Of a DNA stretch of 64,000 nucleotides, positions 1 through 64,000 are shown in pieces. The DNA comes from an uncultured Coriobacteriaceae bacterium. GTDB lineage: Bacteria; Actinomycetota; Coriobacteriia; Coriobacteriales; Atopobiaceae. Position 1 is the first letter of the stretch. Each line of letters opens with the position of its first letter. Location of the stretch: assembly GCA_902778135.1 (NCBI GenBank), contig CACYWP010000013.1:1-64000 (forward strand). Reading direction: 5' to 3'. The translations under genes and the position numbers were made by a program. The notes beneath the pieces are model-generated. The model ran no database searches and was not told the origin of the DNA. It saw only the letters and a list, made by a program, of their open reading frames with translations.

Positions 1-1
1 G

Positions 2-67
2 GTCAAGAAGGCGCTAGGATGGAAGACCATCAGGCAGCACCGCGTCGACTTGGGCTACGCGGCATAG
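2..67 (+). CDS. 3' end of an unidentified gene (partial)
   Basis: An open frame enters from the left edge and ends at a TAG, giving 21 residues that finish in VDLGYAA. The fragment is basic, then tails off as a normal C-terminus. It is too short to assign to a family, and the codon use gives no strong support. It could be chance. Confidence 0.35.
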   Translation, partial: VKKALGWKTIRQHRVDLGYAA

Positions 68-109
68 CCTGATGGTCCGGAAAAACGTCCGGGGTCCCAA
101 CGTCCCGTC

Positions 110-195
110 CGTCTGGGACGGTTCTCTGCGGTCGAAAAGCAGAAAGAGTGCCCTCTCCGACAGGAGATTTCGACCGTGGAGAACCGTCCCAGACG
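110..195. repeat. Long inverted repeat upstream of cyuA
   Basis: Two 28-bp arms (110-137 and 168-195) pair at 26 of 28 positions. The 30-base loop holds a second small hairpin (TCTCC/GGAGA). There is no T-run on either strand, so a simple intrinsic terminator is not the obvious reading. It lies 80 bases before the cyuA start and could be a leader-RNA structure or a miniature mobile repeat. Confidence 0.75.
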
Positions 196-276
196 ATCGA
201 AGGCACGGTCAGCTTTTGTATTGACATCAGGGTTTGCATTACCATGGAGGCACGCCACTTGCACGAAGGAGCCGCC

Positions 277-1569
277 ATGGAGACCTCTGCCTACGCCAAT
301 CACATCGCCATCCTCCAGGAGGAGCTGGTCTGCGCGCTGGGATGCACCGAGCCCATCGCCGTGGCCTATGCTGCGGCACTCGCCCGCGCGGCGCTGGGAA
401 CCATGCCCGAGCGCATGACCATCTCCTGCAGTGGCAACATCGTCAAGAACGTCAAGAGCGTGACCGTCCCCAATTCGGGTGGCATGCGCGGCATAGAGGC
501 CGCGGCGCTGCTCGGGGCGCTGGGCGGTGACGCGACCCGCGCGCTCGAGGTGCTCGAGGCTGTCACCGAGGCCGACCGCGCCGAGGCAACGCGCCTGGTG
601 GCCGCCCATGTCTGTGAAGTGGAGCTGGCCGAGAGCGTGCCCAACCTGTATGTGCGCATCATCGCGACCGCAGACGGGCACACCGCCTTGGCGCAGCTGG
701 AGGACCGCCACACCAACGTGACCGCCCTTACGCTCGACGGCACGCCCGTCACCGTGGCTGGCATCTCCGCCCACGCAGCCGACCCCGCCTTTGTGGCCGA
801 CGACCCGCGTGCCGTGCTTTCGCTGGCGTCGGTGTGGGAGTTTGCCCACACAGCCGACCTCGCCGACATCGACGAGCTCATAACGGGACAAATCACCACC
901 AACAAGGCCATATCCGACGAGGGGCTGCGCAACCGCTGGGGTGCCAACATCGGCAGCACGCTGCTCAAGACCCGCTCAAACGACATCACCTGCAAGGCTC
1001 GCGCGAGTGCCGCAGCCGGCTCCGACGCTCGCATGAGCGGCTGCGCCATGCCCGTGGTCATCTGCTGTGGCAGCGGCAACCAGGGCATCACCTGCTCCAT
1101 GCCCGTGCTCGAATACGCGCACGAGCTGTGGGCCAGCCACGAGGAACTCGTGCGCGCGGTCGTCCTGTCTGACCTGACCGCGATTCATGTGAAGTACTAC
1201 GTCGGCGAGCTCTCGGCCTTCTGCGGCGCGGTGAGCGCAGCTTGCGGAGCCGGTGCGGGCATCTGCATGCTACGTGGCGGCAGCTTCGAGCAGTTCGAGG
1301 CCACTGTGGTAAACACGCTGGTCAACGTGGGTGGCATCGTGTGCGACGGCGCGAAGCCCAGCTGCGCAGCCAAGATCAGCGCGGCTGTCGATGCCGCCAT
1401 CCTGGGCTGCGACCAGGCCCTGACCGGAGAGAACTTCCGCCCTGGCGACGGACTCGTAGGGGATACACCGGAGGAGTCCATCCGCGCGATGGGCTACGTC
1501 GGCCGTGTGGGCATGCAGCCGACCGACATCGAGATCCTGAACATCATGATCGGCAAGACGGACGTCTGA
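277..1569 (+). CDS. cyuA: L-cysteine desulfidase-like protein (UPF0597/CyuA family)
   Basis: This 430-residue protein matches the UPF0597/YhaM (CyuA) family, close to the usual ~435 residues. Family members are Fe-S enzymes that break L-cysteine into pyruvate, ammonia and sulfide in the cytoplasm, and are related to L-serine dehydratase alpha chains. Visible hallmarks are GCTEP near residue 22, a glycine-rich CCGSGNQGI stretch, SDLTAIHVKYYVGELSAFCG and several conserved cysteines that could bind an Fe-S cluster. I chose ATG 277 because AAGGAG lies about six bases upstream; an in-frame ATG at 244 lacks a comparable site. It is convergent with rnhA, 14 bases away. The family is firm; the substrate is inferred from relatives. 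Confidence 0.85.
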   Translation: METSAYANHIAILQEELVCALGCTEPIAVAYAAALARAALGTMPERMTISCSGNIVKNVKSVTVPNSGGMRGIEAAALLGALGGDATRALEVLEAVTEADRAEATRLVAAHVCEVELAESVPNLYVRIIATADGHTALAQLEDRHTNVTALTLDGTPVTVAGISAHAADPAFVADDPRAVLSLASVWEFAHTADLADIDELITGQITTNKAISDEGLRNRWGANIGSTLLKTRSNDITCKARASAAAGSDARMSGCAMPVVICCGSGNQGITCSMPVLEYAHELWASHEELVRAVVLSDLTAIHVKYYVGELSAFCGAVSAACGAGAGICMLRGGSFEQFEATVVNTLVNVGGIVCDGAKPSCAAKISAAVDAAILGCDQALTGENFRPGDGLVGDTPEESIRAMGYVGRVGMQPTDIEILNIMIGKTDV

Positions 1570-1583
1570 GGCCCGAGCGCACG

Positions 1584-2069
1584 CTACCCCGCAAAGCCCT
1601 CGTCATCCAGCAGTGGGCCAGACAGCCCGTCGGCTGCGGCAGTCGCCAGCTCGTCGCAGCGTTCGTTGAGCTCGTGGCCCGCATGGCCCTTGACCCAGAC
1701 CCAACTGACGCGGTGCGGTTCCTTTGCCGCAAGCAGGCGCTTCCAGAGGTCGACGTTCTTGACCGGCTGCTTGTTGCTGTTCTTCCACCCGCGCTTGAGC
1801 CAGCCCTGCACCCAGTGCTGGTTGAAGGCGTTGACCACGTACTGGGAGTCGGAGTGCACCTCCACCTCGCACGGACGCAGCAGCGCCTCGAGCGCCACCA
1901 CCACGGCCAGCAGCTCCATGCGGTTGTTGGTGGTCCTGCGATAGCCGCAGCTCAGCTCCTTGCGGTGCTCCACTCCGGCGGGATCGGTGTAGAGCAGAAC
2001 CGCCCCATAGCCCCCGTTGCCAGGGTTTCCGCGCGCCGCGCCATCGGTGTAGATGGTCACGTGCATCAT
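1584..2069 (-). CDS. rnhA: Ribonuclease HI
   Basis: This cytoplasmic enzyme cleaves the RNA strand of RNA-DNA hybrids, such as Okazaki primers and R-loops. All four acidic catalytic residues are visible: Asp9 in YTDGA, Glu52 in NRMEL, Asp74 in HSDSQ and Asp139 in RCDEL. The basic handle region ([12 protein letters not shown]) is also present. The length of 161 residues is normal. Two adjacent ATGs (2069 and 2066) are possible starts, and the ribosome site before them is weak. It follows polA by 16 bases on the same strand, so it is probably co-transcribed and translationally coupled with it. Confidence 0.93.
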
Positions 2070-2085
2070 GTCGCCGCCAGCCACG

Positions 2086-4773
2086 CTACTTGGCCTCCGC
2101 CCAGTTCGCACCGACGCTGACGTCCGCCACCAGCGGGACTCGCAGCTCGGCGACACCCTCCATCGTCTCGCGTACCAGCTCGGAGAGGGCCGCGACCTCG
2201 GACTCTGGCACCTCGAAGTCCAACTCGTCGTGAATCTGCAGCACGAGTTTGGCGGCCAGGCCTTCCTCGCGCAGGCGTCGGGCAACGCGTATCATTGCAA
2301 TCTTGATGATGTCGGCAGCCGTGCCCTGCATGGGGTGGTTCATCGCCGTGCGCTCGGCGAAGGAGCGCAGCTGGAAGTTGCGGTTGTCGATGTCCTTGGT
2401 ATGGCGCTTGCGACCATACATCGTGGAAACGTACTTGTGCCGCTTGGCATAGGCGACCTGGCCGTCAAGGAACGCGCGCACGCCGGGATAGGCCTCGAAG
2501 TAGCGGTCGATCATCTGCTGGGCCTCGTTGCGGCCGATCTTCAGCGACGTGGCCAGGCCGTAGGCCTGCTGGCCATAGACGATGCCGAAGTTGACCGCCT
2601 TGGCGCGGCTGCGCAGCTGGGGCGTCACCTGGTCGACCGGCACGCCGAACACGCGCGCCGCGGTCGCCGCATGGAAGTCCTCGCCCTCGTTGAACGCCGC
2701 CACCAGGCCCTCGTCCGCAGAGAGGTGCGCCAGCAGGCGCAGCTCGATCTGGGAGTAGTCGCATGCCAGGAAGACGTTGCCCTGCGGCACGGTGAACGCC
2801 GTGCGCACGCGATGGCCCAGCGCCGAGCGCGTCGGGATGTTCTGCAGGTTGGGTTCGGAGCTGGACAGGCGCCCCGTCGCCGCGACCGTCTGGTTGAGCG
2901 AGGTGTGGATGCGACCGTCGCCCTTGATCAGCGCGGGCAGCGCGTCGAGGTAGGTGCTCTTGATCTTGGCGCGCTCGCGATAGTCCAGCACGTCGGCCAC
3001 CAGCGGGTCGTAGGAGAGGTCGGCGAGCACCTTTGCGTTGGTGGAGTAGAAGCCCGTGCGCGTCTTTTTCATGTTGAAGGTGGGCAGACCGCGCACGTCA
3101 AACAGCACGTGGGAGAGCTGTTGTGGCGAATCGATGTTGAAGTCCTCCCCCGCCGCCTCGTGGATGCGGGCGACCATCTCGTCGATCTCGGCCCCCAGCT
3201 CGCCGGACTGCTCGCGCAGGATGGACGGGTCCGCGTGCAGGCCCGTGCGCTCCATCTGCAGCAGCACGGGAAGCAGGGGCATCTCGACGTTGGACATCAA
3301 CGCCGCCGACCCGTCCCCGTCCAGCGCGTCCGACAGCACCGGTCGCAGTGCGAAGGCGGCTGCCGCCTCGAGCGCGGCCTGGGGCAGCTTGTCGGACGGC
3401 TCGGGCAGGGAGGTCTGCAGGTAGCGCTCCACCAGGTCGGGGACGGCAAACGAGGCGACCTGGACATGGTCGGAGTCGATGAGGTAGGCAGCGACGCCCG
3501 TGTCGAAGATGCGCGCAGCGTCGACCTCGTGCGGCTCGACGAGTGCCGGCAGCGACGAGTCGCTGGGGCAGAGCTCGTGGAGCAGGGCCTTCACGTCGCC
3601 CGCCACGAGATGTCCCTCGCGCACGATGCGCGCCAGCAGGGCAAGCGCGGCGTCGCCCTCCGCAACCGCCAAGGAGCGTCGCGTGGCGAACCAGAGCCTC
3701 ACGGGCTCGGGTTCGTCCATGCCCAGCAGCAGGCTCATCTGGCCGCGCCTCCTGGGGGCCTCCGCCACCTGTCGGGAGACCGCCACCCAGCCACCGTTGG
3801 CGATGGCCGCACGCACCTCGTCGGTGTCGTCGAGCACCTCGGGGACCTCGAACGTCGGCGTCGCAGCAATGGCATCCTCGCCGCCAAGGCGCACCAGACG
3901 CTTGGTCATGCCCGTGAACCCCAGCGCCGAGAAGGCCGCCGTGACCTGGGCAGGATCGAAGGTCGGGAACTGCGCCTCGGCGAGGTCGAGGTCGATCGGG
4001 GCGTCGGTGCGGATCGTGGCCACCTTGCGCGAGAGCAGCGCATCGTCTATGTGGGCGCGCAGGTTCTCGCCCATCTTGCCCTTGACCTCGTCCGCATGGG
4101 CGATGACCTCGTCCAGGCTGCCGTACTGGACGATGAGCTGGGAGGCCTTCTTGGGGCCGATGCCGGGCACGCCGGGGATGTTGTCGGAGGTGTCCCCCTT
4201 CAGGCCGTAGAAGTCGGGCACCAGCGCGGGCGTGATGCCATGGTAGAGGTCGTCGACGCTCTCGGGGGTCATGATGACGACGTCGGTCACGCCCTTCTTG
4301 GTGGAGACGATCTTGACGTTGTCCGTCGCCAGCTGGTACATGTCGCGGTCGCCGGTGAAGAGGTACATGTCATAGCCCGCAGCCTCGCCCCGGCGTGCCA
4401 ACGTGCCCAGGATGTCGTCGCCCTCCCATCCCTCGAGCTCGGCCACCGGCACGTCAAGCGCGCCGAGCAGCTCCTTGACCATCGGGAACTGCTCGCGCAG
4501 GGCCGGGTCCATGGGCGGGCGCTGGGCCTTGTACTGGGGCAGCATCTCCATGCGCACGGCCGGTTTTCCCTTGTCGAAGGCGCAGATGACGCCGTCGGGC
4601 CGGAAGGTCTCGACCAGCTTGATGAACATGTTGAAGAAGCCGAAGAGCGCGTTGGTCGCGCGGCCGTCAGGCGCGCTCATGGGCTGGCGGATGGCGTGGA
4701 AGGCTCGGTGCATCAGCGAGTTGCCGTCTATGACGGCGATGGTGCGGCGCTCGGGCGTGGGGGTCTCTGCCAT
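2086..4773 (-). CDS. polA: DNA polymerase I
   Basis: DNA polymerase I removes RNA primers and fills gaps during replication and repair. The 895 residues show the N-terminal 5'-3' exonuclease ([29 protein letters not shown], and the helix-hairpin-helix [10 protein letters not shown]). A middle domain follows in which I see no intact proofreading exonuclease motifs. The C-terminal polymerase has motif A ([15 protein letters not shown]), motif B ([14 protein letters not shown]) and motif C ([10 protein letters not shown]). Start 4773 has GAGAGGA upstream and gives the standard N-terminus; the open frame runs about 96 codons further upstream through non-coding DNA. It heads the polA-rnhA unit. 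Confidence 0.97.
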
Positions 4774-4867
4774 TGATGGGTCCTCTCGTGTCGGATGCAG
4801 TCGATTGTACCGCGCGGTGCAGACGACAATGCACCGGGCACGGTGGTTCCACGCGTTCCGGACGCCC

Positions 4868-5061
4868 ATGGGGCACGGGTCGTCTGTCGGGGAGGGACGG
4901 GGCTCGGGAACCCCTATGAGGGCGACCCATCGCGCACGGCGCGCCGGGAGCGAGGACCTAGCGAGCGATTCCGCAGCTGCCGCGTCGTGCGCGGCGAGCG
5001 TTCTAGCCCGAAGGGGGTTCCCGGACCCCGTCCCTCCCCGGCAGGCGACCCGTGCCACCAT
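4868..5061. repeat. Giant imperfect palindrome in the polA intergenic region
   Basis: The 362-base gap between polA and the next gene is mostly one structure. An arm near 4868-4914 is repeated in inverse orientation near 5013-5060, with only a handful of mismatches over about 46 bases (shared core CGGGGAGGGACGGGG). The roughly 100-base centre contains further short GC-rich inverted segments. I see no protein signal in either direction. It could fold as a very stable RNA, act as a bidirectional transcription barrier, or be a miniature repeat element. Confidence 0.75.
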
Positions 5062-5135
5062 AGGCTGAGGGGTTTCCGTCCCGTCGCTGCGCTACCATAG
5101 GGCCCACGTCCACCATCCGTCGACGGGAGGCAGGA

Positions 5136-5438
5136 ATGGGCAAGGCCGCTGACGAACGGCAGTGTCGGCAACAGGCGCACGACCAGCTCGTCGACGCCAT
5201 CGAGCAGCTGGGTTACCCCGCGGAGTTCGGCGAGGTCATCGCGGGCGAGCTCGGTGGGGAGAAGAGCATGCGGCGCATGACCGCCTACCTGCGGGGCGCC
5301 AACCCCCACAGTCCCGAGGAGATAGCCGACGAGATGCTCGCCATCCTCCAGATGCGCCACAGCTGGGTCGAGCAGAAGGTCAGCCAACGCGCCAATGACA
5401 GCATCACCGCCTTCTACAACCGCGAGCGCGAGGAGTAG
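5136..5438 (+). CDS. Conserved-looking small protein of unknown function
   Basis: This 100-residue, highly charged, probably all-helical cytoplasmic protein has no signal peptide or membrane segment. GGGAGGCAGG lies just before ATG 5136, which supports translation. The first half (DQLVDAIEQLGYPAEFGEVIAGELG) looks like a compact helical bundle, and the tail is basic/acidic (NREREE). I do not recognise the family. It ends three bases before the next gene, so the two are almost certainly one operon and may work together. Confidence 0.7.
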   Translation: MGKAADERQCRQQAHDQLVDAIEQLGYPAEFGEVIAGELGGEKSMRRMTAYLRGANPHSPEEIADEMLAILQMRHSWVEQKVSQRANDSITAFYNREREE

Positions 5439-5441
5439 CGC

Positions 5442-6215
5442 ATGCCTGCCAGTCGTCGCTCGGTCGCCGACGCCTCGGAGCGCGCCATCTACTCCCTCAT
5501 CTGCCAATGCGACGGCATCAAGGCGAGCGACATCGCCCGCAGGCTGGGCATGAGCCGCAAGGAGGTCAATCGCTACCTCTACATCTCGCCCTTCATCCGC
5601 GACCTGTGCTATCACGACGAGGACTACCTCTGGCACGGCATCGTGCAGCAGCGCGTCCCGCACCTGGGCCTGCACGAGTTCTGCGGCTGGTATGGCCTGG
5701 TCGGGGAGTTCCTTGCCACAGGCGAGCGGCAATGGCTCGACGAGCTGAGGGCGGGATGTGCCTCCATCGGTCGCAGCCTGGGCGATGCACGCGGCCTCAC
5801 GCACTCCTTCCTGGACGCCCGGCAGACCATGTGCGATCTCTTCGGGGACCTGCGGGACGCCGGCGTGCGCTGCGACGGATGGGAGGTGGCCTTCGAGCTG
5901 CGCATACGTCGCGCCAAATGGATACGCATCTATGCGGACGTGCTGGTCGTCGCCCCCGACTACGTGTTTTCGCTCGAGTTCAAGATGAAGGACGCCATCC
6001 AGCAGGAGGAGGTCGACCAGGCGGCGAAGTATGCGCCATACCTCGAGGTCGTCTTCGGGCCCGCATACGAGGTGGTGCCCGCTTTGGTGCTGACGCGCGC
6101 CACCGACCTCTACACCCACGCCCGCCTCTCGAACAGCACGGCCGAGATCTCGGTCGCCTCGGGCGACATGCTCTTCAACGTGTTCGACGAGTATCTCCGC
6201 TTCCTGCGCCAGTGA
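5442..6215 (+). CDS. Winged-helix protein with a PD-(D/E)XK nuclease-like domain
   Basis: The N-terminal ~60 residues (AIYSLICQCDGIKASDIARRLGMSRKEVNRYLY) form a clear winged helix-turn-helix. The C-terminal half holds ADVLVVAPDYVFSLEFKMK followed by DQAAKYAPYLE. This D...E-x-K spacing fits the core of the PD-(D/E)XK nuclease fold. The protein is 257 residues, soluble and without a leader. Known fusions of this type are DNA-binding nucleases or nuclease-derived regulators. It lies three bases downstream of the unknown 100-residue gene. The domain calls come from motif reading only; catalytic activity is inferred. Confidence 0.65.
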   Translation: MPASRRSVADASERAIYSLICQCDGIKASDIARRLGMSRKEVNRYLYISPFIRDLCYHDEDYLWHGIVQQRVPHLGLHEFCGWYGLVGEFLATGERQWLDELRAGCASIGRSLGDARGLTHSFLDARQTMCDLFGDLRDAGVRCDGWEVAFELRIRRAKWIRIYADVLVVAPDYVFSLEFKMKDAIQQEEVDQAAKYAPYLEVVFGPAYEVVPALVLTRATDLYTHARLSNSTAEISVASGDMLFNVFDEYLRFLRQ

Positions 6216-6249
6216 CCCACCACCGACCAGGCCTCGGTCCCGATGGCGC

Positions 6250-6888
6250 CTAGCGCTCGAAGACCACCGCCCCCGCCTGGGTCGGATGGTCGTAGATCAG
6301 CATCTCCTGCCCGTTCGCCTTGTGACGCAGCAGCTCCCTCACGATGAGCAGGTCGCCTCCGGCGGAATAGCACATGACGATGCCCACCAGCAGCAGGGAC
6401 AGCGAGCCGCTGGCGATGGCCAGCAGCGTCGGCACGATGCCGAGCACCACCAGGGGCATCAGCGCCCCCGTGATGTAGGCGCCCTTCGGCAGGGGGCAGG
6501 TGCAGGTGCAGTACGGCGTCAGGTACTGCACGATGAAGCCGAACTCGATGTCGCGCCAGTGTCGCTCGGCAAACAGGCCCCACGTGATGCCATGTATCAG
6601 CTCGTGGACCACTACCAGAACCAGGACGGACAGCATGAGCAGCGGCCAGTTTCCCTCGAAGCTGATGCCGCGCGACAGGTTGACCGCCAGGAACGCGGCG
6701 CCTCCGATGAGCATCAGCGGCAGCCCCAGCAGCAGGGCGACCACGTTCGCATGGACCAGTCCCACGGTCAGCTCGCTGCGTCGGTACCCCCGAGACTCCA
6801 GCTCCGCGCCCAGCAGCTCGTAACGCTCCATGCGTTGCCGCTCGGCAGGTGTCAGCGACCTGCCACGCTCCTGCTCGTCAACAGCCAT
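6250..6888 (-). CDS. DUF3267-type membrane zinc metalloprotease-like protein
   Basis: The 212-residue protein has four or five hydrophobic segments and a zinc-protease HExxH-like motif in VVVHELIHGITWGLFAE. This is the pattern of DUF3267 membrane proteins (putative site-2-like metallopeptidases). A cysteine pair region (TPYCTCTCPLP) follows the motif. ATG 6888 is preferred because GGGAGAGG precedes it; an ATG 15 bases upstream has a poorly placed site. It overlaps the end of the ABC gene by 11 bases and belongs to that operon. The substrate is unknown. Confidence 0.75.
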   Translation of the reverse strand: MAVDEQERGRSLTPAERQRMERYELLGAELESRGYRRSELTVGLVHANVVALLLGLPLMLIGGAAFLAVNLSRGISFEGNWPLLMLSVLVLVVVHELIHGITWGLFAERHWRDIEFGFIVQYLTPYCTCTCPLPKGAYITGALMPLVVLGIVPTLLAIASGSLSLLLVGIVMCYSAGGDLLIVRELLRHKANGQEMLIYDHPTQAGAVVFER

Positions 6889-8329
6889 CGCCCTCTCCCC
6901 CATCCCTCGACTCGAACAGGCTCAGCTCATCCGCAGACAACAGGTCCGCGTCGCCAGCCATATGGCTTGCCACCACCAGGGTCCTGTCTCCCAAGTGACG
7001 CAGCACGAACTGCGCTGCCTGGCGATGCGAACGCTCGTCAAGCGATGCGAACGGCTCGTCCAGCAGCACCATCGCGCTGGGACTGGCCAACGCGCGAACG
7101 ATCTCGACACGCCGTCGCTGGCCTCCCGAGAGCTCCGCGACGGGAACCCCCAGCGCCTCCTCGGGCAGCAGCTCGGCCAACAGGCCCCGGACCTCCCCGA
7201 CCCCACGCGAGCCACCCACGACCAGCGCGACGTTGTCCGGCGCGTCCAGTGCCTCGACCAACCGCGCGTCCTGGAAGACCATGGAGGCCGTCACGGGCGA
7301 TGTCACCATACCCGCAAGCGGTGCCTGCAGCCCGGCAACCGTGCGCAGCAGCGTCGTCTTACCCGCACCGGACGCATCGGTCAGCACCAGACGCGCGCCG
7401 GCAGGCAGCCGGCAGCTGATCCCGCTGGCCACGGCCACGTCGCCATACCCAATCGAGGCGTCAGCCAAGGCCAGCTCCCCGGGGAGCCCCGCCTGGGGAG
7501 CCGTGCGCCGCGCAAGGGCCAGCGCCACCCGAAGGGACAGGCGGTCGCTGTGTGCCAGCAGCCAGACGAATGCCTGCTCGCATGCGGCAGACAGTGCCAC
7601 CACCACGATGGTCCAGGCGAACAGGTCAGCCGTCTCCAGCAGGATCTTCGCCTGGTATATGCGCTCGCCGATCGATCCCATCGGGCTGCCTATCAGCTCC
7701 GCGGCGATGCCCGCCTTCCACGCCATGCCACAGACGTTGCGCGCCGTTCCGACCAGGTAGGGCAGGACCTCCGGCCAGACGTGCGCGCACAGGCGGACCG
7801 ACCTGCGCACGCGGAAGACCGACAGCATCTCGGAGACGCCCGTACCCACCTGGCCCAACCCCTCGGCACAGGCGTAGTAGACCGCGGGGAACACGGCCAG
7901 GAAGACCGCGATGCCCGATACCTGCCGGGACCCCACCCATATGAGCAGCAGCACGATGATGCATGCGATGGGCACCGACTTCAGGGCAGCGATGCCTGGG
8001 GCCAGCAGACGACCCAGCCCCGGCCATCCATGTGCCACGAAGGAGATCGCCACCGCACAGGCGTAGGCCGTGACGAAGCCGCCCACGATGCGCACGAGCG
8101 AGAAGCCCACGACGGAGAGGAAGCGTACATCGCCCAGCAGCTGGACCAGCCGCACCACGGTGTCCCAAGGTCCCGCCAGCAGGATCGAGCTGCCCACCAG
8201 CATGCTAGCAGCCTGCCAGAGACCGACCCACAGCGCCGCAGACCCCAGGCGCTCCAGGCGGGAACGCGCCGACGGCGTCTGGCCACCGGCACGTCCCGCA
8301 CTCGCGTCCTTTCCCAAGCGTGTGGTCAC
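6878..8329 (-). CDS. Fused ABC permease-ATPase (SsuC/SsuB-like)
   Basis: One 483-residue chain holds a nitrate/taurine/aliphatic-sulfonate-type permease (about residues 30-265, with the ELIGSPMGSIGERIYQA coupling region) joined to an ABC ATPase (about 285-475). In the ATPase, the Q-loop, LSGGQ signature, Walker B (AMVLLDEP) and H-loop (His455) are intact. In Walker A the first glycine is replaced by Asp (DASGAGKT, residues 318-325). These two domains are normally separate proteins. The start is GTG 8329, three bases after the binding-protein gene. With that lipoprotein it should form a membrane importer; the substrate is not evident. Confidence 0.85.
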   Translation of the reverse strand: MTTRLGKDASAGRAGGQTPSARSRLERLGSAALWVGLWQAASMLVGSSILLAGPWDTVVRLVQLLGDVRFLSVVGFSLVRIVGGFVTAYACAVAISFVAHGWPGLGRLLAPGIAALKSVPIACIIVLLLIWVGSRQVSGIAVFLAVFPAVYYACAEGLGQVGTGVSEMLSVFRVRRSVRLCAHVWPEVLPYLVGTARNVCGMAWKAGIAAELIGSPMGSIGERIYQAKILLETADLFAWTIVVVALSAACEQAFVWLLAHSDRLSLRVALALARRTAPQAGLPGELALADASIGYGDVAVASGISCRLPAGARLVLTDASGAGKTTLLRTVAGLQAPLAGMVTSPVTASMVFQDARLVEALDAPDNVALVVGGSRGVGEVRGLLAELLPEEALGVPVAELSGGQRRRVEIVRALASPSAMVLLDEPFASLDERSHRQAAQFVLRHLGDRTLVVASHMAGDADLLSADELSLFESRDGGEGDGC

Positions 8330-8332
8330 GCG

Positions 8333-9406
8333 CTACTCGGCCAGGTAGTAGAAGTCGTCGCCCGGCATCGCACCGCCCACCGAGCTGGGGTCGGCGTCAT
8401 AGAGCACCTGAAGGTATCCCGCAAGCGCATCGTGCATCTCCTCCCCAGTGATGCAGACGACGTTGCAGGCAGGGATGGCCTTCTCGGCAATCGGGGCCTT
8501 CTCGATGATGCCGGCCTGGACCACCAGCTCTGCGGCAGCGGCGGGATCGGCGTTGACGGCCTCGACCGATGCGGCATGGCGCTCAAGGAAGTCGGCCACG
8601 GCGGCGGGATACTCGGCCGCGAACGCGGAGCGCACGATGGTGATGCCCGTCACCGACTGGCTACCATCGTCGACGCTCTCCCCCCAGACCTTGGTCAGGT
8701 CGATGGGGGCGGAGAGCGCCCCGTTCTGGGCAAGGGTCGCCGTCACGAAGGGCTGGGGCAGCACGCCCACGGCGGTCGGGTCCGAGGCCAGCACGGCGGC
8801 GACCTCGGCATGCTCGCTCTTCCACTCGACGCTGACCTGGTCGGCGATGCCCGCCTTGTCCAGCAGGAAGTCGAAAACGTATTCGGGGCTGGAGCCCTTG
8901 CCGGAGATGCAGACCGTCCTGCCCGCCAGGTCGGAGAAGCCCCGGATGGACTCGTCGCCGGTGACGATGTAGAGGATGCCCAGCGTGTTGATGTCGATGA
9001 CCTGCACGCCACCCTCGGTCTTGTTGTAGAGGACGCTGCCGGCGTTGGAGGGCACGAGGGCGATGTCTGCGTTGCCCTGGATGACCATGGGCAGGACCTC
9101 GTCCGGCGCGGCAGAGATGCTGTAGAAGTAGCTGATGCCCGAACCCTCCTCTGCCTCGGGGGCCTCGGTCTGCTCTCCCGTGGGAATGCCGGAGGTGGTG
9201 TCCATCATCTGGACGAGGCCGATGGTGGTCGGTCCCTTCAGCGAGGCGACACGGACGACCACGTCATCGGCAGCCGCCTCGGTGGCAGCTTCGTCGGCGG
9301 CATCCGTGGTCGGTTCCTTGCCACTGCAGGCAGCCAGCAGGCTGGACAGGCCCGCGGACCCCAGAAGGGCAAGCGCGTCGCGGCGGGTGAGGGTATGCTT
9401 CTTCAT
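8333..9406 (-). CDS. ABC substrate-binding lipoprotein (NMT1/SsuA-like)
   Basis: The leader has a twin-arginine-like start (TRRDALALLGSAG) and a lipobox LAAC, so the mature protein is a membrane-anchored lipoprotein. An acidic linker rich in Ala, Asp and Glu follows. The body resembles the NMT1/THI5-SsuA-TauA type of binding protein that feeds NitT/TauT-family importers. The N-terminal lobe carries an unusual insertion around IPTGEQTEAPEAEEGSG. AAAGGAG precedes ATG 9406. It is the first gene of the operon with the fused permease-ATPase. Sulfonates, pyrimidine precursors or similar small organics are possible ligands. Confidence 0.85.
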   Translation of the reverse strand: MKKHTLTRRDALALLGSAGLSSLLAACSGKEPTTDAADEAATEAAADDVVVRVASLKGPTTIGLVQMMDTTSGIPTGEQTEAPEAEEGSGISYFYSISAAPDEVLPMVIQGNADIALVPSNAGSVLYNKTEGGVQVIDINTLGILYIVTGDESIRGFSDLAGRTVCISGKGSSPEYVFDFLLDKAGIADQVSVEWKSEHAEVAAVLASDPTAVGVLPQPFVTATLAQNGALSAPIDLTKVWGESVDDGSQSVTGITIVRSAFAAEYPAAVADFLERHAASVEAVNADPAAAAELVVQAGIIEKAPIAEKAIPACNVVCITGEEMHDALAGYLQVLYDADPSSVGGAMPGDDFYYLAE

Positions 9407-9687
9407 CGTGAGCTCTCCTTTTGCTCTCGGTCATGCAGCGAGGTGACGGAACACAGTCTAGCAGGTTGCCCTGACCCTGCCGACCCGCAGGCGGACGCGG
9501 CACGGGACAGGTCGACGCGCCTCGGCCGCAACGCGCAGTTAACCGTGTGGTGGCGAAACGCTCCCTCGCCTTTCACGGGTGTGAAATAATGTGACGATAC
9601 GATTGACGTGCACCTTACGAGCGCGCACGTCTGATAACGTACGAGCGAAAACAACGCGCGCCGCTGCGTCAAGCAAAGGAGATGCAC
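9407..9687. promoter_or_regulatory. Divergent intergenic region between the ABC operon and glnN
   Basis: These 281 bases separate two divergent transcription units and must contain both promoters. The right half is locally AT-richer around 9585-9610 and 9640-9650. No pair of consensus hexamers with ideal spacing stands out, and I see no convincing GlnR-type operator. Confidence 0.4.
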
Positions 9688-11778
<2,091 letters not shown>

Positions 11779-11814
11779 CCCTCATGCGCCGACACGGTGC
11801 CTCCAAGGACGGAA

Positions 11815-11848
11815 AAGGGGCAGGCTGATGACAATCGGCCTGCCCCTT
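11815..11848 (+). terminator. Stem-loop after glnN
   Basis: An 11-bp perfect stem (AAGGGGCAGGC with its complement) closes a 12-base loop 36 bases after the glnN stop. The run that follows is TTCTCGTGT, so the U-tract is weak. Position favours a terminator. Confidence 0.6.
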
Positions 11849-11908
11849 CTCGTGTCTGAGCCGATTCCTGCTACGATGCTGGGGTTGCACGGATGGGAGG
11901 ACTCGCAC

Positions 11909-13285
11909 ATGGCCACGCATGCACGACCGGCGGCACTTGACATGACCAGGGGGCCGCTGCTGCCCCAGCTGCTCTCGCTGCTGGTGCCCGCACTGGCCAC
12001 CACCCTGGGGCAGTGGGTGCTGCTGCAGGGCATCGTGCAGATGACGGCGATGGCACAGGATCCCGCGCTGGGGGCCCTGCAGGCGTGCGTCATCCCATGC
12101 GAGCTGGTCTGCGGCACCGCACTGGGCTTGGCCACCGGATGCGCGGCCATCGTCGGCCAGCACTGCGGGTCGGGCAACCGACGGCTCCTCTCCGACTCCG
12201 TCCACACGGCGATGGCGCTCTCACTTGCCCTGGGCCTGCCGTTGGCCGTTGCGGGAGTCCTCGCAGCCACACCGACCCTGCACCTGCTGGGAACTCCTGG
12301 GAGCATGATGGACGGGGCGTCGGAGTGCCTCACCTTGTTCTGTGGGGCCGCGGTGCTCGTCGTGGTCTTCGACTTCGCGGTCGCCCTCCAGCGCGCCGTC
12401 GGCTGCATCGTCGCTCCCCTGCTGGAATCCGCCCTGGTCACGGCCTCCGGCCTGGCGCTGTCATGGCAGCTGATGGGACGCCTGCAGCTGGGAGCGCGTG
12501 GTGCGGCGCTGGCATTCGCATCCGCGCACCTCATTGGGTGCATCGTCGCCCTGCGTCAGCTGACGCATGCGCGCGGTGCCTGGAGGCTGCGCCTGGGACA
12601 CGTGCGCCTCGTCGGGCCCATCGCGCGCGACATGCTCGTCTGCGCGCTCCCCCTTGCCTTGCAGAACGCCATCGTCGTCGGCTGTGCACTGGTCCAACCG
12701 GGCATCGCCTCCTTCGAATCCCAGGCCGCGGAGGCTTGGCGCCTGGCCGTGCGCATCCAAAGCCAGCTCTGGGTCGCCTCCGAGGCATTCGCCCTGGCAC
12801 TGACCACCTTCTCCGCGCAGTGCTTTGGGGCGGCGCTCTACGATCGCATGCGGCGGGGGCTGCGCGCGGCCATCCCGCTGGCGCTGGTGCTCATGGCAGG
12901 AGTCGAGGCGCTCGTCTGCCTTCATGCGTCGGAGATTTCGAACCGGCTCTGCACCGACGTGACCATCGCGGGCCTTGCGACGACCATGACGGTGCTGGTC
13001 GTGCCCACCTACCTCCTACGCGTCTTCATGGACTGCCTGGCGGCAACCGTACGCGGTTCGGGCGAGAGCACAAAACCCCTGCTCATTACCCTTGTCTGCA
13101 GCTGTGCGACCCGCGTCGCGTGGATGGCGGTGGTCGTGGCCCGGCATCGCTCCATAGCGGAAGCCGTGCTCTCGTATCCCCTATCGTGGGGCATCGGGGC
13201 CATGGCCATGCTGGTCTACTATCGTCACGCACGCTGGATGACGCGCTCGCTGAGGCGCGCACGTCGGCGCAGGGTCGAGGAATAG
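11909..13285 (+). CDS. MATE-family multidrug/metabolite exporter
   Basis: The 458-residue protein has about twelve hydrophobic segments arranged as two halves, as in MATE antiporters that export organic cations using Na+ or H+ gradients. The TRGPLLPQLLSLLVPALATTLGQWV start and RGSGESTKPLLITL near the end are typical. GGAGG lies eight bases before ATG 11909; an upstream in-frame ATG at 11828 sits inside the glnN stem-loop and is unlikely. The C-terminus is strongly basic (RRARRRRVEE). The substrate cannot be told from the sequence. Confidence 0.88.
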   Translation: MATHARPAALDMTRGPLLPQLLSLLVPALATTLGQWVLLQGIVQMTAMAQDPALGALQACVIPCELVCGTALGLATGCAAIVGQHCGSGNRRLLSDSVHTAMALSLALGLPLAVAGVLAATPTLHLLGTPGSMMDGASECLTLFCGAAVLVVVFDFAVALQRAVGCIVAPLLESALVTASGLALSWQLMGRLQLGARGAALAFASAHLIGCIVALRQLTHARGAWRLRLGHVRLVGPIARDMLVCALPLALQNAIVVGCALVQPGIASFESQAAEAWRLAVRIQSQLWVASEAFALALTTFSAQCFGAALYDRMRRGLRAAIPLALVLMAGVEALVCLHASEISNRLCTDVTIAGLATTMTVLVVPTYLLRVFMDCLAATVRGSGESTKPLLITLVCSCATRVAWMAVVVARHRSIAEAVLSYPLSWGIGAMAMLVYYRHARWMTRSLRRARRRRVEE

Positions 13286-13345
13286 CGGTTCGCCCGCAAC
13301 GCGCATGGGCATCGGTGGGCACTTTGGACGGCAACCCGACGGCGG

Positions 13346-13639
13346 CTACTCTCCCCAGGGATGCGAGGTCAGATGCCAGCCGTGGCAATACGAGCAGCGG
13401 TAGCACTGCAGCCCATAGGTGCCATGCTGGGCGCAGAGCTCGATGGCCTCCTCGGCATCGGCGCGTGTCGGATAGCGGTTCTTCGACTCACAGCCCCGCT
13501 CGCGGCGGACGGCCTCCTTGCGCTCCGAGCTGTCCTCGTTGCGGCGGCGCTCACGCCCGTACAGGTCGTCCAACCCTCCCAGCTCCGCCTTGAACTGGGC
13601 GATCTTGCGACGCTGTGCCGACCGTTTCCTGCTGCCCAT
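13346..13639 (-). CDS. Small zinc-ribbon-like protein
   Basis: The 97-residue protein has a very basic N-terminal half (GSRKRSAQRRKIAQFK, then ERRRNEDSSERKEAVRRERG). Its C-terminal half looks like a metal site: CESKNRYPTRADAEEAIELC...QCYRCSYCHGWHLTS. Proteins ending in C-x2-C-GWHLT occur in actinobacteria and phages as small putative nucleic-acid binders. The function is unknown. It follows the mntP stop by 23 bases in the same direction. The ribosome site (GGGGATGG) is only fair. Confidence 0.65.
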   Translation of the reverse strand: MGSRKRSAQRRKIAQFKAELGGLDDLYGRERRRNEDSSERKEAVRRERGCESKNRYPTRADAEEAIELCAQHGTYGLQCYRCSYCHGWHLTSHPWGE

Positions 13640-13662
13640 GGCCCATCCCCGTCCCTGCGCGC

Positions 13663-14229
13663 CTACGAGAAGAACGCCCGCAGGCCGATGCATATCAGCA
13701 CGATGCCACCGACGACCTCGGCACGGTCGCCCAGCAGGCGCCCGAGCCTTCGGCCGATGGCCAGGGCGACCACGCAGCACGCCGCGGTCGTGCAGCATAT
13801 GACAAACGACGACAGCAGGATGTCGACCGCCTGGGCACGAAGGCTCACGCCCACGGCAAAGGCGTCGATGGCCGTCGCGATGGCCTGGAAGACCAGCAAG
13901 GCGATGGTCAGGCGGCTGCCCTCGTCGCGCGGGCTGTCGTCATCCGGATGCAACAGCGCCTCCATGCCCTCGCGCACCATGTTGCCACCGATGATGCCCA
14001 GGATGACCAGCGTGACGATGCCCGCATAGCGCTCGATGATCGTTGCGGCGAACCCGCCCAGGACATACCCCACGATCGGCATCAGCCCCTGGAAGGCGCC
14101 AAAGAAGAGGGGCATCAGCAGCAGCCTGCGACGGCTCTCCGCTCCATAGACGAAGGTGTTGGAGATAGTGACCGAGAAGGCATCTGCTGACAGCGCCAGT
14201 CCCAACAGCAGTATCTCGCCAAAGCCCAT
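13663..14229 (-). CDS. mntP: Manganese efflux pump MntP family
   Basis: The 188-residue membrane protein carries the two repeated acidic motifs of the family: LALSADAFSVTISN in the first helix and ATAIDAFAVGVSL in the second half. This is the internal duplication typical of MntP/YtaF. MntP proteins export Mn2+ across the cytoplasmic membrane. A loop with DDDSPRDEGSR separates the halves. Start 14229 has GGGGG about seven bases upstream and places the first helix at the N-terminus. I looked for a yybP-type manganese riboswitch upstream and did not see one. Confidence 0.88.
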   Translation of the reverse strand: MGFGEILLLGLALSADAFSVTISNTFVYGAESRRRLLLMPLFFGAFQGLMPIVGYVLGGFAATIIERYAGIVTLVILGIIGGNMVREGMEALLHPDDDSPRDEGSRLTIALLVFQAIATAIDAFAVGVSLRAQAVDILLSSFVICCTTAACCVVALAIGRRLGRLLGDRAEVVGGIVLICIGLRAFFS

Positions 14230-14357
14230 CCAAACACCCCCGAACGCAACCGCATGAGTTACAAAGTCTAACGCATTGCAGCGGCGTGGCGGCACAGCCT
14301 GTCGACATGCGCTACCCTTCTTCATATACGCACATGCCTGCGACCAAAGGATCGATC

Positions 14358-15278
14358 TTGCCAGCCATCATCACGCATCACCTCTTCGGGGAGGACGCCG
14401 CCAAGCGCCTGCCCGACAGCCTTTCGTTCGACGGCGAGGAGCTCCTCGCGTTCCTCCTCGGCAACCAGGGTCCCGACCCCTACTACTTCTGCTTCACGTC
14501 CACTCCCGCCGCCATCCAGGCCTGCCACCGTCTGGCGGCGGAGATGCACGGGGCACACGAGGCACAGGGGCTGCTTGCCGCACGAGACGCCGTCGGATAC
14601 CTACCCGCCATCGACCAGGGCATCGGACGCGCCTTCGCCTTGGGCCTGCTCGCGCACTATCTGCTGGACAGCGAGGCACACGCCTTCATCCTCGCCCAGG
14701 AGAATGCCATCTGCGATGCGGGCGTAGGGCTGGAGAACGCACATGACGAGGTGCACGCCCTCATCGAGAGCGAGCTGGACACATGGATGCTGTGGAGCAC
14801 CCGCCATCAGACCATCGCCGAAGCGCCCGCAGACGGCAACCTCGCCCACACCGACCGCATCGCGCGCATCGGTGGGACCATCCTGTCGCAGGTGGCCCAG
14901 CAGGTCTATGGCATCAGGCTGAGTCCCGAGCGCTACGCCGGATGCCTGCGCGACTACGAGCTGGTCCTGCGGGCCATCGACCCGACGGGCAACCCGGCAG
15001 GCCGCATGATAACCGGCGCCGAGCGTCTGGGATCGCGCTTCTCGCGCCTCGATGCCCTGTCGCACGCCGCAGAGCCCACGGAGGACTGCCCCGCCGCCAA
15101 CCTCGACTGCCACCCCTGGCGCGACCCGCTGACCGACGAGGAGCAGACCACCAGCTTCCCCGACATCTTCTACGACTCGCTGGAGCTCTGGCCCGCAATG
15201 GCCGCCGCCTTCACACGAGGCAACCCGGAGGAGTTCGAGGCGCTGGTCCGCCGCGGATACGACGGGGCTCCCCTATAG
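14358..15278 (+). CDS. Zinc-dependent phospholipase C-like protein
   Basis: The protein has the His/Asp pattern of the PF00882-like family: ITHHLFG at the start, NQGPDPYYFCF, and GLLAHYLLDSEAHAF in a central helix. These residues are expected to bind zinc. There is no leader peptide, so it is probably cytoplasmic. I place the start at TTG 14358: AAAGGA lies six bases upstream, and relatives begin with (M)PAIITH. ATGs at 14334, 14307 and 14286 have no ribosome site. About 306 residues. Coriobacteria often carry such proteins, but their substrate is unproven. Confidence 0.75.
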   Translation: MPAIITHHLFGEDAAKRLPDSLSFDGEELLAFLLGNQGPDPYYFCFTSTPAAIQACHRLAAEMHGAHEAQGLLAARDAVGYLPAIDQGIGRAFALGLLAHYLLDSEAHAFILAQENAICDAGVGLENAHDEVHALIESELDTWMLWSTRHQTIAEAPADGNLAHTDRIARIGGTILSQVAQQVYGIRLSPERYAGCLRDYELVLRAIDPTGNPAGRMITGAERLGSRFSRLDALSHAAEPTEDCPAANLDCHPWRDPLTDEEQTTSFPDIFYDSLELWPAMAAAFTRGNPEEFEALVRRGYDGAPL

Positions 15279-15301
15279 GTCACATGCCTCTTCGACACGA
15301 T

Positions 15302-15353
15302 GGTACCCGCCCCCGTTGGATCGAATCGACCACGGGGACGGGCACCGTTTGTT
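15302..15353 (+). terminator. Terminator between convergent genes
   Basis: Arms at 15302-15316 and 15332-15346 pair almost fully (GGTACCCGCCCCCGT against ACGGGGACGGGCACC). GTTTGTTTG follows on the plus strand. It lies between a plus-strand stop (15278) and a minus-strand stop (15369), so it may serve both directions. Confidence 0.65.
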
Positions 15354-15368
15354 TGCAGGCAGAACCTC

Positions 15369-16064
15369 CTACAGCTCGTCGACGGCGGTCGCCTGATAGG
15401 TCATCGCAACCTCGAGGTTGCCGTTGCGACAGCGCAAGTCATCCATGAGCTGGCGCACGCAGCCGGCATCCCTCAGCTGGACGTTGTACACCAGCTTGTA
15501 GAGGCTGCCCATGTTGGCGGTCTTGACGGAGACCAGCTCGCTGCTGGTGGTATAGGCGGAGAGCACGTCGTCGAACAGGCTCACGAAGTCCAGGTCCTCG
15601 GGAACGGTGATGCGCACGGTTCGGTCCAGGCGCGCCGACGCACCACCGAAGTCGACCATCTGCAACGCGAAGTTGACGCCGCCGATGATGGCGCAAACCA
15701 ATACCGCGTACCCCAGATAGCCCATGCCGCAGACCAGGCCGATGGCCATCGCCAGGAAGATGAAGGCGATGTCGCGCGCCTGGCCGGCGACGCTGCGGAA
15801 GCGCACCAGGCTGAAGGCGCCCGCAACCGCAACGCCCGCACCGAGGTTTCCGTTGACCATCATGATGACCACGACGACAATCGCGGGCAGCGTCACCAGC
15901 GTGACCATGAAGCTCTTGGTGTAGCGGCTGTGGTAGCCGTAGACGAGCGCAAGGGCAAGCCCGAGGGCGAGGGAGGTCGCAACGCTCGTCGCAAAGGGTG
16001 CGAAGGCAATAGACGAACCGGCCGTGGTCGCCGCGTCAACAGTGGAGAAGATCGATTCGAACAT
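15369..16064 (-). CDS. DUF4956 membrane protein
   Basis: The 231-residue protein has four or five transmembrane segments in residues 20-140 and a soluble C-terminal domain. VAGAFSLVRFRSVAGQARDIAFIFLAMAIGLVCGMG is the signature loop of DUF4956. The gene sits 12 bases downstream of a VTC-domain gene, with AAAGGGAA before its ATG. DUF4956/VTC pairs recur in many bacteria, and the membrane protein is thought to partner the polymer-forming VTC protein. The molecular role is not established. Confidence 0.85.
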   Translation of the reverse strand: MFESIFSTVDAATTAGSSIAFAPFATSVATSLALGLALALVYGYHSRYTKSFMVTLVTLPAIVVVVIMMVNGNLGAGVAVAGAFSLVRFRSVAGQARDIAFIFLAMAIGLVCGMGYLGYAVLVCAIIGGVNFALQMVDFGGASARLDRTVRITVPEDLDFVSLFDDVLSAYTTSSELVSVKTANMGSLYKLVYNVQLRDAGCVRQLMDDLRCRNGNLEVAMTYQATAVDEL

Positions 16065-16076
16065 GGGGTTCCCTTT

Positions 16077-16868
16077 CTAAGCAGTGGCCACCAGAAGCGA
16101 TCCCGAAAGCCTCTGGGAGACATTGATGCCATCGATGACACGCAGACGCGGTTCCGCAGCGTGACGTGCGACCCTCCGCGTCACCTGGCCGGAGAGCTGG
16201 CAGGCCACCGCGGCGCCGTACTTCGAGAAGCTCGCCTTGAAGATGCGCTCCCTCGAGAGGAAGTCGACGAGCCACAGGGGCATGCCGGCAGCGCATTTGA
16301 CCTCCAGCAGGCTGGTATGGGCGGGCGTCAGCACATGGCCGACATCCTGTCCGTCAAGTTTCAGGTCGGTCCAGCTGCAGCGCACCGCACGGTCGAAGGT
16401 CATGCGAAACTCGTGGTCGTCGGCGGCATAGTAGGCCTCGCGGTCGTACGCCACGAACATCATGGGCGCCAGACCCTCGTAGCGGCTGGCAGAGAACGCC
16501 AGCTCGCGCTCGATCTGGGTCTCGGGTTGGCGCGCGCCGGTCAAGAGGTCGTCGGCAGAGGAGAGTGGCAAGGTGCAGCGGCGCTTGTAGACGATGCCAT
16601 CGCACTTCTTCTTCAGCTCGAGGAAGACCGGCGTGTCATCGCCTGCGGGGGCGTAGCTGCGCACGCGCAGCTTCTCCTTGTAGTGCGGATGCTCGGCGGA
16701 GCGGCGGGCCAGCAGGTGAGTCGGCGTGTCATAGTAGAGGTTGCGCACCGTCGACGGGCCATGCTCGTCGGCAATCATGTGGCTGTCCATGACATGCTCC
16801 AGGCGCTCGCGCTGCTCGTCGCTCACCTGATACTTGATCTCGTAACGCTTGAAAACCATCTGTGCCAT
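16077..16868 (-). CDS. VTC-domain protein (polyphosphate polymerase-like)
   Basis: The 263-residue protein begins VFKRYEIKYQVSDEQRERL and contains STVRNLYYDTPTHLLARR, KEKLRVRSYAP, VFLELKKKCDGIVYKRR and LLEVKCAAGMPLWL. These are the tunnel-lining Arg/Lys/Glu motifs of the VTC/CYTH-like domain that makes polyphosphate from ATP in yeast Vtc4. No leader is present, so it is cytoplasmic or held at the membrane by the DUF4956 partner. AAGGAGG precedes ATG 16868. Bacterial activity is inferred from the fold. Confidence 0.85.
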   Translation of the reverse strand: MAQMVFKRYEIKYQVSDEQRERLEHVMDSHMIADEHGPSTVRNLYYDTPTHLLARRSAEHPHYKEKLRVRSYAPAGDDTPVFLELKKKCDGIVYKRRCTLPLSSADDLLTGARQPETQIERELAFSASRYEGLAPMMFVAYDREAYYAADDHEFRMTFDRAVRCSWTDLKLDGQDVGHVLTPAHTSLLEVKCAAGMPLWLVDFLSRERIFKASFSKYGAAVACQLSGQVTRRVARHAAEPRLRVIDGINVSQRLSGSLLVATA

Positions 16869-17325
16869 ACGTGACACCTCCTTGTCGGGTATCACGATAC
16901 GAAGCGAACCTGAAAGGGCACTGAGGGGATGCCCCCAAGGGGCATGCTTGCGACAGGGGCACCACACAACCAAGGCAACCTGAAAGGCAACCGGACGGAA
17001 ACGACCATGCCGCAAGCGCATCTTCGAGCAGCAAGATGCGACTCACGGGCAATGCCGCATTAGAAATACAACCTTATGAAGACAAGCAGTAAAAATACTC
17101 GTGACTTATTGGTCACACCGTGTGAGAACGACCAACATCGCCATTTTTACACCTATTTGAACGAGAATAGTGTGTCGCAACGGATTCCATCATCATAAAA
17201 CGTTCAAAATCGATTGTCATATACGTCATCGAGATTGAAATAGTGTCCAAGGCAAGCATTAGTATTCCACACAACGGTTGCGCACCGTACCAAAACGGGC
17301 AATGGTCAGCAACAGGAGTAGGCAC
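16869..17325. other. AT-richer intergenic region
   Basis: These 457 bases between divergent genes hold no credible protein. About 17050-17300 is much more AT-rich than the rest of the window (runs such as TAAAAATACTCGTGACTTATTGG), so it probably contains the promoters of the VTC unit and of the small plus-strand gene. A short interrupted palindrome (GGTCACACC near 17111) is visible. Confidence 0.5.
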
Positions 17326-17562
17326 ATGGATACTGAAAGATTCGAGGGAACCTGGTACCCCATGGAAATCGTCAATCAAATAGATGACCTACTATACAAG
17401 GCCTTGGGAACGGGACGCATTCTGATGGACATGGCAAACGGCTCCGACGACATGGACCGGGGTACGAGGGAAGCCCTGACCATGCTGGGAACCACCCTGT
17501 ACGCGGCAGCCTACCCACTGCTGAGGACAGAGGGCTCCCCCACCACGGAGGAGCCCTGCTGA
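17326..17562 (+). CDS. Small acidic protein of unknown function
   Basis: This predicted 78-residue cytoplasmic protein starts MDTERFEGTWYPMEIVNQIDD. AGGAG is about eight bases before ATG 17326. The sequence suggests three helices with methionine-rich patches (GRILMDMANGSDDMD). I recognise no family. It stands alone behind an AT-rich region and is convergent with ligA. The end of the gene lies in a GC-rich stem (AGGGCTCC/GGAGCCCT) that may also help stop transcription. Confidence 0.6.
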   Translation: MDTERFEGTWYPMEIVNQIDDLLYKALGTGRILMDMANGSDDMDRGTREALTMLGTTLYAAAYPLLRTEGSPTTEEPC

Positions 17563-17597
17563 AAGGCGTTCTGGTTCGAAAGGGGAACGTATCGACG

Positions 17598-20657
<3,060 letters not shown>

Positions 20658-20661
<4 letters not shown>

Positions 20662-21962
20662 GACGTACCGCCTTCCGGAATGATCATCTTCGCCACCGTG
20701 CCGTTCGCTCCCGTGGTGACGGCCAGCGTTCCCCCGCACTGGCGTTCCAGACGCTCGCGCACGTTCTCCATGCCCACACGGCGTCGCTCGTCCTGCCGCA
20801 ACGTCACCGAGGAGAAGCCACGGCCGTCATCCTCGACGATGACCACCACGCACCCGCCCTCGCGCCTCGTGCGCAGGCAGACCGTGCCCCCCTCCTCGCG
20901 CGTCCGGATGCCATGGCGAATGGCGTTCTCCACCAAGGGCTGGACGGTCAGGGGCGGAACCATGAAGTCCTCGACCTGCAGGTCGTAGACCACCTCCATC
21001 GGCCTCGCCAGGTCGGCCATCTCCAGGGAGACATAGTGGCGCACGTGCCCCAGCTCCTCGGCGAAGGGGACCAGTCGCAAGGTGGACATGATGTCCAGAT
21101 GGCTGCGCAGGTAGTCGGAGAAGTCCTGTATGGCCACCTCCGCACGGTCGGGATCCTCTGCGACCAGCTCCTTGATGGCCGTAATGGAGTTGAACACGAA
21201 ATGGGACTGCACCTGTCCCGACAGCAGGCGGACACGGCTCTCGGCAGCATCCGTGCGGGCCTTGGCAAGGTCCTCCTCGAGACGGGACTGGACTCCCACG
21301 TACAACAGCGCCAGCACGATGGAGACAGTCGGGTCGAGCATCGTCAGGTCCTGGTACAGCACGTCGACCACAGCCGCCAACAGGACCAGAAGCCCACAGA
21401 CGCACAGGCGCAGCGTCGTCGCCAAGCCGTTTCTCTCGTACAGGGATATCACGATGACGATCATCAGCAGGGACTGCGTGACGTAGAGGACGTCATTGAG
21501 ATAGATGAGTGGTCCCGCCACCAGTTGGTTGGCCTCCGTGACCAGGTAGAACGCATGAGTCCAGGGATTAGTGAACACCACCATCAGGTTGACGCCGTTG
21601 ACCAGCCAGAGAAACCTGATGAGTGGGTCCATCCGGCAGGAGGGGCCGTAACGTGAGCCAGAGACGTCAGTATAGACGTATACCATAATCCAGACGCAGG
21701 TGAGCACGCCGAATAACTGGGAGAGGACTATCGAGATGGTCAGCAGGACATGGACCGGCCGACCGGGTATTCCCGTCAGCGACCAGGAGACGATGTCGGC
21801 GACGAGCGATGCGACATGCATGCTCAGCGCACACAGCAGCAGGTGACGCTTCCGATGACGCTGGGCTGTCCTGTTGGCCATCTCGAAAAGCAGGACAACC
21901 GTCAGCGTCAGACCGAATATCTCTGCTGTTATGTTGATGTCCTTCTGTGCTACCAGATTCAT
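20658..21962 (-). CDS. LytS/NatK-type sensor histidine kinase
   Basis: The N-terminal ~200 residues contain six or so membrane-spanning segments and no obvious extracellular sensor domain. The C-terminal half holds the His_kinase (PF06580) motif QSHFVFNSI, where the His is the phosphorylation site, and an ATPase lid with VENAIRHG and EDDGRGF. The length is 434 residues from ATG 21962, which has GGGAGGACC six bases upstream. It overlaps the response regulator by four bases. Such kinases usually pair with LytTR regulators; here the partner has a BTAD-type output. Confidence 0.88.
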
Positions 21963-22041
21963 GGTCGGTCCTCCCATAACGCGAAAGTATACCGACAATG
22001 TCGCCGCTTGCCGCCAGTCGGACCGAGTCGACATAGAGAGC

Positions 22042-22168
22042 GCGGGGCCACGCGCCTAGCGCATGGCCCCGCAACCGAGGAGAGGCCCAGGTCGGGCTAC
22101 CTGGGCGCTCGCGTCCCATCCGGTGAGGGGCCAGATGGGGGCGATGCCTGTGCCATGTCAGGCATCGC
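22042..22168. ncRNA. Candidate structured RNA element of four tandem hairpins
   Basis: Four inverted repeats follow each other in 127 bases: 22042-22072 (9-bp perfect stem), 22085-22106 (8-bp perfect), 22115-22139 (six to eight pairs) and 22141-22168 (10-bp perfect, GCGATGCCTG). Together they fill the gap between the copA 3' end and the sensor kinase start. On the minus strand they would form the kinase leader or the copA trailer. There is no clear T-run. It may be a leader RNA, a small RNA or a group of terminators. Confidence 0.5.
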
Positions 22169-22280
22169 AGTCACGATAGCAGTCTGACTGCATCAATAGT
22201 GCACCTCAAACGGAGAGGGTTGGCCATTTGCCGCAATCCGGACGAGCACAAACGCCATCCAGACCGACCTCTCCTGAGGA

Positions 22281-22490
22281 TCACGCGACCGTTGCGTGAT
22301 ATCCCGCATCCTCCACAGCCGCGACCAGCGCCTTGTCGCTGACCAGGAGCCCGGCATCGAGGATTGCCGTCCCATCCTCGAGGCTGACACGCACGTTCTT
22401 CACGCCCTTGACGCCCTCGAGCGCCTTGGTGACATGGGCGACGCAGTGCTCGCACATCATGCCCTCCACGTTCAGCTTCTTCTCCTTCAT
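22281..22490 (-). CDS. copZ: Nested CopZ-like copper chaperone, internal start within copA
   Basis: AAGGAGG sits eight bases before an in-frame ATG at 22490 inside copA. Translation from there gives a free 69-residue HMA protein with [20 protein letters not shown]. This is the size and motif of CopZ, the soluble carrier that hands Cu+ to CopA. The same codons are read as the C-terminal domain of full-length CopA. The fused origin is probably loss of a stop between neighbouring copA and copZ genes. Whether both products are made is inference from the ribosome site. Confidence 0.65.
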
Positions 22491-24845
22491 ATCCTGTTCC
22501 TCCTTCTCGTTGGCGGTCTCCTCGCGTGCGATGGCAACCGATGATGGCGAATGTGTGGCTGGGTCCTTCCCCTCGCCAGGCTTCCAGGTGCGCAGGCGCA
22601 GGGCATTGCTGACCACGAACACCGAGGAGAAGCCCATCGCCGCCGCTCCGATCATCGGGTTGAGCGTGATGCCCCAAGGCGACAGGACACCCATGGCCAC
22701 CGGAATGCAGATGGCGTTGTAGAACAGTGCCCAGAAGAGGTTCTGGCGGATGGTGCGCATGGTGGCACGACTCAGCTCGATGGCGGTCGCGACATCGACC
22801 GGGTCCGAGTGCATCAGCACGATGTCGGCCGACGATATTGCCACATCGGTGCCAGCGCCGATGGCGATGCCCACGTCGGCACGCGCCAGGGCCGGCGCGT
22901 CGTTGATGCCATCTCCCACCATGGCCACATGTTGCCCCGACTCCTGCAGGGCATTGACCTTGCGTTCCTTCTGGTCCGGCAGAACCCCCGCGACGACCTC
23001 GTCGACACCGACCTGTCGCGCGACCACCGCGGCAGTGCGCTGCTGGTCGCCTGTCAGCATGACCGTGCGGATGCCCATGTCCCGCAGGCGCGCGACGGCC
23101 GCCGCGCTCGTGCCCTTGATGGTGTCTGCCACCGCGACCATGCCCAGCAGCTCTCCCTCGGCTGCGAAGAAGAGCGGCGTCTTCGCCTCGTCTGCCAAGG
23201 CCTCCGCCTGGGGCAGCAGTGCAGACACGCCCACTCCTTGCCGTTCCATGAGGGTCGCGTTGCCCGCGCAAACCGATCGCCCGTCCACCAGAGCCGTCAG
23301 TCCACCACCTGCCACCTGGGAGAATGCGGAGACTTGGGCACCTTGGTCGATGCCGGGCGCCACGTCGTCCGCATAGGCGCACAGGGCCAGCGCAAGCGGG
23401 TGCTCGCTCTTGCGCTCCAACGCCGCCACGTCATAGAGCAGCTCGATGTCAGTCACTTCCGGGGCAAGCGCCACGTCGGTCACCCGGGGCGTCCCCTCGG
23501 TGATGGTGCCGGTCTTGTCCAGGACCACACAGGTCAGCTTGCAAGCCGTCTCCAACGCCTCGGCGTCCTTTATGAGGATGCCGTTGGCCGCCCCGCGCCC
23601 GGTGCCCACCATGATGGCCGTAGGCGTCGCCAGCCCCAGGGCACACGGGCAGGATATGACCAGCACCGAGATGGCGTGGGTCAGGGCATTCGCAAAGTCG
23701 TGGGATATGGCCAACCAGGTGGCCAGCGTCACGACAGCAAGCGCCAGGACCACGGGAACGAAGACCCCCGCAATCGCGTCCGCCTGGCGCTGGATCGGGG
23801 CCTTTGATCCGGTCGCCTCGTCAACCAGGCGGATGATGCCCGCCAGCGTCGTGTCGTCGCCCACGGCGCGTGCCTCCATCGCCAGCCAGCCATGGCTGCT
23901 GACGGTCGCACCAGTCACCGTGTCGCCGACGCCCTTCTCCACCGGCACCGGCTCGCCCGTGATGGCACTCTCGTCTATGAGGGCCGACCCCTCCACGACC
24001 ACGCCGTCCACTGGCACGGCCTCGCCCGCACGCACGATGACACGGTCGCCCAAACGCACCTGCTCGCTGGGGATCTCGGTCTCCACACCGTCGCGCAACA
24101 CCGTCGCGGTCTTGGGGGCAAGGTCCATCAGGGCCGTGATGGCGCTGGTCGTGCGGCCCTTGGCACGTGCCTCGAAAAACTTTCCCAGCGTGATGAGCGT
24201 CAGGATCATGCCCGCCGAGTCATAGTAGAGGCCATGCATCGCCTCGTGGGCCAACCCCATGTCCATCGCGCCGAAGGCGGCAGCCATGCGATAGGTGCTG
24301 ACGATGCTATAGGTCGCGCTGGCAGCCGAGCCGATGGCGATGAGGGAGTCCATGTTGGGCGCACGATGCGCCAGGGCCTTGAATCCCGACACGAAGTAAT
24401 GCCGGTTGACGAAGAGGATGGGCAGGCACAGGAGCAGCTGCGTCAGGGCCGAGCACATCATGCCCTCCATGCCAGCGATTCCCGGTATCTCGGGCCAACC
24501 GAACATCGGCCCCATGGCGATGTAGAAGAGCGGCACCGACAAGATGGCCGATGCGACGAGCTGACGACGGCGCTCCTCGATGGCTTGCTGGGCCACGTCG
24601 GTCGTGGGGGTCGCGGTGGGTGCCGTCGCGCGCGGGGTGCGCGGGATGGCGCCGTACCCCGCGCGATCGATGGCGACGCAGACCGCCTCGACGGTCTGGG
24701 GGTTGCCATCGTAGGTCAGCTCCATGCTGTTCTTCAGCAGGTTGACGTTGGCCTCGGTGACGCCTGCCACCTCGCCCGCAGCCTTCTGAACGCGCGCCGA
24801 GCATGCCGCGCAGGTCATGCCCGTGATGTCAAAGGTCTCCTTCAT
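22281..24845 (-). CDS. copA: Copper-exporting P1B-type ATPase with C-terminal HMA domain
   Basis: CopA pumps Cu+ out of the cytoplasm using ATP. The 854 residues contain an N-terminal HMA domain (GMTCAAC, Cys12/Cys15), eight predicted helices with the copper motif [12 protein letters not shown], the phosphorylation site [11 protein letters not shown], the TGD loop and the [12 protein letters not shown] hinge. After the last helix a charged linker leads into a second HMA domain at the C-terminus (residues 786-854, GMMCEHC). That arrangement is unusual. An excellent ribosome site and ATG begin this last domain (see the nested entry). It lies 43 bases behind csoR in one operon. Confidence 0.95.
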
Positions 24846-24888
24846 GGTGTCCCATCCTCCGGCGTGGCGGTCCCCTATGACGACCGCG

Positions 24889-25182
24889 TCACGAGAACTG
24901 CCTGAGCAACGACATCAGCTCTTCGATGACCTCGGTGTCGCCCTTCTGGACGCGCTCGACCACGCAGGTCTCCAGATGGTCCTGCAGCAGGAGCCGCGAG
25001 ACCGAGCGCACGGCGCTCTCGGCGGCCGCGAGCTGGGTCAGGACGTCTCCGCAGTAGCGGTCTTCCGCGACCATGGACTTGACTCCATTGAGCTGGCCAA
25101 TCGCCCGGTTGAGACGTCGTGTGACGTTCTTCTTCAGCTCCTCCGAGCGAGGCGTGTGCTTGGTGTGACAGCAGTCCATCAT
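24889..25182 (-). CDS. csoR: CsoR copper-sensing repressor
   Basis: The 97-residue all-helical repressor carries the Cu(I) ligand set Cys44, His69 and Cys73 (DRYCGD, DHLETC). Cu+ binding releases CsoR from DNA. The N-terminus has extra metal-like residues (MMDCCHTKH). AAAGGAAG precedes two adjacent ATGs (25182/25179). It is followed by copA on the same strand and preceded by a matching operator, so it should repress its own operon until copper rises. Confidence 0.93.
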
Positions 25183-25208
25183 GGCTCTTCCTTTCGTTGG
25201 CCGAGCTA

Positions 25209-25237
25209 ACAGTATACCCGTGGGGGGTATATGTCAA
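25209..25237 (-). promoter_or_regulatory. csoR-copA promoter with embedded CsoR operator
   Basis: Read on the minus strand: -35 TTGACA (25232-25237), a 17-base spacer, and -10 TACTGT (25209-25214). The spacer holds the palindrome ATACCC-N5-GGGTAT (214-230 of the 25,000 block), the known layout of CsoR boxes. A repressor bound here would block RNA polymerase directly. Confidence 0.85.
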
Positions 25238-25277
25238 TTGGACCGTCCCTTCTTCATACGCCTCATCGGCATAGGAA

Positions 25278-25314
25278 GGGGCCGGAAACACCCACGGAGG
25301 TTGCTTCCGGCCCC
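25278..25314 (-). terminator. Terminator after htrA
   Basis: A 10-bp perfect stem (GGGGCCGGAA and complement) with a 17-base loop lies 39 bases beyond the htrA stop, followed on the minus strand by TTCCTATG. It separates htrA from the csoR promoter. Confidence 0.65.
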
Positions 25315-25352
25315 ACAAGGCCTCAGGCTGCACCTGGTTGCAGGCTCACCGA

Positions 25353-26942
25353 CTACTCGGAGACGTAGCTGCCACCTCGATTGTTGTTGAAGAGGTACTC
25401 CAGGATGTCCTCGTAGCTGATCTCGTCGCCATAGCCATACTCGCGGTCGCCCATCGGGCCATAGTTCTGCTCGCGCTCGCGCTGCTGCTGCTCAAGCTGT
25501 TCCTGCTGCAGCCGCTGCAGCTCGGCATCGTCGCCAAAGGTGACCTGGGCCGTCATCTCCTCGTTGCCGCGCACGAACCCCACCTCGACCGTCTCGCCGA
25601 TCTTGTGGCTGCGCACCGCAAGGATCATGCCGTCGGCGGAGCTGATCTCCTGGCCGTCCAAGGAGACGATGATGTCGCCCTCTTGGATGCCCGCAGCCTC
25701 GGCGGGACCGCCCTCGGAGACCTCGGCCACGTAGGCGCCCTGGTTGACCGACAGGTGGTTCTGGGCCGCGTTCTGGGCGTTGACCGTCTGCATCGACAGG
25801 CCGATGTAGGCATGGGTCACCTGCTCGCCCGCGATGATCTTGTTCGCCACCTCGATGGCATAGTTGCCCGGGATGGCGAAGCCGATGCCAGCGAACGACT
25901 CGGTGTCGCTGGAGAACAGCGTGTCGATGCCCACCAGCTGGCCCTGGGCATTGACCAAGGCCCCGCCGGAGTTGCCGGGGTTGATGGCCGCGTCGGTCTG
26001 GATGAGGTTGGTGTAGAGGGTGTTGCCCGAGGTCGACTCCATGATCTGGTTGCGCGACAGGGAGCTGACGATGCCAGCAGACACCGACTGGTCCAGGCCA
26101 AAGGGGCTGCCGATGGTCATGACCCACTCACCGACAACCAGCTCGTCGGAGTTGCCCACCTCGATGGGCGTGACCGCGTCGCCATTCAGCTCGGCGTGGA
26201 CCACCGCCAGGTCGGACGAGGCGTCGGTCCCCACGACCGTGGCGTCATAGCTCTTGTTGCCGATGGTCACGGAAACCGAGTCGGCGCCATCCACCACGTG
26301 ATAGTTGGTGATGATGTTGCCGTCGGTATCCAGCACGACGCCCGACCCCAGGCCCGACCCCTCGTTGGAGGCCACGTAGACCGACACGACCGAGGGCAGC
26401 GCCTTGGCGGCAACGGCCTGGGCCATCGTGGCATCCTCGGTCGAGGCGTTGATGGAGATGGTCTGGCCGGCTGCGCTCTCGCTGGTCGGTGCGACCGATG
26501 CGGAAGGGGCACCCGTACCCAAGGCATTCAGGGCGAGGGTGACCGCAGCGGCGCTGACGGCGCCTCCCAGCAGGCCCACCAACAGCGACTTGACGCCGCC
26601 GCCCTTCTGCGCGACGGCAATGGCCGGCCGGGGCCTGACGATCTCGGAGGCGGATGCCGCCGCGTGCGAGGCGCGGGCGTACGGCGTCCGGATGGTGGGC
26701 TGGTCGAATCCCGTCTGGGCACCATACGAGGGCTGGGGCTCGCCTTCAGCCTGGCTGGGGTCGCTCGGGGCGCCAAGGCCATTGGCTGCGTCAGCCGGCG
26801 ACTGCGCCGTCTCGTACGCAGGGTTCACCTGCGTCGGCTGGAAGCCCGCGTCGCCCACGGACTGGTCGTTTGTGCTGGGTATGGGCTCGTACTCGTTCGG
26901 ATCGAAGGGAAACGGAGGGTGTCCGGTGTTGTTGTCGCTCAT
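25353..26942 (-). CDS. htrA: HtrA/DegP-like membrane-anchored serine protease
   Basis: This cell-surface quality-control protease has 529 residues. A disordered cytoplasmic N-terminus (~110 residues, Pro/Gln-rich) is followed by one transmembrane helix (~115-140) and a trypsin-like domain with His215 (NYHVVD), Asp244 (SSDLAVV) and Ser325 (GNSGGALV). One PDZ domain comes next (GGPAEAAGIQEGDIIVSLDG). The tail is a Gln/Glu/Arg coiled-coil-like stretch ending in a Tyr/Asp/Gly-rich segment. ATG 26942 has AAAGGAAAGG upstream; open codons above it are non-coding in character. It would degrade or refold misfolded exported proteins. Confidence 0.93.
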   Translation of the reverse strand: MSDNNTGHPPFPFDPNEYEPIPSTNDQSVGDAGFQPTQVNPAYETAQSPADAANGLGAPSDPSQAEGEPQPSYGAQTGFDQPTIRTPYARASHAAASASEIVRPRPAIAVAQKGGGVKSLLVGLLGGAVSAAAVTLALNALGTGAPSASVAPTSESAAGQTISINASTEDATMAQAVAAKALPSVVSVYVASNEGSGLGSGVVLDTDGNIITNYHVVDGADSVSVTIGNKSYDATVVGTDASSDLAVVHAELNGDAVTPIEVGNSDELVVGEWVMTIGSPFGLDQSVSAGIVSSLSRNQIMESTSGNTLYTNLIQTDAAINPGNSGGALVNAQGQLVGIDTLFSSDTESFAGIGFAIPGNYAIEVANKIIAGEQVTHAYIGLSMQTVNAQNAAQNHLSVNQGAYVAEVSEGGPAEAAGIQEGDIIVSLDGQEISSADGMILAVRSHKIGETVEVGFVRGNEEMTAQVTFGDDAELQRLQQEQLEQQQREREQNYGPMGDREYGYGDEISYEDILEYLFNNNRGGSYVSE

Positions 26943-27122
26943 GGCTTTCGCCTTTCCTTTCATGACATGCCTGCGCATGCGAATACGCTTAGGACTGTAC
27001 CCGTTCTGCGGGCATGCAAACCCATCACCGCCCAAGTCACGCAAGAGTGACAAGCCTCAGGGTTTCCTGAAAAAATCGATCAGGCCAAGACCTGGAGATG
27101 CATGTGCCCATCCATATGAGAA

Positions 27123-27140
27123 CAGGCCCCACAGGGCCTG
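27123..27140 (-). terminator. Short stem-loop after the response regulator gene
   Basis: A 7-bp stem (CAGGCCC/GGGCCTG) with a four-base loop is followed by TTCTCAT on the minus strand, 26 bases past the regulator stop. A weak terminator is the simplest reading. Confidence 0.45.
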
Positions 27141-27165
27141 CCTTGCGTGAACCTGTGGCACGCGA

Positions 27166-27840
27166 CTAGAGCTTGAAGAGGTATCCCACTCCGCGCACCG
27201 TGACGATATGGGCCGCAACCTGGGGGCCAACCTTGGAACGCACGCGGCGGATGTGGACGTCGACGGTACGGGTGCCACCACAGTACTCGAAGCCCCACAC
27301 GCGATGCAGCAGGGTCTCGCGAGAGTAGGCGCGCGATGGGTGCGTTGCCAGAAACGACAGCAGGGAGTACTCCATCAGCGTCAGGTCCACCGGGTTCCCG
27401 TCGATATAGACCTGGTAGGTGGCCAGGTTGATCGTCATGTTGTCGACGGTGACGATGTCCGCGGAAGCGCTCTCCTCCCCCGGCCACAGCAACAGTGCGC
27501 AGCGGACGGCGAACTCGGCCTTGCCGGCGGAGGCCAGCACGAAGTCGTTGCGTCCCTGGGCGGGCATGTGCAGGCTGGAGAGCTTGTCCTCGTCCTGGAT
27601 GAACAGCGTCGGGATGAAGCCGTTGTCCGCAACGTAGGAGTCGACCGCATTGAGGGTGTTCTGCTCCAGGCCGTCAAGGTCGAGGATGACCAGATCGAAG
27701 TCCTGGCCTGCGGAGATGGCCTGTTGGAAGGTCTGGGGAGTCGCGGGGAGGATAGATGCGTCAAGAGCATGCTTCAGCTCTCCCATGCGCTCGTAGAAGC
27801 GCGACGTGCGGGCGATGAGCAGGATGTTCTTGTGGTGCAT
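27166..27840 (-). CDS. Atypical OmpR-type response regulator (degenerate receiver)
   Basis: The C-terminal ~95 residues form a clear OmpR/PhoB winged helix ([31 protein letters not shown]... [15 protein letters not shown]). The N-terminal receiver-like domain keeps an Asp in LVILDLDG. The acidic pair that binds Mg2+ is replaced ([10 protein letters not shown]), and the switch Thr and the usual Lys context are not recognisable. It probably works without normal phosphorylation. No kinase is nearby. AAGGAGAGG lies upstream of ATG 27840. The trigger and targets are unknown. Confidence 0.85.
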
Positions 27841-28000
27841 CGCCTCTCCTTGCCACCCAGCAAATCAAATACGTCCCATTACAACTTGATAAGAGTAGCA
27901 CAACGGGCCACGCCCTCACCACAAAGAGAGAGCACGGCACCACATTTCACATGAGTTGTACGAATCGCCCGTGGCCAAACGGCCCGTCGTCCTTTCGAAC

Positions 28001-28867
<867 letters not shown>

Positions 28868-28870
28868 CTG

Positions 28871-30277
28871 CTACACCTCCGTTCCAAAGCTTGCGTTCAT
28901 CGGGCTGAGCGAGGGGACGAAGGCGTGCTCGTCATCAAGTGCGCTGGCATGAACCGCCAGCTCCGAGAGCTTGGCCTCCGCCTCGGCCACCGACATGTCC
29001 TTGGCACCCTTGTCCTTGGGCCGCGGACCACCGCCACGCTCCGAGTTGGCGATCCGCTCCTCCACGATGCCCACCGCCTTGATGAGCGGCAGCGTGACGA
29101 TGAGGTAGAAGATGGCCGCTGCGACATAGGGAGTCATGTTGCCAGAGACCGACGTGAGGTTCTTCGCGAACATCATCAGCTCCATGACGCCCACGCTGGA
29201 CAGCAGCGAGGTGTCCTTGTAGGAGGTGATGAAGTCGCTGGTGACCGTGGGGATGACGCGACGGATGGTCTGCGGGAGGATGATGTCGAACATCGTCTGG
29301 AAGTAGCTCATGCCCAGACTGGATGCCGCCTCGTACTGGCCCTGCGGGATGGATTGGATGCCCGCTCGGAAGATCTCGGCAAGGTAGGCGGATGCGTTGA
29401 TGGCAATGACGATGACGCCCAGCACGTTGTTGTCGATGTTGATGTTCATCATCGGCAGGCCGAAGAACATGATGTAGATCTGCAGGAACAGCGGCGTACC
29501 ACGCAGGATGTTGATGTACAGGATGGCGATGGCACGCAGGAGCCGGCTCTTGGAGATCTTCATGAGGGCGAAGATCAGGCCCAGGATGATGGCGAACGGA
29601 TAGGCGACCACCACGATGACCAGGCACAGCAGCCAACCCGGCACCAGTGTGGAGAAGGCCGTGACCAGCAGCTGCGGCTTGAAGAACATGCCCAGGAACG
29701 GATTGGAGTTCCACGCAGCGACCACCGGGTTCGCATCCAACGACGCGATCATCTTCTGAAGTGAGGTGTTGGCGATGGTCTTGATGGGCTTGGAGTCGGT
29801 CAGCGTCTGGGTGCCAGCCTGGTTGACGTAGGTGCCGCTGACAACGACGTCACCGCCGTCATCCGGGAAGTGCATCCCCTCGACCTCCAGGCGAAGCAGC
29901 AGCCCAGAGGTAGCCGGCTCGGCGAATGACACCGTCAGCATGGAGCCGCTGGCGGCAACCTCGCTGTCGATGGACGCACGGGAAAGGCCTTCCAGGACCG
30001 TGACCTTGGTCGTGGATCCGTCGAAGGAGCTACCCTCGGGAAGCGTGAGCGTGACCTCCGTGACCTCCTCGCCATCCTCGACGCTGCCCTCCCAGGTCAG
30101 TCGCGTCGGCAGGCCGCCGATGACGCTGGACCCACCATCCTCGTTGGGGCGGGCGGTCGCCTTGTTGGTGGTGAGCGCGAAGGCCGAGGTCGGAACCAGC
30201 AGCATCAGCGCGACCGCCAGTGCCGCGATCCGCGCCGCCACTGCCGTCCTCTTGCCCGTTGCGGTGTGACCCATCAT
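28871..30277 (-). CDS. Amino-acid ABC permease with N-terminal extracytoplasmic domain
   Basis: The C-terminal half is a HisM/GlnP-type permease: five or six helices, with INASAYLAEIFRAGIQSIPQGQYEAASSLGMS as the family signature. Unusually, the first ~195 residues are a signal peptide (ALMLLVPTSAFA) plus a Thr/Ser/Glu-rich domain with beta-sandwich character (TEVTLTLPEGSSFDGSTTKVTVLEG) lying outside the cell. A charged C-terminal tail of about 60 residues follows the last helix. GAGGGGAG precedes the ATG pair at 30277. It partners the GlnQ-like ATPase and the two binding lipoproteins upstream. Confidence 0.88.
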   Translation of the reverse strand: MMGHTATGKRTAVAARIAALAVALMLLVPTSAFALTTNKATARPNEDGGSSVIGGLPTRLTWEGSVEDGEEVTEVTLTLPEGSSFDGSTTKVTVLEGLSRASIDSEVAASGSMLTVSFAEPATSGLLLRLEVEGMHFPDDGGDVVVSGTYVNQAGTQTLTDSKPIKTIANTSLQKMIASLDANPVVAAWNSNPFLGMFFKPQLLVTAFSTLVPGWLLCLVIVVVAYPFAIILGLIFALMKISKSRLLRAIAILYINILRGTPLFLQIYIMFFGLPMMNINIDNNVLGVIVIAINASAYLAEIFRAGIQSIPQGQYEAASSLGMSYFQTMFDIILPQTIRRVIPTVTSDFITSYKDTSLLSSVGVMELMMFAKNLTSVSGNMTPYVAAAIFYLIVTLPLIKAVGIVEERIANSERGGGPRPKDKGAKDMSVAEAEAKLSELAVHASALDDEHAFVPSLSPMNASFGTEV

Positions 30278-30294
30278 TTCTCCCCTCTTACAAA

Positions 30295-30326
30295 GCTGCG
30301 AGACCCCGCGCCGGGAGCCTCGCAGC
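30295..30326 (-). terminator. Stem-loop between binding-protein gene and permease
   Basis: An 8-bp perfect stem (GCTGCGAG) with a 16-base loop and trailing TTTG on the minus strand lies after the binding-protein stop. Such partial terminators commonly let binding proteins be made in excess over the permease. Confidence 0.55.
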
Positions 30327-30361
30327 CAGCAATAGAAGCCTTGTCGAGACAGGCGAGGCAG

Positions 30362-31177
30362 TTACAGCGCAGAGCCGAACCACTCGGCCTCGATGGCATC
30401 CATCGAGCCGTCCGTCTCCATCTCGGCCAACGCGGCGTTGATGGCTGCGGTGAGACCGGGGTTGTCCTTGGAAACGGCGATGCCATACTGCTCGCCCGTG
30501 GGGATCTCCTCGATGATCTCGAGGTCCGAATAGGACATCTTGATCTGGTAGCGGGAGACCGGCAGGTCGCAGACGACCGCGTCGTAAAGGCCCGACTGCA
30601 CGCCGCTCATGGCGTCGATGATCGTGGAGAGGCGCTTCTTGGTGGCGTTCGGCAGGTTCTCGTCTGCCCAGTCGGCGCCCGTGGTGCCGCCTTGGACCGC
30701 GATGGTCTTGGACGCGTCATCGAGCGTCTCCGCCGTCTCGGAGGAGCCCGCCTTGACCACGATGGACTGGTTCGAGTCGACGTAGGGGTCGGACATGTCG
30801 ACCTCTTCCTTGCGCTTGTCCGTGATGGTCATGCCAGCGATGGCCACATCGGCCTTGCCACCGTTCTTGATGGTGGGCACGAGGGTGTCGAAGTCCTGGC
30901 TGGGCAGCCAGTTGACTTCGAGGCCCATATGCTCGGCTAGGGACTTGGACACGTCGATGTCAAAGCCCTCGGGCTCGCCCGTGGCCTCGTTCATGGACTC
31001 GAACGGAGGGAAGAACAGGTTTGAGATGCAGGTCAGCTTGCCCTCGTTGACCAGCGTGTACTCACTGGCATCGGCTGCGGGGGCAGCGTCACCGCCGGAG
31101 GAACCGCATCCGGCAAGCAGACCTGCGGCTGCGAAGGCGCTTGCCTGTACGAACTGACGACGAGAGAGCATGCTCAT
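30362..31177 (-). CDS. Polar amino-acid-binding lipoprotein 1
   Basis: The 271-residue protein has a leader with SRRQFVQASAFAAAG and lipobox LAGC, so it is tethered to the outer face of the membrane. The mature domain is a type II periplasmic-binding fold (SBP_bac_3): FFPPFESMNEATGEPEGFDIDVSKSLAEHMGLEV and PTIKNGGKADVAIAGMTITDKRKEEVDMSDPY. Near the end it shares EIPTGEQYGIAVSKDNPGLT with the neighbouring binding protein, so the two are duplicates with diverged ligand pockets. AAAGGAAG lies before ATG 31177. The ligand is not certain. Confidence 0.92.
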   Translation of the reverse strand: MSMLSRRQFVQASAFAAAGLLAGCGSSGGDAAPAADASEYTLVNEGKLTCISNLFFPPFESMNEATGEPEGFDIDVSKSLAEHMGLEVNWLPSQDFDTLVPTIKNGGKADVAIAGMTITDKRKEEVDMSDPYVDSNQSIVVKAGSSETAETLDDASKTIAVQGGTTGADWADENLPNATKKRLSTIIDAMSGVQSGLYDAVVCDLPVSRYQIKMSYSDLEIIEEIPTGEQYGIAVSKDNPGLTAAINAALAEMETDGSMDAIEAEWFGSAL

Positions 31178-31256
31178 GGTGTGCTTCCTTTCATCACGTA
31201 CCCACGCGTCGACGCGCGGGCTCCTGGGACAGGGCGAGAGGCTCAGGCCACTGGTC

Positions 31257-32090
31257 CTACTCGGTGCCGAACCACTTCTTCTTGAGTTCGGCCATGGTGC
31301 CATCGGACTCGATCTGGGCAAGGGCGGCATTGATGGCGGCGGTCAGGCCCGGGTTGTCCTTGGAGACCACGATGCCGTACTGCTCGCCGGTGGGAATCTC
31401 GAGGGCGATCGTGCAGTCGGTGAACGACACCGAGCACTGGTGGCCGATGACAGGCAGGTCGGCGCAGAAGGCCTGGTACTGACCGGTCGAGACGCCCGTC
31501 ATGCACACCGTCACCGAAGCCAGCGGAACGATGTTGGCCTCAGGCAGGTTCTCGCGCACCCATGCCTCGCCGGTAGTGCCCGCCTGGACGGCAACCGTCA
31601 TGTCGGAGGCATTGAGCGCAGAGACGATGGCTGCCTCGCCGCCGCTGATGCCGAGGTCCTTCTTGACCGCGATGCCCAGGTTGGAGTCAAGGTAGGCGTC
31701 GGTGAAATCGATCTCCTCCTTGCGCTCCTCGGTGATCGAGAAGGCAGAGTTGCCGATGTCCGCCTTGCCGCCGTTCTTGATGAGGGGAATGATGGAGTCG
31801 AAGTCCATGGGCGGCAGGTACTCGACCTCGAGGCCCAGCTTCTCGCCGATGGCATAGGAGAGGTCGACGTCGAAGCCCTGGGCCTCGCCGCCCTCGAAGG
31901 AGTCCAGCGGCGGGAAGTCGAGGTCAGAGGCGACGATGAGCTTGCCCTCCTGGACGAGGGTGTAGTCGGTCGGGATGGCTTCGGCCTCGGTCGTGTCAGA
32001 GGAGCCTGCGCCACCACAGGCAGAGAGCATGAGCCCCAGTGCCGAGGCGGACATGGAACCGATGAACGAACGACGGGTGATGGTGCTCAT
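31257..32090 (-). CDS. Polar amino-acid-binding lipoprotein 2
   Basis: The first gene of the amino-acid ABC operon encodes a 277-residue lipoprotein (TRRSFIGSMSASALG leader, lipobox LSAC). It has the same SBP_bac_3 fold as its downstream paralogue. The ligand-pocket segments differ: DFPPLDSFEGGEAQGFDVDL and FDSIIPLIKNGGKADIGNSAFSITEERKEEIDF. Several cysteines in the second lobe (VCMTGV, AFCADL, HQCSVSFTDC) are absent from the paralogue. Two binding proteins feeding one permease would broaden the substrate range. AAGGAAGGGG precedes ATG 32090. Confidence 0.92.
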   Translation of the reverse strand: MSTITRRSFIGSMSASALGLMLSACGGAGSSDTTEAEAIPTDYTLVQEGKLIVASDLDFPPLDSFEGGEAQGFDVDLSYAIGEKLGLEVEYLPPMDFDSIIPLIKNGGKADIGNSAFSITEERKEEIDFTDAYLDSNLGIAVKKDLGISGGEAAIVSALNASDMTVAVQAGTTGEAWVRENLPEANIVPLASVTVCMTGVSTGQYQAFCADLPVIGHQCSVSFTDCTIALEIPTGEQYGIVVSKDNPGLTAAINAALAQIESDGTMAELKKKWFGTE

Positions 32091-32340
32091 GGAATATCCC
32101 CTTCCTTGAGGTGTGCGTGGCGACGTGCCGGCACGGTGACGGCGGGTGTACCTGTCTCCCACGCGAGTCACCTACTTCCTGGTGACCCAGATGGGCACTC
32201 ATATCTTGACGGTTTATCGAACTCAAGACCACAGAATGCCATTGTGTTTATCAACCTGATACAAATCACGTATACGAATAGGGTGGAATTCCTGTCTTTG
32301 TGCATAATCTTGCATAAGAGACCTATGCTATGCGCATAAA
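32091..32340 (-). promoter_or_regulatory. Promoter region of the amino-acid ABC operon
   Basis: This 250-base gene-free stretch is AT-rich for the genome around 32230-32340. It holds three spaced copies of GCATAA (two of them ten bases apart) near 32300-32340, and TTGATAAACACA-like promoter material. I cannot assign hexamers with confidence. The repeats may be regulator sites. Confidence 0.4.
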
Positions 32341-32408
32341 GCGCCGCCGCAGGGCAATACGCACCCGCAGCGGCGCATGTTGAGGGCTGCGTCTGGGCAA
32401 CCCTCAAC
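32341..32408 (-). terminator. Double stem-loop after glnA
   Basis: Two hairpins follow the glnA stop on the minus strand: 32379-32408 (8 bp, GTTGAGGG) and 32341-32376 (GCGCCGC/GCGGCGC with extra internal pairing), the second trailed by TTTAT. The second looks like the intrinsic terminator. Confidence 0.65.
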
Positions 32409-32423
32409 CCTGTTTGAGCAAGA

Positions 32424-33764
32424 TCACAGGCCGTTGTAGTAGCGCTTGCGCTCCCAGTCGGTGACGGTGGTGCAGTACTCGTCCCACTCGCGACGCTTGG
32501 CCGCGATGAGGTAGTTGAAGATGTGCTCGCCCAGCGTCTCGCGCATCAGCTCGCTCGCCTCGAAGCGCTCGATGGCCTCGCCCAGCGTGTGGGGAAGACG
32601 TGCGATGCCGCGATCGGAGGCCTCGCGCTCGGAGAGGTCCAGGTAGTTCCCACTCATCTCCTCGGGCAGCGCCAACCCCTCCTCGATGCCACGAACGCCG
32701 GCTCCGAGCGTGGCGGCGAGGGCCAGGTAGGGATTGGCCGTCGGATCGGGGTTGCGCAGCTCGACGCGCGTCGAGTTGTGCTTGCCGGGCTTGTGCGTGG
32801 GGATGCGCACCAGTGCGGAGCGGTTCTTGCGGCCCCACGTGGCGTACACCGGAACCTCGCCATTGTTGACCAGGCGCTTGTAGGAGTTGACGGTCGGATT
32901 GGTGACCAGGGCATACTCCGGCGCGTACTTCAGCAGGCCGGCGACGTAGTGCTGGGCCACGTCGGAGAGGTGCGCGGGATGGTATTCCTTGGGCGCCCAG
33001 AAGAGGTTCGTTCCCTCGTGGTCGAACAGCGACTGGTACAGGAACATGCCCGAGCCCGAGCACCCGGCCAGCGGCTTGGGCATGAAGGAGGCAAACATGT
33101 CGTTGGCGAAGGCCTCCTGGCGGATGACCAGGCGTGCGGTCATGATATTGTCCGCACAGCCGACCGCCTCGGTGTAGCGCAGCTCGACGGAGTTCTGCGA
33201 TGGGGCGTTGGAATGGAAGGAATACTCCACGGGGATGGACATGCGCTCCAGCATCAACGTCGTCTCGCGGCGCAGGTCGGTGGAGACGTCGGACGACGTC
33301 AGGTCGAAGTAGCCCGCGTCATCGAGCGGAATCGGGTCGATGTTGTCGCCGAAGTAGAAGTACTCGATCTTGGGACCGACGTTGAAGACATAGCCCTTCT
33401 CGTCCACCTTGCGGAACAGGGAGCGCAGGCAGGAGCGGGGGTCGCCGCCGAACGGCTCGCGCGAGGGCGTGCGCACGTCGCAGAACATGCGCGCGACGCC
33501 CTTCTCCTTGGGCCGCCACGGCAGGATGGTGAACGTGCTGGGGTCGGGGAAGGCCAGCATGTCGGACTCCTCCATCGGGGTGAAGCCCTCGATGGACGAA
33601 CCGTCGAAGCCTATGCCCTCCGTGAAGGCCTCCTCGAGCTCCTCCGACGAGATGGAGAACGACTTGAGGTTGCCGAGGACATCGGTGAACCAGAGCCGTA
33701 TGAAGCGGATGTCACGCTTCTCCACCGTACGCAGGACAAAATCGATCTCGTGGTCGCCGCTCAT
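32424..33764 (-). CDS. glnA: Glutamine synthetase type I (alpha form)
   Basis: This is the standard ammonia-assimilating enzyme, 446 residues. Motifs include GFDGSSIEGF near residue 60, KIEYFYFG, a catalytic-loop region SGMFLYQSLFD, and NPTVNSYKRLV with RSALVRIP. The adenylylation-site insert of GSI-beta enzymes is not apparent, so it fits the feedback-regulated GSI-alpha class of Gram-positives. GGGGGAG lies upstream of ATG 33764; open codons above are non-coding. A GSIII gene in the same window gives the cell two unrelated glutamine synthetases. Confidence 0.96.
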   Translation of the reverse strand: MSGDHEIDFVLRTVEKRDIRFIRLWFTDVLGNLKSFSISSEELEEAFTEGIGFDGSSIEGFTPMEESDMLAFPDPSTFTILPWRPKEKGVARMFCDVRTPSREPFGGDPRSCLRSLFRKVDEKGYVFNVGPKIEYFYFGDNIDPIPLDDAGYFDLTSSDVSTDLRRETTLMLERMSIPVEYSFHSNAPSQNSVELRYTEAVGCADNIMTARLVIRQEAFANDMFASFMPKPLAGCSGSGMFLYQSLFDHEGTNLFWAPKEYHPAHLSDVAQHYVAGLLKYAPEYALVTNPTVNSYKRLVNNGEVPVYATWGRKNRSALVRIPTHKPGKHNSTRVELRNPDPTANPYLALAATLGAGVRGIEEGLALPEEMSGNYLDLSEREASDRGIARLPHTLGEAIERFEASELMRETLGEHIFNYLIAAKRREWDEYCTTVTDWERKRYYNGL

Positions 33765-34105
33765 GTGACAATCTCCCCCTCTTCCGACGCTCCGCGCCGC
33801 GTGTTGGCATGCGCTCATAAGGTTAGCAATAATTGAACGCGGTTCACGTTTCGCATCTGTTACCCCTTGCGGGCGGAAGGGAATGGGCTTCTGCGGGACG
33901 TGCCAGAGGGGTGTTCGCCTTGCCGTTGGAGTGGCCTGGACCAGAGGGGTGTATGCACTGGAAATGTGGCCGACAGTGCCAAAGACCGAAACATAGGCCT
34001 TGTCGGCTGAATGGTCGCAAGATGGGTTGCCGTTTGGGCAACGAAGTGGATTAGAATTGGCGCAAGTACGTGTATTCGTGTTCGAACTGCGAGAAAGGAC
34101 CATCC

Positions 34106-34873
34106 ATGGCCGAAGACAACCTGATGCATCTCGTTATCATCCGTCACGGCGAGAGCGAGTGGAACAAGGCCAACCTGTTCACCGGTTGGACCGATGTCGA
34201 CCTCTCCGAGGCAGGCATCCAGGAGGCTCTCGATGGTGGCAAGGCCCTGAAGGAGGCCGGCTACGACTTCGACATCTGCTACACCAGCTACCTCAAGCGT
34301 GCCATCCACACCCTGAACAACGTCCTGTTCGCCATGGACCGCGAGTGGCTGCCCGTCATCAAGAGCTGGAAGCTCAACGAGCGTCACTATGGCGCCCTTC
34401 AGGGCATGAACAAGGCCGAGACCGCTGCCAAGTACGGTGACGAGCAGGTCAAGATCTGGCGTCGTTCCTTCGACATCCCCGCCAAGGCCCTCGAGCCGGG
34501 CGACGAGCGCTGCGCCCAGATCGCGGAGGAGTACCGCGACGTCGCCATGAAGGACCAGCTCCCCTACACCGAGTGCCTGAAGGACTGCATCGCCCGCGCA
34601 TGGCCGTACTTCCAGGATGAGATCGCCCCGCAGCTCAAGGCTGGCAAGCGCGTCCTCATCGCCGCCCACGGCAACAGCCTGCGCTCGCTCGTCATGATGT
34701 TCGACAAGCTTACCCCGGAGGAGATCCTCGAGGTCAACATCCCGACCGCCGTGCCGCTGTCCTACACCTTCGACCAGGACTGGAACGTCGTCGACAAGCA
34801 CTACATCGGCGACCCCGATGTCATCGCCGCCAAGATCGATGCCGTCGCCAACCAGGGCAAGGCCAAGAAGTAA
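34106..34873 (+). CDS. gpmA: 2,3-bisphosphoglycerate-dependent phosphoglycerate mutase
   Basis: This glycolytic enzyme interconverts 3- and 2-phosphoglycerate through a phospho-histidine. Motifs are [10 protein letters not shown] (catalytic His near residue 13), [21 protein letters not shown] (catalytic Glu) and [11 protein letters not shown] (second His). The length of 255 residues is normal. AAAGGA precedes ATG 34106. A strong terminator follows, so it is a single-gene unit. Enolase, the next enzyme in glycolysis, lies at 55-57 kb. Confidence 0.97.
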
Positions 34874-34901
34874 CTGCCGATTTGCGCAGATTTGCCTGAT
34901 G

Positions 34902-34936
34902 AAGGTGCCCGTCCCCCGTGGGGCGGGCACCTTTTT
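34902..34936 (+). terminator. Intrinsic terminator of gpmA
   Basis: Stem AAGGTGCCCG pairs with CGGGCACCTT around an inner CCCC/GGGG helix, and T5 completes the structure. This is a textbook Rho-independent terminator, 28 bases after the stop. Confidence 0.92.
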
Positions 34937-34961
34937 GTGCGGGAGCGCGTGGACGAGGGGC

Positions 34962-35597
34962 TTACATCCAGCCGGGCGCGTCGTCTGTGCGGTCACGCAC
35001 CTGCCAGTAGAGGTCGGCGCCATCGTAGCAGCTAAGCAAATCGAGGAACTGTTCGCCCGAGAAACGTTGTCCGTCGATGATGACGCCGGGGCGGCCGTCC
35101 TCGTCGCATTCGATGCGCGCAACGCCAGCGTCCCGCGCCCAGAGCGTCTGGCCCGAACGGAAGGCGTTCGTCTCCCCTACCTGGCCTGCTGACAAGGTGC
35201 GCACGTCCACACTCGCCTGCCCCACCATGCGCTGGACCTTGACCGCCAACGCGTCGAGCGCCTGCTCCTGGGTCATGGCATCCATGTCGGCGATGATGCT
35301 GACGCTGCGGCCCTCGTAGCCCCATCGCCGGCGCGGGTCGTCGTCGGGCACGAGCTCGACGGCCGTCCACTCGGATCGCGTGCCCATCGAGAAGCGCTCG
35401 ACGGAGAACTCCACGGCGTGGCCTTGTGGGTCGAGCGCCAGGATCTGGTAGGAGTCGTTGGTGGGGCTGGGAACGTCCGCGAGATAGTCGGAGAGGCGAT
35501 TGTAGCAATCGAGGCAATAGGCGAGCTTGCCCATGTGGATCCGCGCGGGCGCGCCGCAAACGGAGCAATAGTTGCCATACAGTGCCCGAACGTCCAT
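34962..35597 (-). CDS. Zinc-ribbon protein of unknown function
   Basis: The 211-residue protein opens with a four-cysteine zinc ribbon (YCSVCGAPARIHMGKLAYCLDCYNR, ~residues 10-35). Two mixed alpha/beta regions follow: YQILALDPQGHAVEFSVERF, and GVARIECDEDGRPGVIIDGQRFSGEQFLDLL near the end. There is no membrane segment. AAAGGAGG six bases before ATG 35597 is an ideal ribosome site, so expression is likely. I do not recognise an assigned function. The 72-bp repeat element lies just upstream. Confidence 0.75.
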   Translation of the reverse strand: MDVRALYGNYCSVCGAPARIHMGKLAYCLDCYNRLSDYLADVPSPTNDSYQILALDPQGHAVEFSVERFSMGTRSEWTAVELVPDDDPRRRWGYEGRSVSIIADMDAMTQEQALDALAVKVQRMVGQASVDVRTLSAGQVGETNAFRSGQTLWARDAGVARIECDEDGRPGVIIDGQRFSGEQFLDLLSCYDGADLYWQVRDRTDDAPGWM

Positions 35598-35642
35598 GAT
35601 GCCTCCTTTGTCCGAGGCAAAGGATAACGCAAGGTGGCATGG

Positions 35643-35744
35643 GCGGTGCGGCTGCGAGCGATACGCGCTGGTGACGCGAAAGGCGGCCGGTACGGGCAGT
35701 TTCGCGTCGTTCGTGCGGTGCGGTCGTAAGAGCAACGTACCGAT
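35643..35744. repeat. 72-bp palindromic repeat family, single unit
   Basis: A 36-base hairpin unit (35673-35708) begins GACGCGAAA and ends TTTCGCGTC, giving a perfect 9-bp stem. Flanks on both sides match the spacer of the arrays at 51.6 kb: GCGGTGCGGCTGCGAGCGAT before it and GTGCGGTGCGGTCGTAAGAG after it. No coding potential. Confidence 0.8.
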
Positions 35745-35876
35745 GATTAGCGGAAAGAAAAAGGATAGATAACCAGAAAGCGGGAAGAGACGTCGCCTCG
35801 CCCCTCCCCGCTTATGACATCCGTGCTGTGGCAGTCCGGAATGATATGGATTGCACGGATAGTCAACACATCGTTG

Positions 35877-36350
35877 GGCAGCCCCCTACGCCTGTGCGCC
35901 GCCACACTGGGCGATGATCTCGTCCGAGAGCTCGAGGGTATGGTCTCTGTAGTTAACCTCAGGCTTTCTTCGCCGTTGACAACCCACTTCTCCAGGCCAC
36001 CTTACAGAACGCGGATATTCCTGGACAGGAGGCTAAGAACCTCCCCGGTCGCCCTACCGAAACCGCAGCCCTTATATTCAAACCGTCTCTATGATTTCGC
36101 CGCTCTCTCTTTCGCCGATTCTTCACCAGTGCCCATGGCTCCCCTGCCAATCGAAACGCATGTCCTGTGCCATGTGGCCCTTGGCCACCTGCTGCAGGCG
36201 TGCGCCGCAGTTGATCTTGCCGTAGACGCAACTCAGCGCGCACTAGGCGGCGGGCTGGCCGCTCTGAGATTACCGGGAGAACAAGTCGCTGACGTCCTAT
36301 TCCATCGCGGAGTACGACCCACAGGCCACCTAGCTGGGACTTGCCAACGA
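35877..36350 (-). pseudogene. Possible decayed gene remnants
   Basis: The 755-base stretch between two genes shows protein-like pieces in shifting minus-strand frames broken by stops. Examples are GARLQQVAKGHMAQDMRFDW (36155-36215 area), ATGEVLSLLSRNIRVL then GGLEKWVVNGEE (36000-36055), and NYRDHTLELSDEIIAQCGGAQA just before a TAG near 35893. They do not join in one frame. I cannot name the source. It may be one or two decayed genes at the edge of the polysaccharide locus, or chance. Confidence 0.3.
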
Positions 36351-36354
36351 TGGT

Positions 36355-37572
36355 TTAGGAGCGGGTAAATTTTTCCTGCATGGCGAGCTTGACAGTTTTT
36401 ACAGCCTTACTTACTTTTGGGCCTATCAAAGATTTGATTCTTCGCTTGAGAATCCCTTTCGCAAAATAGCATCCTAGGAGAGAGTTGAAGTCGTTGCTGT
36501 CAATCGATGCAAGGATTGTGTCTCTTAGTTCCGGCCTCTTTGCAGGACGAACGAGCGCACCGTTTGCCGGCAGTGCCTCTGCCACATCAATGGGTGTAAT
36601 ACTAAGCGTTTTTTCTAACAATGGCAGGAGTGACTTCGCGCGTGTTCCTGTCACCGCCATGAGGGATACCCCGAGTCTCCTCTCGCGCACAGGCATGCGA
36701 TTGTCGCCCAAACCCCAGAAGTCGCCAGCCGTGAAGTCGGACTGGCGGCGGACAGCGCAGTACCTGCACCGATAGCACGACTCCCTTAGGTACAGGCTTC
36801 GGATGTATCCGTACATGAAGGCGTCGTTCCTATCGCGCAGCTCCTCGACGCCGCCCTGTCCCGTCACCGAGAGGACCGCGTGGGAGCTGTCCTCCCAGCC
36901 CCATCTCCCTCCCTTGTCCCTGAACCTGATACCTGCCACAACCTTCCCGAGCCTGCGCTCCTGACTCCGCCGGTACGCGTCCACAACCCGTCTGCTCGTC
37001 ACGCCGTGGCAGAGCACCTCCATGGTGACGAGGTCGGGGCTGTCGCCCAGCTTCCCGAAATAAGAGCGCAACCCCGCCAGCTGACAGGGGGTTCCGGTGA
37101 ACAGGACGCGACGGTGCTGCAGCAGGCAGGCTCTCGCCTCCTCGTAGGACTCCCACGCCAACGACTGGCTGTACTTTGACAGCCTCATCGGCTCGATCCC
37201 TGCGAGGTCCTCGGCCCGCGCGTGGCGCACCTCGCCGGACACGTCCTCGCGCACGGCGCCGAAGACGACTCCGCCGTCGGACAGCACGAGCTCAGCAAGT
37301 GCATCAAACACCCCGCCCGAGCTGCAGCGCTTTAGGATATTAGGATCGCGGTGTTGCGCCATATAGTATTCGGAGTCCTCTTGGGCCTCGCCCGGCATAA
37401 CGTTTGCCGGACACGCCCTCGCACACCTCCCGCACGAAACGCAGGTGCCCTCTTCGATGACGGGGTAGAGGAAGCCCTCGCTGTCCTCCACCATGGAGAT
37501 GCAGCCCACCGGGCACACGACGAAGCAGCAGCCGCAGCCCGTGCACCCTAGCCTGGCAGTGATCTCACGCAT
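36355..37572 (-). CDS. FrhB-domain/ferredoxin protein of polysaccharide locus
   Basis: The 405-residue protein has two 4Fe-4S ferredoxin motifs at the N-terminus (CTGCGCCFVVCPVGC and CVSCGRCARACPANV) followed by a coenzyme F420 hydrogenase/dehydrogenase beta-type domain (KRCSSGGVFDALAELVL, FTGTPCQLAGLRSYFGK, MEVLCHGVTS). A further cysteine cluster is CYRCRYC. Genes of this type recur beside polysaccharide pyruvyl transferases, as here, and are presumed redox partners in sugar modification. AAAGGAT lies before ATG 37572. It is the last gene of the long operon. Confidence 0.85.
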   Translation of the reverse strand: MREITARLGCTGCGCCFVVCPVGCISMVEDSEGFLYPVIEEGTCVSCGRCARACPANVMPGEAQEDSEYYMAQHRDPNILKRCSSGGVFDALAELVLSDGGVVFGAVREDVSGEVRHARAEDLAGIEPMRLSKYSQSLAWESYEEARACLLQHRRVLFTGTPCQLAGLRSYFGKLGDSPDLVTMEVLCHGVTSRRVVDAYRRSQERRLGKVVAGIRFRDKGGRWGWEDSSHAVLSVTGQGGVEELRDRNDAFMYGYIRSLYLRESCYRCRYCAVRRQSDFTAGDFWGLGDNRMPVRERRLGVSLMAVTGTRAKSLLPLLEKTLSITPIDVAEALPANGALVRPAKRPELRDTILASIDSNDFNSLLGCYFAKGILKRRIKSLIGPKVSKAVKTVKLAMQEKFTRS

Positions 37573-37624
37573 GGGGGACCATCCTTTCGAGGAAAAGCGG
37601 GATAAGGCGGTATCGAGCGGCCTG

Positions 37625-39067
37625 CTACTTGCCCATCGGGGAGCATGCGTACGACATCGCCCTGTCGCGGTTGAGGACTGCCGCGAGGACCGCCGCGAGC
37701 AGGAGGCCGTAGCGGACCAGCGGGTGCGCGTAGGTGGGAACGAAGAGCAGCCCCACCACGACGAAGGCGCCGCCGATGGCCATGAGCGCTCGCATGTCGT
37801 ACGGCCGTGCCCCATCGAGGTGCTCGTCGCACACGCGGTTCACGTAGAACATGTGTATGAGCGCGTTCACCACCGAGCACGCGAGGGTCGTGTAACCCGC
37901 CGCCACGTAGCCGAATCGCGGGATGCACACGAGGTTGAGGCCAACATTGGCGAGCGCGCTCACCAGCGTCGCCGTTGTCGTATAGGCCCTCTTCTCGAAG
38001 TAGAACTCGAAAGGCGCGAGGCAGAGGTACAGGTACGCGAAGACGCCGTTGACCGCGACGGGCACGATGACATAGATGGCCTCGTAGTACTCCGGCGGGG
38101 CGAAGACGGCGACCAGCTCCGGCGCGACCGCGATCAGTGCGAGGTTCATGGCGCCGACGACAGCTATGGACGGGTAGACCACGCGGCGCACCGCGCCCTC
38201 CTCTCCAGCACGGATGCGCTGGTATATCCAAGGACTCACGGCCTTGTTGAGGGCGTCGTTGACCATGTTCATGAGCTGGCCGATGGAGTAGGCCAGGCTG
38301 TAGATGCCGGCGGCCGACTCCCCGATCATACGCTGCACCATGATGCGGTCGGAGCTGGCGAGCACGACGGTGGAAAGATAGTGCGGCACGAGCGGGAGGT
38401 TGAAGAGCACCGCATAGCGCCAGAACTCGCCCGAGTAGAACCTCCTGCCCCTCGCCATCTGCACCACGAAGAAGCCCGTGTAGCAGGCAAGCTCGACGGC
38501 GGCGAGCCCCACTATCCTCGCGGTGACCCTGTCCTCGGCGTAAATCACCAGCAGTATGCCCACGGTGGGTTTCAGGACCGAGGTAAGCAAGGTGACCGCT
38601 ACGAGCAACCGATACCTGAAGCGGTTGCGCTGCTCAGTCATCCAGAAAGTGAACGCCGCGGTGGACCACACCATAACGAGCATCGAGAGCATCTGTATCG
38701 TGGTGAGTTGGAACAGTTCGTTCCAGAACTCTTTGGACAGCGTATAGACACCGGCCCATGCCAGGCAGAGAACCAGCGTGAGCCCCTGGAGAGTCGACGA
38801 GAACTCTCGCTCCCGCTCCTCGAACTTGACCAGCCCCACTAGGTATACGCTGGAGCTGAGGTTGAGCGTGATGATGACTGAGACAATAGAGTACCACGAG
38901 TTGAAGACGTTGAACTTGCCGTACTCTGGGGTCGTCATAAGCCGCGTGAATATGGGCGTCGTGATGACCGATATGCCCTTTTGCATGACAGAGCAGAACA
39001 GGAACCAGAACGACGCCCTCACCTGTGGGGAGAGGGACCGATATTTGTCCCTCAGTCTACTCAACAT
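37625..39067 (-). CDS. Wzx-like polysaccharide flippase
   Basis: The 480-residue membrane protein with 12-14 helices belongs to the MOP superfamily polysaccharide translocases. Typical features are VMQKGISVITTPIFTRLMTTPEYGKFNVFNSW at the start and NLPLVPHYLSTVVLASSDRIMVQRMIG centrally. It would flip the lipid-linked repeat unit to the outer face. ATG 39067 gives an 11-base overlap with the upstream gene; an in-frame ATG at 39103 has no ribosome site. Confidence 0.88.
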   Translation of the reverse strand: MLSRLRDKYRSLSPQVRASFWFLFCSVMQKGISVITTPIFTRLMTTPEYGKFNVFNSWYSIVSVIITLNLSSSVYLVGLVKFEEREREFSSTLQGLTLVLCLAWAGVYTLSKEFWNELFQLTTIQMLSMLVMVWSTAAFTFWMTEQRNRFRYRLLVAVTLLTSVLKPTVGILLVIYAEDRVTARIVGLAAVELACYTGFFVVQMARGRRFYSGEFWRYAVLFNLPLVPHYLSTVVLASSDRIMVQRMIGESAAGIYSLAYSIGQLMNMVNDALNKAVSPWIYQRIRAGEEGAVRRVVYPSIAVVGAMNLALIAVAPELVAVFAPPEYYEAIYVIVPVAVNGVFAYLYLCLAPFEFYFEKRAYTTTATLVSALANVGLNLVCIPRFGYVAAGYTTLACSVVNALIHMFYVNRVCDEHLDGARPYDMRALMAIGGAFVVVGLLFVPTYAHPLVRYGLLLAAVLAAVLNRDRAMSYACSPMGK

Positions 39068-40208
39068 CTCGGCCACCACATTGCCCACAAGTCTCCAACG
39101 CATTTTGTAGGAACGCGACTGAACTGTCACGGTCCTCGGCAAGGCGGGCAAGTGCCGTTGTATAGTCGGTCTCAGGCTGCCGCACGAACATCGACTCGTC
39201 CGTCACCACACGATCCTCGAGACCGTACCTCCCAAGGAAGTCATCGTACTTGCTGTCCTCGGCCTTTCGTGCACGGCGCAGGAGATAAAACTCCTTCTCA
39301 TATTGTAGCGAGAATGCACATGCATGAAAGGAGTCCGTAACTACCATCGTGGCGTGCTTTATAAGCCAAACGAATTCGTATGGTGTGGCATCCAAAACAA
39401 CATCATATGGCTGCTCCTCGTCGTTCTCATGCATAGGCAACACCACTGTCTGTAATCTTGTTGCATCATCAACGAGTCGTACGTAATCCCAGTAACGCGA
39501 ATCATCCATAACGAAATAGCAGAGGACATAGCCTTGATTGCTGATTGGCACAGAGAGCTCCGCACGATTAGCAAACTCATCCCAGCACATTGTAGTAAGC
39601 AGCAACGTGGGGTCCACATTGCGAGAAATCGTCCTTCCTGCAATGGGTTCTAGCAATCTTTTTACAGCATCCTCGCGCACACCTACGCCCGAGTAGCGGG
39701 AAAGGAGCTTACGTATAGCACCATGATAGAGTCGTGGAATCTCCTGAGCTCCGATGCTTGGCGAATAGGAAAAACAGGGCAACCCTTCAACGACAGCAAA
39801 ATCGAGATAATACTTTGAGGGAAAACCCTGCATAGGGTTCCAAACGATATCGCTACCCACTACAAAGATGGGATTACGTGCAACAGCCTCACGCCAGCTT
39901 CTAGCATCAAAGAATGATTCCTTACGAAAGCATTCCGACAGAGAGGCATCGAGCCTTGCCTGCCGTACGGCGCTCGGCATGTAAGACGACGGCTGATAAA
40001 ACTTTCTACGCCGTCTCCCATGGAGCTTGTTGTAAACCCTTGCCAGCAACAGACTTGGGTGACGAATAAAGCTGCGTGCCACTTTGAATTCGTCAAGCAT
40101 CCTTACATTGTATCCAAGATGCTCTAAATACTGGGCCAGTGCGTATGCTTGAAGGCGCGAACCGTAATTAGCGCTCTTAAAGTAAGTAACAATATAGAGA
40201 TCTCTCAT
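39057..40208 (-). CDS. Polysaccharide pyruvyl transferase family protein
   Basis: The 383-residue protein fits PF04230. It opens YIVTYFKSANYGSRLQAYAL, has FVVGSDIVWNPM centrally and WLIKHATMVVTDSFHACAFS near the end. Members transfer pyruvate ketals or related groups to sugars of surface polymers. A Cys-x2-Cys pair close to the C-terminus (ETCGQCGG) is unusual. Its ATG overlaps the upstream stop (ATGA), so the two are coupled. Codon use here is more AT-rich than in the flanking genes. Confidence 0.85.
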   Translation of the reverse strand: MRDLYIVTYFKSANYGSRLQAYALAQYLEHLGYNVRMLDEFKVARSFIRHPSLLLARVYNKLHGRRRRKFYQPSSYMPSAVRQARLDASLSECFRKESFFDARSWREAVARNPIFVVGSDIVWNPMQGFPSKYYLDFAVVEGLPCFSYSPSIGAQEIPRLYHGAIRKLLSRYSGVGVREDAVKRLLEPIAGRTISRNVDPTLLLTTMCWDEFANRAELSVPISNQGYVLCYFVMDDSRYWDYVRLVDDATRLQTVVLPMHENDEEQPYDVVLDATPYEFVWLIKHATMVVTDSFHACAFSLQYEKEFYLLRRARKAEDSKYDDFLGRYGLEDRVVTDESMFVRQPETDYTTALARLAEDRDSSVAFLQNALETCGQCGGRDVE

Positions 40209-41506
40209 ACGCTATCTCCCGTATGATTGTCTATATACTTAAATTGGAAATCTCGTTTCATTTCTCTTTGATCGATGTGAAACCCCTCAAGCACATCAGA
40301 AAGACCAACACCTATTAGGAGGAGAAAGGGATTGTAAAACAAATTCATCATGAGATTGTCAACCATGCCATGCAGGGCCAACCCGATAAGAACTGCAGAT
40401 AGTCGATAGTCACACCGTTCATATGCATTCAGCGAGAGGGCCGTCATCCCTGCTATGTAAGCAGTGAACATTATGAGACCCCCTTCAAGCAATATCCTTA
40501 CATACAGACAGTCAATATAGAAGTACTCGCCTGAAACCCTCTCCCCCAGCACGTTCAGGCCGTTGCCAACAATATCGCCACCCATGGCTGTACCAAATAG
40601 GGAAAGTCCGTAGCGTTCCAAGGCCCGCTTGCCAAAAAGAAGCCGCGAACTCAGCGCCTGGTTCAATGCAAACATATAATTGTTGGATGGTTCGTAAAGG
40701 AAGGTGAGCACGATAGATACGAGTGCGCATGCAATGAAGCTTAGGCATGATACGATGCAGAACCAGCGCTGCGAAAACAATCTCCCACGCGATAAATGCT
40801 GAAAACCAATCAAAATGAGTACAAAGATTCCAAGGTAAAACGACAGACGGCTATCTGTCGCAAGATAGAGCCTGTAGCTCGTAAAACCAAGAAGCATCAT
40901 GCTGATTAGATATGCTCGCCTACTCGACAGGTATGCCAAGGAGCAGACGACCCCAAAGAAGGCCGCCGAAGGATAGAGGGCATATCTAAATCCCAGATAC
41001 GACCTCTCTCTGCCTCCAATTACAACTTGATGGTAGTTTGCTATGATACCTAGATATGATGAAGCTATAACGAAAGCCACACTCGCTGCGATAGTGGCAC
41101 TTGAAACCAGCAACAATGTCCTCGGACTTCTATTGCGAGCACCCCAGATGAACAGAAAAGCATCAACGTGTGTCCTCTGTCCTATATGCCATGCGATGAG
41201 TGCAAGGAGAATACAAATGCCAGTCGAAGCAAGAGAACGAATGGTAACCCTCATCCTGCTTAACTCGCTGAAGGCAATCAACACCAGGCAGGTTAAGCGA
41301 AGATACCTTACGAACCCCATCATCTGCAGCGCATAGAAAGACATATTGATAACATTGACCGCAGTCCAGATTGCAAGAGAGAGGTAATAGATGAAGTCAG
41401 AAACTGTAATCCTAGACAAAAAAACGTATAATGAGTCATGGCTAGTGTGATAGGTCGATAAACTAATTCGCCCATCATCGCAATATGATGCTGTATATTT
41501 CGTCAA
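40205..41506 (-). CDS. Wzy-like polysaccharide polymerase
   Basis: The 433-residue hydrophobic protein has about ten to twelve membrane segments and a larger loop (LFGKRALERYGLSLFGTAMGGDIVGNG...YFYIDCLYVRILLEGG). This pattern is typical of O-antigen/capsule Wzy polymerases, whose sequences are poorly conserved. It would join repeat units on the outer face. The region is clearly AT-rich for this genome, suggesting import by transfer. No strong ribosome site is evident before the start. Confidence 0.75.
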   Translation of the reverse strand: MTKYTASYCDDGRISLSTYHTSHDSLYVFLSRITVSDFIYYLSLAIWTAVNVINMSFYALQMMGFVRYLRLTCLVLIAFSELSRMRVTIRSLASTGICILLALIAWHIGQRTHVDAFLFIWGARNRSPRTLLLVSSATIAASVAFVIASSYLGIIANYHQVVIGGRERSYLGFRYALYPSAAFFGVVCSLAYLSSRRAYLISMMLLGFTSYRLYLATDSRLSFYLGIFVLILIGFQHLSRGRLFSQRWFCIVSCLSFIACALVSIVLTFLYEPSNNYMFALNQALSSRLLFGKRALERYGLSLFGTAMGGDIVGNGLNVLGERVSGEYFYIDCLYVRILLEGGLIMFTAYIAGMTALSLNAYERCDYRLSAVLIGLALHGMVDNLMMNLFYNPFLLLIGVGLSDVLEGFHIDQREMKRDFQFKYIDNHTGDSV

Positions 41507-41566
41507 CTATTCCTCCGCAATCAAACTCCTATAATCGCTTTGGCGTTATGTAATCGCATCTAGCCT

Positions 41567-42580
41567 CTACTTTGGTTCCCAGTACTTCTTTTGCCTTAGA
41601 TCAAGTAGCGTGAGAGGCCAATACGCCAAATAATGACTATTCCTTAGAATTCGCGTTAGTTTTCTGAATCCGGCAGCTTTATATAGTTCTGTACTTGCCA
41701 AGTGAAGGCGCTTTTCCCATCTACGGATTTCGTTAAAGTTCCTACGCGAACGAGGTAGCATCAGAAGCAGTTTTAAATATGTGCTGTAATGCGCCGCTAC
41801 TGTGCCAAGCAAAGCTTGTTTCTTATCATCTCGCTGCAAACCCTCAAAAAGCGATAGCTCCTCGCTGGTGACGAATTCCAGCTCCTTCTTGTGTGCAATC
41901 CTAGATTCCGGTGCGACAGACTGTCCATCGCGACCGATACGGTATTCATACAAAGGAACATCGAAAAAGATGATGGTCTCTGACCGACATATACAATTTG
42001 CAACATAGAGTTGGTCAGTGAACACGCAATGCTCGGGCAACTCAAAACGATCCTTCTGCAGCAATTCTGTTTTAATCGACAGCCTCCACATGCTTATGTA
42101 GCAGGTATCGGGGAGTGCGCCTACAGGCACAACCTTTTCCGGTTCAATCCCAAAGCTATCGTCTACAAGACAGGGTTCTTTACCTTCAACACACCGATAC
42201 ATTGGAGTTATTATCGCGTCTGCCTCGCAGTCATCGAGGAGAGAAATGAGTTTCTGCAGACTCCCCTTGCCAAACCAATCATCCGCATCGAGCAGACGGA
42301 AGTACTTTCCCGTTGCTTCTTCCATACTTAAATTGACCGTTGAACCATACCCGCCATTCGGCTTGCTAAGCAATCTGAAAGTTCCTGGATATCTTTCTAC
42401 ATAGGATTGTGCTAGCGCTGCCGTACTGTCAGAAGAACCATCATCCACAATAAGCACCTCGAGCCGGTTCATCATCTCCCCGCAAAGGCAGGAATCGAGA
42501 CACTGCTCGATATAGTCCTCCATGTTATATGCTGCCACAGAAACGCTTAGCAGCTTGGAATTCATTTCCTCGTTATCCAT
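41567..42580 (-). CDS. Family 2 glycosyltransferase
   Basis: The 337-residue GT-A enzyme contains SVSVAAYNMEDYIEQCLDS, the donor-binding VLIVDDGSSDSTAALAQ, NGGYGSTVNLSMEEATGKYFRLLDADDW (DxD metal site) and HCVFTDQLYVAN near the acceptor region. It should add one sugar to the lipid-linked unit in the cytoplasm. Two starts are possible: ATG 42580, and ATG 42565 with GAGGAA directly before it. The gene is AT-rich like its two downstream neighbours. Confidence 0.88.
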   Translation of the reverse strand: MDNEEMNSKLLSVSVAAYNMEDYIEQCLDSCLCGEMMNRLEVLIVDDGSSDSTAALAQSYVERYPGTFRLLSKPNGGYGSTVNLSMEEATGKYFRLLDADDWFGKGSLQKLISLLDDCEADAIITPMYRCVEGKEPCLVDDSFGIEPEKVVPVGALPDTCYISMWRLSIKTELLQKDRFELPEHCVFTDQLYVANCICRSETIIFFDVPLYEYRIGRDGQSVAPESRIAHKKELEFVTSEELSLFEGLQRDDKKQALLGTVAAHYSTYLKLLLMLPRSRRNFNEIRRWEKRLHLASTELYKAAGFRKLTRILRNSHYLAYWPLTLLDLRQKKYWEPK

Positions 42581-42619
42581 TCGATACCATTCGATCCTAT
42601 TCGTCGACCTATTCTCTTG

Positions 42620-43018
42620 CTATTGCTTTTCCCTTAGGTCCTGCTTAATCTGTGTAGTCGAAATCTCGGGCGTCCTTGGTAGGTATACGACATCCACACC
42701 CTCGTCGCGCAGGAAGTCGAACTTGCCCTCCCAGTCGTCACCCATCACGAACACGTCCACGTGGTACTCGCGTACGTCTGTGACCTTCTGATCCCACTCC
42801 TCTTCTGGAATGACAAGATCGACGTAGCGCACAGCTTCCAAAAGTCGCTTCCGCTCTTCGTAAGAGAAGTAGCAGCGCTTCTGCTTTTCATTCCAGTTGA
42901 ATTCGTCGGTCGAGAGGGCAACGATGAGGTAATCGCCCAGCTCCCTCGCCCGCTGCAAAAGATTGATGTGTCCGTAGTGCAGCAAGTCGTACGTCCCGTA
43001 AGTGATTACCCTTCGCAT
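42620..43018 (-). CDS. tagD: Glycerol-3-phosphate cytidylyltransferase
   Basis: The 132-residue protein makes CDP-glycerol from CTP and glycerol-3-phosphate. It has the nucleotidyltransferase motif HYGH (residues 14-17), the DDWEGKFDFLRDEG segment and RTPEISTTQIK, all diagnostic of TagD/GCT. CDP-glycerol is the donor for teichoic acids and for glycerol-phosphate decorations of polysaccharides. It overlaps the upstream licD-like gene by 13 bases. It implies that this operon's polymer carries glycerol phosphate. Confidence 0.93.
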   Translation of the reverse strand: MRRVITYGTYDLLHYGHINLLQRARELGDYLIVALSTDEFNWNEKQKRCYFSYEERKRLLEAVRYVDLVIPEEEWDQKVTDVREYHVDVFVMGDDWEGKFDFLRDEGVDVVYLPRTPEISTTQIKQDLREKQ

Positions 43019-43857
43019 GAACTCTCCTCCCCCAACGAGATGACCGTCATTCGGTGTTGCTGACCGCGCTGCTCTTCTGGTGGCAACGTCATGTAGTCGC
43101 CGTACATCTGAGTGAGAACCTTGTTGTACTCAACAGGGCAGGGAATCGTGGTGTCCTCGAAGGGAAGCTCGATCCCATTTCCAAACCATTCTTTGGGAAA
43201 CATTTCTCGGAATTTGTATGCGCCAAACATGTTGACGAACCAACCCTCGCGCTCATAGTCGTACTGGCGCAGTGTTCTCTCTATATGGCACATGAGTTCA
43301 TACGTGTCCCACTGTGAGCCAAAGCCTGTCTTCTCGCGAAATTTCATTAATGCGCGTTCATGAAGAGGGCGATTCTCACGATGTTGGTGCACATTCTCTT
43401 CATACATCGAAAACTGAATCTTCATGCGTTCATATAGCAGCCGATACTTGTGAACCGTACGAAGAAGTGTGTTGCTAGGCATGGCATCAAGAGGGAACAC
43501 GTCCAGCCAAACCGAAGTGTTCTCTGTCACGTTGGCGTGGTTGAGCTGAATTTTGGTACGTGTGTCCTTGATGATGCAAATGAACATCGGGTGGCTCTCG
43601 CCTTGCTCATCCCTATAAGTCTTCGGCACGAGGTATGAAGGAAGCTCGCGCTTGGCGATACCAACAAACCTATCGTAGTCGGGACGGGGCAACGCGATGT
43701 CGATGTCGTCATCCCAGGGTATGAACCCCCCGTGACGTACGGCTCCTAGGAGCGTCCCACCGAGAGCATAGAACCGCAGGTCTTCACTCCTACAGATTTC
43801 TGCCACCTGCTTATACATCGCGAGCTCTCGTTCTTGCAGCAGCGTTAGAGTCGACAT
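43006..43857 (-). CDS. licD: LicD-family phosphotransferase 1
   Basis: The 283-residue protein shows the LicD nucleotidyltransferase-fold motif ALGGTLLGAVRHGGFIPWDDDIDIALPRPDYDRF, plus VWLDVFPLDAMPSN. LicD proteins transfer phosphocholine or other phospho-alcohols from CDP carriers onto sugars. As tagD overlaps it and no choline genes are in the window, phosphoglycerol transfer is a fair guess. Its ATG overlaps one possible end of the paralogue upstream (TGATG). It is roughly half identical by eye to that paralogue. Confidence 0.88.
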   Translation of the reverse strand: MSTLTLLQERELAMYKQVAEICRSEDLRFYALGGTLLGAVRHGGFIPWDDDIDIALPRPDYDRFVGIAKRELPSYLVPKTYRDEQGESHPMFICIIKDTRTKIQLNHANVTENTSVWLDVFPLDAMPSNTLLRTVHKYRLLYERMKIQFSMYEENVHQHRENRPLHERALMKFREKTGFGSQWDTYELMCHIERTLRQYDYEREGWFVNMFGAYKFREMFPKEWFGNGIELPFEDTTIPCPVEYNKVLTQMYGDYMTLPPEEQRGQQHRMTVISLGEESSCEG

Positions 43858-44723
43858 CAGCGCTCACCCCGCCATGCGCAGGAGTATCGCGCGGGAGTTG
43901 CAGCACCGTGATGCAGTGGTGCAGGTCGCGCTCTTCCTCCCTCGGCGGCTGCATATAGTCGCCGTACATCTGAGTGAGCACCTTGTCGTATTCGACGGGG
44001 CAACGTATGCTGCCTTCCTGGAATGGCAGTGACACCCCCCTCGAACCTTTTTTTGGGAAACATCTCGCGGAACTTGTACGCACCGAATAGGTTCACGAAG
44101 TAGTCCTCGCTCTCATAGTCGAAGTAGCGGGCGATTCCCTCCGTCTCGGCAAGAATCTCGACTGGATTCCAGTTGGAGCCCAGCCTGGTCACCTCGCGAA
44201 ACCGCATGAGTGCCTTCTCGTGGAGCGGGCGGTTCGGCTTGTGCTGGTGGGCGTTAGCCTCGTAGGTGGAGAACTGGAACTTGAGCCTTTGGAACAACAG
44301 ATGGTACTTCTGGAAGACGCGCAGGACCTTGTTGGAGGGCATCGCATCTAGCGGGAAGACGTCGGTCCAGATGGGCATCTCCTTAGCCTCGTTGGCCACG
44401 CCGTACGAGACGAGCGTGCCAACGCGGCCCACGCGAGTCATGTAGGTTGGTGCCGAATCATCAGGCATGGTCTTGTAATTCTGGATGACGAAGCGGTCGG
44501 GTAGCTCCCGCTCGCAGATGTCAAGCAACGCGTCGTAGTCCGGCCTGGGCATGGCGATGTCGATGTCGTCGTCCCACGGGATGAAGCCCTGGTGACGCAC
44601 TGCACCGAGCAGTGTGCCCCCGAGTGCGTAGTAGGACAGGTCATGCTTCTCGCAGATGGACTCGACTTCGCGCAGAATCTCTAGGTCGATCTTCTGAAGC
44701 TCATTGAGACTGCCAGCCATCAA
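43811..44723 (-). pseudogene. licD: LicD-family phosphotransferase 2, frameshifted
   Basis: The first ~230 residues are an intact LicD domain (YALGGTLLGAVRHQGFIPWDDDIDIAMPRPDYDAL). After REMFPKKRFEGGV the frame is wrong. The paralogue's C-terminal sequence (CPVEYDKVLTQMYGDYM... CITVLQLP) continues in the +1 frame, from about 44050 to a stop at 43811. The break coincides with A7 and G6 runs. In the unshifted frame the gene ends at 43857, touching the next ATG. It may be inactive, a sequencing error, or a phase-variable switch. Confidence 0.8.
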
Positions 44724-45883
44724 TAATCGCCCCCCTCAAGTGCCTCACTCGTCTCGTACACGTGCGCGTCCGCACGGCTGGTCTCCGACAGCCCGTCATT
44801 CACGCTCGCCGTGAGGTCGCAGGTGGACAGCGCGTCCAGCTCCTCTTTCGTCACGCAGCCCTCCTCGTAGGCGCGCACAATGGGCAGCTCGTGCATGTCG
44901 TAAGCCTTCTTGCCGAGCAGGCTCTTGGCCTTGTGGGCGGCCACCCACGCCGCGGGCTTCCAGATGTACTTGTGCATGGCCGGGGAGACCGAGCCGATCA
45001 TCCAGCAGTTGCGGTCGCAGTGGCGCACCTTCATGCGCACGACGTCCGCCTGCTCGGAGTTCCAGAGCTCGTCCCAGGTCTGCTCGTTGAGGTTGCCCAT
45101 GACCTCCTTGTCCTTGGTCCCGTTGCAGGGCATCACGTCGCCGTAGGGGTCGATGAAGAAGGTGTCGAAGGCCATGTCGCACTGCAGCAGGCGCGGCTGC
45201 CCGTAGATGTAGTTGATCAGGCCGTGGTTGAAGTAGGCGCGGAACCACTTCTTGGGCGAGTTCGACTTGAGCAGCTCGTTCACCAGATCCTCGAAGTTCT
45301 GGGCCACCATCGGGCGGTCGTGGATGACGTTGTGGGCCTCCACGAAGTAGAAACTGTTGTGCAGGCTCGCCGTGGCGAACTCCATCCCCAGCTCGTCAGA
45401 GAGCCTGTAGAGCGCCACGAGGTCAGGGGCGTTGCGGTCCTGCACCGTCATGCCGAAACCCACGTCGGGGTGGCCCATCTCCACCAGCTTCTTGAGCGTT
45501 GAGTAGCCGCGCTCGAAACCGTTGGGCAGGCCGCGAATCTCGTCGTTGGTTTGCTGGAGCCCCTCGATGGAGACACGTATGCCAACTTCGGGGAATTCCT
45601 CCGCGAGCGCCAGGATGCGGTCTGTGAAGTAGCCGTTGGTGGAGATGACGATGCGGTCGCTCTTCTTGTACAGCTCGCGCACGATGTCGGGCAGGTCTTG
45701 CCGGATGAAGGGCTCGCCGCCCGTGATGTTGGTGAAGTACATGCGCGGGAGCTTCCTGATGGTCTCGAGCGAAAGCTCCTCCTCGGGGCGGCTCGGCGCC
45801 TTGTAGCGGCTGCACATGTTGCACCGCGCGTTGCATCGGTAGGTGACGATGACGGTTCCGTTGAGCTTCTTCTCCTTGGGCAT
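44720..45883 (-). CDS. Radical SAM protein with SPASM-like C-terminus
   Basis: The 387-residue protein has the CxxxCxxC site at Cys17/Cys21/Cys24 (YRCNARCNMC), GGEPF and a second cysteine set near the C-terminus (LQCD, DVMPCNGTKDKEVMGNL, HCDRNCW) resembling an auxiliary Fe-S domain. Such enzymes modify sugars or peptides by radical chemistry; within this operon a sugar or polymer modification is likely. GGAGG precedes ATG 45883, which overlaps the upstream stop (TGATG). Its own stop region overlaps the licD paralogue start (ATGA). Confidence 0.88.
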   Translation of the reverse strand: MPKEKKLNGTVIVTYRCNARCNMCSRYKAPSRPEEELSLETIRKLPRMYFTNITGGEPFIRQDLPDIVRELYKKSDRIVISTNGYFTDRILALAEEFPEVGIRVSIEGLQQTNDEIRGLPNGFERGYSTLKKLVEMGHPDVGFGMTVQDRNAPDLVALYRLSDELGMEFATASLHNSFYFVEAHNVIHDRPMVAQNFEDLVNELLKSNSPKKWFRAYFNHGLINYIYGQPRLLQCDMAFDTFFIDPYGDVMPCNGTKDKEVMGNLNEQTWDELWNSEQADVVRMKVRHCDRNCWMIGSVSPAMHKYIWKPAAWVAAHKAKSLLGKKAYDMHELPIVRAYEEGCVTKEELDALSTCDLTASVNDGLSETSRADAHVYETSEALEGGDY

Positions 45884-46887
45884 CAGCGAGTGCCTCCGAT
45901 CTTTATGTAGCGAGTGGGATAGACGAGGAAATCGAGCGGCGCCAGACGCTCCATGGCTAGTATCGCCAGCGCGGGACCGACGAAGCTCGCAGCGATGCCC
46001 AGGGGCACGTGGACGAGTGCCGACGACGTGCCGAGGCGCAGGAGGACCGCCCTCGTACCAGCGGCAAAGATGGTGTGCATGAGGTAGACGGGCATGGTGA
46101 AGCGCGCGCACGCATCGAGCCACGCCGGCCGCGCATCGGATGTGGCACTGCGGCACAGCGACAGCACGCAGACGCAGGCTACGAGGCCAAGTGCCAGCTG
46201 CGCTGCATCACCGGCTCCTGCGGCAAAGACGGCGAGGCTCAGTGGCAGGAAGGAGAGGCAGGCAAGGCCCACGCGCCTCGTCAGCAGTCGCTGCCACCCC
46301 AGTTCGGGCAGGCACATGCCCGAGACGAACCAGCACCAGTACCTCGTCACGCTGCTAGCTGCATACGGCATGGATGCACCCCCCAGCAGATTCGTCGCCC
46401 TGACCGCCACGGAGACGGCGAGCAGGAAGAACGCAAGGGAGGCACCGCCCGTCGTTGGCGTCACCACGAACACGAAGAAGAGCGTGTAGAGGTACCAGTA
46501 TGGCGCCGTGGGACGGACAAGCAGCGTCTGTAGCAGGCCCGCCTCCTCCGTGTTCACCGCATCCCCGGCAAGGGACTTCATCGCCAGCGTCACGCAGGTG
46601 AAGGCGACGTAGGGGACGCCGAGCGCCAGCGCCTTCTTGCGCATGTTACGCCACCAGGATGCAGGCGAGTCAACCTTCGAGTAACGCTGGTAGAGGTATC
46701 CGCTGCACACGAAGAACAGCGGAACGTGGAAGGTGTAGATCGTTATCTGGAACCAGCCGTAGACCGGCCCATCCAAGAGAATCCCAGCCTTCGTCATGCT
46801 CTGGAAGAAGTGGCCGAGCACCACCAGCACGCAGGCGACCACCTTGACGTCATCGACCCATGCCTCTCTCGTCCTCAGCTTAGCCAT
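45883..46887 (-). CDS. Acyltransferase 3 family membrane protein
   Basis: The 334-residue protein has about ten helices and begins with the family hallmark WVDDVKVVACVLVVLGHFFQSM, whose His is catalytic. IYTFHVPLFFVCSGYLYQ is the second conserved block. These enzymes O-acetylate or otherwise acylate surface polysaccharides. AAGGAGG lies upstream of ATG 46887. It begins one base after the glycosyltransferase stop and ends on the radical SAM start. Confidence 0.88.
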   Translation of the reverse strand: MAKLRTREAWVDDVKVVACVLVVLGHFFQSMTKAGILLDGPVYGWFQITIYTFHVPLFFVCSGYLYQRYSKVDSPASWWRNMRKKALALGVPYVAFTCVTLAMKSLAGDAVNTEEAGLLQTLLVRPTAPYWYLYTLFFVFVVTPTTGGASLAFFLLAVSVAVRATNLLGGASMPYAASSVTRYWCWFVSGMCLPELGWQRLLTRRVGLACLSFLPLSLAVFAAGAGDAAQLALGLVACVCVLSLCRSATSDARPAWLDACARFTMPVYLMHTIFAAGTRAVLLRLGTSSALVHVPLGIAASFVGPALAILAMERLAPLDFLVYPTRYIKIGGTR

Positions 46888-46888
46888 G

Positions 46889-48019
46889 TTAACCGACCTC
46901 CTTCTGATTCGGTCGGTACAGCTCGAGGGTCCGTGCCACGACGGAGTCCCAGTCATATGTGGTCGTGACGCGTTCATGGGCGGCGGCGCCCAGCTCGCGG
47001 GCACGGGCCGAGTCATCCAGCAGACCCGCCAGCGCGTCGCGCAGGTCGCCCGTGTCACCTCTGGAGAAGGTGACCCCTGTCCCTGCAAGCACGTTGGCGC
47101 ACTCGGGGATGTCGCTCGTCACGCAGGCGCATCCATATGACATTGCCTCGAGCAGCGAGAGCGGCATGCCCTCCACGTCGGAGGGCAGCACGTAGCAGTA
47201 GGCGTTGGAGTAGAGCTCGGCCAGTACGTCGCCCGTCACGAAGCCCGTGAACAGGACGCGGTCGTCGCCGGCCGCGAGTGCCCTGACCTCGTCCATGTAC
47301 TCCGAGGTGTCCGACGCCGCGCCCGCGACCACGAGCCTCTTATTGGTGTCCAGCTGGCGATATGCCTCCAGCAGGTAGTGCAGGCCCTTCTCCGGCACGA
47401 TGCGCCCGAGGTAGAGCAAGTAGGAGCCCCCAGAGAGCCCCCAGCGATCAGCAATCTCGCGCGCAGGCAGCGGCTCGCACGCATCGACCCCGTTGGGGAT
47501 CAGGACTGTCTCGCGACCGTAGGTCTCTCGGAAATAGTTCTGCGCTGCCTTGGAGAGCACGATGACCTCGTCGGCGCACCGGGCGGCCGTCCGCTCGCCC
47601 AGCCTGATGTAGGCGCTGGCGAGCCGTCCCCACTTTGCTCGCTGCCAGTCGAGCCCGTGGATGGTGGCGACGGTGCGGATGCGTGCCCAATGTGCGATCC
47701 TCAGCGGCACGCAGGGACCCTCGGCATGGTAGTGGATGACATCAGGACGCTGTCGAATAGCACGAAGTGTGGCAAAGAAGGATGAGGTCAACGCGGCCAA
47801 GCCCCTGACGTCGACCGTGCGCACCGGCTCGACGCGCACGCCTTCCTGCACGCACTCGCCGGCCGTCTCGCCGCCGGTCATCACGTCGCGACCGCCCCGG
47901 TCGTAGCAGGTCACCTCATGGCCGAGCGCCGACATGCGTCGGGCCAGCTCGGTGACCACCACCTCCACGCCACCCTCGCGAGAGCCATAGCGCTTGTGCC
48001 CTACCATAGCGATGTGCAT
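46889..48019 (-). CDS. Family 4 (group 1) glycosyltransferase
   Basis: The 376-residue GT-B enzyme starts MHIAMVGHKRYGSREGGVEVVVTELARRM. It has VIHYHAEGPC, TVATIHGLDWQRAKWG, a Glyco_trans_1 core (LLYLGRIVPEKGLHYLLEAY) and the nucleotide-sugar motif LPSDVEGMPLSLLEAMSYG. The N-terminus resembles rhamnosyl-type transferases. It acts on the cytoplasmic face after the initiating transferase encoded just upstream. Confidence 0.92.
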   Translation of the reverse strand: MHIAMVGHKRYGSREGGVEVVVTELARRMSALGHEVTCYDRGGRDVMTGGETAGECVQEGVRVEPVRTVDVRGLAALTSSFFATLRAIRQRPDVIHYHAEGPCVPLRIAHWARIRTVATIHGLDWQRAKWGRLASAYIRLGERTAARCADEVIVLSKAAQNYFRETYGRETVLIPNGVDACEPLPAREIADRWGLSGGSYLLYLGRIVPEKGLHYLLEAYRQLDTNKRLVVAGAASDTSEYMDEVRALAAGDDRVLFTGFVTGDVLAELYSNAYCYVLPSDVEGMPLSLLEAMSYGCACVTSDIPECANVLAGTGVTFSRGDTGDLRDALAGLLDDSARARELGAAAHERVTTTYDWDSVVARTLELYRPNQKEVG

Positions 48020-48023
48020 GACG

Positions 48024-48854
48024 CTAGCTCCCCTGCGCGGTGAGCACGACGCCCACGGTCTGGATAATCAACTTGAAGTCCGCCCATATCGAGCACTGCT
48101 TGATGTAGAGCAGGTCGAGGTCCACCCACTCGTCAAAGGTGATGGAATCGCGATTACGCCTCGTCTGCCAGTAGCAGGTAATGCCCGGCTTCACTAGCAG
48201 GCGCTGCCGCTGGTAGTCGTTGTACTGGGCTACCTCCTTGGGTAAGGCCGGTCTCGGCCCCACCACGGACATGTCGCCCAGAAGCACGTTGATGAACTGC
48301 GGGAACTCGTCGATCGAGGTCTTCCTGATGAACCTCCCCACCCGCGTGATGCGCGGGTCTTCGGCAATCTTGAAGACCGGGCCGTCCTTCTCGTTGAAGT
48401 CCTGAAGGCTCTCTAGCAGGTCTTCCGCATTAGCCACCATGGAGCGGAATTTGTACATCTTGAAGATGCGTCCGTCTTTGCCCACGCGGTCTTGCGTAAA
48501 GAAGACAGGACCCTTTGGGTCGTCTAGCTTTATGGCAACGGCCACAATAGCCAACGGAATGAACAGTACCAGCAGCACTACGGCGCTAAAACAAATGTCG
48601 AACGCACGCTTGATGAAGCGATAGCCAATGCGGGAGTCGACCCCTTCAACGGGGCTTCCACCTACCTCTGCACGCACACTCGCGGGGCGCTCGGTGGCCC
48701 CACGACTAATGCAATCCACCTCTGAATCAATGTCACAAGCGTAACCACTGGGGACGGTCACGCCATCCGTAACAGCACGATCATGCCCAGACCGAGCAGT
48801 CTGGGCATAATACGTACCGCGCGAAGACCGCGCGTATGATTTGGTTTCAGCCAA
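48024..48854 (-). CDS. Initiating sugar-phosphate transferase (WbaP/WcaJ-like)
   Basis: This enzyme loads the first sugar-phosphate onto undecaprenyl phosphate. The last ~190 of 276 residues are the Bac_transf domain: a hydrophobic hairpin (FDICFSAVVLLVLFIPLAIV), DDPKGPVFFTQDRVGKDGRIFKMYKFRSM, KIAEDPRITRVGRFIRKTSIDEFPQFINVLLGDMSVVGPRP and PGITCYWQ. The N-terminal 75 residues are disordered and low in conservation. The start is a TTG at 48854 with GAGG upstream. It is the first biosynthetic gene after the NusG paralogues. Confidence 0.93.
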   Translation of the reverse strand: MAETKSYARSSRGTYYAQTARSGHDRAVTDGVTVPSGYACDIDSEVDCISRGATERPASVRAEVGGSPVEGVDSRIGYRFIKRAFDICFSAVVLLVLFIPLAIVAVAIKLDDPKGPVFFTQDRVGKDGRIFKMYKFRSMVANAEDLLESLQDFNEKDGPVFKIAEDPRITRVGRFIRKTSIDEFPQFINVLLGDMSVVGPRPALPKEVAQYNDYQRQRLLVKPGITCYWQTRRNRDSITFDEWVDLDLLYIKQCSIWADFKLIIQTVGVVLTAQGS

Positions 48855-48916
48855 CTTCTACCTCAAACGGTCACCCTCAGAGAAGCAGACGGCAGCCGTT
48901 TGCACCGCAGCCGCTT

Positions 48917-49510
48917 CTACCCTGTATTTGGCATCACGGCCAGCCCCACGGTTGTGCGTATCGTCATCTGACCCGCATGAATCTCTAGCTCCGCTAGATT
49001 CAGCCGGCGCTTGATTCTCACGATCATTCCCTCGTGGCCCATCAGCGGGCCCTCGGTCACTACGATGCTGTCGCCTTCCTTGTAGGCGATGCTCATGGGG
49101 ATGGTTCGGTCGCCTTCCGTGGTCCACCGCTCGATCCAAGACCGATCGTCTTCGCTCAGGGGCGCAAACGTCTCTCCCATAGTGAGGAGCCTTGTGAGGC
49201 CACTTACTTTCCGCAGCACGCGCGCGAGCTTCCACGGGTCGGAGGTCACGGCCACCACGTAGCCCGGAAGCAGGAGCTTCTCCTCGTCATGCCACTCGCC
49301 GTGCAGCTTGAACTGCGTGCGATAGGAGGGCGAGAAGCACTCGCGGAGCAGGACGCCGTCGCTGTCACCCGAATCGATGCCCTCATCGGTCTCGGCTGTC
49401 AGCAAATGCTCTTCCTGCTCTGCATTGCTGCATGCGCGCCTAATCGCTTCGCAAGCATGAAGCTCACGACCGGTCTCCACCTGTATAACGTACCAACCGG
49501 CACCATGCAT
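48917..49510 (-). CDS. NusG paralogue, LoaP/RfaH-like antiterminator 1
   Basis: The 197-residue protein has an N-terminal NGN domain (WYVIQVETGRELHACEAIRRAC ... KLLLPGYVVAVTSDPWKLARVLRKVSGLTRLL) and a C-terminal KOW domain (YKEGDSIVVTEGPLMGHEGMIVRIKRRLNLAELEI). Specialised NusG paralogues at the head of polysaccharide operons suppress termination along them. An acidic insert (DEGIDSGDSDG) sits in the NGN part. GGAGGAG precedes ATG 49510. Confidence 0.9.
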   Translation of the reverse strand: MHGAGWYVIQVETGRELHACEAIRRACSNAEQEEHLLTAETDEGIDSGDSDGVLLRECFSPSYRTQFKLHGEWHDEEKLLLPGYVVAVTSDPWKLARVLRKVSGLTRLLTMGETFAPLSEDDRSWIERWTTEGDRTIPMSIAYKEGDSIVVTEGPLMGHEGMIVRIKRRLNLAELEIHAGQMTIRTTVGLAVMPNTG

Positions 49511-49732
49511 GGCTCCTCCTCGACATTACAGGCGTCCGAGCCATGGCTACGCCATGGGCTCTCGCCCACAATGAAAGAGACGTATTCGCTCCCCTTGACG
49601 GACGACCGCAACCGCACGAAGCCCGGAGCAAGCGGTGTAGAGGTGTCACCTACTGGCAGCACCCCTCGGTGGATGCGCTCATCTGCACAAGTGCATTCAT
49701 CGAGGGAAGCTGTAGGCATCGCTATCTTCACA
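49511..49732 (-). promoter_or_regulatory. Leader between the two NusG paralogues with hairpin
   Basis: This 222-base gap lies between the two antiterminator genes. A stem-loop at 49538-49561 (GAGCC-ATGG, loop CGTAG in minus reading, one bulged C) sits just before the ribosome site. NusG paralogues of the LoaP type recognise leader RNA hairpins, so this is a candidate site. An open frame of 110 codons here overlaps nusG-like 1 out of frame and looks spurious. Confidence 0.35.
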
Positions 49733-50320
49733 TCACCGCCTCGCCACTATCGCCAGCGGCATGCTCAGCATGCTCGTAGCTCCGTCGCCCTCACCTACAC
49801 GCACCAGGGCGAAGCTCTTCCTGCGCACAAATCGCGCTACACGGCTCTCGCGGCCCATCAGGGGTCCTCCCTGCACATGTAGAGCGTCAGAGATGACCTC
49901 GCCCCAGCTCAGGCGCACGACATGCTCTGCATCCATCGTCTGTTCCAGCAGCCGCTGTGCATCCTCGGACACGGGCTGGTACCCGCGCCCGACGGCTCCT
50001 GCCATCCGCACAGGAAAGCTCAGCTTCGTCAACGCGCGCGACAGCCCGGGAGCGTCCTTTGTCGTAGCTACGAAGAACCCAGGGAACATATCCACAACAT
50101 CGGTGACCCACTCGCCATGGAACTTGCGCTGACGCTCTTTCCGAAGCACAAACGCATCCTCCAGCAGCTCCGCCGACACGATCCGGCGCACCTTCTGGCA
50201 GGTGGCTTCCTCGCGCCCCTCGGGGCACGCAACGAGATACCAGCGCAGCTTACCGCGTGGGGATCGCCGTCCCAAAGGCAGTGCCGCAACGCCGCTCTCG
50301 TATGTCGAAACCTGGGCCAT
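49733..50320 (-). CDS. NusG paralogue, LoaP/RfaH-like antiterminator 2
   Basis: A second NusG-type protein of 195 residues: NGN domain (LRWYLVACPEGREEATCQKVRRIVS ... VDMFPGFFVATTKDAPGLSRALTKL) and a KOW-like end (HVQGGPLMGRESRVARFVRRKSFALVRV). It shares the FHGEW segment and the GGPLMG(H/R)E block with the first paralogue. The first ~30 residues are an added basic leader. ATG 50320 has GGAGA upstream; ATG 50341 is a weaker start. It is the first gene of the operon. Confidence 0.85.
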   Translation of the reverse strand: MAQVSTYESGVAALPLGRRSPRGKLRWYLVACPEGREEATCQKVRRIVSAELLEDAFVLRKERQRKFHGEWVTDVVDMFPGFFVATTKDAPGLSRALTKLSFPVRMAGAVGRGYQPVSEDAQRLLEQTMDAEHVVRLSWGEVISDALHVQGGPLMGRESRVARFVRRKSFALVRVGEGDGATSMLSMPLAIVARR

Positions 50321-50378
50321 TCGTCTCCGTTCATTCCTCAAAACCGAACGTATGCCGACCGATATCGTTTATCCACAG

Positions 50379-50399
50379 GATATTAGTTGTACTAATATC
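50379..50399. promoter_or_regulatory. Palindromic operator A of the polysaccharide operon
   Basis: GATATTAGT-TGT-ACTAATATC is a perfect 9+9 palindrome 59 bases above the first gene of the minus-strand operon. AT-rich promoter-like sequence (TTGTTG, TATAAAAGG) surrounds it on the minus strand. It matches operator B near the divergent regulator. Confidence 0.65.
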
Positions 50400-50601
50400 C
50401 TTTTATACTAATCAACAAATCGGTAAGAACAGAGCTTCCGCAGCACCACCTTGATCAGAACCACAACACCGTGGCACCAAAGCTCAATGCACCTTGCCCT
50501 ATCCCATTACCGTTTCTGCGTTTCTACTGTTGGTCAACCTCTTTCCTCGTAAGAACCCATAGGGTTCCCGTCGCCCGTGACAGGAACCCCAACCCAACGC
50601 A
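50400..50601. other. Gene-free divergent region
   Basis: The stretch between the two operators holds no credible protein. Around 50553-50589 two alternative hairpins share GGGTTC (GAACCC-ATA-GGGTTC, and GGGTTCC pairing with GGAACCC further on). Their role is unknown. Confidence 0.4.
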
Positions 50602-50643
50602 TTGTACCGCGTGCTAGATAGAAATATTAGTTGTCCTCATATT
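50602..50643 (+). promoter_or_regulatory. Promoter and operator B of the XRE/S24 regulator
   Basis: Plus-strand -35 TTGTAC (50602-50607), a 17-base spacer and -10 TATTAG (50625-50630). The -10 lies inside AATATTAGT-TGT-CCTCATATT (50623-50643), a degenerate copy of operator A. The arrangement suggests autorepression. A leader of roughly 190 bases separates it from the gene. Confidence 0.6.
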
Positions 50644-50829
50644 TTTACGAACTCCATCATAGCCACCACACAAGGCCTGCTACCCGCCCACCCCTCCTAG
50701 AGGGCAATAGTTGGTGGATTGAGTCGCACCTTGGCTCTCGCGCACTTGGTTACATGAGGCACCGCTTCGCTTTGACGCCTCTTTCGCCCGTGCGAAACCC
50801 GCAACACCAGCCGTTTCCGGGAGCATGCC

Positions 50830-51561
50830 ATGGATATCCCCCGCACCATCAGGGAACTCAGAAAGAAGACGGGGCTCAACCAGCAGGGCTTTGCCAAGGC
50901 CATGGGTGTCACCCAAAGCGCTGTCTCTCATTGGGAGCGGGGATCCACGGCTTTCGAGCTCGCCAAGGTCCCACGGCTGGCGCAAGTAACGGGCCTCTCC
51001 GAACGGGAACTCATGCGGAGGCTTGCCGGAGACGCAAGCGACGAAGAAGCCACCGTCGACAACTCCCCCACCTCGCCGCAGCTCACTCCCTATTTCCAGG
51101 GCCTCAGCGACGCTATAGCGCGGGCTGATTCGCTTGAGACCGTCATTATCAAGGCTCAGGCGTCGATCTCGGTCCCCCTGGTCACGCTTGGCCGCGTGCA
51201 TGCGGGCCACTTCAGCGACGAGGAACTGGTGGGCTATAGCGTCGAGGTGCCTGCGTCGCTATTGGAAGAGCATCCCGCAGCCGAAGCCGTGGTTGTCGAA
51301 GGCGACTGCATGGACCGCGTCGCCTCGGAAGGCGACATCGTCGTATTTGACCCCGACCTGGCACCCACCAACGGGCGCATTGTCATCGTCGAGACGAAGG
51401 ACCACGGGGCCATCATTCGTCGTTGGCACAAGGGCAATGACACGCTGATCCTCTACGCCGAGAGCCATATCGACTACCCCGACATCGTCATCACCGGCGA
51501 CACGCCTATCCGCGTCATCGGCACGGTCGTCAAGGTCATCGTCCCGGATAGCAAACTGTAA
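50830..51561 (+). CDS. XRE/S24 (LexA-like) repressor with altered catalytic pair
   Basis: Residues 1-65 are an XRE helix-turn-helix (LNQQGFAKAMGVTQSAVSHWERG). Residues ~115-243 fit an S24/LexA self-cleavage domain: scissile-type Ala125-Gly126 (GRVHAG), VVVEGDCMDRV where LexA has GMSM, and AIIRRW where LexA has TVKRL. The catalytic Ser and Lys are thus Cys160 and Arg197. GGGAG precedes ATG 50830. It is divergent from the polysaccharide operon, and related palindromes precede both. It probably controls that operon and itself. Confidence 0.85.
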   Translation: MDIPRTIRELRKKTGLNQQGFAKAMGVTQSAVSHWERGSTAFELAKVPRLAQVTGLSERELMRRLAGDASDEEATVDNSPTSPQLTPYFQGLSDAIARADSLETVIIKAQASISVPLVTLGRVHAGHFSDEELVGYSVEVPASLLEEHPAAEAVVVEGDCMDRVASEGDIVVFDPDLAPTNGRIVIVETKDHGAIIRRWHKGNDTLILYAESHIDYPDIVITGDTPIRVIGTVVKVIVPDSKL

Positions 51562-51621
51562 CGGCACCGTTGTAGATACAGACACGCACCGGGCGATGCG
51601 TCATATCTGCACCGCATGATG

Positions 51622-51836
51622 TGCGTAAAACAGGCCGTGTAGCTGACTTTTCACGTAAGAAATGCGACGCGCTTGCGAGCGATACGCGCTGGTGACGCGT
51701 AAAGTAGCCGGTACGGCCAGTTTTACGTCATCTGTACGGTGCAGCCGTGAGCGATACGCATGAGCGACGCAAAAAGCAGCCGGCACGAGGAGTTATACGT
51801 CGCCGAGGCGGTGCGGTCATGAGCAATGCGGGCTAG
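51622..51836. repeat. 72-bp palindromic repeat family, three-unit array
   Basis: Hairpin units of 36 bases begin at 51622 (degenerate), 51694 and 51766, exactly 72 bases apart. The unit at 51694 starts GACGCGTAAA and ends TTTTACGTC; the one at 51766 starts GACGCAAAAA and ends TTATACGTC. Spacers of 36 bases share GGTGCAGCCGTGAGCGATAC-like sequence. It fills the whole gap after the repressor gene. Confidence 0.85.
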
Positions 51837-51856
51837 TCTAAGTTGCTGTCCTGTCC

Positions 51857-52144
51857 TTATATCCCTGCCGCAACGAGGTCCATGTCTACGAGATGCCGCA
51901 GATAGTCGGACCGCTTCATGCCCAGCTGCCGGGCCCTTCTGTCAATCTTCTCTATCGTGGAGACGGGCTCCCTGAAGCCAACCTGCTTGGTCTCTTCTCC
52001 GAACAGCAACGGACGCCCCATGACAACCTCTCCGCGAGGCTCGCCATGCAGGACGCCATCGGCCGCATCGCGCTCCCACTCATCGAGCACTTCGGAGCCA
52101 AGGCCAAACCTATCCTCTATTTCCTCTGCCGCTGCGATCCTCAT
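51857..52144 (-). CDS. Antitoxin-like ribbon-helix-helix protein
   Basis: The 95-residue protein is acidic at the start (MRIAAAEEIEDRFGLGSEVLDEWERDA) and ends in a likely ribbon-helix-helix segment (VSTIEKIDRRARQLGMKRSDYLRHLVDMDL). Its ATG overlaps the stop of the preceding small gene by four bases. The size, order and overlap are those of a type II toxin-antitoxin pair, with this as the DNA-binding antitoxin. No family name is certain. Confidence 0.65.
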   Translation of the reverse strand: MRIAAAEEIEDRFGLGSEVLDEWERDAADGVLHGEPRGEVVMGRPLLFGEETKQVGFREPVSTIEKIDRRARQLGMKRSDYLRHLVDMDLVAAGI

Positions 52145-52407
52145 CCGCTCCTCCTCTCGAGGCCCAACTCCTTTAGGACGTTTTGCGTGGGAGGCCTCAT
52201 GGCATGGTAAACGATCATCCCAAAGCCCCTCTCCGCTGCGACAATCTGCAAAGGCCGTCCCTGTCTGTCGGGACCAATCAGGACTATCTCCCCCTCGTTG
52301 GGTGCACCGCGGTACTGCTTCCGATGGAAATGCTCCCAGGCGTATTCAATGTCTTCTTGGGCGACCCCATGCTTGAAGGCGTGTTCACTGACGATGATAT
52401 CGTCCAT
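52141..52407 (-). CDS. Toxin-like small protein (type II TA candidate)
   Basis: The 88-residue protein starts MDDIIVSEHAFKHGVAQEDIEYAWEHF and has IGPDRQGRPLQIVAAERGFGMIVYHAMRPPTQNV. This resembles a family of small putative RNase-type toxins with a HGV...IEYAW start and a VxHAMxxT end, paired with RHH antitoxins. GGAGT lies before ATG 52407. It is the first gene of a two-gene unit with its own promoter. Toxicity is inferred from context only. Confidence 0.65.
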   Translation of the reverse strand: MDDIIVSEHAFKHGVAQEDIEYAWEHFHRKQYRGAPNEGEIVLIGPDRQGRPLQIVAAERGFGMIVYHAMRPPTQNVLKELGLERRSG

Positions 52408-52420
52408 GCCTACTCCGATT

Positions 52421-52465
52421 TCGTACAACAAAAAGTATAACCTCGTTAGGACATTTTGTACAACG
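52421..52465 (-). promoter_or_regulatory. Promoter of the toxin-antitoxin-like pair
   Basis: Minus strand: -35 TTGTAC (52458-52463), an 18-base spacer and -10 TATACT (52434-52439). Direct copies of GTACAAC lie on the plus strand at 52423 and 52458, flanking the -10 and covering the -35. They are plausible antitoxin sites. Confidence 0.65.
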
Positions 52466-52523
52466 TAAGTCTTGCCGTTCTTGTGTTTCTCTTCTTCGCT
52501 GAAACCTTGTGACAATGGCGGGC

Positions 52524-52552
52524 GACGCGGTCGCGAGCGATACGCACACCGG
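52524..52552. repeat. Fragment of the 72-bp repeat family
   Basis: GCGGTCGCGAGCGATACGCA here matches the spacer part of the arrays at 35.6 and 51.7 kb. The hairpin part is missing. It lies between the toxin-like pair and the next gene. Confidence 0.55.
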
Positions 52553-52562
52553 CGCCCCACCC

Positions 52563-53579
52563 TTACCTACATCGCAGCACGCCGCCCGCCCTCACCACGC
52601 GCTCGTCCAGCGCATAGCTTCGCGGAACACCGCACCCCTCCAGCAACTGCAGAAACGCCACCTCGCGCATCACATCGGAGAAACCGAAACGCACCATACG
52701 CAGCACGCCTTGGCATGCCTCGATGTGGCTCTGCCGGCGATGCTCGTCGCCGATGACCTGCGCAATCGTCCTTCCGCCGCGCAGCTCCTCGCTTTCGTAC
52801 TTCTCGAGGCCATCCAGCTCGCCAACAATGTCGCCACCCGCAACGCTCCATACGAAGTCGGCACGATACGTCACGGCAGGGTCGATTGGACTCGTATACC
52901 CACGCTGCAAATCGGGCGCAGCCATCCCCAGCTCGAGCATCGTCGCCCGCGCGATGGACTCTCCCCCACTCTCCGCGCGCCCGTCTGCCAGCGCAAGCAC
53001 CTCGAGAGCTCGCGCCAAGCCACTCATGTGCCAGCAATCCCTGCGCATCTTCTCGCCCAACGCCTGCGTCGTCAGCCCCTGCATACGCAGCGCCGAGTCC
53101 GCAATGGCCAAACCCGCACGAAAGTCCATCAACCGCAAACAATCGCCCACGGTACGCGCCAATGCTGTGACCAAAAGACCCTGGCGCCGCTCCGTCGCAC
53201 CATGAGAAACCATCACAGGCCGCAAATACGCACTCTGGCGGCGATGAGCTTTCCGGTCGGTGCGTACCCAGACCTTATCGAGAAACCGATTGCTCGCCGC
53301 AAGACCATATGCCACCGCCGCCGACGGCCCCGCAAACACCAGGTCCGGATACAACTGTTGCAGTGCATGCATCTTGTGGCGCATCCGGGCGCGCGGCTTG
53401 AGGTCCTGCCAATACGTTGGCCGTGCAAATACGAGCGGCAGTATCTCGATAGCCATATGCGCTTCGACCGCCTTGCGCATACGATCGCGCTCGGTCCGGC
53501 CGTGCGCAACGACGCACCGTTTGCCAGTCTCCGCTGCATCCAGCTGCTCCTGTATCCACGCGTACACCCTTGCTTGCAT
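52563..53579 (-). CDS. AbiEi/DUF559-like protein with PD-(D/E)XK-type motif
   Basis: The 338-residue protein resembles the large actinobacterial group labelled AbiEi-antitoxin-like with a C-terminal Vsr/DUF559 fold. The central part (SHGATERRQGLLVTALARTVGDCLRLMDFRAGLAIADSALR) fits that group. The C-terminal YRADFVWSVAGGDIVGELDGLEKYESEELR provides the D...E-x-D and lysine pattern of the nuclease fold. No leader or membrane segment. It sits alone, flanked by repeats. A defence or DNA-repair role is possible but unproven. Confidence 0.65.
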   Translation of the reverse strand: MQARVYAWIQEQLDAAETGKRCVVAHGRTERDRMRKAVEAHMAIEILPLVFARPTYWQDLKPRARMRHKMHALQQLYPDLVFAGPSAAVAYGLAASNRFLDKVWVRTDRKAHRRQSAYLRPVMVSHGATERRQGLLVTALARTVGDCLRLMDFRAGLAIADSALRMQGLTTQALGEKMRRDCWHMSGLARALEVLALADGRAESGGESIARATMLELGMAAPDLQRGYTSPIDPAVTYRADFVWSVAGGDIVGELDGLEKYESEELRGGRTIAQVIGDEHRRQSHIEACQGVLRMVRFGFSDVMREVAFLQLLEGCGVPRSYALDERVVRAGGVLRCR

Positions 53580-53732
53580 CGACGTCTCCTGCCGCTCGCC
53601 TCATCCAAGCGTACCGGCCATCGCCGCATGCCCACCCGACAAAGCAAACTATGCTCGCAGCTAGGTCGCACCATGCTTGCCACCAGCTTGCACGCACGAG
53701 AAACAAAGCACCTAGCAGGCAATTCACAGCAA

Positions 53733-53764
53733 TTGGGCGCTACGGTTGCAGCCGTAGCGCCCAA
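53733..53764. terminator. Strong stem-loop, 13-bp perfect stem
   Basis: TTGGGCGCTACGG pairs perfectly with its complement across a six-base loop. It stands in the 375-base gap between two minus-strand genes and most likely ends flavodoxin transcription, although the following T-run is weak. Confidence 0.6.
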
Positions 53765-53770
53765 CTCCCA

Positions 53771-53911
53771 CACACATATCTGTACCGCACCATCGACGTA
53801 AAAACGTGCCAGACTAGGCAGTTTTACGTCACCCGGACGCGCCGCTTGCGACTGCACCGCACAAACGACGCGAAACTCCAGCTACAGCCCGTCTTTTGCG
53901 TCGCATCGGCG
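53771..53911. repeat. 72-bp palindromic repeat family, two-unit array (inverted)
   Basis: Hairpin units start at 53795 (GACGTAAAA...TTTTACGTC, perfect stem) and 53867 (GACGCGAAA...TTTTGCGTC), again 72 bases apart. The spacer matches that of the 51.7 kb array only when reverse-complemented, so this array is inverted relative to it. No coding potential. Confidence 0.85.
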
Positions 53912-53954
53912 CATCGCTCTCGGCATGCACGCACCGCTCCTCGGCTCGTACAAC

Positions 53955-54353
53955 CTACGCCAGCTTGGCAGCAGCATCCTTCAGCGCTGCCTCAGCCTCG
54001 TCGTCTGGCTCGAGGTTGGCAATGACGGTCTCCACGACGTTGACACCGTCACCCTCGGCAGCGTCCTTCCAGGTATCCATCCACTCGCCGGTACCCCAGT
54101 CATAGGAGCCGAACAGCACGACGGCCTTGCCGCCCAGCTCGCCCTTGCAGGCATCCCACAGCTCCTCGAAGTCGGGGTCGAGCTCCTCGGCACCCATCGC
54201 GGGGCAACCGAACGCGAGCGCGTCGTAGTCGGCGCACTTGTCAGCCGAGAAGTCCTCCCAGGAAATGGCCTCACCACCTGCGGCCTCGGCCAGGATGTTG
54301 GCCATGGCCTCGGTGTTGCCGGTCTGGGACCAATACACAACTGCAACGCTCAT
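53955..54353 (-). CDS. Flavodoxin
   Basis: The 132-residue FMN electron carrier has the phosphate-binding loop YWSQTGNTEAMA, and conserved loops AFGCPAMGAEEL and FGSYDWGTGEWMD around the flavin. It is acidic, as usual. Flavodoxins replace ferredoxin when iron is short; iron-related genes (DUF3793, feo) lie nearby. It follows the DUF3793 gene by 76 bases on the same strand and may share its transcript. Confidence 0.93.
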   Translation of the reverse strand: MSVAVVYWSQTGNTEAMANILAEAAGGEAISWEDFSADKCADYDALAFGCPAMGAEELDPDFEELWDACKGELGGKAVVLFGSYDWGTGEWMDTWKDAAEGDGVNVVETVIANLEPDDEAEAALKDAAAKLA

Positions 54354-54429
54354 GCAAATCCTCCTTGGATCGTCTCTCCAAACCCACGCCCCTGTGCGCG
54401 AGCCCTATTGCCTCGTTCCGTGCACACCC

Positions 54430-55110
54430 CTACCCCGCGAACAGTGCCCTCAGTGGCTCGCCTGACGCAAAGCGCGTGCGGCAGCGACGCTCGTGAGCCT
54501 CGAGTGCGCTGAAGCGACGGCGCGCAGCCTGTTCGTCGCCAAACGCCAGCCATGCGCCACGACAGGTAGCAACCCTTCCCTCCACGAACCCGCGCACGTC
54601 CTCGGGCGGGTATCCCAAGAAGACGCCTATCTCGTGCGGGAAGGTCATCTCACCCGCACCCAGGGAGAGGTAGTACGCGACCAGCCTGTGACGCAGTTCG
54701 CGGACCAGCTGGTCCACCGTTGCCCCGACATAGCCACACGCGCGCAGGATGGCTAGCCCCTCGACGTCGGCAAGCGTGCGACCCAGCAGGTCAGGTCGCC
54801 AGACAAGCAGGTAGACACGCTTGTCTGTGCGATGGAGCACCGTCATCGACATGCCATAGCCCGGCAGCGCCCCCGCATAGGTGCGCAGCGCCTCGTCCAA
54901 AACATGGCGTGACAGCTTGCGCCAGCGCCCCGCCGTGTAGACGCGCATCGGCATGTTGAAGATGGCGGCCGGCTTTGCCCCAGCGATCACCCCACCCGCC
55001 ATGCGCACGAGGGTCTCAGAAAAGGCCAGGCAGACATCGCTCTCGCATGTGTCGCAACCCTCGACGAGCTCATCGGTCAGGCGCACGCCCATGGCATGCT
55101 GCTCGCTCAT
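54430..55110 (-). CDS. DUF3793 family protein
   Basis: The 226-residue cytoplasmic protein contains TLVRMAGGVIAGAKPAAIFNMPM near the start, VYLLVWRPDLLGRTL centrally and FPHEIGVFLGYPPEDVRGFVEG in the C-terminal half, the signature of DUF3793. Members often lie beside flavodoxins and Feo genes in anaerobes, which suggests a link to iron limitation. GGAGG precedes ATG 55110, whose ATGA overlaps the tiny upstream gene. The biochemical role is unknown. Confidence 0.85.
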   Translation of the reverse strand: MSEQHAMGVRLTDELVEGCDTCESDVCLAFSETLVRMAGGVIAGAKPAAIFNMPMRVYTAGRWRKLSRHVLDEALRTYAGALPGYGMSMTVLHRTDKRVYLLVWRPDLLGRTLADVEGLAILRACGYVGATVDQLVRELRHRLVAYYLSLGAGEMTFPHEIGVFLGYPPEDVRGFVEGRVATCRGAWLAFGDEQAARRRFSALEAHERRCRTRFASGEPLRALFAG

Positions 55111-55217
55111 GCGCGACAACCCTCCTCGGCAAGGAGGTTTCTGCGCAGGACCTCGCGCACGACGACCGAAGTCCCCGCTACGAGTGTGGCAACGCCGATT
55201 GCAGGCAGCACTTCCAT
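55107..55217 (-). CDS. 36-residue putative membrane peptide coupled to DUF3793 gene
   Basis: AAAGGAG lies six bases before an ATG at 55217. The 36-residue product is a hydrophobic stretch (AIGVATLVAGTSVVV) then a basic/acidic tail (REVLRRNLLAEEGCRA). Its stop overlaps the DUF3793 start as ATGA, a classic coupling signal. The ribosome site, overlap and amphipathic profile argue for a real small membrane protein. I know of no named family. Confidence 0.6.
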   Translation of the reverse strand: MEVLPAIGVATLVAGTSVVVREVLRRNLLAEEGCRA

Positions 55218-55257
55218 GGCAGCTCCTTTCGTTCGGGCACCCTCCCCCAAGCGGAAA

Positions 55258-55296
55258 GGGGTGCCGCCGGCCAGGGGTGAGACGCCGACGGCACCC
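55258..55296 (-). terminator. Terminator after enolase
   Basis: Stem GGGTGCCG/CGGCACCC (259-266 with 289-296 of the 55,000 block) is followed on the minus strand by CTTTCC, about 90 bases past the enolase stop. Confidence 0.55.
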
Positions 55297-55386
55297 GTGA
55301 AGGCGTCGGGAGTGCGGGGAGAGGGTCCGCAACTCCTTCGGCAGGAATACTCGACCGGACTTGCAGTCCGTCGACCGGGCCAGTCG

Positions 55387-56754
<1,368 letters not shown>

Positions 56755-56852
56755 GGTGGCATCGGAAATTTCTTCGAGTGGTTTGTGGATCCGCGCAGAC
56801 GCGCTGCCGACGGCCTTCGTTTAGCCCGGGGAATTACTCCCCCACCGGCCGG

Positions 56853-57317
56853 CTAGCGACGCCGCTTGCGGCCCGTAGGCTCCTCATGATCGCAGGTAAA
56901 CTCGCACAGCAGCGCCATCAGCACCAGCGCGACACCGGCCACGCGGGCATAGGGCAACATGAGCGTACGGCACTGCATGCTTGCCTCGGCACACAAGGCG
57001 AGCGCTGTGCCCGGCAACACCGCCACGAGCACTCCCACCACCGCCAGCAGGAGGTCGAAGCTGCGCTTGGTTGCCTTGTCGGCCCCAAAGAGTCGCACCA
57101 CAGCCAGGCCCACGGCCACAAAACCAAGCCCCGTGAGTACGCGTCCTGCCGTGGCACAGGCGGCAACCGACCCATCCGCATGCGAACAGGGCCCCGCGAT
57201 GGTGCGCACCCCGGTCAGCAGCAAAATGGCAACCACCGAAAGCACCACATCCAGCGCCCCCGTATGAGGCCGCGGCGGCGTCTTCGTGCGCTTCTTGCTC
57301 TTGCTGTTCTTGCCCAT
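56853..57317 (-). CDS. DUF4418 membrane protein
   Basis: The 154-residue protein has four hydrophobic helices and a paired-cysteine outer region (GPCSHADGSVAACATAG, then CAEASMQCRTLML). This fits the DUF4418 family, which is often near FtsX/MacB-like or metal-related genes. The ends are very basic (KNSKSKKRTKTPPRPH; GRKRRR). GGGAGGG is about ten bases before ATG 57317. It is transcribed away from the feo operon. Function is unknown. Confidence 0.75.
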   Translation of the reverse strand: MGKNSKSKKRTKTPPRPHTGALDVVLSVVAILLLTGVRTIAGPCSHADGSVAACATAGRVLTGLGFVAVGLAVVRLFGADKATKRSFDLLLAVVGVLVAVLPGTALALCAEASMQCRTLMLPYARVAGVALVLMALLCEFTCDHEEPTGRKRRR

Positions 57318-57423
57318 AAGGCTCGCCCTCCCTCGTTGTGTCCGCACCAAACCTTAGCAGACTCGAGGCCCCTGCACGTTGGCCTCAGCCATTCCATTAT
57401 GTAAGTCATGGTTGACTCTGTGA

Positions 57424-57441
57424 TAAACCTAGGCTAACTTA
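57424..57441. promoter_or_regulatory. DtxR/IdeR-like iron box before feoA
   Basis: TAAACCTAGGCTAACTTA lies 43 bases before the first feoA. Its reverse strand contains GTTAGCCTA, the core of actinobacterial iron-regulator sites. A repressor bound there with Fe2+ would shut off uptake. The match is partial. Confidence 0.5.
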
Positions 57442-57483
57442 TGTCTGTTAGTTACAGTGAACTTCTAGGAAAGGCGGCGCACT

Positions 57484-57693
57484 ATGCCCCTTACGCTTCT
57501 TCATGCGGGTGAGAGCAGCATCATCACGCGCATCGGCGGAAAGCCAGAAACACGTCAGTTTCTCGAGGGGCTTGGATTTGTGGTAGGCACCCCCGTCACC
57601 GTTATCAGCGAGATTGACGGCAACGTCATCTGCGCCATCAAAGACACCCGCGTGGCCATTAGCAAAGAGATGGCCAGCAAGATCTTCGTCTAG
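57484..57693 (+). CDS. feoA: FeoA-domain protein 1
   Basis: The 69-residue SH3-like FeoA protein (MPLTLLHAGESSIITRIGGKPETRQFLEGLGFVVGTPVTV... AIKDTRVAISKEMASKIFV) is the small cytoplasmic partner of FeoB. AGGAAAGG precedes ATG 57484. It is the first gene of the feo operon; a second FeoA follows after 67 bases. Confidence 0.93.
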   Translation: MPLTLLHAGESSIITRIGGKPETRQFLEGLGFVVGTPVTVISEIDGNVICAIKDTRVAISKEMASKIFV

Positions 57694-57760
57694 CGCCCAA
57701 GGCGCCATTTCTCTGGTTATCAGCATGGTGCACCTGCACCTGCAAGGAAGGAGTCAATAC

Positions 57761-57994
57761 ATGACACTGCGAGAGGTCAAGGTCGGTCAGACCGCTAAGG
57801 TCGTAAAGCTTACGGGCACCGGCCCCGTCAAGCGCCGCATCATGGACATGGGCATCACCAAGGGCCAGCTTGTGCGCGTCATCAAGGTTGCCCCCCTCGG
57901 CGACCCCATGGAGATCACCGTGCGCAACTACGAGCTGTCGGTGCGCAAGGCTGACGCCGAGATGATCGAAGTCGAACTCGTCGAGGAGGCGTAA
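57761..57994 (+). CDS. feoA: FeoA-domain protein 2
   Basis: A second FeoA of 77 residues: MTLREVKVGQTAKVVKLTGTGPVKRRIMDMGITKGQLVRVIKVAPLGDPMEI. It is nearer to canonical FeoA than the first copy. AAGGAAGGAG precedes ATG 57761, and feoB starts five bases after its stop. Paired FeoA genes before FeoB are common in anaerobes; the two may form a heteromer on FeoB. Confidence 0.95.
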   Translation: MTLREVKVGQTAKVVKLTGTGPVKRRIMDMGITKGQLVRVIKVAPLGDPMEITVRNYELSVRKADAEMIEVELVEEA

Positions 57995-57999
57995 GGCCC

Positions 58000-60261
58000 A
58001 TGGCAAACATTACCATTGCCCTTGCAGGCAACCCCAACTGCGGTAAGACCACGCTCTTCAACGCCCTCACCGGCTCCAACCAGTACGTGGGCAACTGGCC
58101 CGGCGTCACGGTTGAGGAGAAGCACGGCAAGCTCAAGGGTCATGCCGACGTAACCATCGCCGACCTCCCGGGCATCTACTCGCTGTCCCCCTACACGCTG
58201 GAGGAGGTCGTCGCCCGCGATTACCTCACCGACCAGCGCCCCGACGCCATCCTCAACATCGTTGACGGCACCAACCTCGAGCGCAACCTCTACCTCACCA
58301 CGCAGCTCGTGGAGCTGGGCATCCCCGTGCTCGTGGCCATCAACATGATGGACGTCATCGAGAAGAACGGCGACGTAATTGACCTCGCCGCGCTAGCCAA
58401 GGCGCTCGACTGCAAGGTCGTGGCCATCTCGGCTCTCAAGGGCACGGGCATCAAGGAAGCCGCCGAGGAGGCTGTGGCGCTGGCCAAGAGCAGCATCAAG
58501 CCCATCCCGCAGCACCGCTTTGCGGGCTCCGTTGAGCACGCTATCGCCCACATTGAGGAAGTCAGCGTCCACAACCTGCCCGAGGAGCAGCAGCGCTGGT
58601 ACGCCATCAAGCTTTTCGAGCGCGACGAGAAGGTGCAGCAGAAGCTGGGCCTCTCCGCCGAGACCATCGCGCACATCGAGGGCGACATCGCTGCTTGCGA
58701 GACCGAGCTCGACGACGACGCCGAGTCCATCATCACCTCGCAGCGTTACGACTACATCACCTCGATCATTGACGGCTGCCTGCGTCGCGCCTCCCGTGGA
58801 GAGCTGACCACCTCCGACAAAATCGACAAGGTGGTCACCAACCGCTTTGCGGCCCTGTTCATCTTCGCCGGCATCATGTACGGCGTGTACTGGATTGCCA
58901 TGGGCCCGTTTGGCACCTTCCTCACCGACTGGACCAACGACGTGCTGGGCGGTGAGTGGCTGACCGAGGGTTCGCGTGCCATCTTCGAGGGCATGGGCCT
59001 CTCCGACTGGCTGGTGGGCCTGCTCGCCGACGGCATCTTCGCCGGCGTGGGCGCCGTCCTTGGCTTCGTGCCGCAGATGCTCGTCCTGTTCCTGCTTCTC
59101 GCCATCCTTGAGGACTGCGGCTACATGGCTCGTATCGCCTTCATCATGGACCGCATCTTCCGTCGCTTCGGCCTCTCCGGCAAGAGCTTCATCCCCATGC
59201 TCATCGGCACGGGCTGCGGCGTTCCTGGCGTTATGGCCTCGCGTACCATCGAGAACGAGCGTGACCGCCGCATGACCATCATGACCACCTGCTTCATCCC
59301 CTGCGGCGCCAAGATGCCCATCATCGGCCTCATCGCCGGTGCCCTCTTTGGCGGCGCAGCTTGGGTCTCCACCAGCGCCTACTTCATCGGCGTTGCCGCC
59401 ATCATCATCTCGGGCATCATGCTGAAGAAGACCGCCATGTTCGCCGGTGACCCCGCGCCCTTCGTCATGGAGCTTCCGGCGTACCACATGCCCACCGTGG
59501 GCAACGTGCTGCGCAGCATGTGGGAGCGCGGCTGGTCGTTCATCAAGAAGGCCGGCACCATCATTCTGCTGTCCTCCATCATCATCTGGGGCCTCAAGAG
59601 CTTCGGCACGGTCAACGGCCAGTTTGGCATGGTTGACACCCTGTACGAGAACGAGGAGCTCGTGACCGACGAGTACGTCGAGAGCGTCGCTGCCCGTACC
59701 GGCATCACTGCCGACGAGGTCAACCCCATGGACGACTCGCTGCTGGCTACCGTGGGCAACACCTTTGCCCCCATCTTCAAGCCGCTCGGCTTTGGCTCCT
59801 GGAAGCCCGCCGTGGCTACCGTCACGGGCCTGGTGGCCAAGGAGGAAGTTGTCTCCACCTTCGGCGTGCTGTACAACTACGACACCGACTCCGAGGACTG
59901 GGATGACGAGGGCTCGCCGGTGTGGGCCAACGTCAAGGCCGACTTCGACTCCTTCAGCAACGGCCATGGCCAGCTTGCCGCTTTCGCGTTCATGATCTTC
60001 AACCTGCTCTGCGCGCCGTGCTTCGCTGCCATGGGCGCCATCAAGCGCGAGATGAACAACGGCAAGTGGACCGCTATCGCCATTGGCTACATGTGCGTGT
60101 TTGCCTACGCGGCCGCCCTCGTGGTGTACCAGCTTGGTCTGGCGGGCTCCGGCGCTCTGAACCCGATTGGTATGGTTGCCGCCATCGCCGTGCTCGCGTT
60201 CGTCTGCTACATGCTCTTCGTGAAGAAGTACCAGGAGGCAGACAAGCTGCTCGTCAAGTAG
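58000..60261 (+). CDS. feoB: Ferrous iron transporter FeoB
   Basis: The 753-residue Fe2+ importer has an N-terminal GTPase (G1 GNPNCGKTT from residue 10, G3 DLPGIYSLSPYT, G4 NMMD), a helical GDI domain and a polytopic membrane part with two Gate repeats (MLIGTGCGVPGVMASRTIENERDRRMTIMTTCFIPCGAKMP). Conserved cysteines sit in those gates. The C-terminal segment ends with NLLCAPCFAAMGAIKREMNN. A strong terminator follows. Confidence 0.97.
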   Translation: MANITIALAGNPNCGKTTLFNALTGSNQYVGNWPGVTVEEKHGKLKGHADVTIADLPGIYSLSPYTLEEVVARDYLTDQRPDAILNIVDGTNLERNLYLTTQLVELGIPVLVAINMMDVIEKNGDVIDLAALAKALDCKVVAISALKGTGIKEAAEEAVALAKSSIKPIPQHRFAGSVEHAIAHIEEVSVHNLPEEQQRWYAIKLFERDEKVQQKLGLSAETIAHIEGDIAACETELDDDAESIITSQRYDYITSIIDGCLRRASRGELTTSDKIDKVVTNRFAALFIFAGIMYGVYWIAMGPFGTFLTDWTNDVLGGEWLTEGSRAIFEGMGLSDWLVGLLADGIFAGVGAVLGFVPQMLVLFLLLAILEDCGYMARIAFIMDRIFRRFGLSGKSFIPMLIGTGCGVPGVMASRTIENERDRRMTIMTTCFIPCGAKMPIIGLIAGALFGGAAWVSTSAYFIGVAAIIISGIMLKKTAMFAGDPAPFVMELPAYHMPTVGNVLRSMWERGWSFIKKAGTIILLSSIIIWGLKSFGTVNGQFGMVDTLYENEELVTDEYVESVAARTGITADEVNPMDDSLLATVGNTFAPIFKPLGFGSWKPAVATVTGLVAKEEVVSTFGVLYNYDTDSEDWDDEGSPVWANVKADFDSFSNGHGQLAAFAFMIFNLLCAPCFAAMGAIKREMNNGKWTAIAIGYMCVFAYAAALVVYQLGLAGSGALNPIGMVAAIAVLAFVCYMLFVKKYQEADKLLVK

Positions 60262-60281
60262 TTGGATTCGCCCTTCCTTTC

Positions 60282-60317
60282 GGGCCGTCGGTATCCTGCG
60301 CCGACGGCCCGTTTTTT
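60282..60317 (+). terminator. Intrinsic terminator of the feo operon
   Basis: A 10-bp perfect stem (GGGCCGTCGG) with a nine-base loop and T6 lies 20 bases after feoB. Confidence 0.93.
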
Positions 60318-60347
60318 ATGGACTTCAGCGCTGAGGTGTCTACAATT

Positions 60348-60364
60348 GTTTACCTAGGGTAACC
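60348..60364. promoter_or_regulatory. DtxR/IdeR-like iron box before the FeoB-associated gene
   Basis: GTTTACCTAGGGTAACC is a near-perfect palindrome (TTACCTAGGGTAA core) 37 bases before the next start. It resembles the site upstream of feoA and implies separate, iron-controlled transcription of this pair. Confidence 0.55.
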
Positions 60365-60400
60365 TTCTATCCGTTACCGTCTATCAGGAGGGAGTAGGTC

Positions 60401-60640
60401 ATGCAACAGCTTTCGCTGAATCTGGCAGACGTTGTCGTCCTCTCCATCATCATCGGAGTCGTAGCGCTTATTGTGCGCGGCATGCTTCGCGGCACCATCC
60501 GCACCTGTGACAGCGCAAGTTGCAGCGGCAACTGCGGGAGCTGTGGGAGCCAGTGCGCTTCGCCGCGCATCAAGCTCACGCGTGAGCAGCGGGCGCAGCT
60601 TCGCGAGATCGATCGCCGTGCAAAGGAGGCACAGCTGTGA
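60401..60640 (+). CDS. FeoB-associated Cys-rich membrane protein
   Basis: The 79-residue protein has one helix (VVVLSIIIGVVALIVRGML) then a cysteine cluster CDSASCSGNCGSCGSQC and a charged tail. This is the FeoB_associated (PF12669) pattern, always near feoB. It may bind or hand over Fe2+. GGAGGGAGTAGG lies before ATG 60401. Its TGA overlaps the GTG of the next gene. Confidence 0.88.
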   Translation: MQQLSLNLADVVVLSIIIGVVALIVRGMLRGTIRTCDSASCSGNCGSCGSQCASPRIKLTREQRAQLREIDRRAKEAQL

Positions 60641-60888
60641 TTCAGACCACCATCGGCATTGACGGCATGATGTGCGAGATGTGCGAGGCGCACATCAACG
60701 ACGCTATCCGCAGGCACTTTACCGTCAAGAGCGCCAAGAGCAACCGGAAGAAGAAGCAGTGCGTCGTGGTGTCGGAAGAGCCGCTCGACGAGGCACGCGT
60801 GCGGGAGGTCATCGATGAGACCGGCTACGACTACCTCTCCATCAGCTCCGAGCCCTACCAGAAGAAGAAGCTGTTCGGGCTCTTCTAG
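60637..60888 (+). CDS. Heavy-metal-associated (HMA) domain protein
   Basis: The 83-residue protein carries the metal motif GMMCEMCEAHIND (Cys-x2-Cys) in a ferredoxin-like HMA fold. A lysine/arginine-rich loop (SAKSNRKKKQCVVV) and a KKKLFGLF tail follow. The start is GTG 60637, with AAAGGAGG seven bases upstream and GTGA overlap with the Cys-rich gene. HMA proteins usually carry Cu+ or Zn2+; beside feo genes the ligand is uncertain. Confidence 0.88.
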   Translation: MIQTTIGIDGMMCEMCEAHINDAIRRHFTVKSAKSNRKKKQCVVVSEEPLDEARVREVIDETGYDYLSISSEPYQKKKLFGLF

Positions 60889-60915
60889 GCACGACGACAA
60901 ACGCCCTTCCTTCCG

Positions 60916-60945
60916 GCGCGGGGGTCCCTTCTGGGGCTCCCGCGC
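60916..60945 (+). terminator. Stem-loop after the HMA gene
   Basis: GCGCGGG pairs with CCCGCGC around an inner GTCCC/GGGG helix, 27 bases after the stop. TGCCTTTGG follows; a modest terminator. Confidence 0.5.
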
Positions 60946-60963
60946 TGCCTTTGGCTGCCAGGG

Positions 60964-61078
60964 GGACCCGTCCCTGTGGCAGGCCACCTCTGGCAGCCCC
61001 CACCAGCCGGCGGACCCGTCCCCCTGGCAGGCCACCCCTGGCAGCACCAGCCGGTGGACCCGTCCCCGTGGTAGGCCC
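60964..61078. repeat. Tandem direct repeats between HMA gene and apbE
   Basis: Three imperfect direct copies begin GGACCCGTCCC at 60964, 61012 and 61056 (periods 48 and 44; the third is cut short). The copies share GGCAGGCCACC, CTGGCAGC and CACCAGCCGG. The unit is non-coding and ends ten bases before the apbE stop. Confidence 0.75.
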
Positions 61079-61087
61079 GATCTGGGG

Positions 61088-62086
61088 TCACAGCAGCTCG
61101 AAGGCGCCCTGTGGGCACATCGTGCGCTCCCCCGCCTGGTCGATGAGCAGCACCCTGAGCTCAGGGTGCTCCCCCGCCCAGGCAAGCGCCCGCTCCGCCC
61201 CCATCATGAAGAGCGGCTTGGTGTACCCGTCCCCGTCTATGGAGCGCTCGCTCACGATGCTGGCGCTCACCAGGTCGCTCTCCACCGGGTAGCCCGTGCG
61301 CGGGTCCAGGATGTGCCAGTAGCGCCGGCCGTCCTGCTCGAACTGGCGCTCGTAGAGGCCGCTGGTGACCACCGAGCCGCCGGTGAGCTCCACACGCGCC
61401 ACCGACGACTCCTGCTCGGCCGCGGCCTTGGGGTCGCGCACGCCCACGCGCCAGGGGCTGCCGTCGGGCTTTGCCCCCAACACCTTCACGTTGCCGCCCA
61501 GGTTCACGTACGCGCTGGTGACGCCCGCCTCGGCCAGCTCGTCGAGCACCACGTCGGACACGTAGCCCTTGGCGATGCCACCCAGGTCGATGCGCGCCAG
61601 CGGGTCGGCTAGCGTCACCGTTGTGCCCTCTACCTGCACGTTTTGGTAGCCCACGTGCGGCAGCGCCTGCGCGACGGCCTCGGGCGCGGGCACCACGCCC
61701 TCGTGGAAGTCCCACAGCTCGCTCACCGCGCCGATGGTGATGTCGAAGGACCCTTCCGACGCGCGGCAGTACTCCAGCGCCCGCACAATCAGCTCCGCCG
61801 TCTCGGGCTCCACCTCTACGGGCGTGCCACCGGCCGCATTGATCCGCCCCACATCGCTGGTGGCCATCGTGCGCGAGAGCGTGGCCTCAAAGCCCCTGCA
61901 GCGCGCCACCGCCGCATCCAGCTGCGTCTGCGTCATCACGCCACCCACCGCGCAGGCCGTGTCGAAGCAGAAGAACGAGCTCTGCAGCTGCCGGCCTGCG
62001 ACGCGCCCGGCGTTCGAGCAACCCGCCAGCAACAGGCTCGCCGCAGCCAGCGGCGCACGCAGCAGCGTCCTTCGCGAGATGTTCAT
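61088..62086 (-). CDS. apbE: FAD:protein FMN transferase (ApbE lipoprotein)
   Basis: ApbE attaches FMN covalently to Thr/Ser of extracytoplasmic electron-transfer proteins, using FAD. The 332-residue protein has a twin-arginine-like leader and lipobox LAGC. The core has SSFFCFDTACAV, ARIDLGGIAKGYVSDVVLDEL, SAYVNLGGNVKVLG, RYWHILDPRTGYPVES and DGDGYTKPLFMMG (metal ligands). ATG 62086 has GGAGG upstream. It is divergent from the NusG-II/Gx pair, a recurrent neighbourhood of flavin-based electron transfer. Confidence 0.94.
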   Translation of the reverse strand: MNISRRTLLRAPLAAASLLLAGCSNAGRVAGRQLQSSFFCFDTACAVGGVMTQTQLDAAVARCRGFEATLSRTMATSDVGRINAAGGTPVEVEPETAELIVRALEYCRASEGSFDITIGAVSELWDFHEGVVPAPEAVAQALPHVGYQNVQVEGTTVTLADPLARIDLGGIAKGYVSDVVLDELAEAGVTSAYVNLGGNVKVLGAKPDGSPWRVGVRDPKAAAEQESSVARVELTGGSVVTSGLYERQFEQDGRRYWHILDPRTGYPVESDLVSASIVSERSIDGDGYTKPLFMMGAERALAWAGEHPELRVLLIDQAGERTMCPQGAFELL

Positions 62087-62148
62087 GTGGGCATTGCCTC
62101 CATCCTTTTTCACTGCGTAAGGCTACCATAGACGGCGGAGGGAGGCCC

Positions 62149-62583
62149 ATGGACCTGGCACGCACCATACGAGAGAACCGCGCCACCGTCGTCGTGGCGG
62201 CCGTCGTGATGGCGCTCGTCGCCGGGCTGTGGCTGGCGCTTGGCCGAGGCCCGGCAGACGACGGTACGCTGGTGGCCCTGGTGCACGACGCCGACGGGCG
62301 GACCTACGAGCTGCCGCTCGACCGTGACGACACCCTCACCGTCACCACCAGCCTGGGCAGCAACACCGTCGTGGTCGAGAATGGCGCGGTCCGCATGGCC
62401 GACGCCGACTGTCCCAACCGCACCTGCCTGCAGGTGGCACCGCTCGCGCAGCCGGGCCCGCAGATCATCTGCCTGCCGCACCAACTGTGGATAGAGGTCG
62501 TGCCGCAGGGCGAGGCGGGCGGCACGATGGACGTGAGCCGCGCCGAAGACCTCGGCTCCGAGATCGACCTGCAGGCGCGCTAG
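62149..62583 (+). CDS. NusG domain II-containing membrane protein
   Basis: The 144-residue protein has one N-terminal helix (VVVAAVVMALVAGLWLALG) and an outer NusG_II (PF07009) domain with VENGAVRMADADCPNRTCLQ and QIICLPHQLWIEV, including the conserved cysteines. It has nothing to do with transcription in spite of the name. It commonly accompanies ApbE and Gx-type transporters. GGAGGGAGG precedes ATG 62149, and the next gene starts two bases after its stop. Confidence 0.9.
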   Translation: MDLARTIRENRATVVVAAVVMALVAGLWLALGRGPADDGTLVALVHDADGRTYELPLDRDDTLTVTTSLGSNTVVVENGAVRMADADCPNRTCLQVAPLAQPGPQIICLPHQLWIEVVPQGEAGGTMDVSRAEDLGSEIDLQAR

Positions 62584-62585
62584 CC

Positions 62586-63758
62586 ATGACCGGCGCCACC
62601 GCAGACACCACGCCCCTCTCCCCCGCCGAAATCCGGCACTGGACGCGCATCGGCACGCTCTGCGCGCTCTCGCTGCTGCTGGGCTACCTGGAGACCTTCC
62701 TGCCCATACCCATTCCGGGCGTCAAGCTTGGCCTGGCCAACGTCGCCGTGCTGGTCGCCCTGGCACAGGGAGACGTAGGCGGGGCCTGCTGGGTCGCACT
62801 GGTCAAGGTCACGGCAACGTGCCTGCTCTTCGGAAACCCCGTAACCCTGGCCTACTCGCTCGTGGGAACGCTGCTCTCCCTCGCCTGCATGGCACCGCTC
62901 TCCCAGCTGCCGACGATGCGGCTGGAGATGGCCTCGGTGGCAGGCGCCCTCGCCCACGAGGCGGGACAGCTGCTCGTCGCCCAGGCCCTGCTGGGCACGC
63001 CGCTGGTCTGGTACGGCGCGCCGGCGCTGGCGGTGGCGGGCTGCGTGACGGGCGCGATCAGCGGCATCGTCGCGCGAAGGGCGGCGGAGCTGCTGGCGGA
63101 GGTCGAGCAGGGGACGGCCGATGACACTGGCTCCTCCCCCGATGCGGCCCAAGCGCTTCCCGAGCGTCCGGGGGTCCTGCCGCCGAACCTCCTCGCCTGG
63201 GCGCTGGCAGGCTACGCCGTGCTGGTCATCGTCTGCATGCACGCGCGTGCCGCAATCCCCCTTGCCGTCTGCGGCTCGCTCGCCCTTGCCGGATGCCGGG
63301 CTGGCAGGGTGAGGCCGCGACAGCTGGGCCGTGCGCTCGCGCCGACGCTGCCCCTGGCCGTGATGACGCTCGTGGCGCAAGTGGCCAGCAACCAGCACGG
63401 GAGCGTCCTCGCCCATGTCGGCCCCCTGGCGCTCACCGACGCAGCCGTCACGTCGTCCGCCACCATGCTCGTCCGCCTGGCAACCATAACCATGGCCAGC
63501 GTGGCCGTGACGGCTCTTGTGGGATCCGACGGCCTGGCACGCTGCGCACGCGCCGCACTCGTGCCCCTCCATGCGACAGGGGTCGCAACCGATGGTCCCG
63601 AGCTGGCCCTTTCCACCACGATGAGGCTGCTGCCCCTGTTGGTCTCACAGGCCGGGCGGCCCGACGCCGGCACGGTCTGGTCGCGGGCCTTCTGGACCGA
63701 CGAGCTGCCTCGCCTCGTGCAGCACCTCTACCGTCAGGCGCTGCGCTCCGCCAGCTGA
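62586..63758 (+). CDS. Gx transporter (HepS1-like) fused to EcfT-like domain
   Basis: The first ~170 of 390 residues are the Gx_transp family (IPIPGVKLGLANVAVLVALAQGDVGGACWVALVKVTATCLLFGNP), an S-component-like membrane protein. A disordered linker (~175-200) leads into a second membrane domain like CbiQ/EcfT (AIPLAVCGSLALAG... LVRLATITMASVAVTALVGS... LALSTTMRLLPLLVSQAG). This gives an S-T fusion without a local ATPase. It starts two bases after the NusG-II gene. Likely cargo is a flavin or isoprenoid/quinone precursor. Confidence 0.8.
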   Translation: MTGATADTTPLSPAEIRHWTRIGTLCALSLLLGYLETFLPIPIPGVKLGLANVAVLVALAQGDVGGACWVALVKVTATCLLFGNPVTLAYSLVGTLLSLACMAPLSQLPTMRLEMASVAGALAHEAGQLLVAQALLGTPLVWYGAPALAVAGCVTGAISGIVARRAAELLAEVEQGTADDTGSSPDAAQALPERPGVLPPNLLAWALAGYAVLVIVCMHARAAIPLAVCGSLALAGCRAGRVRPRQLGRALAPTLPLAVMTLVAQVASNQHGSVLAHVGPLALTDAAVTSSATMLVRLATITMASVAVTALVGSDGLARCARAALVPLHATGVATDGPELALSTTMRLLPLLVSQAGRPDAGTVWSRAFWTDELPRLVQHLYRQALRSAS

Positions 63759-63803
63759 CGGGCGCCGTGCCGGCAGGCGCGCATCACCCCACGGTATGGC
63801 GCA

Positions 63804-64000
63804 TCAGCCCGTGTTCTGCAGGCCAGCCGCCACACCGCTCACCGAGCAGAGGATGAGGTAGGTCAGGCGCTCCCGGTCCTCGGGGCTCAGGCTGCCCTCC
63901 CCCTGGCGCAGCTCGGCAAGCGCACGCACCTGCACCAGCGAGAGCACGTTGACGAACGGCAGCCTCATGCGCACGACCGGCCCCAGGACGTGACGGCCCT
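63804..64000 (-). CDS. ppc: Phosphoenolpyruvate carboxylase, C-terminal end (partial)
   Basis: The last 65 codons read RMRLPFVNVLSLVQVRALAELRQ, end in VSGVAAGLQNTG and run off the right edge on the minus strand. The final QNTG is the catalytic C-terminus of bacterial PEP carboxylases, which replenish oxaloacetate from PEP and bicarbonate. Only this part is visible. Confidence 0.9.
   Translation of the reverse strand, partial: GRHVLGPVVRMRLPFVNVLSLVQVRALAELRQGEGSLSPEDRERLTYLILCSVSGVAAGLQNTG

Follow-up and report, generated by a model that had tools for sequence, protein, structure and literature searches.

The route by which extracytoplasmic flavoproteins, Rnf among them, obtain their FAD is known only in part. 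In the window, that is, the whole stretch of 64,000 nucleotides analysed (contig CACYWP010000013.1, from an uncultured Coriobacteriaceae bacterium of the Atopobiaceae), a putative FAD exporter is fused to an EcfT-like domain from which most of the ATPase-coupling region is gone, next to a gene for a flavin transferase. This locus raises two questions: which flavoprotein would it serve, and how would FAD leave the cell through such a protein?

Gene layout of the cluster

The cluster starts with apbE (61088-62113, minus strand), which encodes a FAD:protein FMN transferase (Pfam PF02424, E 6.5e-83), a lipoprotein with the lipobox LLLAGC, read by eye. Across a gap of 35 bases, the divergent eetA-like gene (62149-62583, plus strand) encodes 144 aa with a NusG_II domain (Pfam, E 2.3e-20), and 2 bases after its end begins the eetB-T* fusion gene (62586-63758, plus strand; 390 aa from the ATG), where T* denotes the shortened T half. 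A longer ORF starting with GTG (62487-63758) merely overlaps eetA, and the ATG at 62586 agrees with the family alignment. These neighbours are not brought together by chance, as apbE is found in 40 and eetA in 39 of the 42 family loci, the window's own included. The eetA/eetB-T*/apbE cluster contains no ATPase gene, and an Rfam search of the whole window gave no match for an RNA element near the genes. Upstream, positions 57484-60888 hold two feoA genes, feoB, and genes for a FeoB-associated Cys-rich protein and an HMA-domain protein.

The EetA-like protein has a NusG domain II (DUF1312) behind a single N-terminal membrane helix, and its AlphaFold model (pLDDT 90) matches 4esn_B with Z 14.9 and an rmsd of 1.3 over 77 residues. 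We considered a role as a cofactor protein but do not claim one, since its strong fold matches are to NusG domain II/DUF1312 structures only. C88, C93, C108 and H111 are kept in 39 of 39 family copies; in an alignment of 36 EetA rows the three cysteines are invariant and the histidine is not, often being Asn in Clostridia. Going by this conservation, it is possible that C88, C93 and C108 form a disulphide or a metal site on the outer face.

An EetB S-component fused to an EcfT-like domain

The fusion protein was modelled by AlphaFold from 36 sequences (mean pLDDT 89.1, pTM 0.85). Its EetB half (residues 14-175; 62625-63110, plus strand) is an ECF S-component with a RibU-like fold: residues 25-164 match the Pfam family Hpre_diP_synt_I (Gx/EetB, PF07456) with E 4.6e-30 and 105 bits against a cut-off of 30, and residues 14-175 of the model match the riboflavin S-components TmRibU 5kbw_B (Z 12.8, rmsd 2.9, 159 aligned; VIA-align) and 3p5n_A (Z 11.9). 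A flexible linker without secondary structure follows at about residues 180-199 (63123-63182, plus strand), with a pLDDT of 62-69 at residues 181-200, the minimum of a model whose mean is 89. The EcfT-like core spans about residues 200-350 (63183-63635, plus strand). NCBIfam CbiQ covers residues 212-310 at E 8.9e-5, well under its cut-off, and about residues 197-390 of the model match nine EcfT entries with Z 8.2-11.8, the best being 7nnt_D (Z 11.8, rmsd 4.6, 187 aligned, chain 17-216). Foldseek on the fusion model returned no E-value <0.001, with EcfT chains at the top (7nnu_D, 4.4e-3, probability 1.00). On the S side, all 41 aligned rows retain the small-xxx-small pair of helix 1 (positions 23 and 27); AXXXA on helix 1 of S-components is the T-binding pair (PMC11109136).

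An earlier sequence-only reading of this DNA had described a Gx-type domain joined by a disordered linker to an EcfT-like domain, with a NusG-II protein two bases upstream and apbE divergent, and the ORFs, the Pfam matches and the model, including its low-confidence linker, confirm this arrangement. The term EcfT-like holds for the membrane core, which matches EcfT; the domain itself is incomplete.

The N-terminal half belongs to EetB (PF07456), a FAD-exporting family of ECF S-components, and is predicted to bind and export FAD. It is highly improbable that the protein instead imports flavin or carries a prenyl or quinone precursor: the only points in favour are the old Pfam name 'heptaprenyl diphosphate synthase component I' and the ECF ancestry, whereas in Listeria FAD is pulled down with EetB, its export requires EetB, and EetB is no substitute for RibU in uptake (PMC9973259). 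Thus, the uptake of flavin and the supply of a quinone precursor, both suggested in the sequence-only reading, do not fit a protein whose characterised relative exports FAD, and nothing was found in support of a quinone precursor.

The fused T domain lacks most of the coupling region

T couples to the ATPase through its two Arg motifs, and a double replacement prevents the complex from forming (PMC3246461); the coupling domain holds the S-component on one side and, on the opposite side, the ATPases (PMC4820897). In the fusion protein, the region that holds the Arg motifs and the last helix in a complete EcfT is a short C-terminal tail (residues 351-390; 63636-63755, plus strand), which has 40 residues after the LRFIP-like proline against 95 in canonical T, no membrane helix, and, of the motifs, only S-R-A within SRAFW. 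In line with this, the EcfT structure matches of the model end at EcfT residue 216-221, and the match of profile A1, made from 12 fusions, to the solved EcfT 4huq_T (E 1.4e-15) covers residues 37-195 of its 280 and goes no further. The genome's own canonical EcfT, in contrast, aligns to near the end of the solved structures and carries both motifs, AQTARGG and ALDARCY.

The same holds across the 42 family loci, which comprise 39 fused rows, 2 EetB-ATPase fusions and 1 copy cut by a contig end; 38 of the fused tails are readable. All 39 fused rows have 27-72 residues after the proline, not 95, and we therefore reject chance or a frameshift as the origin of the short T half. The last membrane helix is missing in the 39 fused tails (best 19-residue hydropathy 1.25 versus 1.96 in canonical T), and both Arg motifs together occur in 0 of the 38 readable tails. 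Single [AS]R[GSAC] triplets, the SRA of the window protein among them, are present in nine of the 38, mostly elsewhere in the tail. In G039/G040 the aligner sets S-R-T in the column of the second motif, and the tails of G132/G135 end in S-R-G; neither was counted as conserved. The fused T is thus an incomplete EcfT, a membrane core with shortened coupling helices from which the Arg-motif pair and the last helix are gone. Since both are lost, the usual way of recruiting an ATPase is probably closed to T*.

A changed dock is conceivable, as Arg remnants persist near the place of the first motif: an Arg lies somewhere at tail positions 12-22 in 32 of the 38 tails, AQGARV (G050) and RGARM (G039/G040) stand at the canonical place of the first Arg motif, and x-R-x-[FL]-W occurs in 11 of the 38. 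A single, altered Arg site such as SRAFW might then still let T* dock directly on an ECF ATPase. However, no Arg site is common to all copies, none has both motifs, and the tail evolves fastest; moreover, SRTFW stands beside AQGAR in G050, and therefore the two are not the same site. We consider direct docking unlikely.

EetB follows Rnf across the class

The source genome (3.17 Mb, 98.6% complete, 3.6% contamination) has uncultured Atopobiaceae-like MAGs and Olsenella as its nearest named relatives. A genome-wide search found a single ApbE, a single EetB and a single FMN_bind protein. This sole FMN_bind protein found is RnfG, encoded in an rnfCDGEAB operon on contig 21; this is not the contig of eetB, so the link to Rnf in this genome rests on co-occurrence. 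The C, D, E, A and B subunits score above the NCBIfam cut-offs, and G falls below its cut-off although RnfG models rank top. RnfG contains DLISGATIS and RnfD contains VSSATPLA, which we take to be FMN-attachment motifs.

Among 396 genomes of the class, EetB is found in 141, RnfD in 118 and ApbE in 223. In these counts, which come from related, non-independent genomes and are made without a species tree, EetB is present in 117 of the 118 genomes with RnfD (the exception is 73% complete) versus 24 of the 278 without it; when only genomes with ApbE are considered, the figures are 113 of 114 versus 22 of 109. The 140 family genomes, counted in the same way, behave alike (EetB in 42, RnfD in 39, ApbE in 53, FMN_bind in 51), with EetB in 38 of 39 genomes with RnfD versus 4 of 101 without; two of these 4 are 75-77% complete, and the one genome with RnfD and no EetB is 68% complete. 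EetB follows RnfD, not ApbE, and ApbE alone is a far poorer predictor of EetB. Three genomes from two related genera (G039, G040, G050) have the cluster next to rnf, and rnf genes adjoin eetA-eetB in 7 of 20 further class loci. Indeed, eetB has been described as colocalising most commonly with Rnf and extracellular electron transfer (EET) systems (PMC9973259). For the 24 class genomes with EetB and no RnfD, the surroundings of eetB were covered in eight and the clients in two. Both of the latter have likely clients other than Rnf: in G058, apbE has FMN_bind proteins and an Fe-S membrane protein beside it, and in G061 a FMN_bind lipoprotein lies near a fumarate-reductase-like flavoprotein.

We consider it likely, on this pairing, that the cluster is an Rnf maturation module, exporting FAD for the ApbE flavinylation of RnfG and RnfD. 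The earlier proposal of a flavin supply for an extracytoplasmic redox protein flavinylated by ApbE is supported in this form, with RnfG and RnfD as targets; its placement in an extracellular electron-transfer chain is not, as the sole FMN_bind protein found is RnfG. Such a chain, reducing ferric iron while the neighbouring FeoB takes up the ferrous product, would account for the feoA and feoB genes upstream in the window and for the closeness of FeoB and apbE, which lie within 1.6 kb of each other, in either relative orientation, in 16 of the 40 family loci that contain apbE. It is nevertheless improbable, given that the genome search found no FMN_bind protein besides RnfG, that EetB tracks RnfD instead of ApbE, and that the 11 family genomes with ApbE and no EetB also have no RnfD. 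FMN_bind proteins are found in 8 of these 11 (entries L093-L099 and L103).

Stages of T loss and selection on the remaining core

Comparing fused with separate genes across Coriobacteriia, as the sequence-only reading had proposed, yields full, partial and reduced fusions as well as separate T genes. Where T is a gene of its own, either next to eetB (G272, G368) or next to ECF ATPases (G402, G178, G183), it retains the motifs or close variants; in G395 EetB is fused to a full-length T, and in G367 and G326 to a partly shortened one. In an EetB-only tree of 73 rows, which is a quick one with long-branch warnings among the outer rows, the T* fusions form a group with the contig-cut copy (SH-aLRT 92), joined next by the two partial fusions (97) and after these by the full fusion together with the ATPase fusions (92). 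This order, together with the graded loss of the coupling region, fits a stepwise loss after fusion.

Another arrangement also occurs. In G048 and G058, EetB is fused to an ECF ATPase and followed by A' and T genes, making a self-contained exporter operon. G048 has RnfD, and its genus-mate G050 carries a T* fusion.

For the six closest of the 30 pairs listed, dN/dS is 0.19-0.36 in T* versus 0.10-0.20 in EetB; over all 215 pairs, many of them with high dS, the medians are 0.62 for T*, 0.30 for EetB and 1.04 for the tail. Judged by these ratios, T* is still constrained, although a median of 0.62, with 1.04 in the tail, makes partial decay possible. One could take this further and regard T* as a functionless, decaying remnant with EetB working alone, and the graded loss, the position of the T* fusions next to partial fusions on the tree and a dN/dS above that of EetB all agree with that; yet the T core is in frame in all 39 fused rows, and the ratios in the closest pairs are low. 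We hold this to be quite improbable.

Export with or without an ATPase

We propose the following route. By homology to Listeria EetB, the EetB half would bind FAD and carry it from the cytosol to the outside, where ApbE, a lipoprotein of the outer face, would use it to attach FMN covalently to RnfG and RnfD. The EetA-like protein would accompany EetB and ApbE and may assist them.

For the energy of this step, there are two main possibilities. First, the tethered S-T* pair may let FAD leave by facilitated diffusion, pulled by ApbE. Export of FAD into an irreversible ApbE sink should be downhill, which favours facilitated diffusion, and solitary BtuM has been proposed to work in this way (PMC6072759). 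Single Arg triplets persist in some tails, which lowers the odds; in addition, FAD export in Listeria needs the EcfA/EcfA' ATPases (PMC9973259), which argues against a motorless exporter unless the lineage changed. Facilitated diffusion through the S-T* pair is therefore put forward tentatively. The wider proposal, that Atopobiaceae-like Coriobacteriia have an ATPase-free ECF offshoot in which FAD moves downhill via a tethered S and a cut-down T, arisen stepwise after fusion from an ATP-coupled S+T pair, is rather doubtful.

Second, export may be driven by ATP in trans, with the EetB half docking on a shared EcfT-EcfAA' module and T* only tethering or chaperoning it. The search for ECF ATPases and flavinylation targets suggested by the sequence-only reading found, besides RnfG and RnfD, the parts for this in the source genome: at C7:59.4-61.8 kb on contig 7, unlinked to eetB-T*, the intact EcfT with its two Arg motifs lies beside an EcfAA' fusion, a protein with two ABC domains (C7:60139-61827; best TIGR04520 score 308.8 against a cut-off of 315). 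In six genomes of another Coriobacteriia family (L184-L189), eetB and apbE lie about 2-6 kb from an EcfAA'-type ATPase, with EcfT beside it in five, which fits ATP-coupled export there. The EetB-ATPase fusions of G048 and G058 and the Listeria requirement for EcfAA' point the same way. On the other hand, docking in trans gives no reason for the retention of a separate T core, fused and under constraint, and in Listeria FmnA apparently cannot be replaced by EcfT for export (PMC9973259). We hold this possibility, about as likely as facilitated diffusion, with equal reserve.

Relation to known systems

The closest characterised system is EetB-FmnA of Listeria monocytogenes (PMC9973259), which has in common with the cluster a PF07456 S-component, an EcfT relative, EetA, FmnB/ApbE and FAD for extracytoplasmic flavinylation. 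Here, in contrast, S and T are fused, most of the coupling region is missing, and the likely client is Rnf, not PplA/EET; a PplA-like FMN_bind lipoprotein of the Listeria-type EET locus was not found in the locus or the source genome. FmnA can replace EcfT in RibU-driven import (PMC9973259), and therefore FmnA should couple. Canonical group II ECF transporters (EcfT 4huq, 5d3m, 7nnt) share the S fold and the T membrane core and differ in having the Arg-motif pair, the last T helix and an ATPase gene, none of which is present in the cluster. Solitary BioY and BtuM are reported to move substrate by an S-component without an ECF module (PMC11109136, PMC6072759), a module that E. coli does not have (PMC6072759); these import and have no attached T domain, whereas the window protein is a putative exporter with T*.

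EetB as a FAD exporter, its ECF-T and ECF-A fusions and its association with Rnf are already known (PMC9973259). The EetB-ECF-T fusions listed there (WP_021725833.1, MBE6480012.1, MBQ3267887.1) have, by description and not by sequence, the architecture of the window protein, and WP_006284433.1 is an example of EetB-ECF-A. The main text of that paper does not use the word 'motif', and loss of the coupling motifs is not discussed in it. Our literature search returned nothing on EetB fused with EcfT by name, on NusG domain II with Rnf and ApbE, or on an Rnf complex of Atopobiaceae. Within the scope of our searches, the new points are the disappearance of the coupling region from the fused T and the stages of this loss, the near one-to-one pairing of EetB with Rnf in the class, and RnfG as the sole FMN_bind protein found in the genome.

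The near one-to-one pairing suggests that, beyond Firmicutes as well, Rnf likely requires EetB in order to mature. With T present in full, partial and reduced form among living relatives, its cut-back version can serve as a natural experiment in whether ECF export depends on ATP.
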